Virus record (IMG/VR): IMGVR_UViG_3300037264_001715
Location: 1-23,406 of that record
Strand: one strand, 5' to 3'
Origin: a virus
DNA: 23,406 bases
Part shown: positions 1 to 23,406 of the stretch, one piece after another
Position numbering within the stretch: position 1 is the stretch's first letter
Layout: each line of letters opens with the position of its first letter
Position numbers and translations under genes: made by a program
The notes under the pieces: generated by a model
Seen by the model: the letters and a program-made list of their open reading frames with translations, nothing else
Told to the model about the DNA's origin: nothing
Databases searched by the model: none

Positions 1-2
1 CG

Positions 3-245
3 ACGAAGACCTGGGCCACGGCCGAGACGGTCCAAGCGGCCATTACGCCGCTATCTGGCAATGAACTGACTATCGCACGACAGGCGAGCGAAAAGGTGAC
101 GCATCGGGTGGAAATGCACTACACGGCAACGGTTGTACCACGGGCGCGGCTGAAATATGGAGACCGGGTATTGAATGTGGAGAGCGTGCTGAATACGGAA
201 GAGCGGGATCGGCAGTTGGTCGTTATGTGTGCGGAGATCGTCTGA
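3..245 (+). CDS. phage head-tail joining protein (5' end missing)
   Basis: The reading frame is open from the window edge to a TGA at 243-245 and gives about 80 C-terminal residues. The pattern (TWATAET near the left edge, then PLSGNEL, then a beta-rich stretch with RLKYGDRVLNVESVLN and a final ER-x-R-x-L-V-V-M-C) is typical of the Phage_H_T_join family, the stopper or adaptor that seals the portal and connects head to tail. This is family recognition from the motif layout. The N-terminus lies outside the window. The stop overlaps the next start (TGATG), so the two are probably translated together. The next genes are neck and tail genes, as expected for this protein. Confidence 0.75.
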   Translation, partial: TKTWATAETVQAAITPLSGNELTIARQASEKVTHRVEMHYTATVVPRARLKYGDRVLNVESVLNTEERDRQLVVMCAEIV

Positions 246-463
246 TGCTGCTGCCCGTGACGGTGTTGGTAAGAACCAGTGCGAGCGAACCGCCTGAGGA
301 AAAGATGGTGGGCATAAACCCGGAAGAGGTTGCGAGAGTGGAAGAGGGCGACGAAGAGGGCACGGTTGACCTGTGGTGCGGCGGGCAGAAGCCGATGGTG
401 ATTCGCGGGACGGTCGAGGAATTGATCGGGGCCGTGAATGAGTTGTTGAACGGAGCGGAATAA
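245..463 (+). CDS. small FlbD-like phage protein (72 aa)
   Basis: The start at 245 is chosen because ATG overlaps the preceding TGA; an upstream ATG at 227 would overlap the neighbour more. The product is acidic. It begins with a beta-like segment (MLLPVTVLV), has NPEEVARVEEGDEEGTVDLW in the middle, and ends with V-R/I-x-T-V-E-E-L-I-x-x-V-N. That layout (value, limit statement, then a V-x-x-T-x-E-E-L-I tail) resembles the short FlbD-type proteins often found in phage neck regions. The resemblance is by eye and the function is unknown. It lies between the head-tail joining gene and the gp10-like gene, so a role in virion assembly or simple carriage in the late operon is likely. Confidence 0.6.
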   Translation: MLLPVTVLVRTSASEPPEEKMVGINPEEVARVEEGDEEGTVDLWCGGQKPMVIRGTVEELIGAVNELLNGAE

Positions 464-1266
464 TGGCGTCGGCATCGAGTCCGGTACAGATTGAGGGCCT
501 GGAGCCTTTTCTAAAGGTGCTGGCCGATCTGCCGGCTGCCACGGCGTTCAATATCTTGAAGCCAGCGTTGGAAGAAGCGGGCCGCATGTTGTCTTCGCAA
601 ACCCGGATGTATGCCTATCGCGTTTTTCGGGAAGCGGAGAGCAAAGGCTATAAGAGCAAGCATCCTAAGCACTTGCATGAAACGGCTGGTGTTCGGGTGA
701 AGATGTATCGCAAGGGCGCGCAGAGCGGATCGGGAAGAGGTGGGACGGTATTTGTGGCGGCTGGGTTCAAGTGGCCAGAAGGAAGTTACGGGCATCTTGT
801 GGAGTTGGGACATCGAATCGTTACCGGCGGCACGGTTGGGCAACCGGCCGTGTTGGGCAAGTGGGGACAGATAATCAAACCTGCGCAGGGGCCGGGTATT
901 TCGGCAGCGGGAAAGCGGTGGCTGAATCAGCAGGGATGGGTCAAAGGCAAAGCCACGATGCCCGGCCGGGGACGCAGCAAAAAGAAGTGGGTCACTTGGC
1001 GCGGCGCGTGGGTGAACATGAATACCGGCCAGATTCTTGAGGGGAAGGAAACCACCAACCGGGCTTTCGGACGGCCGATTCGCGGTGGCGGGAAAATAGC
1101 GACGGACAAGGGCGGTGCCAATCGCATGACAACGCCACGCCCGATGCTCTCGAAGGCATGGGCCGATATGAAGACACCGATTGCGATAACCCTGGAGTTG
1201 GAAATCAAGAAGGGTGTCGAGGAGCAGGCGGCGAAACTGGCGCAGGCCAACGGAGTGAAGCAGTAA
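463..1266 (+). CDS. HK97 gp10-like neck/tail-completion protein
   Basis: This 267-aa protein starts at an ATG that overlaps the preceding stop (TAATG). It opens with IEGLEPFLKVLADLP, continues with a helical region around A-L-E-E-A-G-R-M-L, and contains YGHLVELGHRI, which matches the conserved Y-x-x-x-x-E-x-G signature of the HK97 gp10 family. The C-terminus PRPMLSKAWAD corresponds to the usual 'P-F-x-x-x-A-x' ending. Family members act at the head-tail joint of siphoviruses. It is longer than the usual roughly 130-180 aa because of a basic, Gly/Lys-rich middle (residues about 130-215). Its neighbours, head-tail joining upstream and a DUF3168-like gene downstream, are the standard order. Confidence 0.8.
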   Translation: MASASSPVQIEGLEPFLKVLADLPAATAFNILKPALEEAGRMLSSQTRMYAYRVFREAESKGYKSKHPKHLHETAGVRVKMYRKGAQSGSGRGGTVFVAAGFKWPEGSYGHLVELGHRIVTGGTVGQPAVLGKWGQIIKPAQGPGISAAGKRWLNQQGWVKGKATMPGRGRSKKKWVTWRGAWVNMNTGQILEGKETTNRAFGRPIRGGGKIATDKGGANRMTTPRPMLSKAWADMKTPIAITLELEIKKGVEEQAAKLAQANGVKQ

Positions 1267-1658
1267 TGCCGGAAACTCGGCTGGTAGCGAAACTGAAAGG
1301 CACGTCTACCATCTCGGCGATTGTCGGCACGCGCGTGTACCCGATGATCCGGCCGCAGAACGCCGCCTTGCCCTGCATTGTGTGGGAGATTAGCGGGGAC
1401 CGGCCGAGCAACTATGCGGGTGGCACGTCAGGCACGTCGGAAATGAGCATTGCCCTGGATTGTATCGCCAGCACTTACGCGGGCGCGAAGGCCCTGGGCG
1501 ATTTAGTGGCGTCAACGATGAGCGGATTTGCCGATTCGGCAGGGTGCGTTTGGCACCTGGAAAATCAGAACGATGTCGCCGGGCCGATTGGCGGCGGCAC
1601 AGAGGAACCAGAGTTTTACACGGTAAGCCAAGACTATACCGTTTGGCACGGATCATAA
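1266..1658 (+). CDS. DUF3168-like tail terminator protein
   Basis: This 130-aa protein starts at the ATG overlapping the previous stop (TAATG), although the frame is open further upstream. It begins ETRLVAKLKGTSTISAIVGTRVYP, followed by LPCIVWEISG and later ALDCIA and an AKALGDLV helix. The pattern 'L...L.....I..lvG.RVyp......P.ivy...s' is typical of DUF3168/gp17-type tail completion proteins, which cap the tail at the neck. The call rests on motif order and on position between the gp10-like gene and the tail tube genes. A Shine-Dalgarno for the next gene (aaggagagcc) follows the stop. Confidence 0.72.
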   Translation: MPETRLVAKLKGTSTISAIVGTRVYPMIRPQNAALPCIVWEISGDRPSNYAGGTSGTSEMSIALDCIASTYAGAKALGDLVASTMSGFADSAGCVWHLENQNDVAGPIGGGTEEPEFYTVSQDYTVWHGS

Positions 1659-1670
1659 AGGAGAGCCATC

Positions 1671-2021
1671 ATGGGGAATAAGGGATTTAACGGAACCATC
1701 GTAACGTGGCCAACGACAACGGCGGCGCTCGGACAGCTTCGCGGCATTTCGTGGTCGGGGGCATCGGCGGACATCGACGTGACCGGCTCGACCTATGCGA
1801 ACCACATGTCGGTGGCGGGAAAGAAGCGGCTGTCTTGCACCGTCGATCTGGTGGGCGGGACGACGGTCGTTACCTGCACCACGGGCCACCTGGGGATCAA
1901 GTTCTTTGACAAGGGGACGGAAGTCGGCCTTCACAAAGCCGTATGCGTTGGACGTGACGTGAAGGGTTCGATGGATGGTGAGATTACCACGTCACTTAAG
2001 TTCGCCAAGGCAAGTACATAA
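1671..2021 (+). CDS. tail tube-like protein, copy 1
   Basis: This 116-aa protein has a strong Shine-Dalgarno (aaggag) upstream. It starts MGNKGFNGTIVTWP and ends KGSMDGEITTSLKFAK. Its position just before the tail assembly chaperone and tape measure genes marks it as a major tail (tube) protein candidate. The predicted beta-rich character and small size fit a tube subunit, but I recognise no named family. A paralogue follows directly (2037-2378), sharing about half of its residues by eye, including both ends. It contains cysteines in VTCTTG and in both SCTVDL and AVCVGRDV. Confidence 0.6.
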   Translation: MGNKGFNGTIVTWPTTTAALGQLRGISWSGASADIDVTGSTYANHMSVAGKKRLSCTVDLVGGTTVVTCTTGHLGIKFFDKGTEVGLHKAVCVGRDVKGSMDGEITTSLKFAKAST

Positions 2022-2036
2022 CGAAGGAGCGCCATC

Positions 2037-2378
2037 ATGGCAAATAAAGGTTTCAACGGTTCTGCGGTAACGTGGCCGAGCGGATCGGCCATCGGGCAAC
2101 TGCGGGGAATCTCATTTACAGAGTCGGCCGCCGAGGTACTCGTAAGCAGTTCCACCGAAGCACAACATGCGGTGGTCGCCGGAAAAAAGAAACTGGCAGC
2201 CACTATTGATCTTGTGGGCAGTTCCACCGTCATGCCCGAGGATGTTGGTACATTGGCTCTGACGTGGTTTGACGGCAAGACCGCCACTATCGGAACGGCC
2301 GTGTGCATTGGGAACGACATCAAGGGCAGCATGGACGGGGAGATCACCACCAGCCTGAGTTTTGCAAAGTCAACCTGA
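2037..2378 (+). CDS. tail tube-like protein, copy 2 (tandem paralogue)
   Basis: This 113-aa protein aligns over its full length with the gene just upstream. Shared blocks are NKGFNG, VTWP, GQLRGIS, VAGKK, DLVG and KGSMDGEITTSL. The Shine-Dalgarno and leader are also alike (ggagcgccatc before the ATG, against ggagagccatc in copy 1), so the whole unit was duplicated. The middle part has diverged strongly. Either both copies are structural (mixed tube, or tube plus a decoration or terminal subunit) or one has taken a new role. It precedes the tail assembly chaperone gene, the usual place of the main tube gene. Confidence 0.6.
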   Translation: MANKGFNGSAVTWPSGSAIGQLRGISFTESAAEVLVSSSTEAQHAVVAGKKKLAATIDLVGSSTVMPEDVGTLALTWFDGKTATIGTAVCIGNDIKGSMDGEITTSLSFAKST

Positions 2379-2392
2379 TAGGAGCGTGAAAC

Positions 2393-2755
2393 GTGCTGAC
2401 GAAAGAGCAGATACAAGGGGCGTTGCGCGGGCCGCTATTGACGGTGGACGTTCCCGAGTGGAATGGCAGCGTGTCGATCAAACGCATTTCAGCCGCCGAT
2501 ATGGTTCGCCTACGCGACATCCTTCCTAAGGATGAAAATGAAGAGGATGAACCCGACCCGCAACGGAACCTGGACGCTGCTTGCGAACTGCTGGCCATGA
2601 CGCTCTGTGACGAAGCGGGCAAAGCGATGTTCACCGCAGATGAGTTGCGGTTGTGGGACCATTCGCAGATCGGCCTGTTCAACCGGCTCTTGGAGGCGGC
2701 ACAGAAACACAATAAGCTCGATGCGGAGTCCACTGAGGGCATCGTAAAAAACTGA
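2393..2755 (+). CDS. tail assembly chaperone (gpG-like), zero-frame product
   Basis: This 120-aa protein has an acidic middle (KDENEEDEPDP) and a helical C-terminal half, and lies between tube and tape measure genes. That is the place and size of the lambda gpG-type tail assembly chaperone, which coats the tape measure protein during tail assembly. The end of the frame reads gta-aaa-aac-tga, so the canonical slippery heptamer A AAA AAC sits directly before the stop. A -1 shift there opens the downstream frame and gives a longer GT-type fusion. Sequence similarity to a named chaperone family was not judged; the call rests on synteny, size and the slippery site. Confidence 0.75.
   Translation: MLTKEQIQGALRGPLLTVDVPEWNGSVSIKRISAADMVRLRDILPKDENEEDEPDPQRNLDAACELLAMTLCDEAGKAMFTADELRLWDHSQIGLFNRLLEAAQKHNKLDAESTEGIVKN
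2746..2752 (+). other. programmed -1 frameshift site (slippery heptamer)
   Basis: The seven bases A-AAA-AAC are in the correct phase for simultaneous tRNA slippage (zero frame gta aaa aac tga). After slipping, reading continues ctg-aga-gag-cgg-gcc into the frame of the next open reading frame without a stop until 3085-3087. The next frame has no ATG near its beginning, which supports expression as a fusion. Siphoviruses of many hosts conserve such a shift between the two tail chaperone frames. Confidence 0.8.
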
Positions 2756-3087
2756 GAGAGCGGGCCGACTTGCGTTTTCATTTGTTGTTGGCCCGCACAC
2801 TGGGACTTGTTTCGCGGCGGGAGTTGTACGAGGAACTGACGGCGGAGGAATTGCAAGAGTGGGAGGCGTTGTACCAGATCGACCCGTGGGGACCGGAGCG
2901 TGCGGACCTGAGCATCGGCATCCTTTGTTCACTTTTGGATGCGTGCAACCGGACGAAGGGGCAACCAGACAGGCCGATAGACTACATGCCTTACGTGCGG
3001 GCGTTGCAAAACAACGAGCCGACGCAGCAGAGCGATGAAGCCATGCGTAAGATAGCCGAACAATTAGCCGCTGCCTGGGGTGCATAA
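2752..3087 (+). CDS. tail assembly chaperone, frameshift extension (gpT-like)
   Basis: This is the -1 frame downstream of the slippery site. It gives 111 residues after the shift (predicted fusion 231 aa). An independent start could only be TTG at 2770 or a later codon, with no good Shine-Dalgarno. The sequence LGLVSRRELYEELTAEELQEWEALYQIDPWG is characteristic of the gpT/DUF4035-type tail chaperone domain: a start 'L..rt..el.~.l...el.ew.a.~.ldP.G'. The role is to hold the tape measure protein for tube polymerisation. The stop overlaps the tape measure start (TAATG). Confidence 0.75.
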   Translation: MRERADLRFHLLLARTLGLVSRRELYEELTAEELQEWEALYQIDPWGPERADLSIGILCSLLDACNRTKGQPDRPIDYMPYVRALQNNEPTQQSDEAMRKIAEQLAAAWGA

Positions 3088-4277
3088 TGGCCAGCAACGT
3101 CGTCGGAAACCTGGTAGTCAAACTCAGTGCCCACACGGCGGAGTTCGACACCAAACTCGGCAAGGCCGGAGAGACGGCGAAGGGGTTCGCTGGTAACGTG
3201 ACGACACATACGGAGGCAGCCGGGAATAAACTAGAATCGCTCGGAAAGCGGATCGCCTCTCGACTATTTGGCGGTGGCAACGTGCGGCTGGCGAGCGCAT
3301 TCGAGGGCGCCGCGAGTTCACTGACGGGAATATCGGCGGCGGGACTTGGAACTGTTGGCGTGTTGACGGGGCTGGGCATTGTCGCCAAGAGATTCGGCGA
3401 TGATTTACGGGCCGATGAAAGAGAAGCGGCAAAGCTCAACATCAGTCTTGCTGACTATCAGACCAAGATGGGGAAGATGCAACTTACCGAAGGCGCGCAG
3501 TTGGGAGTAAAGGGAGTGTCAACGGCGTGGGAAAATGCATGGAACTTCGCTAAGAAGATCACCGGCGAGATAGCCGGTTGGGCGATGCTACCATTTTTTG
3601 GCTGGGCAAGTGGTGGGCCACAAGTGCCCCGCATACCAACTCCGCCGAATACTCCGGTATTGGGTGCGGAATACACCGGACGCGGAGAACGGGCGGCGGC
3701 GGCATTGGATAAGTTTGTAGATGCCTTAATAGGGCCAAAAGTACAGACGGCAGTTGAGTTTGTCCGGTCAATAGGCATGGGAGGATCAGCGCATTTAATG
3801 GGACAAGCTACGGTCGCGGATGCGGCAGTGCGCAATAAGGAAGCCGACAAACGGGAGCAATTTTGGCGCGATGAGGCCGCACGCGAATACAAGAACTGGG
3901 TGGATAAGATCAAAGGAATTGCAGAGGGGTTGACTATCAGCGATCCGCTGGTTGAGTTCCGCAAGGACATGGACCTCTTGAACGATGGCCTTCGCAAGGG
4001 GGCGATCAATCAGGCGCAGTACGCCGGGGCCGTTGCCGGGTTGCGAAGTAAGACCGTTCAAGAGATGGGCAAGGGGATGGAGCCGGGGAAACTTGGCGGA
4101 TTCTTCGAGGCCGGTTCGGTGCAAGCCTATCAGCAACAGTTAGCCCGCGAGCGCGGCACAGAGACAACTCGCCAGACCGCGTTGTTAGAAGCGCAGTTGA
4201 AAAAGGAAGAGGAATCGCTGACGGTGCAACGTGAGATACGGGACAATATCAAGCCGCCGGGGGTCGCCATCCTATGA
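3087..4277 (+). CDS. tape measure protein (short)
   Basis: This 396-aa protein follows the tail chaperone pair. It begins with the typical tape measure opening (VVGNLVVKLSAHTAEFDTKLGKAGETAKGF), has a long alpha-helical part, and two hydrophobic stretches near residues 88-103 and 155-172 (GEIAGWAMLPFFGWASGG). The C-terminal 70 residues are a charged helix (ERGTETTRQTALLEAQLKKEEESL). Tape measure proteins set tail length and help DNA pass the cell envelope. At about 0.15 nm per residue this one would give a tail of roughly 60 nm, which is short for a siphovirus. The stop overlaps the next start (ATGA). Confidence 0.78.
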   Translation: MASNVVGNLVVKLSAHTAEFDTKLGKAGETAKGFAGNVTTHTEAAGNKLESLGKRIASRLFGGGNVRLASAFEGAASSLTGISAAGLGTVGVLTGLGIVAKRFGDDLRADEREAAKLNISLADYQTKMGKMQLTEGAQLGVKGVSTAWENAWNFAKKITGEIAGWAMLPFFGWASGGPQVPRIPTPPNTPVLGAEYTGRGERAAAALDKFVDALIGPKVQTAVEFVRSIGMGGSAHLMGQATVADAAVRNKEADKREQFWRDEAAREYKNWVDKIKGIAEGLTISDPLVEFRKDMDLLNDGLRKGAINQAQYAGAVAGLRSKTVQEMGKGMEPGKLGGFFEAGSVQAYQQQLARERGTETTRQTALLEAQLKKEEESLTVQREIRDNIKPPGVAIL

Positions 4278-5191
4278 GCCTCACAGCCAAACGTGACTTG
4301 GCCTCGCGGCGCGGGGGACCGAAGCAAAACAACGCCGCCGAGACGACCGAAGTCTGGACGGTGCGCGGGGCTACGTCTACCGACACCCAGTACACGATTT
4401 GCGCGTGTGCGGACTTGCCAGACATCGGCGATACCGACAGTGCCGGGGCAACATGCACGTCGCTTGATGCGCAGGAAACAGAAAACTCAAGCGTCTGGAA
4501 AGTTACGGTCAAGTATGAATTGGCCCCGCCGGACTCCAACAAACCTCCGGGGTCAAGCAATCCGGCGGACCAGAACCAGCCCAACCCTTTGCTACGGTCG
4601 AAGGAATATCAGTGGTCCTGCGTTCGCTATCCTTATGTGCCGGAAAAAGACGAAGGGGGAAACGGTAAGCCGATCCTCAATTCCTGCGGCGACAAGTTCG
4701 ATCCGCCGCCAACAATCGACCGCATCAATATGCGAGTGGTCGTGACGAAGAATGACTATCCCTTTGTAGCAAAAGTGGCCGCCAGCTACGTGGATAAGGT
4801 CAATTTAGATGCAGTATCTATCGACTATGAGCAGTTCGCCATTGGCACGCTCCGTATGGCCGACATTTCCTCACAGAAGTTTTGGGAGAACGGCGATCCT
4901 TGCTATCGCATTTCCTATACCCTGGAATACAAGCAGAGCGGTTGGAACCCGACAAAGATTCCCGACGTGGGGCCAAACGAAATGATCGTCGATCCGAACG
5001 ATGCAACCAAACTCATTAAGGTTGCCGTGCGGGATAAGACGGGATTGGCGACCGGCGGGCAGGTGGCGTTGTCGTCAGGAAAATCCGGGTCCGCTCCGCA
5101 AAAGGGCGTGCGCTTGACTGAGGGGCAAAATCCAGACGAATTAGAGTTTAACCTGTACGAGAAGAAGGCCATGAACGGCCTCGACCTATAA
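4274..5191 (+). CDS. probable tail-tip/baseplate protein, family not recognised
   Basis: This 305-aa protein starts four bases before the end of the tape measure gene. It is rich in beta-strand residues, Pro, Asn and Asp, with an N-terminal basic segment (KRDLASRRGGPKQ). A central part has alternating strands (INMRVVVTKNDYPFVAKVAASYVDKVN) and the sequence CYRISYTLEYKQSGWNP. Genes in this position in siphoviruses usually encode distal tail or hub proteins. I do not recognise the family, so the role is inferred from position only. Scattered cysteines (CACAD, SCVRY, NSCGD, PCYR) may form disulfides or a metal site. Confidence 0.55.
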   Translation: MSLTAKRDLASRRGGPKQNNAAETTEVWTVRGATSTDTQYTICACADLPDIGDTDSAGATCTSLDAQETENSSVWKVTVKYELAPPDSNKPPGSSNPADQNQPNPLLRSKEYQWSCVRYPYVPEKDEGGNGKPILNSCGDKFDPPPTIDRINMRVVVTKNDYPFVAKVAASYVDKVNLDAVSIDYEQFAIGTLRMADISSQKFWENGDPCYRISYTLEYKQSGWNPTKIPDVGPNEMIVDPNDATKLIKVAVRDKTGLATGGQVALSSGKSGSAPQKGVRLTEGQNPDELEFNLYEKKAMNGLDL

Positions 5192-5202
5192 GGAGAATTG
5201 CT

Positions 5203-5727
5203 ATGGCATCAGTTTCGCGGATGGAAAACGACTACAACTTTCCCGGCGACGTGGTATTCAACGGGACGGTCACGCTGCCCTCGGCAACCATTACCAATGA
5301 TATGGTCAACTCTGGGGCGGCTATTGCCCACACGAAGGCGCAGCACCGCTATCAGGCCACGTCAATTCAAGGTGCTACTTCTGCGGTGGTTGCGAATCGT
5401 TCGATGCTCCACTACGCCTACCGCGCCGGCACAGTGTTGTCGGGGTACGCGATGGTTTACACGGCCGCTGCCAGCACCGGCCGCACCGTGACGGTAGACG
5501 TGCTGAAATCGACGGGCGGGACCACCGGCACTTCGATCCTGACCGGAACCGTGGTGTTCAATTCGACCCACGGCGGTTCGCGGACACCGCACGTCTTGAC
5601 GCTCTCAGGCACGCCCACGCTTGCGCAGGGGGATGTCCTGATGTCCAAGGTGACGGTGGCCGGCAGCACGGGCACGCAAGCCCTGGGCCTGCTGGTGGCC
5701 GTAAACATTGCGGAAAATGCCGCCTAA
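5203..5727 (+). CDS. structural protein, possible tail fibre or decoration protein
   Basis: This 174-aa protein has a clear Shine-Dalgarno (aaggag) and lies among the tail genes. The start MENDYNFPGDVVFNGTVTLPSATITNDMV resembles the short N-terminal module found in many phage fibre or capsid-surface proteins. The rest is rich in Thr, Gly, Ala and Val in strand-like alternation (VLTLSGTPTLAQGDVLMSKVTVAGSTGTQ). No cysteine is present, unlike the next genes. I do not recognise a named family. A 13-base stretch inside this gene (5360-5372) is identical to part of the CRISPR repeat; see findings. Confidence 0.5.
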   Translation: MASVSRMENDYNFPGDVVFNGTVTLPSATITNDMVNSGAAIAHTKAQHRYQATSIQGATSAVVANRSMLHYAYRAGTVLSGYAMVYTAAASTGRTVTVDVLKSTGGTTGTSILTGTVVFNSTHGGSRTPHVLTLSGTPTLAQGDVLMSKVTVAGSTGTQALGLLVAVNIAENAA

Positions 5728-5742
5728 CGAAAGGCGGGTGCG

Positions 5743-6624
5743 ATGGCTACCGGCTACACCATCGACGGCGATTCGATCCGCAAACTGCGGTCGCTGCTTA
5801 ATTGGTGGAAGGTCCAACCGCAGAACGTCGGCGGCCACGATGCCGACACCGGCCAGCCGACCGAAGTGCCGAGCGTCACCTTCTATAATGCCTCGGGCGC
5901 GGAAGTTCCCGCTTACGGCATCATGGCGATTACGGACGGCGGGGCACTCGATACGATTCCCTACGTGAAGGCGGCCAAACCCAGCAGCACCTACCGTAAA
6001 CTCTACGCCGTCAATGGTCCGGTAGCCGTGGCCGATAAGGATTACGGCCAATGCTATGCCACTGGCGTTGTGCGCGTGCTGTACGATGCAGGGACGCCGG
6101 CCGTGGGCGAACTGTGGGGGCCGACCGAATCGCAATGGTACGCGAGCAAGGGCTCGACGGGCAATGGCGACGCCAACACGACCTACACGCGGGCCGACTG
6201 GGGGATCGTCGTGGCGGGGATCGTCGACGCGACCAACAAGGTGCTGCTGGGGCGGATCGTGGAGAAGGGGTTAGCGAGAGTGTGCCGGGGGGCTGCGAAG
6301 GCAGCTATCTCGGGTTCGACTGGCACAGTAGACGCGGTGACCGCTACGGATGATGGGTGGAGCCCAGTGCCTGCGGCGACAACTGAACTCAGCGTCAACA
6401 ATCCGTGGAACTTCTATTTGGCCGACGATGCCTTGTGCCAGATCACCCGCAACGGAAGCAGCTGGGACATTACCAACGTGGTTATGGTCGATCAAGATTT
6501 CGAGGTTGCGGAATCTGTAGACGGGCTGGACCTCAAGCACACATGGCGGGGCGTTCGCGTCAACCCGATTGAAGCCGTACAGGCGGCAGTTGCCTGGCAC
6601 ACTGGAGATGATTGCAGCGCATAA
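5743..6624 (+). CDS. structural (tail-associated) protein, family not recognised
   Basis: This 293-aa protein starts at an ATG preceded by an aaaggcggg stretch that can serve as ribosome binding site. It begins with a helix (SIRKLRSLLNWWKV) and then becomes beta-rich (VTFYNASGAEVPAYGIMAITDG; PSSTYRKLYAVNGPVAVADKDYGQCY). The strand-rich 'gas-like' text around G-x-V-x-V-x-Y-D-A-G-x-P-A-V-G-E-L-W-G-P looks like a particle-surface or fibre-associated domain repeated in phage virion proteins. The position in the late operon supports a virion role. The stop overlaps the next start (TAATG). Confidence 0.5.
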   Translation: MATGYTIDGDSIRKLRSLLNWWKVQPQNVGGHDADTGQPTEVPSVTFYNASGAEVPAYGIMAITDGGALDTIPYVKAAKPSSTYRKLYAVNGPVAVADKDYGQCYATGVVRVLYDAGTPAVGELWGPTESQWYASKGSTGNGDANTTYTRADWGIVVAGIVDATNKVLLGRIVEKGLARVCRGAAKAAISGSTGTVDAVTATDDGWSPVPAATTELSVNNPWNFYLADDALCQITRNGSSWDITNVVMVDQDFEVAESVDGLDLKHTWRGVRVNPIEAVQAAVAWHTGDDCSA

Positions 6625-7127
6625 TGGCCGTTCAATTCAAGACGCCTGGCACGATTTTGTTTGCTCCATCGGGCAATGTGGCGATGGACCCGGACTGCTG
6701 CTGCAATAGAGTTGAATGTCCCGAGTGCGGCGGCACGGGGAACAATGCCACCGCGATTCTGTATGTCGAGCCGAGTGGCATAGTAGATTCTGATTGTGAT
6801 TGTACTCCATACAACAGTGCCAGTTTAGTTCTTGACCAGATGCCTTACCCTTGTTATTGGACGGCTATATTTTCGTGTGCCGGTGGTGACGACTTTGGAA
6901 TTGAAATCTCGATCTACCAGGATAGTGGACACACTTGGTTGTCACTGAATGTTTATATCTGGTATCAGCCTCTGACTAACGGATCATGGTGGTTGCTTGA
7001 TCTAGGAACCGATCCGGTGGACTGCTTGAACTTGGACGTGACACTTGGGCCAGCCCAATATCAGTACGACTACCAACCTCCTGCTGCATGTGTGTGGTCG
7101 GGCGCATCTTGGCGAGTACACGCATGA
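6624..7127 (+). CDS. Cys/Trp/Tyr-rich protein of the late operon
   Basis: This 167-aa protein starts at the ATG that overlaps the previous stop (TAATG); a start 12 bases upstream is possible but less likely. It contains DPDCCCNRVECPECGGTG, where CxxCGG looks like a zinc-binding knuckle, a second cluster DSDCDCTPYN, and a C-terminal half rich in aromatic residues (YIWYQPLTNGSWWLL). The aromatic strand-like half suggests a secreted or surface beta-domain, perhaps carbohydrate-binding, but no family is recognised. The base composition is lower in GC than its neighbours in this half, which may point to a separate origin. Confidence 0.5.
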   Translation: MAVQFKTPGTILFAPSGNVAMDPDCCCNRVECPECGGTGNNATAILYVEPSGIVDSDCDCTPYNSASLVLDQMPYPCYWTAIFSCAGGDDFGIEISIYQDSGHTWLSLNVYIWYQPLTNGSWWLLDLGTDPVDCLNLDVTLGPAQYQYDYQPPAACVWSGASWRVHA

Positions 7128-7447
7128 CGACGATGCTTTGCGATTTGGACGATGACGGCATCTGTCGCCGATGCCAGCGGAGAGTAAAGATATTCCCCGG
7201 CCGCAAGACGATTGCACAGTGTCCCGAGCCGCCGACGCCGGAAGAGATAGCCCGGCGCAAGGCGATTTGCTTGGCGTGCGAGGATTGGACCGATGGCTGT
7301 GAGACGAAATGCAGCACGTGTTCACCGCGTCGTCGTGCCCCCGGCTGCCGACTGATACCAGAGTTTGAGCGCGAGAAGTTGACGGCTTACAAGCAGGAAC
7401 ACGGCCACTGCCTTCGCGGTTGCCACGACGGCAAGCGGAAGTGGTGA
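7124..7447 (+). CDS. Cys-rich small protein (zinc-binding likely)
   Basis: This 107-aa protein starts with ATGA overlapping the previous stop. It contains at least twelve cysteines arranged as CRRC, an isolated C, CLAC, C-x3-C-x2-C (CETKCSTC) and later CRLI and CLRGC. The pattern GICRRCQRRVK followed by P-E-E-I-A-R-R-K-A-I-C-L-A-C is like short zinc-binding proteins common at the end of tail operons in environmental phages. Its function is unknown. It ends one base before the end of the minus-strand membrane protein gene, so the late operon stops here and transcription from both sides converges. Confidence 0.6.
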   Translation: MTTMLCDLDDDGICRRCQRRVKIFPGRKTIAQCPEPPTPEEIARRKAICLACEDWTDGCETKCSTCSPRRRAPGCRLIPEFEREKLTAYKQEHGHCLRGCHDGKRKW

Positions 7448-7448
7448 C

Positions 7449-7775
7449 TCAGCGGAGCGAATCGAGAAAATCATCCTGCGGCCTTTCCGGGCGCGGTTTG
7501 ATTTTGTATTGCCGCAGCAAGTCCGCTCTCTTCTGCCGTCCATGTTTAGGCAATGGCCGCGCCTTCGGGGACAGTGCGCCGAATCCAAACAAGATCACGC
7601 CGGCCAAGGTTGCCGTTGCGCCCGCGCCGACGATCATGTTCTGCTGATGCCCACGGCTTAGATTGTAAACCGGGCCATAGGGCGTAGACGCGAAACAGTC
7701 CATCATCATGCCACCGCAAGCCGCGATGATCCCCACGATCAAAAGTGCGCAACCGCTAAAGGTCAGACCATTCAT
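7449..7775 (-). CDS. small membrane protein with two helices
   Basis: This 108-aa protein is the only convincing minus-strand gene. The start at 7775 is chosen over 7805 because ggggagg stands about 8 bases upstream of that ATG on the minus strand. Residues about 5-22 (TFSGCALLIVGIIAACGG) and about 48-66 (MIVGAGATATLAGVILFGFG) are predicted membrane segments, and the basic tail of about 40 residues (KRADLLRQYKIKPRPERP) should be cytoplasmic. It could be a holin-like or superinfection-exclusion (moron) protein; nothing specific identifies it. Its start lies 36 bp from that of the divergent regulator gene, so the control region is shared. Confidence 0.6.
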   Translation of the reverse strand: MNGLTFSGCALLIVGIIAACGGMMMDCFASTPYGPVYNLSRGHQQNMIVGAGATATLAGVILFGFGALSPKARPLPKHGRQKRADLLRQYKIKPRPERPQDDFLDSLR

Positions 7776-7810
7776 CGTCACGTCCTCCCCGGTAGTTGCC
7801 CTCATCCATC

Positions 7811-7993
7811 ATGCCTCGGCGCCGCGTGAAAAGCAACCCCCCCGGCCTTACCCAGCGGCAACTCGCCGACCGGCTGGGGTTTCACATTATGAGCATTTCG
7901 CAGCTAGAGCGGGGCGTGCGCAACCCGTCGATGGCCACGATCCAGAGGCTGGCCGTGGCGTTGCACACCACGCCCTCGGCCCTGGTGCGGTAA
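7811..7993 (+). CDS. XRE-family helix-turn-helix regulator (60 aa)
   Basis: The protein is essentially one HTH_XRE (Cro/C1-type) domain: LTQRQLADRLGFHIMSISQLERGVRNPSMATIQRLAVALHTTPSAL. The recognition helix is preceded by the Q-x-x-L-A-x-x-L-G signature and followed by the E-R-G-x-R-x-P-S turn. It has no oligomerisation or peptidase domain. The ATG at 7811 is preferred, but no good Shine-Dalgarno is visible and a TTG at 7796 is possible. It is divergent from the membrane protein gene. Directly after its stop comes an inverted repeat and then the promoter of the CRISPR effector, so this protein is the obvious candidate regulator of that promoter (inference). Confidence 0.8.
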   Translation: MPRRRVKSNPPGLTQRQLADRLGFHIMSISQLERGVRNPSMATIQRLAVALHTTPSALVR

Positions 7994-7994
7994 G

Positions 7995-8019
7995 TGTTAC
8001 GTTTCCCAAAATCGTAACA
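7995..8019. promoter_or_regulatory. operator-like inverted repeat upstream of the CRISPR promoter
   Basis: TGTTACG at 7995-8001 and CGTAACA at 8013-8019 form a perfect 7-bp inverted repeat with 11 bp between. It starts one base after the stop of the XRE gene and ends 20 bp before the -35 box. A second, shorter element AAGAA-TC-TTCTT (8030-8041) overlaps the -35 box, and AAGAATC occurs twice 11 bp apart (8019-8025, 8030-8036), one helical turn. XRE regulators bind such dyads. No U-tract follows, so it is not a terminator. Confidence 0.5.
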
Positions 8020-8039
8020 AGAATCCGAAAAGAATCTTC

Positions 8040-8068
8040 TTGACAGGTTTTTCGGAGTATGGTATTTT
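8040..8068 (+). promoter_or_regulatory. sigma70-type promoter for the leader, effector and CRISPR array
   Basis: TTGACA (8040-8045, perfect consensus) is followed after exactly 17 bases by TATTTT (8063-8068), close to TATAAT. Transcription would start near 8075. It is the best promoter I see in the window and lies just upstream of the leader and effector gene. The array begins 17 nt after the effector stop with no AT-rich leader of its own, so this promoter probably drives effector and array together. Confidence 0.7.
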
Positions 8069-8069
8069 G

Positions 8070-8518
8070 CTCCCAGTTCAATACGGAAAGGATGCCGATG
8101 GCTTCCGCAATTCAGAACGACCCCAGCCGAAAAAATGCCGTCGCGTCACGATCCGCGCTCGTGACTCTGCCCCCCGTTGGGGACCGTGTTGAACTCGGCG
8201 GGCCAATCCCGCCGGCGGCTTTTCTGCATTACCATACCCCCCCTCCAACGTCCGATAATGTTTCTTGCGTCCCCCCTAAAGACTGGAATTGCTACACGTC
8301 ATGGCGGTACAGATTATCGGATACCCCCCCGGTTTGTAGTAGGACTTTAACGATTAGCTCTCGGCGCGGCGGCCCAGCCGAAGATGCCGATGCCGCGATT
8401 CTGACTTTCGGGGGCCAGAAAAACATAGTGAAACTACTGAGGCGTCCTGTACGTCTCGAAGGCGGGAATAGCTGCGGACTTCGCGCGCCGTGTAGCGCTC
8501 GCCAGAGTCACCTTTTTT
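8070..8518 (+). ncRNA. structured leader, candidate non-coding RNA of the CRISPR cassette
   Basis: The 450 nt between promoter and effector gene hold several inverted repeats: CGGCGGG/CCCGCCG with a 5-nt loop (about 8196-8214), a perfect 9-bp pair TCCGATAAT (8251-8259) and ATTATCGGA (8313-8321), and CGCGGC/GCCGCG near 8365-8397. Long C-tracts flank the 9-bp pair (8237-8243, 8271-8276, 8324-8330). The region ends with possible pairing of GACT (about 8475) with AGTC (8507-8510) and then six T's. A 10-base stretch AGTCACCTTT (8507-8516) can pair with the CRISPR repeat. These traits suit a tracrRNA/scoutRNA-like or regulatory leader, but a 140-aa frame (8098-8520) is also open here. The RNA reading is an inference from structure. 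Confidence 0.4.
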
Positions 8519-8520
8519 AG
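8098..8520 (+). CDS. possible 140-aa protein in the CRISPR leader (alternative to ncRNA)
   Basis: A frame starting at ATG 8098 (or 8092), with GGAAAGG about 6 bases upstream, stays open to a TAG at 8518-8520, and that stop overlaps the Shine-Dalgarno of the effector gene, as in translational coupling. Against coding: the translation is rich in Ser, Arg, Pro and Cys in no recognisable fold, homopolymeric C-tracts interrupt it, and strong inverted repeats cross it. I recognise no family. If real it would be a new accessory protein of the CRISPR cassette; comparison of related cassettes would show whether the protein or the RNA structure is conserved. Confidence 0.3.
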   Translation: MASAIQNDPSRKNAVASRSALVTLPPVGDRVELGGPIPPAAFLHYHTPPPTSDNVSCVPPKDWNCYTSWRYRLSDTPPVCSRTLTISSRRGGPAEDADAAILTFGGQKNIVKLLRRPVRLEGGNSCGLRAPCSARQSHLF

Positions 8521-8529
8521 GAGAGGAAC

Positions 8530-9825
8530 ATGGGATCGCACGCTGAAAAAACTGTCCGCGTGATTCGCGTAGCCGTGGTCGGCTCCGAGGGCGATTGGCC
8601 CGAGGAAAGAAAGCGGCTCGCCGCCGTGGCTCAACAGATTCAGGCGGCCACTAACGATTGGGCGGCGCATTGGCTGCGGCTGCACTACGCGGCGGGCAAC
8701 CACCTCACAGTGCGCCAGTGGATGGCCGCGAATCTGGCCTGGGTCAAGACGCCACAAGCCGAGCGCGTACCGGCCGCCCGCGTGCCGTGCCCGGTGAAGC
8801 CGTGCGATGCGGCGATGAGTCGTGAAATCTACGCGGCGTTGCGCGTCGATCATTTTTCTCTCGGCACGAAGCCCGTGGGGTTGGCAACGCAAAAGGCGAT
8901 GAAGCGCCTGACGCAAAGCGCCGCTAGCCGGTCGGCCTATCCACGATGGATGATTATTTTGGCGGGGTGCGGCGAGTTCCCGCAATCGTCTCGATCTTTG
9001 CCCGTGCCATTTCATACGAGCAACTGCAAACTGATTTTGCCTACCGCCGGAGAAGAGCGCGAGGAGTGGCGCTTGGAAGTGCGGCTGGAGCAGAAGCCTG
9101 GCGATGCGCAAGGTCTGGTTCCGATCCGATTGAAACTGAAAACGGGCGGGCGGAGCTGCGCGGCGATCCGGGCCGCGCTGTGGAACATCGCCAAGGGCGA
9201 CTGGAAGTTCTGCGCGTCAGATTTGGTTTGCCGGAAGGGGCTGTGGTATGCCCACATTTGCTATCAGATGCCGAAAGCGGAGTTGCCGGCACTGGACGGG
9301 GATCGCACGGCGTTCCTCTCGGCTGGCGCGAACACGCCGATTTTATTGCGGCTCGGCGGCCGAACATGGAAGCGTCTGCGGCGGGGCAACGACGTTCGCC
9401 ACGTCCGGCGGCAGTTGACGGTCCAGCGATTCGGCAAGAGCGAATCGTATCGTTACGCTTCGTCGGCCAAGAAGGGTCACGGCCGTGGAGTCGTTCTGGC
9501 ATGGCGAGAGAAGTTGACGCGACGGTGGCGTGATTTCGTAAAAACGTGGAACGGTCAACTCGCGGCGGAGATCGCCAAGCGGCTGCGGGCGGAGGGGATC
9601 GGGCGGCTGGTGGTGTATCAGCCGGCGGACGATTGGCGGGATAGCCGATTTCTGGCGAACGCCGGAAAGATTTGCGGACGCATAGATTCGACGGGCTGGG
9701 ACTGGTATCAGATGCAGGCACAACTCAGCCGGATTTGCCAGGAAAACGGGATTCAAGTGTTGGTCAAGAAGGTTGGCGAACGGCGTTTCCGCGAAAAGAA
9801 ACAACCGGAAGCCGTGCCGGTGTAA
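8530..9825 (+). CDS. compact Cas12/TnpB-like CRISPR effector, predicted nuclease-dead (type V-U-like)
   Basis: This 431-aa basic protein starts at ATG 8530 after a strong Shine-Dalgarno (aggagagg). Residues 225-251 (DWKFCAS, then LVCRKGLWYAHICYQMPKAE) match the strand pair before RuvC-I in TnpB and Cas12. The RuvC-I place (261-273, AFLSAGANTPILL) should read G-I-D-L-G; the Asp is replaced (S-A-G). A basic bridge-like stretch (313-341, K-K-G-H-G-R-G-x-V-L-A-W-R-E-K-L) leads to the RuvC-II strand (359-369, RLVVYQPADDW), where the usual Glu is Tyr/Gln. Residues 389-412 (WDWYQMQAQLSRICQENGIQVLV) match the final helix and strand, but the protein then ends, so the CxxC zinc finger and RuvC-III Asp are absent. 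It lies 17 nt before a CRISPR array without adaptation genes. The likely role is crRNA-guided DNA binding and gene silencing. A related alternative is a TnpB-derived repressor, but the array favours a CRISPR effector. Confidence 0.8.
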   Translation: MGSHAEKTVRVIRVAVVGSEGDWPEERKRLAAVAQQIQAATNDWAAHWLRLHYAAGNHLTVRQWMAANLAWVKTPQAERVPAARVPCPVKPCDAAMSREIYAALRVDHFSLGTKPVGLATQKAMKRLTQSAASRSAYPRWMIILAGCGEFPQSSRSLPVPFHTSNCKLILPTAGEEREEWRLEVRLEQKPGDAQGLVPIRLKLKTGGRSCAAIRAALWNIAKGDWKFCASDLVCRKGLWYAHICYQMPKAELPALDGDRTAFLSAGANTPILLRLGGRTWKRLRRGNDVRHVRRQLTVQRFGKSESYRYASSAKKGHGRGVVLAWREKLTRRWRDFVKTWNGQLAAEIAKRLRAEGIGRLVVYQPADDWRDSRFLANAGKICGRIDSTGWDWYQMQAQLSRICQENGIQVLVKKVGERRFREKKQPEAVPV

Positions 9826-9842
9826 TGGGTTCGGTTAGATGA

Positions 9843-10671
9843 GGTGGAGAGCAGCGTCAATTCAAGGGTGACTACAGGAGGACGTGCTTGTCGGGAATCT
9901 GCGCCGCCGGGTGGAGAGCAGCGTCAATTCAAGGGTGACTACAGGGCGACCTACTGGCAGCCTCCACGAATACGGGGTGGAGAGCAGCGTCAATTCAAGG
10001 GTGACTACAGGCTGACATCGGATTGGGCCCAGGGGGTTTGGAGGTGGAGAGCAGCGTCAATTCAAGGGTGACTACAGGCAATTCGGGGTTGCGGTGCGAC
10101 GGTGCAACTGGTGGAGAGCAGCGTCAATTCAAGGGTGACTACAGGCGCATACCGTTGGGCTAGGAGGCCGTTCGTGGGTGGAGAGCAGCGTCAATTCAAG
10201 GGTGACTACAGGGGTTCAGCACCAGGACGCTGTACGAGAATGGTGGAGAGCAGCGTCAATTCAAGGGTGACTACAGGAGTCCCAAACGCCGGCCAAACTC
10301 CCGCAAGGGTGGAGAGCAGCGTCAATTCAAGGGTGACTACAGGGTACAAGTTTGTAGCCGTATGGCGCCGGGGGTGGAGAGCAGCGTCAATTCAAGGGTG
10401 ACTACAGGGGCGGTACTCCATGGGTGGCCAAGGCTCAGGGTGGAGAGCAGCGTCAATTCAAGGGTGACTACAGGGGAAAGGTATCTCTATGCCCAATTCT
10501 ACAGCGGTGGAGAGCAGCGTCAATTCAAGGGTGACTACAGGAGAGGTTCTCGACCCAGCCGACGGCCTCCCGGGTGGAGAGCAGCGTCAATTCAAGGGTG
10601 ACTACAGGGACATCAGCCCGTCCTTATCGACGATGGCGGTGGAGAGCAGCGTCAATTCAAGGGTGACTACA
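9843..10671 (+). CRISPR. CRISPR array, 13 repeats of 36 nt and 12 spacers of 29-31 nt
   Basis: The repeat begins GGTGGAGAGC and ends GACTACAGG, with GTCA (repeat positions 14-17) able to pair with TGAC (27-30) around a 9-nt loop, a short 3' hairpin as in many type V repeats. Repeats start at 9843, 9910, 9976, 10043, 10110, 10177, 10242, 10308, 10373, 10439, 10506, 10573 and 10638. The first twelve are identical; the thirteenth departs from the consensus at its last two bases. The degenerate copy at the right end, plus the effector on the left, says the array is read left to right with the newest spacers nearest the effector. Spacers are all different, and by eye none matches other parts of the window. 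There is no AT-rich leader and no cas1/cas2 in the window. Confidence 0.97.
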
Positions 10672-10878
10672 CATTGTTTGCTGTGCGGCGCGGTCGTGTC
10701 GGCCCGCCGAAAGTATTGTCCCGGCGATTGCGCGCGAGTGGCGGCTTTCGCAAAACGAATGAGGAGAACGATCCATGCTTGCGACCAAACCGACCGAGAA
10801 CGATTCCATGACGCCATACAAACGGCGATTGCTGGAGGCCAAAAAACTGCGAGGCCGCAGCGGCGCGAAGGCGTTTGA
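10633..10878 (+). pseudogene. zinc-finger coding remnant joined to the last CRISPR repeat
   Basis: The frame that crosses repeat 13 continues directly into HCLLCGAVVSARRKYCPGDC, a C-x2-C-x10-C-x3-C motif followed by a basic helix (ARVAAFAKRMRR). This resembles the small 'C-x-x-C-G-x-x-x...R-x-K-Y-C-S-x-x-C' zinc-binding proteins of phages and plasmids. An ATG at 10633, inside the last spacer, would start an 81-aa frame, but there is no Shine-Dalgarno and the last third (from 10775) overlaps the well-supported next gene. The likely reading is that the array abuts the 5' end of an older zinc-finger gene whose own start is lost. Confidence 0.35.
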
Positions 10879-11320
10879 CCGTGCCACGATCCTGTGCGCA
10901 GTGTTCGACGACGGCGAATTTCGCCAGGCCTGCGGCAACCTCGACGACTTCCGCGCTGCCGAATTGCTGGACGAATACGTTGACGACCTTTGTCTCGGCT
11001 TTCTTGACCTGCGGGCGATGCTCTCGCACTACCCGCGCCGCCGGCAATGGAGTGACGGCCGTCTGGGCAAAATGCTGCGGGAAATGTTGCGGGCCAACGA
11101 GGCCGATACGCCCCAGACCCGGCAACCGCGAATGGCCGTGGCCGAAACGCGGAAACAGTTGGAGCGACAACTGGAAGAGGCTCGCCGTGAACGGGCCAGG
11201 TTGGAGCAGGCCAAGCGCGACGAGATCGGCCGCTTGCGCCAACGGATCACAGAACTGGAGGCCGAGAACGCCACATTAAAAGCTAAGATCGCCGAACTGG
11301 AAAATCCAGAAAATCCCTAA
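10775..11320 (+). CDS. coiled-coil protein downstream of the CRISPR array
   Basis: This 181-aa protein starts at ATG 10775 with gaggag about 9 bases upstream. Residues 1-120 form a charged, mostly helical domain (YKRRLLEAKKLRGRSGAKAF; FDDGEFRQACGNLDDFRAAELLDEYVDDLC). Residues about 120-178 are a long coiled coil with heptad leucines (LERQLEEARRERARLEQAKR, then LRQRITELEAENATLKAKIAEL), like a leucine zipper. I do not recognise the N-terminal domain. The gene could belong to the CRISPR cassette, as a transcriptional or structural partner of the effector, or be the first early gene of the phage. Position alone cannot decide. Confidence 0.6.
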   Translation: MLATKPTENDSMTPYKRRLLEAKKLRGRSGAKAFDRATILCAVFDDGEFRQACGNLDDFRAAELLDEYVDDLCLGFLDLRAMLSHYPRRRQWSDGRLGKMLREMLRANEADTPQTRQPRMAVAETRKQLERQLEEARRERARLEQAKRDEIGRLRQRITELEAENATLKAKIAELENPENP

Positions 11321-11444
11321 TCCCCGACCCCCATGTCCATGATCTACACTACACCCCCCGTCGTCCCGGCTACTTCTTGGCTACCTCCATGTTGGGCTGG
11401 GGCGGCGGGTTTTCAACTTTCGCCCCGTGTACTAGGAGTAAATC

Positions 11445-11654
11445 GTGAAAGTCACACAGACTGCATTGTCACCTTCGCCCCCGGTCTTCGTGCCGCAACA
11501 GGTTGTCATCACCCTGGAAACGCAGGGGGAGGCACGCGCTTTCTACCATTTGGTCGGCTGCTGGAATGAACAGAGCACGTGTCTCTGTAGGCCGGAAACG
11601 GTAGAACTCGCAGAGAAACTGGTCTATTCGCTCAAGCCCCCGGTCATGCCATGA
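11445..11654 (+). CDS. small hypothetical protein (69 aa, GTG start)
   Basis: The GTG at 11445 has a good Shine-Dalgarno (taggag, 8 bases upstream). The translation KVTQTALSPSPPVFVPQQVVITLETQGEARAFYHLVG contains the segment 'V-x-I-T-L-E-T-x-x-E-A-x-x-F-Y-x-L-V', which many phage early genes share as a small helical-strand motif of unknown role. The second half has two close Cys (STCLC) and a helix ETVELAEKLVYSL. The 124 nt before it (11321-11444) contain C-rich runs and no convincing gene. No function can be given. Confidence 0.6.
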   Translation: MKVTQTALSPSPPVFVPQQVVITLETQGEARAFYHLVGCWNEQSTCLCRPETVELAEKLVYSLKPPVMP

Positions 11655-11674
11655 ACCCTCCAGTCGAACATTTC

Positions 11675-11731
11675 GCCCCGTTGTGCGGCACGGCCGCCGC
11701 GTCATGCCCACGCCGGGCCTCGGGGCTTTTT
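11675..11731 (+). terminator. possible intrinsic terminator
   Basis: GCCCCG (11675-11680) can pair with CGGGGC (11721-11726), and TTTTT (11727-11731) follows directly. The 40 nt between contain further short GGC/GCC pairings. It lies between two small genes. The large loop makes it less certain than a compact hairpin. Confidence 0.35.
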
Positions 11732-11748
11732 AACTTTAGGAGCGTGCT

Positions 11749-11823
11749 ATGAAAATCGCATTTGACCTATTGGTCCTTGCCGCCGCGATTGTGGTGGCGG
11801 TGCTGAGTCTGCCCGTGTCGTGA
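11749..11823 (+). CDS. 24-aa single-helix membrane peptide
   Basis: The ATG at 11749 follows aggag with 5 spacer bases. The product is MKIAFDLLVLAAAIVVAVLS plus four residues, almost wholly one hydrophobic helix. The stop (TGA 11821-11823) is followed 22 bases later by the csrA start. The strong ribosome binding site on so short a frame, and the clear transmembrane composition, argue that it is translated. Possible roles are a holin- or toxin-like peptide or a small regulator of a membrane enzyme; nothing in the sequence decides between these. Confidence 0.6.
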   Translation: MKIAFDLLVLAAAIVVAVLSLPVS

Positions 11824-11845
11824 CCAAACGTAGGAAAGGAATCCA

Positions 11846-12061
11846 ATGTTAGTTTTAGGCGCAAGGATCGGCGAGAGGATTTTCGTCGGGGACGCTTCGG
11901 TTAAGTTTGTTCGATTCCAAGACGGCGGTATCCGCCTGGGGTTTGACTTCCCACCGAACGTACAGATCGAACGCGAGAAGGCCCGCAACAAAAGGCTGGG
12001 CACGACCAACACCATCCCGGCAGCATCGTTGCCACCGGAGTACAAACAGAAAAGGAACTGA
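11846..12061 (+). CDS. csrA: CsrA-family translational regulator
   Basis: This 71-aa protein begins MLVLGARIGERIFVGDASVK, aligning with the CsrA/RsmA start M-L-I-L-x-R-x-x-G-E-x-x-x-I-G-D. It continues with GGIRLGFDFPPNVQIEREKA, equivalent to Q-V-R-L-G-I-x-A-P-x-x-V-x-V-x-R-E-E. The RNA-contacting residues at both ends are present (Leu4 region; Arg43 in the E-R-E-K motif). The C-terminal 25 residues (RLGTTNTIPAASLPPEYKQKRN) are extra. CsrA binds GGA in mRNA leaders and blocks or stabilises translation, so a phage copy could retarget host or phage mRNAs. The Shine-Dalgarno is aggaaagga before the ATG. Confidence 0.88.
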   Translation: MLVLGARIGERIFVGDASVKFVRFQDGGIRLGFDFPPNVQIEREKARNKRLGTTNTIPAASLPPEYKQKRN

Positions 12062-12064
12062 CCG

Positions 12065-12424
12065 ATGCCTGACATTTCACCGTGCGAACTAGCTACGGGC
12101 GATTCGCTGCGCTACGACGATCCCCTTGCCGAGAAGGTTGCCGACGCAATCCGTGAGGACCGCCGGCAGCTACAGTGGACCGCCGATGCCCCTACTGAGG
12201 AGCGTATTCGTAAAACCTCGCAACTGTTTCTTGGCGTGGGGCGATGGATCAAAGTGACGGAATATGGCGACGGCAAATGTTGGGTGTACGCGAGCATCGG
12301 CGATGTCGGCTGGGGTCTGTTTGTGCGGGGCGACCTGGCCGAGGGCAAGCGGATAGCCGTACCGATGCTGACCGCGAAACTGGCTCGGGCGTTAGCCGAG
12401 CTACGGGAGGCGACAGGACAATGA
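12065..12424 (+). CDS. hypothetical protein (119 aa)
   Basis: The start at 12065 follows aaaggaa and lies 3 bases after the csrA stop. The protein has a helical N-terminal half (PLAEKVADAIREDRRQLQW; PTEERIRKTSQLFL), then a strand-rich middle (RWIKVTEYGDGKCWVYASIGDVGWGLFVRG) and a C-terminal helix (AKLARALAELREAT). I do not recognise the family. It is adjacent to csrA and expressed with it, but nothing links their functions. Confidence 0.6.
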   Translation: MPDISPCELATGDSLRYDDPLAEKVADAIREDRRQLQWTADAPTEERIRKTSQLFLGVGRWIKVTEYGDGKCWVYASIGDVGWGLFVRGDLAEGKRIAVPMLTAKLARALAELREATGQ

Positions 12425-12444
12425 GCCAAGGCAAAGGAGCCGAA

Positions 12445-12837
12445 ATGAGTGTTCACACCGAAACGCCCTGGAATCTGCATCCGTCGTACAACGGGAAACC
12501 GTTTGCGGTTGACCCTGGAGATTTGGGCGGTGAAGCCTGGGTTTCTGCACATTTGATGATTGCCAAGGGCAAGCAACTAATCGGGCAGGTCGAAATGATG
12601 ACCGGCACTCGCGGCGGCTTTCCGCACGTGAACAACGAGGCCGAGATGCGTGCCAACGCCGATCTGATTCTGCGCGCTGTCAACGCGCACGACGAACTGC
12701 TGGCGGTTGCTAAGGCGATCCTTGACGACGCAACCGGCAGGCCGGACGACTTGGGACAACGCCGCTGGCCGATTCGCGCCGAGAACTACCGGAGACTACA
12801 CGCTGCGATTGCCCTAGCGAAGGAGCCGACGCCATGA
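12445..12837 (+). CDS. phage hypothetical protein with 'ANADLILRAVNAHDELL' motif
   Basis: This 130-aa protein starts at ATG 12445 because aaggag stands 5 bases upstream; an ATG at 12421 overlapping the previous stop (ATGA) is also possible. It contains NNEAEMRANADLILRAVNAHDELLAVAKAIL, a pattern seen in very many phage and prophage proteins of unknown function ('..NA.LI..AP.LL..L..'). The N-terminal part TPWNLHPSYNGKPFAVD is also shared by that group. The role is unknown; members often lie in early regions. Confidence 0.65.
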   Translation: MSVHTETPWNLHPSYNGKPFAVDPGDLGGEAWVSAHLMIAKGKQLIGQVEMMTGTRGGFPHVNNEAEMRANADLILRAVNAHDELLAVAKAILDDATGRPDDLGQRRWPIRAENYRRLHAAIALAKEPTP

Positions 12838-13172
12838 CCTCCAAACAAATTGCTGCCATGAAAAAGAAGAGCCTCGCGAAGTGGAGGAAAATCGCTGCGG
12901 AGGGAGTCCAGGCAGACACGCCACTTGGCGCTGACACCTGCGGCTATTGTGAGATTTATTACGGTTGCCGCGCCTGCCCATTATTCAGAGTGCGGCTGTG
13001 CGATGATGGCATCGGGCGAGCGTACTGGACCGTTCGCTGTGCGAAAGGGGCCGCACGCGCGGGCGATAATAGTGGCATCGACGAATCGAAATCCGCCGCT
13101 GCCGTTATGGTTGCCGCCATCGCGCGCGACATCGCCAGGGATGCAAAGAAAGCGAAAAGGAGAACGCCATGA
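12834..13172 (+). CDS. small Cys-rich hypothetical protein
   Basis: This 112-aa protein starts with ATGA overlapping the previous stop. The N-terminus is basic (KQIAAMKKKSLAKWRKIAAEG). The middle has TCGYCEIYYGCRACPLF, then RLCDD and VRCAKGA, giving a C-x2-C-x5-C-x2-C arrangement typical of zinc binding and similar to short phage proteins in early regions. The C-terminal half is a helix rich in Ala (SAAAVMVAAIARDIARDAKK). No family name is recognised. Confidence 0.6.
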   Translation: MTSKQIAAMKKKSLAKWRKIAAEGVQADTPLGADTCGYCEIYYGCRACPLFRVRLCDDGIGRAYWTVRCAKGAARAGDNSGIDESKSAAAVMVAAIARDIARDAKKAKRRTP

Positions 13173-13198
13173 TAATCGTCGGCTGGCGTAACAGATAA
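13169..13198 (+). other. nine-codon leader ORF with a strong ribosome binding site
   Basis: ATG at 13169 follows aaaggag with 6 bases of spacing and overlaps the previous stop (ATGA). It encodes MIIVGWRNR and stops two bases before the next ATG (13200). The next gene itself has no obvious Shine-Dalgarno, so this tiny frame probably delivers ribosomes to it by translational coupling. Confidence 0.4.
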
Positions 13199-13199
13199 C

Positions 13200-13433
13200 A
13201 TGGCACCCAAAATCATAGACGCCTACGGCTCGATGCACGCCCGCGATTACTGGCGGATGCGTGGCGAGCGAACATTTCCGGCCACGGTGCGATTCACGGC
13301 GCAACTGCCAATAGTACCGGAACCGGAGAGCGACGAGCAGTTCCTACGCGATAGGGACCGAGGATTCAAGACCTGGACCGACGAGGATGACAACCTGCGC
13401 ATGGTGCAGGGATACCCTGAGAGGAACCGCTAA
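13200..13433 (+). CDS. hypothetical protein (77 aa)
   Basis: The ATG at 13200 comes one base after the stop of a nine-codon leader frame. The protein is charged (HARDYWRMRGERTFPATVRF; EPESDEQFLRDRDRGFKTWTDEDDNLRM) and probably mostly helical. Its stop overlaps the start of the annealing protein gene (TAATG), so the two are made together. No family is recognised. Proteins of this size next to ERF-type genes are sometimes partners in recombination, but that is only context. Confidence 0.55.
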   Translation: MAPKIIDAYGSMHARDYWRMRGERTFPATVRFTAQLPIVPEPESDEQFLRDRDRGFKTWTDEDDNLRMVQGYPERNR

Positions 13434-14314
13434 TGACTCCCAAACAGATCGACAACGACCCAGACGGACCATTCGAGCCTATACCCGCCATGCCGCCAGC
13501 CATCGCCGCCGCCGTGGTGAATGTGATGCGCAACGTCAAGCGCCTGACTCGGACCGACGAGAACAAGTTCCAAAAGTATATGTACACGTCGATCGACAAT
13601 TTCCTTGAGTCTACCGGCCCGCTATGTGCCGCCGCCGGATTGATGATTCTTGCGGAAGAGGAAGATGTCGAAATCACCCAGGCACCCAAGGCCGACCGGG
13701 AAGGCACATCGAACTTTCTCCGGGTCCGCTGGGGGTTCACGCTCGCCCATGCCAGCGGCGTGACCTACGGCCCCCTACATCGCACGGTGATCGTGCCGGC
13801 TGCTGGCGCACAAGCCTTCGGCAGTTCGCAAAGCTACGCGCTCAAGCAATTCATGCGCGGCCTATTCCAGATACCGACCGGCGACAACGACGATCCTGAT
13901 AGCGGAGACAAGCCAACATTACCAGCAAATGAAACCCAGAAACCGCCCGCCCGCAAGCCACCCGCCAAGACCAACGGACAGAAGCCCGACGCCGAGGCTA
14001 CCAAGAAGGCCGCCGCCGAGCGGGACATCGCCGCCGCCGACAAGTGGCCGGCCCTTTGTGAGTTGGCCGACCGACTCAAGGCGTCGTCATTCTCCGAACC
14101 CGTGTTGACGGAACTGACCGGGCAACTCGTGCAGAAGATGTTTGACAAGCTGACCGTGCAGCTGGAAACCGCAACGTCAGCCGAAACGCTCGACAAGATG
14201 GAAAAACTCGCCGGGGCATATTTCGATGCCACCCGACAGAAAGTTGCCACCGGCCTGATAGCGGCGCGGCGGGCCGAGTTGGACAAGTTCGAGGAAACCG
14301 CCGCCCCGGCGTAA
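13433..14314 (+). CDS. erf: ERF-family single-strand annealing protein
   Basis: This 293-aa protein starts in a TAATG overlap. The first 150 residues match the ERF superfamily: AIAAAVVNVMRNVKRL, KFQKYMYTSIDNFLESTGPLCAAAGLMIL, and the signature at 128-158 (AFGSSQSYALKQFMRGLFQIPTGDNDD), where G-S-x-x-S-Y-A-x-K followed by an acidic D-D-x-D run is diagnostic. A Pro/Ala/Lys linker (residues about 160-195) joins it to a helical C-terminal half. ERF proteins anneal complementary single strands in phage recombination and genome circularisation. The resolvase and helicase genes later in the window complete a phage recombination set. Confidence 0.85.
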   Translation: MTPKQIDNDPDGPFEPIPAMPPAIAAAVVNVMRNVKRLTRTDENKFQKYMYTSIDNFLESTGPLCAAAGLMILAEEEDVEITQAPKADREGTSNFLRVRWGFTLAHASGVTYGPLHRTVIVPAAGAQAFGSSQSYALKQFMRGLFQIPTGDNDDPDSGDKPTLPANETQKPPARKPPAKTNGQKPDAEATKKAAAERDIAAADKWPALCELADRLKASSFSEPVLTELTGQLVQKMFDKLTVQLETATSAETLDKMEKLAGAYFDATRQKVATGLIAARRAELDKFEETAAPA

Positions 14315-14325
14315 CGGAGGAGATT

Positions 14326-14541
14326 GTGAATAGAGAATTGCAGTTTCACAAGGAACTGAACGCTAGGTTCGCCATTGCCCTACGCCTAATCGCTGGACCA
14401 CAATGCGAACATTTTACTTCCGGCAACTGCCAGATCAATGGACGCATCAAGGGAGCCATCGACGGTGCCGACTCATGGTGCAAAGCATGTATTGCCAGCG
14501 AAGCGTTGGGTGAATTGAAGGATAAACGCCCCCCCGCATAA
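14326..14541 (+). CDS. small Cys-containing hypothetical protein (GTG start)
   Basis: This 71-aa protein starts at GTG 14326 after ggaggag. It contains C-x-H-F-x-S-G-x-C (CEHFTSGNC) and W-C-x-x-C (WCKAC), which could bind one zinc ion. The N-terminus is a charged helix (RELQFHKELNARFAIALRLI). No family recognised. It lies in the early operon between the annealing protein and the ParB-like gene. Confidence 0.55.
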   Translation: MNRELQFHKELNARFAIALRLIAGPQCEHFTSGNCQINGRIKGAIDGADSWCKACIASEALGELKDKRPPA

Positions 14542-14565
14542 CCTTACCAGGAAAGGATGCCCAAT

Positions 14566-14709
14566 ATGGCAACCACACGCGAAGCGAAACTTACCGCGCT
14601 CATTTCTGACATTCTGAAAAGCGAATCCGTGACGATGACGCGGAACATGCGGTCTTATGTACGCGGAAAACTCTACGTTATTCTCAAGAGAAAGGCAGGT
14701 GCCGCATGA
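14566..14709 (+). CDS. 47-aa basic hypothetical protein
   Basis: ATG 14566 is preceded by ggaaagga about 10 bases upstream, and the TGA at 14707-14709 overlaps the next start (ATGA). The product is a short basic protein (REAKLTALISDILKSESVTM then RNMRSYVRGKLYVILKRK), probably helical with a possible nucleic-acid-binding C-terminus. The stop/start overlap on one side and the Shine-Dalgarno on the other support it as a real gene. Confidence 0.55.
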   Translation: MATTREAKLTALISDILKSESVTMTRNMRSYVRGKLYVILKRKAGAA

Positions 14710-15563
14710 CTACCCCCAACTGGTTTACCCGCATGGTGGCGATCAAAGACGTAAAGCCACCACTCCATCCGAGAACTTTCAAGGCGGAAGGCATTGCGGC
14801 TTTGGCTGAGTCGATTGCGGCAACCGGCCTGGATCATCCCATTCTCATCGACGAGGACGACCGACTGTTGGCCGGGCAGCGGAGATTGGCGGCCTGTAAA
14901 AGCCTCGGCTGGTCAACCGTCCCCGCAAAGGTTGTAAAGTTGGAAGGGGCGGCGGCGGAACTTGCCACCCTGGATGAGAACCTGATGCGAGAGGACTACA
15001 TCGAGGCCGAGCGACTGCTGGCCCTGGCCCATCGGAAGGAACTATACGAGGCACTACACCCAGCAGCGAAACAAGGCGGATTGCCGGGCAAGGCGGGTGG
15101 AGGAAAAGCCAAGACTGCCGATTCGGCATCCTTCGTAACGGACACCGCCGAAAAAACCGGGAAAGCCGCCAGCACCGTCGCCCACGATCAGACCATAGCG
15201 GACAACCTAGACCCCAAGGCCGCCACTACATTGGTCGGCACGCCATCGGGCGACTCCAAAGCGGAACTATCGGCGCTTTCCAAGTTGCCGCCAGCCGAAC
15301 AACGTAGGGTGGCAAGTGCGGTCAAGAGCGGAAAGGCGAAGTCGGTTCGCACCGCCAAACCACCCGCCGCGCCGAAGTCCGGCGCACAGAAGAAAGACCC
15401 GCGCTTGTGGGGTGAGATCGAGGGACTGCTCGGCAAGGCACTCAACCGGACGGACGAACTCAACCGACAATTTCCGCACGGCAACCTTCACCGCAAACTC
15501 ATCGGCGAGATCAAGACGCCGATGGCCACACTCAAGGAATGGAAGCAGGCGGCGCGAACATGA
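14706..15563 (+). CDS. ParB-like N-terminal domain protein
   Basis: This 285-aa protein has the ParB/Spo0J N-terminal fold in its first 80 residues: EGIAALAESIAATGLDHPILIDEDDRLLAGQRRLAACKSLGWSTVPAKVV. The G-x-R-R-x-x-A box (GQRRLAACKSLGW) is the CTP/nucleotide-binding or nuclease signature of the family. The region 85-165 (ATLDENLMREDYIEAERL then a helical part with KTGKAASTVAHDQTIADNL) may be the HTH half. The C-terminal half is basic and Pro/Ala-rich. No parA gene is adjacent, so a role in plasmid-like partition is not supported; phage relatives more often act as DNA-binding or nuclease-like factors in replication. The stop overlaps the helicase start. Confidence 0.75.
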   Translation: MTTPNWFTRMVAIKDVKPPLHPRTFKAEGIAALAESIAATGLDHPILIDEDDRLLAGQRRLAACKSLGWSTVPAKVVKLEGAAAELATLDENLMREDYIEAERLLALAHRKELYEALHPAAKQGGLPGKAGGGKAKTADSASFVTDTAEKTGKAASTVAHDQTIADNLDPKAATTLVGTPSGDSKAELSALSKLPPAEQRRVASAVKSGKAKSVRTAKPPAAPKSGAQKKDPRLWGEIEGLLGKALNRTDELNRQFPHGNLHRKLIGEIKTPMATLKEWKQAART

Positions 15564-17092
15564 ATCTACCGGAAGGCCGTTGGCCGAATCAGAGACGGGC
15601 GTTTGACGGCGTGCTGGACGCAATCCAGCGCGGCGTCAAGCGGCTGTGTGTCACGTCGCCCACTGGCAGCGGTAAGTCGCTCTCGATGGTAGACGTGATT
15701 CAGTGGGCGGTGGAACAAAATGAGCCGACCGCCCTCTATACTCAGCGTAAGATGCTCTACGATCAAACGGCTGGCGTCCTAGAAAAAGCAGGAATCGACT
15801 TTGGGCGTCGGGCATCGGGCCACGAGAGGGCACTTCTGAGAAACGTACAGCTTTGCATGACGCCTTCCGAGTTGTCTCAGGTCTACAAGGCCGAAAGCCG
15901 CGAGTTGCATCGGGCATCGCGGGTATTGATCGACGAGGCCCATTGTCAGACCGGCGGGGCCATGCAACGAATCATGCAAGACCACGTTGCCGCCGGAGCG
16001 ACGATCATTGGTTACACCGCCACGCCGCTGGACCTAGAGAGACTTTATGACGAGTTGCTAGTAGCTGGGACTGTATCTGAGTGCTTTGCGATCAAGGCAT
16101 TGGTTCCCGCCGAAACCTACGCACCCGACGAACCGGACCTGAAACACATCCGCAAGTATCAGGTAGGTGAAGACCTGAGTGAAGCGGATAACGTCAAGGC
16201 CATCATGCGGCCGGGCATTTTCGGCCGCGTCGTCAAAGCGTGGAAACAACACAACCCTGAACAGAAGCCGACGCTGCTGTTTGCCCCTGGAGTGAAAGAG
16301 TCGATCTGGTTTGCCGAGCAATTCACGGCAGCGGGCATCCGGGCCGCCCATATCGACGGGACCGATACGTGGATAGACGGCGAGTGTCACGGGACCGATC
16401 AAGAAAGCCGTCAACTCATCGTCGAACTATTGCAGGCAGGCGACATCAAGGTTGTGTGCAATCGTTATGTTCTCAGGGAAGGGATCGACCTGCCATTCAT
16501 CGAGTGCGGCATCTTCGCCACCGTGTTTGGCGGGCTGACTTCGTACATCCAGAGTGGTGGCCGGCTATTGCGGGCCTGTAAAGACACGGGCAAGGAAAAG
16601 GCCATCGTCTTGGATCATGGTGGCAACTGGCATCGGCACGGTTCGCTGAATGAAGATCGTGAGTGGACGCTTGGCTTGACCAACCATCGCGTTGTGGGCG
16701 AACGGGCGGAAAAGTTGCGCGAGAAGAAACAAGCCGAACCTATTGTCTGCCCCGAGTGCGGAAAGGTGCGCGCGGGCGGGCGGACGTGCCCAGCGTGCGG
16801 ATTCGTCGCCCACAAGAAATCGCGCATGGTCGTCCAGATCGACGGCACATTGCGGCCGGTGGACGGCGACGTTTACCGACCCCGCCGCGTCCGCCACCAA
16901 CCGAACGAGCAGCAGTTGTGGGAAAAAATGTACTACCGAATGAAGCGGGCTGGCCGGACCTTCCGGCAAGCTGAAGCGTTGTACTGTGTCGAGAACCACG
17001 GGTGGCCACCACGCGACCTATCGCTGATGCCGAAAGACTCAAGCGACTGGTGGCGCAAGGTGGCCGACGTGCCAAGAGAGAATCTAATATGA
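15560..17092 (+). CDS. SF2 helicase with C-terminal zinc ribbon
   Basis: This 510-aa protein starts at ATG 15560 in an ATGA overlap. Motifs in order: N-terminal Q-like region (RWPNQRRAFDGVLDAI), Walker A SPTGSGKS (33-40), DEAH box (125-128, in VLIDEAHCQ), GYTATP motif III (151-156), and QSGGRLLRA motif VI (331-339). The layout is that of phage SF2 helicases (type III restriction / UvsW-like). A zinc ribbon follows (C397, C400, C410, C413, in CPECGK and CPACGF), after which comes a basic tail. It probably opens DNA or branched intermediates in phage replication and recombination, in line with the neighbouring annealing protein. Confidence 0.88.
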   Translation: MNLPEGRWPNQRRAFDGVLDAIQRGVKRLCVTSPTGSGKSLSMVDVIQWAVEQNEPTALYTQRKMLYDQTAGVLEKAGIDFGRRASGHERALLRNVQLCMTPSELSQVYKAESRELHRASRVLIDEAHCQTGGAMQRIMQDHVAAGATIIGYTATPLDLERLYDELLVAGTVSECFAIKALVPAETYAPDEPDLKHIRKYQVGEDLSEADNVKAIMRPGIFGRVVKAWKQHNPEQKPTLLFAPGVKESIWFAEQFTAAGIRAAHIDGTDTWIDGECHGTDQESRQLIVELLQAGDIKVVCNRYVLREGIDLPFIECGIFATVFGGLTSYIQSGGRLLRACKDTGKEKAIVLDHGGNWHRHGSLNEDREWTLGLTNHRVVGERAEKLREKKQAEPIVCPECGKVRAGGRTCPACGFVAHKKSRMVVQIDGTLRPVDGDVYRPRRVRHQPNEQQLWEKMYYRMKRAGRTFRQAEALYCVENHGWPPRDLSLMPKDSSDWWRKVADVPRENLI

Positions 17093-17295
17093 ACTGCGAA
17101 TGTGACCAGTGCAAAGGATGCTGCAGAGAAGATTGCGGTACGTGCAACGGATCGGGGATTGTCCAAGGTTCCCTTGAGTGTCCCCAATGTTACGGCGATG
17201 GCGACGTTGTATGTTCGCGGTGTGACGGAAGCGGAAGTCTGGCGACCGTAAAAACGCCCATACTTGACCGCATATTGATACATGCGGGCTTTTGA
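17089..17295 (+). CDS. DnaJ-type zinc-motif protein (68 aa)
   Basis: ATG 17089 overlaps the helicase stop (ATGA). The 68 residues contain four C-x-x-C units: CDQCKGC, CGTCNGSG, CPQCYGDG and CSRCDGSG, three of them followed by G-x-G as in the DnaJ cysteine-rich domain. Two zinc ions are likely. No J domain is present, so this is a free-standing zinc module, as seen in many phages and in small chaperone-like proteins. It may bind unfolded protein or DNA. A 16-codon frame (17282-17332) overlaps its end but lacks a ribosome binding site. Confidence 0.75.
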   Translation: MNCECDQCKGCCREDCGTCNGSGIVQGSLECPQCYGDGDVVCSRCDGSGSLATVKTPILDRILIHAGF

Positions 17296-17350
17296 CGACA
17301 TTAACGCCGAACTGGCAATGTGTGGCAGATAACCCCCGAAAGGATAGACC

Positions 17351-17569
17351 ATGCCTGGCTACGATTACAAAATTGGCGAACCGTGCAAAGTGACTCTCTG
17401 GGCAAAGGACAAAAAGTACCTTGAGTCAACACAAGGCATTTGCTGCGGAATTGCACGCAACCTACCTGGCGATCGGGCCGGCGAGGCCGCAGCCATTGCC
17501 GAGAGTAACCTTGGCCTGCTACGGGAATTGTTGACAGCCCCACCACCCGTGAAACTGGAGAGCAAATAG
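17351..17569 (+). CDS. hypothetical protein (72 aa)
   Basis: The start follows gaaagga, 6 bases before ATG 17351. Sequence: YDYKIGEPCKVTLWAKDKKY, then GICCGIARNLPGDRAGEAAAIAESNLGLLRELL. The segment I-A-E-S-N-L-G-L-L-R-E-L-L is a helix and the N-terminus is strand-like. Two Cys are adjacent (CC). No family recognised; it is a member of the early small-gene series. Confidence 0.55.
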   Translation: MPGYDYKIGEPCKVTLWAKDKKYLESTQGICCGIARNLPGDRAGEAAAIAESNLGLLRELLTAPPPVKLESK

Positions 17570-17806
17570 AACCGGAGGGACATAGGCCATATTGCCAACA
17601 CGGCTTAACGGTGCGGGTGCCGTGGGGTGAGCCCCGAAAGCCCGCACGCCAAATCCGAAAGTCGGGGCTATTGATCGCCCTGGCCGGCGGCGTGAGCCGT
17701 TAAATCGGTGCCGAGGAGGTCCGACGTGGGCCGATGCAGGGCATTGTACTGCGGTGACGGGAGGCGGGCGTTGCGCGCTCGATGCACTAGAACGGAGTAG
17801 GGACGT
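17570..17806 (+). ncRNA. structured non-coding interval, candidate RNA element
   Basis: No convincing gene lies in these 237 nt. GTGCGGG (17611-17617) pairs perfectly with CCCGCAC (17641-17647), and inside it GGGG (17624-17627) pairs with CCCC (17632-17635) around a 4-nt loop. Further right, CGGC-GTGA-GCCG (about 17688-17699) is a hairpin with a GNRA-type loop. It is the largest gap among the early genes, lies just before a clear start (agtaggg then ATG), and could be a regulatory leader or small RNA. It does not fit a tRNA. Confidence 0.4.
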
Positions 17807-18295
17807 ATGGGACGGACAGCCGGACAATTCCTTGAGACAGATACGGAGTTGACGTTTCCCGGCGTGCGGAGTTTGGCGGCATGGTTACGCGGGCATCCGA
17901 ACGGCCGGAAGATTCTTTTGGAGATCGTAGACGCGGAGATCGAACACGGCATCCGGGCCGACAAGCGAATCGTGTTGGTGGTGTTGACGGCGGATGGGCT
18001 GGTGGACGTGTACTCGGATCGGGGCGTGACGGTGATAGCCAGAACGCTGCTAGACGGCGACGACAGCGACTACAGTCTGAGAGAAGCCTATTTGACGGCA
18101 ACGCTACCAAAAGGGGTGCGGCACATTTACGATCCCCGCCACCACAAGTTGATAGAGAGAGTGCGGCGAGTGACGCCCGAGGATGAGTTGCGGGCCGTCA
18201 ACCGAAGGGCCGAGTTGAAGATCATCCAGGAAATGAAACCCATCTTCGCTGAGTTGCGGAACCGAAAGGACGACGATGAAATCCCCGACTTGTAA
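17807..18295 (+). CDS. hypothetical protein (162 aa)
   Basis: The start at 17807 has agtaggg upstream. The protein begins with RTAGQFLETDTELTFPGVRS and has a strand/helix body (KRIVLVVLTADGLVDVYSDRGVTVIARTLL), then a charged helical end (DELRAVNRRAELKIIQEMKP, IFAELRNRKDDDEIPDL). No family is recognised. The pattern V-D-V-Y-S-D-R-G-V-x-V suggests an alpha/beta core. The next gene starts inside it (18276), with about 20 bases of overlap. Confidence 0.55.
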   Translation: MGRTAGQFLETDTELTFPGVRSLAAWLRGHPNGRKILLEIVDAEIEHGIRADKRIVLVVLTADGLVDVYSDRGVTVIARTLLDGDDSDYSLREAYLTATLPKGVRHIYDPRHHKLIERVRRVTPEDELRAVNRRAELKIIQEMKPIFAELRNRKDDDEIPDL

Positions 18296-18620
18296 GATCG
18301 GCCGTTCGACCTGGGGTATGCAGTTTCCGACGTGCTGGGTGTGCGAGCAGCCGGAAGGCATCGGACATTTCCTGGAGATTCACGAGATCGCCAGGGGCGT
18401 GCATCGGAGTAAAGCGATAACGGAGTCGTGTTGTTGGATGCGTGTTGGGTCATCCTGTCACGATACGCTGGCCGGCATGACGATCGCGCAGCAGTTGGCC
18501 CTAAAGTTCTTGTATGACCCGGAAAACTACGACCGGGCCAAGGTCTGTCAGATTAGAGGCAGGGCCGACACAGCCGTGACAGAGGATGAAGTTCTGGCAG
18601 AAGTGGAGAAACTGACATGA
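18276..18620 (+). CDS. HNH-like zinc protein (possibly degenerate nuclease)
   Basis: This 114-aa protein starts at ATG 18276 with aaagga upstream. It shows C-W-V-C, then FLEIHEIARGVHRSKAI, then CCWMRVGSSCHDTLAG. This is the order of phage HNH-type proteins (C-x-x-C, H-E/H-x-x-R-G-x-x-R, C-x-x-C-H). The usual H-H of the catalytic box reads H-E here, so activity is uncertain. HNH proteins may cut DNA for packaging or homing; this one lies among early genes away from the terminase. A 7-codon frame with stop/start overlap (18617-18640) bridges to the next gene. Confidence 0.5.
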   Translation: MKSPTCKIGRSTWGMQFPTCWVCEQPEGIGHFLEIHEIARGVHRSKAITESCCWMRVGSSCHDTLAGMTIAQQLALKFLYDPENYDRAKVCQIRGRADTAVTEDEVLAEVEKLT

Positions 18621-18636
18621 GACTGAAAGGGAAAGC

Positions 18637-18915
18637 ATGAGACATTGGAACTCGACCCAACTGATCCGCGACACGCCTGACGTGTTGACGTTGGCAGCGA
18701 TTCGGCAGTTTTTCGTCAAGCGGCCATTTGCCCGACCGCCGGACTGGCTAAATATCGACGCGATGAAGCCAATGTATAACGAACGCCGGCGCGAGTTGTC
18801 GCTGTGGATCGACGGCTACCTGGCCGCCCATGACACGTACTCAGGGGCGGAGGACATCGAACGGCTGAAAGAGTTGGCCGAGACATTGCGGGCAGCGAAG
18901 GAGGGCGTGAAATGA
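18637..18915 (+). CDS. hypothetical protein (92 aa)
   Basis: The start at 18637 follows aaagggaaagc and overlaps the stop of a seven-codon frame. The product is helical: TLAAIRQFFVKRPFARPPDWLNIDAMKPMYNERRRELSLWIDGYLAAHDTY and IERLKELAETLRAAKEG. The ending is coiled-coil-like. No family recognised. The stop overlaps the resolvase start (ATGA), so it is part of the same early operon. Confidence 0.6.
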   Translation: MRHWNSTQLIRDTPDVLTLAAIRQFFVKRPFARPPDWLNIDAMKPMYNERRRELSLWIDGYLAAHDTYSGAEDIERLKELAETLRAAKEGVK

Positions 18916-19286
18916 GCGACCTGATCGTGACGTTGCCGCTACCGCCGCAATTACTACAGCCGAATCGCAAGCCCCATTGGGCGGCAAAGAGCCGCGCCGT
19001 CCGGGACTATCGCTGGTCGGCAAAGATGGCGACGTTGGCAGCATTGCGAGAGGCGAAGGAAGTGGTCGCGTGGGACGCAGCAGAGGTCGAGCCGCATTTC
19101 TATTTCAGGGTGAACCGTCGCCGTGACCCCGACAACCTCGCGGCCAGCCTGAAAAGTGCGCGAGACGGCCTGGCCGACGCTGGACTGGTAAAAAATGACA
19201 CGAACATTCGGAACGCGGAGCCGGTCGTGGACATTGACCCCGACCATCCGAGGGTTGAGTTGTGGATCACAAGGGTAACGGCATGA
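18912..19286 (+). CDS. rusA: RusA-type Holliday junction resolvase
   Basis: This 124-aa protein starts in an ATGA overlap. It opens with strand-like IVTLPLPPQLLQPNRKPHW, the usual N-terminus of RusA (substrate-binding loop 'P-x-x-x-N-x-x-x-H/R'). It contains RRRDPDNLAASLKSARDGLADAGLVKND: the acidic residues Asp72, Asp74 and Asp85, plus Asp96 in K-N-D, match the Asp-rich active site of the family, which binds Mg. RusA proteins resolve four-way DNA junctions in phage recombination, next in logic after the annealing protein and helicase. The length is normal (about 120). Confidence 0.88.
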   Translation: MSDLIVTLPLPPQLLQPNRKPHWAAKSRAVRDYRWSAKMATLAALREAKEVVAWDAAEVEPHFYFRVNRRRDPDNLAASLKSARDGLADAGLVKNDTNIRNAEPVVDIDPDHPRVELWITRVTA

Positions 19287-20455
19287 CGGCTGACTGGACA
19301 TCGCCTGACGGGAGCAAAGCGCCCTTTCCGTGGTTTGGCGGGAAGCGGCGAGTTGCCGATAAGGTATGGGCCGCGCTGGGAGACGTGGAACAATACGTAG
19401 AACCGTTTGCCGGTTCGCTGGCCGTGCTGCTTGGCCGACCGGCTTGGCACGAGGGGACGTGCGAAACAGCCAATGACGCCGATCAATTTCTGGCGAACTT
19501 CTGGCGGGCCTTGGAACACGACCCCGACGCCGTGGCGCCTTACGCGGATCGGCCGGTGAACGAGGCCGACCTGTTCGCCATTCACCTGTGGCTGGTCAAC
19601 GAAGGCCGCGAACGAATCGCCAAAATGGACGCCAACCCCGACTTCTTCGATGCGAAGGTGGCTGGCTGGTGGGTGTGGGGCATAAACGCTTGGATCGGCT
19701 CGGGCTGGTGCAGCGGCAAGGGGCCGTGGCAGAAGGTCAACGGCGAAGTGGTCAACGTCCGCCAGCTACCGCACCTCGGGAACGCGGGGCAGGGCGTCAA
19801 CCGCAAGCGACCGCACCTCGCGAACGCGGGGCGGGGCGTCAACCGCCAGCTACCGCACCTCGGGGACGCGGGGCAGGGCGTCAACCGCAAGCGACCGCAC
19901 CTCGGGAACGCGGGGCAGGGCGTCAACCGCCAGCTACCGCACCTCGGGGACGGCAACTCACAAGCACAATGTCGGCAGTCGGAAAATATCACGGCCTACT
20001 TCCAACAGCTTGCCGCCCGGCTGCGGAAGGTTCGGGTGTGCTGCGGCGATTGGAGCCGAGTCTGTACGAACGGCGCGCTTTCCTACGGCGACAAGGTGGG
20101 CATTTTCCTTGACCCGCCCTACCAGGGCGACGTGCGAACCGCCGACTTGTACTCATGCGACGACCACACCATCAGCATCGAGGTCCGCGATTGGGCGATT
20201 GCCAACGGCGACAACCCGCGCTATCGGATCGTGTTGGCTGGGTACGTTCAGGAACATCAGGACGCGATGCCCGATATGTGGCGTCTGTACCGCTACTCGG
20301 CGTCGAAATCCTACGGCACAGCCGCCTCGATAGGGACGAAAAAAGGCAACGACGCGAACCGCCATAACGAGGCGCTCTGGTTCTCGCCCGGCTGTTTGCA
20401 AGAGCGGTCCCTATTTGAGCAGCCGCGTCAGGCCAGCATGTTGGAGGAGCGATGA
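19283..20455 (+). CDS. D12-class adenine-N6 DNA methyltransferase with internal repeat
   Basis: This 390-aa protein starts in an ATGA overlap. FPWFGGKRR (15-23) is the N-terminal substrate/AdoMet motif of Dam-like enzymes, VEPFAGSLAV (39-48) is motif I, and FLDPPY (D277-P-P-Y280) is the catalytic motif IV. The order I before IV is the alpha (D12) class. Residues 162-223 are a 14-residue tandem unit (LPHLGNAGQGVNRK and variants, about 4.5 copies) in the place of the target recognition region. The function is likely A-N6 methylation of phage DNA as protection against host restriction. The stop overlaps the next methyltransferase start. Confidence 0.85.
   Translation: MTADWTSPDGSKAPFPWFGGKRRVADKVWAALGDVEQYVEPFAGSLAVLLGRPAWHEGTCETANDADQFLANFWRALEHDPDAVAPYADRPVNEADLFAIHLWLVNEGRERIAKMDANPDFFDAKVAGWWVWGINAWIGSGWCSGKGPWQKVNGEVVNVRQLPHLGNAGQGVNRKRPHLANAGRGVNRQLPHLGDAGQGVNRKRPHLGNAGQGVNRQLPHLGDGNSQAQCRQSENITAYFQQLAARLRKVRVCCGDWSRVCTNGALSYGDKVGIFLDPPYQGDVRTADLYSCDDHTISIEVRDWAIANGDNPRYRIVLAGYVQEHQDAMPDMWRLYRYSASKSYGTAASIGTKKGNDANRHNEALWFSPGCLQERSLFEQPRQASMLEER
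19766..19951 (+). repeat. 42-bp tandem repeat inside the D12 methyltransferase gene
   Basis: Four full units (19766, 19808, 19850, 19892) and a partial fifth (from 19934). Units alternate in start (ctaccgcacctc or cgaccgcacctc) and in end (cgcaag or cgccag), so the higher-order unit is 84 bp. The period is in frame (14 codons). Confidence 0.92.
20419..20448 (+). repeat. shared 3' end of the two methyltransferase genes (copy A)
   Basis: The 30 bases here match 21810-21839 with a single difference (t/a at the tenth base) and encode the same peptide QPRQASMLE. The starts of the two genes also share a perfect 20-base block (19292-19311 and 20464-20483) that encodes DWTSPDG. Confidence 0.85.
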
Positions 20456-21852
20456 TGCGACCCGACTGGACATCGCCTGACGGTAGCATCCAGCTTTACC
20501 ACGCTGATTGTCTCGCCGTCTTGCCCCAGTTGGAGCCGGGGAGCGTCGATGCCGTCGTGACCGATCCGCCTTACGGCCTCGACTTCATGGGCAAGGATTG
20601 GGACCACGGCATACCGGGCGTGCATTTCTGGGAAGCAGCGTTGCGAGCGGCGAAACCGGGGGCGCACCTGTTGGCATTTGGCGGAACGCGAACGCATCAT
20701 CGGCTGATGGTGGCTATCGAGGACGCGGGCTGGGAGATTCGGGATACAATCTTCTGGTGTTTCGGTTCAGGATTTCCCAAAAGCAAAAATATCGGTTGCA
20801 AATGTGGCGGGGGTACGGTATCATATACCCATGATGAAAAAACCAAACAGACGACCGAATGTGACTTGCATCTTGTGCGGGACACCGATGTATCGCAGGC
20901 TGTGGATTCTAGCCAAGGCCGCACACAAGAGAGCGGAGAAATCTGCCCGAAGTGTGGTGGCCTTCTGAATTGGGTCGGGTACGGCACTGCTCTTAAACCC
21001 GCCTACGAATTGATCATCGTAGCCCGCAAGCCGCTGAACGGCACAGTCGCGGCCAATGTCCTCAAGTACGGCACGGGGGGAATCAATATCGACGGGTGCA
21101 GAATCGCGGCAGAAGATGGAGAGGATAGAAGCCGAGACAATTCAACCTGCGATCCTGATCCTTTCTTCCGACACAAGAAACGAATCAATCAGGTAATACC
21201 GCCCGGCCTTGGTCGCTGGCCCGCAAATCTCATACACGACGGCAGCGACGAAGTGCTGGCAGGATTCCCGGAAGTATCTAGTGGAGCAATTCGGGCAGAA
21301 GTTCAGGCCGCCAAGTTCGGAACCAACGGCATTTATGGCAAGGGAAACGGCGGTGAGGAACATGCGTACCAAGGCAATAGCGGTTCCGCCGCGCGCTTCT
21401 TCTACTGTGCTAAGGCGTCGAAAGAAGATCGGGACGAAGGATGCGAAGGGCTGGAGGAAGTTGCGGCGGAAGGATTCGATGCTTCTGACGGTGGTTACAA
21501 CGTGCGAACCTGGATAGACAGAAAAGATGGAAAAGGAAAAGTCCCCGTTGACGCCAAACGGCAACCTCGCCGCAATTCCCATCCCACGGTCAAGCCTACC
21601 GACCTAATGCGTTACCTCTGCCGACTTGTCACCTCGCCCGGCGGAATCATCCTTGACCCCTTCATGGGCAGCGGTTCCACGGGCAAGGCTTGCATCAAGG
21701 AAAACTTCCGCTTCATCGGAATTGAAAACGATACGGAGCATGGATACTTTGCCATAGCCGTCAAGCGCATCGAGGCCGAGTTGAACCGCTTCCCGCTTCT
21801 GGAGCCGAAGCAGCCGCGACAGGCCAGCATGTTGGAGGACGGCAATGGCTAA
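20452..21852 (+). CDS. beta-class N4/N6 DNA methyltransferase with inserted zinc knuckle
   Basis: This 466-aa protein starts at ATG 20452 in overlap with the previous stop. DPPY (38-41, in VVTDPPYGLDF) precedes motif I DPFMGSGSTG (402-411), the beta-class order of N6_N4_Mtase enzymes. An insertion between them holds CKCGGG (about residue 121) and CPKCGG (about 166), a likely zinc knuckle. RPANLIHDGSDEVL-like text (GRWPANLIHDGSDEV) and SHPTVKPTDLMRYL are standard elements of these phage enzymes. It would methylate adenine N6 or cytosine N4; no restriction enzyme is adjacent, so it is probably an anti-restriction or orphan enzyme. Confidence 0.85.
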   Translation: MMRPDWTSPDGSIQLYHADCLAVLPQLEPGSVDAVVTDPPYGLDFMGKDWDHGIPGVHFWEAALRAAKPGAHLLAFGGTRTHHRLMVAIEDAGWEIRDTIFWCFGSGFPKSKNIGCKCGGGTVSYTHDEKTKQTTECDLHLVRDTDVSQAVDSSQGRTQESGEICPKCGGLLNWVGYGTALKPAYELIIVARKPLNGTVAANVLKYGTGGINIDGCRIAAEDGEDRSRDNSTCDPDPFFRHKKRINQVIPPGLGRWPANLIHDGSDEVLAGFPEVSSGAIRAEVQAAKFGTNGIYGKGNGGEEHAYQGNSGSAARFFYCAKASKEDRDEGCEGLEEVAAEGFDASDGGYNVRTWIDRKDGKGKVPVDAKRQPRRNSHPTVKPTDLMRYLCRLVTSPGGIILDPFMGSGSTGKACIKENFRFIGIENDTEHGYFAIAVKRIEAELNRFPLLEPKQPRQASMLEDGNG

Positions 21853-22198
21853 GAGCATTTGCGAGATCTGCGGAACTGAGCGGGTAAAACTGACCGGCAG
21901 TAGTCTGTTCGTTGGTTGCCCCAAAGGACACGGGAAATTGCACCTGCCGCCTGAACCCGATCCGCCGAAACCACGCGGCCGGCCGAAAGAGACGTTGCCG
22001 GTAGCGATATTGCACGATTCCAGCACCTCACCAATGAGATACGTGATTGCCGGCCTGGAGGGTTTCTGCCAGCGTTACCGAACCTGGACAGGAGGCCCGT
22101 GGCTGCAAAAGCGGCAACGCGAAACACCTGGCGTCATTGTGCGTGCGCGGCTGGATGGCAAACCGACCAAGTTCGTGAAGATCGAGGAGAACAAATGA
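21845..22198 (+). CDS. zinc-ribbon hypothetical protein (117 aa)
   Basis: The start at 21845 overlaps the methyltransferase end by 8 bases. The N-terminus SICEICGTERVKLTGSSLFVGCPKGH is a zinc ribbon (C-x-x-C ... C-x3-H). A Pro-rich basic segment follows (PPEPDPPKPRGRPKET), where PRGRP resembles an AT-hook core, then a helical-strand end (AGLEGFCQRYRTWTGGPWLQKRQRE). It may be a DNA-binding accessory protein. The stop overlaps the next ATG. Confidence 0.6.
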   Translation: MAKSICEICGTERVKLTGSSLFVGCPKGHGKLHLPPEPDPPKPRGRPKETLPVAILHDSSTSPMRYVIAGLEGFCQRYRTWTGGPWLQKRQRETPGVIVRARLDGKPTKFVKIEENK

Positions 22199-22413
22199 GA
22201 CCATCAGAAATCGAAGTCGGCAAAACCTACATCAATGTTCGCACTGGACGGACGCGCACGGTGTCGCGGATTCGCACAGATTGGGGGGGCAACGTATTTG
22301 TTCACTACCTATTGCCTCCGCCACGGTACTACCTATTGCCTCCGCCACGGTTCGGCACTTTTTTTTGCTTATTGAAGTCCTTTGCCCGTTGGGCTGGGAA
22401 GGAACTGAAATGA
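22195..22413 (+). CDS. small protein with a duplicated segment (72 aa)
   Basis: The start at 22195 is in an ATGA overlap. The N-terminus EIEVGKTYINVRTGRTRTVSRI is a small beta-domain seen in many phage proteins (start 'G-x-x-Y-x-n-r-x-x-x-R-x-V'). The second half carries the peptide YLLPPPR twice because of a 24-bp tandem duplication, then a T8 tract. Whether the duplicated end is functional is unclear; the usual family probably ends near the first copy. The stop overlaps the next start (ATGA). Confidence 0.5.
   Translation: MRPSEIEVGKTYINVRTGRTRTVSRIRTDWGGNVFVHYLLPPPRYYLLPPPRFGTFFCLLKSFARWAGKELK
22304..22351 (+). repeat. perfect 24-bp tandem duplication
   Basis: The 24 bases at 22304-22327 are repeated exactly at 22328-22351 (unit begins actacctattg and ends gccacggt). 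The two copies are in frame (8 codons). No substitutions separate them, so the event is recent. An 8-T tract follows at 22359-22366. Confidence 0.95.
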
Positions 22414-22649
22414 ATACTCTGTTCATAGCAATAATGTGCGTTGCGATAGGATCGTACCTGTGCGGCATGGCCCACGGTGGATTTGCGATGGCCCCGCCCA
22501 TCCGTCCGCCGAAGCGCAAGCGACTGAGAGTGCATTACCTACGCGGCGACGACGGGCTGATTTTCCGGCTCCGCTGCCGGCCGGGGGCGTTTCGGCGGAT
22601 GGTGGCGAAAATAGAGGACGAATCATGCGGTCGTCAACGAAAGGGTTGA
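22410..22649 (+). CDS. small membrane-anchored protein (79 aa)
   Basis: The start at 22410 has ggaagga upstream and overlaps the previous stop (ATGA). Residues 1-27 form one hydrophobic segment (MNTLFIAIMCVAIGSYLCGM then AHGGFAM), likely a signal anchor. The rest is very basic (RPPKRKRLRVHYLRGDDGLIFRLRCRPG) and should be in the cytoplasm or bind nucleic acid or lipid. No family recognised. Confidence 0.55.
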   Translation: MNTLFIAIMCVAIGSYLCGMAHGGFAMAPPIRPPKRKRLRVHYLRGDDGLIFRLRCRPGAFRRMVAKIEDESCGRQRKG

Positions 22650-22909
22650 TCCATGCAATCGCTGAGTGCAGAGATTGCCGTTGGCGGTGCGAGGATTATC
22701 TGGTTGCCCAACGTAAAGGACGAGATCACGCATTAAAACAGGGGCATCATGTGTCAATAGATTTGGGTTACGTTGTTGAGTACAACCGCCCACACACGTC
22801 AATCGAAGCAGCCGCCGAGGCGGCAGGAGGAAACTGTGAAACTGAGCAACGATATCGCCAGCATCAAAAGGATGCTGACAAAGAACGCCTCTCAGTTTGG
22901 CGTAACTAG
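22625..22909 (+). CDS. phage hypothetical protein with CxxC and H-x-x-x-x-G-H motif
   Basis: This 94-aa protein uses ATG 22625, with gagg about 7 bases upstream, inside a longer open frame. It contains AECRDCRWRCEDYLVAQRKG and RDHALKQGHHVSIDLGYVVEY. The combination C-x-x-C-x-W then A-x-x-H-x-x-x-x-G-H is common in small phage and actinobacterial proteins of unknown function and suggests a zinc-binding fold (C2H2-like). It overlaps its neighbours slightly on both sides. Confidence 0.55.
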   Translation: MRSSTKGLIHAIAECRDCRWRCEDYLVAQRKGRDHALKQGHHVSIDLGYVVEYNRPHTSIEAAAEAAGGNCETEQRYRQHQKDADKERLSVWRN

Positions 22910-23057
22910 GTCTGTCTTTTGCCCCGCTGAGACGCGCTGGGGCGCCTGGGCGAACCTTGCGAATGTTCAGCAGACACACATTGTAGCCTACGGCTCGACC
23001 GAACTCTCGGCCTGGCGGGCATTGGCAAAGAAAGCCGAGAAATGCGATGGGAAGTAA
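22836..23057 (+). CDS. hypothetical protein (73 aa, GTG start)
   Basis: The GTG at 22836 is preceded by ggaggaaact, a strong Shine-Dalgarno with 5 bases of spacing. The product begins with KLSNDIASIKRMLTKNASQF and has VFCPAETRWGAWANLANVQQTHIVAYGSTELSAWRALAKK. The last segment (Y-G-S-T-E-L-S-A-W-R-A-L) is typical of small phage proteins of unknown function. It overlaps the previous gene by 74 bases; if only one of the two were real this one has the better ribosome binding site. Confidence 0.5.
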   Translation: MKLSNDIASIKRMLTKNASQFGVTRSVFCPAETRWGAWANLANVQQTHIVAYGSTELSAWRALAKKAEKCDGK

Positions 23058-23229
23058 CGCACCACAATGGCCACCGACACATCGGTTTAGGAGCGACGGA
23101 ACGCCAAACCCGCTTTACGATCCGTTGGCAGTAAAGCCGTCGCCAGGTCCGCCTCCGCCGCCAAAGCGGTATGAGCGTGACGTTGTTGTGATTATCAAAC
23201 ACATACGGGAGCCGATCCAAGCGACCTGA
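23047..23229 (+). CDS. small Pro-rich hypothetical protein (60 aa)
   Basis: The frame starts at ATG 23047, overlapping the previous gene end. No clear Shine-Dalgarno is present (only gag upstream). The translation contains SPGPPPPPKRYERDVVVIIKHIREP, a Pro stretch followed by a strand-like segment. It is in the expected operon direction and fills an otherwise empty stretch, but coding evidence is moderate. Confidence 0.4.
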   Translation: MGSNAPQWPPTHRFRSDGTPNPLYDPLAVKPSPGPPPPPKRYERDVVVIIKHIREPIQAT

Positions 23230-23279
23230 CGACCTAACCGCACGGCCGATAACAGCCGCTGAGGCGAAGGGAGGGGAAC

Positions 23280-23406
23280 ATGACCAACATACTTGAACTC
23301 GCGAGTTCTCACGTCGAGGCGTTGCGCAACTACCGCGTACCGCGCGAACCCATCGGAACGATTGCGATTCTGGATCGACTGATTGCCGAGATCGACCGGC
23401 TGCGTC
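23280..23406 (+). CDS. hypothetical protein, runs off the right edge
   Basis: The start at 23280 follows gggagggg with 4 bases of spacing. The 42 visible residues (TNILELASSHVEALRNYRVP, REPIGTIAILDRLIAEIDRLR) are helical. The rest is outside the window. No family recognised. Confidence 0.55.
   Translation, partial: MTNILELASSHVEALRNYRVPREPIGTIAILDRLIAEIDRLR

Follow-up and report, generated by a model that had tools for sequence, protein, structure and literature searches.

Matching ends on two unrelated phage methyltransferases suggest copying from an N4/N6 enzyme onto a D12 neighbour and a candidate sliding-clamp tag

Two adjacent viral methyltransferase genes of unrelated enzyme classes carry nearly the same DNA at their starts and at their ends, and we consider it rather probable, judging from sequence comparison, that recombination copied the ends of the N4/N6 enzyme onto the D12 enzyme and that the copied tail is a clamp-binding tag. 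The stretch of DNA that was analysed (the window) is a whole IMG/VR record of 23,406 bp, possibly a fragment of the virus. Some of its genes weakly resemble neck and tape-measure proteins, and it also encodes an ERF annealing protein, a ParB-like protein, a helicase, RusA and the two tandem methyltransferases, here called MT1 and MT2. The genes referred to below are the following.

13433..14314, + strand: ERF single-strand annealing protein (PF04404, E 1.4e-15; phrog_155)
18912..19286, + strand: RusA-like Holliday junction resolvase (phrog_34, E 1.7e-16)
19283..20455, + strand: MT1, D12 (Dam-like) N6-adenine methyltransferase, 390 aa (PF02086, 33.5 bits, cut-off 22)
20452..21852, + strand: MT2, N4/N6 methyltransferase, 466 aa (PF01555, 90.9 bits, cut-off 26.7)

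The reading frames of MT1 and MT2 are both present and open; the RusA-like gene overlaps the start of MT1 by ATGA, MT1 overlaps MT2 in the same way, and the gene after MT2 starts with the ATG at 21845. That the two methyltransferases belong to different classes with opposite motif order, as an earlier note on this DNA had proposed, is borne out by the two Pfam families and by the motifs themselves. In MT1 the motif EPFAG (EPFAGS; motif I) is followed by DPPY (motif IV), i.e. the order of the D12 class, and the PDB matches are of the DpnII/Dam type, whereas in MT2 DPPY (TDPPYG; motif IV) precedes DPFMGSGST (motif I), i.e. the order of the N4/N6 class, and the PDB matches are DpnA/CcrM/RsrI.

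The DNA shared by the two genes comprises a block near the start (A) and a block near the end (B).

19292..19315, + strand: block A, copy 1, codons DWTSPDGS of MT1 (from the sequence and its absence from 77 other D12s)
20464..20487, + strand: block A, copy 2, codons DWTSPDGS of MT2, probably its native leader (from the sequence, a high pLDDT and a similar leader in L105)
20418..20448, + strand: block B, copy 1, end of MT1 (QPRQASMLEE), including a Shine-Dalgarno-like GGAGGA before MT2 (from the sequence; low pLDDT)
21809..21839, + strand: block B, copy 2, end of MT2 (QPRQASMLED), including a Shine-Dalgarno-like GGAGGA before the next gene (from the sequence; low pLDDT)

The earlier note's claim that both genes begin with the same 20 bases is confirmed (19292-19311 and 20464-20483, 20/20), and over all eight codons of block A the agreement is 23/24, the sole mismatch being GGG against GGT, both Gly. 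Both copies lie 9 nt past the A of an ATG (19283 and 20455, respectively) and thereby have the same codon phase. The nearly identical end block of 30 bases that had been described is present as well and is better delimited as 20418-20448 and 21809-21839, where 30 of 31 bases agree and the sole mismatch is CGT against CGA, both Arg; QASMLE is indeed common to the two C-termini, but the peptide that is actually shared is longer, namely QPRQASMLE. All mismatches between MT1 and MT2 within shared codons are synonymous. Each block has exactly two copies in the record when up to three mismatches are allowed, and neither occurs in dinucleotide shuffles of the record. Independent encoding of the same peptides under the codon usage of the virus would reach such identity with a P of about 0.006 (A) and about 0.003 (B), which argues that the block DNA itself was copied. 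Chance and convergence as the source of the shared ends are rejected by the shuffles and by these P values.

Outside the window the exact ends were found around no other methyltransferase: the exact 20-mers of A and B are absent (0 and 0) from the other IMG/VR records searched, a set from which near records may be missing, QPRQASMLE in any codons is absent from IMG/VR and from the L209 genome (see below), and the back-translation of DWTSPDG occurs in IMG/VR at only 8 loci, none of them a methyltransferase start. What does recur is a homologue of the MT2 tail, on the D12 enzyme of L209.

The origin of the ends was approached by comparison with relatives; one search covered 50 of the 81 D12 records and another 48 of the 80 N4/N6 records. 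The best 80 loci were kept of the 480 and 587 confirmed, so that all family statistics describe the nearest relatives; among these loci the gene order held in common with the window comprises, beyond the methyltransferases, only the helicase (6 loci). None of the 77 other D12s from these loci has the DWTSPDG leader before the PFPWFGGK motif. In none of the 40 best blastn rows does homology to MT1 begin before 19315 or extend beyond 20388; it is thus confined to the body between block A and the tail. In the case of MT2, the leader of L105, its nearest relative among the best 80 loci, PTWQSPCGRATLYHGD, resembles PDWTSPDGSIQLYHAD. AlphaFold2 models, built from 25 and 26 sequences, give the leader a pLDDT of 94-96 in MT2 as compared to 43 and 51 in the first two 10-residue blocks of MT1; poor folding in MT1 and good folding in MT2 are expected if the leader is foreign to MT1, although MT1 is the only row of its alignment that has the leader, and the low leader pLDDT in MT1 is therefore weak evidence by itself. 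At the other end, the D12 tails of L017 and L246 read QRSLFEV, and MT1 has QERSLFE directly before the shared block B.

20399..20416, + strand: QERSLF of MT1, probably the original D12 tail, ahead of the acquired tail (from the D12 tails of L017 and L246)

The L105-like leader, the contrast in leader pLDDT and this QERSLFE point to a transfer in the direction of MT1, and we infer that leader (A) and tail (B) originally belonged to MT2 and were copied onto its neighbour.

The strongest evidence comes from L209, a contig of 7,198 bp from a Candidatus Hydrogenedentes bin, which carries the nearest D12 to MT1 among the best 80 loci (81-84% nucleotide identity, i.e. 84% over 19316-19813 and 81% over 19866-20380). 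As the match spans 19316-20380, it starts directly after block A and halts before the tail. The gene is split after HNETLW: an insertion of about 2.4 kb, bounded by 21-bp terminal inverted repeats, carries a transposase-like gene, with the adjoining bases repeated on both sides, and the final segment of the D12 gene itself, YSPRCVEDSRFPLLEPPQPKQTELLEKPC, lies beyond the insertion. The C-terminus of this D12, SRFPLLEPPQPKQTELLE, is homologous to the MT2 tail, NRFPLLEPKQPRQASMLE, with a score of 68 (202 other methyltransferase tails: mean 14.5, maximum 29; 5000 shuffles: maximum 39), so that, judged by this likeness, the tail that is of the MT2 (N4/N6) type here is a D12 tail in L209. Its leader, MKPTWQTADTPK, scores best with the N4/N6 leaders of L105 (34) and MT2 (24), and 4 of 300 shuffles reach 34, which makes for a modest resemblance to N4/N6 leaders above others. 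The gene that follows is a homologue of window positions 22413-22649 (35% identity, E 1.8e-13 in a single-pair comparison) and there is no MT2 between the two; L209 therefore looks like the one-enzyme state of a locus that is in a two-enzyme state in the window. Across the L209 genome the search for an MT2 homologue gave 5 weak partial matches, of which none was the expected partner.

The leader that is absent from all 77 other D12s, the L209 match that is restricted to the body, and the MT2-like tail of L209 together imply more than one transfer of ends between unrelated bodies. The earlier proposal that the shared borders would let recombination exchange methyltransferase bodies as cassettes thus stands in so far as ends do travel between unrelated bodies, but not in that the ends would exist for swapping: a copying of ends onto MT1 fits better than bodies shuttling between fixed ends. 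The record is metagenomic and of single copy, and short repeats might mislead an assembler into joining methyltransferase genes of different viruses; we give such an artefact hardly any probability, as MT1 and MT2 overlap by ATGA, a homologous tail was found independently on the D12 body of L209, and the gene downstream of that D12 has its homologue downstream of MT2 in the window.

Sharing of ends also occurs in other loci. In L154 the same 18-21 nt close one N4/N6 gene as well as both tandem copies of another N4/N6 gene, the start of the duplicated stretch falling inside the shared tail, and in L102 the D12 and the N4/N6 enzyme both end in ERLRQ..LF. The likeness between D12 and N4/N6 tails has a mean of 17.6 within a virus and 11.9 between viruses (p 0.0002; 10 within-virus pairs with the window excluded, two of them from one locus). 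In a survey of mechanically called genes (1776 ORFs, 204 methyltransferases) a tail score of at least 16 was reached by 5 of 31 methyltransferase pairs (25 loci) and by 13 of 9007 other pairs, the five including a tandem duplicate (L154 genes 6-7), a same-family pair (L108) and the window itself. Shared tails may lack the Q motif described below, such as LFADMI in L154 and GFGL in L028. Repeats at gene boundaries are also present at non-methyltransferase genes (L049, L111, L031); end sharing is therefore not special to methyltransferases and the recombination route is general.

The tail contains, in both enzymes, a pentapeptide that resembles a clamp-binding motif.

20429..20443, + strand: QASML of MT1, clamp-binding-motif-like pentapeptide (from the sequence and family enrichment)
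21820..21834, + strand: QASML of MT2, clamp-binding-motif-like pentapeptide (from the sequence and family enrichment)

The bacterial sliding-clamp-binding consensus is given as QL(S/D)LF in PMC9690074, and both QASML segments conform to the pattern Q-x-[SD]-[LM]-[FL] or a sequence near it. Among the best 80 loci, Q..[LMI][FL] is found within the last 20 aa of 27 of 74 D12s and 20 of 85 close N4/N6 enzymes, and, in the same loci, of 6 of 24 other N4/N6 enzymes and 12 of 992 other genes; the mean counts in shuffled tails are 1.3, 1.3, 0.5 and 9.9, respectively. Internal 20-mers have it in 3 of 1266 cases for the D12 and 4 of 1771 for the close N4/N6 proteins. The stricter Q.[SD][LMI][FL] is present in 15/74, 9/85, 3/24 and 0/992, respectively. 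These counts leave out the window's own genes, proteins below 80 aa, repeated tails and non-methyltransferase ORFs below 100 aa. As Q..[LMI][FL] was chosen after some tails were known, a second set taken from genome contigs is the fairer test: here 11 of 43 D12s have the motif (those of 51 with a complete end, showing SPxC or NPxC near it) versus 4 of 300 other ORFs, the control ORFs in both counts being mechanical calls that include spurious ones. In named phages the motif was found in 5 of 20 genes, and it is absent from the C-terminus in the cultured enterobacterial phages 9NA, Solent, e270.1 and LASTA. Cultured phages whose tails do carry it include Dolphis of Pseudomonas putida (QQDLF) and the Streptomyces phage ZL12 (QVSLF).

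It is conceivable that the ends and the tail are functionless, that is, a neutral scar of ectopic recombination between neighbouring genes, a reading that would agree with the boundary repeats at other genes and with the several cultured phages that lack the motif. We regard this as unlikely, because neither of the two differences in the shared codons changes an amino acid, tails are found again on unrelated bodies, and clamp-type tails are 20-30 times commoner in D12 and N4/N6 enzymes than in other genes. The tail could also be a shared targeting tag for a partner other than the beta clamp (a replisome or phage protein), in line with the many tails that keep xLF without Q. The profile across both families is nevertheless Q-x-[SD]-L-F, and in tails with [LMI]F the frequencies of Q at -3 (23/44 D12, 19/38 N4/N6) and of S or D at -1 (24/44 D12, 15/38 N4/N6) agree with the clamp consensus of PMC9690074, which makes another partner quite unlikely.

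The AlphaFold2 pLDDT falls below 50 in residues 380-390 of MT1 and 454-466 of MT2, both coinciding with the shared tail, and the models thus predict disordered, accessible C-termini. The earlier suggestion that QASMLE may serve as a clamp tag accordingly gains from the fit to the motif and the enrichment over other genes, while clamp binding is a prediction. Ala at motif position 2 lowers clamp affinity according to PMC11139829, so that QASML would not be optimal. The tail peptides of interest with respect to a clamp tag are QPRQASMLEER and QPRQASMLEDGNG.

Conservation of the DNA on behalf of translation, with B as the ribosome-binding region of the next gene and A as early codons, was considered as well. 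The GGAGGA of block B lies a few nt ahead of the next start both after MT1 and after MT2, and copy 1 of B can pair with copy 2 of A over 8 nt (20426-20433 and 20475-20482) around the MT2 start. This would account, however, for only about 8 of the 31 bases of B and would leave the codon identity of A unexplained; the fold around the MT2 start hardly beats shuffles (z -1.57, 13 of 200), and there is no Rfam match, which renders translation very improbable as the whole explanation. An RNA element as such was rejected on fold z values of -1.57, 0.00 and 0.10 and the lack of an Rfam family. Block B may still have a second job as ribosome site, possibly favouring this breakpoint.

In lambdoid phages 'boundary sequences' serve as recombination sites between modules, and the resemblance is that short conserved module ends could guide exchange; the ends of MT1 and MT2, in contrast, lie inside two adjacent coding sequences of one enzyme activity. 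In the DoMo system of Helicobacter pylori, target recognition domains move in restriction-modification genes, and according to PMC3983042 methyltransferase gene parts likewise relocate, probably via recombination at flanking repeats. There, however, it is the recognition domains that change place, between framework repeats of related genes, whereas in MT1 and MT2 it is the ends that are alike and the bodies that belong to unrelated classes: the blocks are terminal, the bodies fall in different families, and there is no moved recognition domain inside a shared framework. The start-associated sequences of cluster K mycobacteriophages are also short boundary repeats within one phage that touch translation signals, but according to PMC3203893 they typically lie 3-7 bp before the start codons of many genes, whereas A and B are in-frame coding sequence with two copies each. 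The movement of methyltransferase parts and repeats at gene boundaries are thus already known (PMC3983042 and PMC3203893, respectively). With respect to the tail, QASML shares with the beta-clamp motif QL(S/D)LF the pattern, the C-terminal position and the disordered tail (PMC9690074, PMC11139829); the partners named in the accessible part of PMC11139829 do not include DNA methyltransferases, and a known parallel is eukaryotic DNMT1 with PCNA (PMC9690074). A literature search whose scope took in few subscription papers yielded no description of phage or bacterial DNA methyltransferases with clamp-binding tails, which is weak evidence of novelty.

On the preferred reading, recombination within the phage lineage would have made the ends of two unrelated enzymes alike: the neighbouring MT1 would have received in-frame copies of the MT2 leader and tail at its ends, the D12 body between them remaining untouched, and similar end captures would have taken place in other viruses. 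Annealing by ERF and resolution by RusA are plausible agents, since both are encoded in the record. Through the disordered QASML tail the methyltransferase would be anchored to the beta clamp, and new phage DNA would thereby be methylated during its synthesis. As the final tail codons resemble the Shine-Dalgarno sequence of the next gene, a captured end might bring a translation signal along. A selective advantage of the tail as a tag would be enough, without any need for selection of the ends as exchange sites.

At a more general level we put forward, tentatively and at somewhat less than an even chance, that phages fit unrelated methyltransferases with interchangeable C-terminal clamp tags (sometimes with matching leaders), which are passed by short-homology recombination and couple acquired enzymes to replication, the genome thereby being protected once made. 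The locus is a rare case that allows source and recipient to be compared with a sibling in which the outcome differs (L209). New DNA has to be marked by the phage methyltransferases before host nucleases cut it; if the above is true, a clamp tag common to unrelated classes, given by a simple sequence rule in the last 12 residues, would explain how new DNA is marked promptly, and phages would add such tags to new enzymes via recombination at gene ends.

Within MT1, the D12 (Dam-like) methyltransferase gene of the window, 42-nt tandem repeats (19759-19968) run in-frame and encode the peptide R(Q/K)(L/R)PHLGNAGQGVN. Similar arrays of differing lengths are present in the D12 relatives at the loci L015, L028, L031, L049 and L102, and an array of this type is a possible variable recognition region. 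L049 also holds a repeat of 26-32 nt (1717-1746, 2509-2534, 2707-2738 and 3243-3274), with ATGA at its end on the minus strand, apparently a start-associated repeat in this other virus.

The D12 gene of L209, a 7,198-bp contig with the nearest D12 relative of MT1, is split close to its end: an insertion element (L209:4166-6569), roughly 2.4 kb long, lies there with 21-bp terminal inverted repeats, a transposase-like gene and further small ORFs. At L154, a locus with several N4/N6 methyltransferase genes, such a gene is duplicated in tandem (L154:4246-6121), and the left border of the duplication lies within the tail (i.e. the C-terminal end segment) of the adjoining methyltransferase. Two adjoining genes of the window (1671-2021 and 2037-2378), the starts of which are alike over 54 nt (78% identity), are probably tandem duplicates.

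The window furthermore encodes a 431-aa protein (8530-9825) that matches Cas12f (PADLOC, E 3e-16) and also Cas12u3, and the gene is followed by a CRISPR array (about 9843-10671) of 13 repeats of about 36 nt with a period of 65-67. Gene and array constitute a miniature type V CRISPR that is carried by a virus, in a record of 23 kb.
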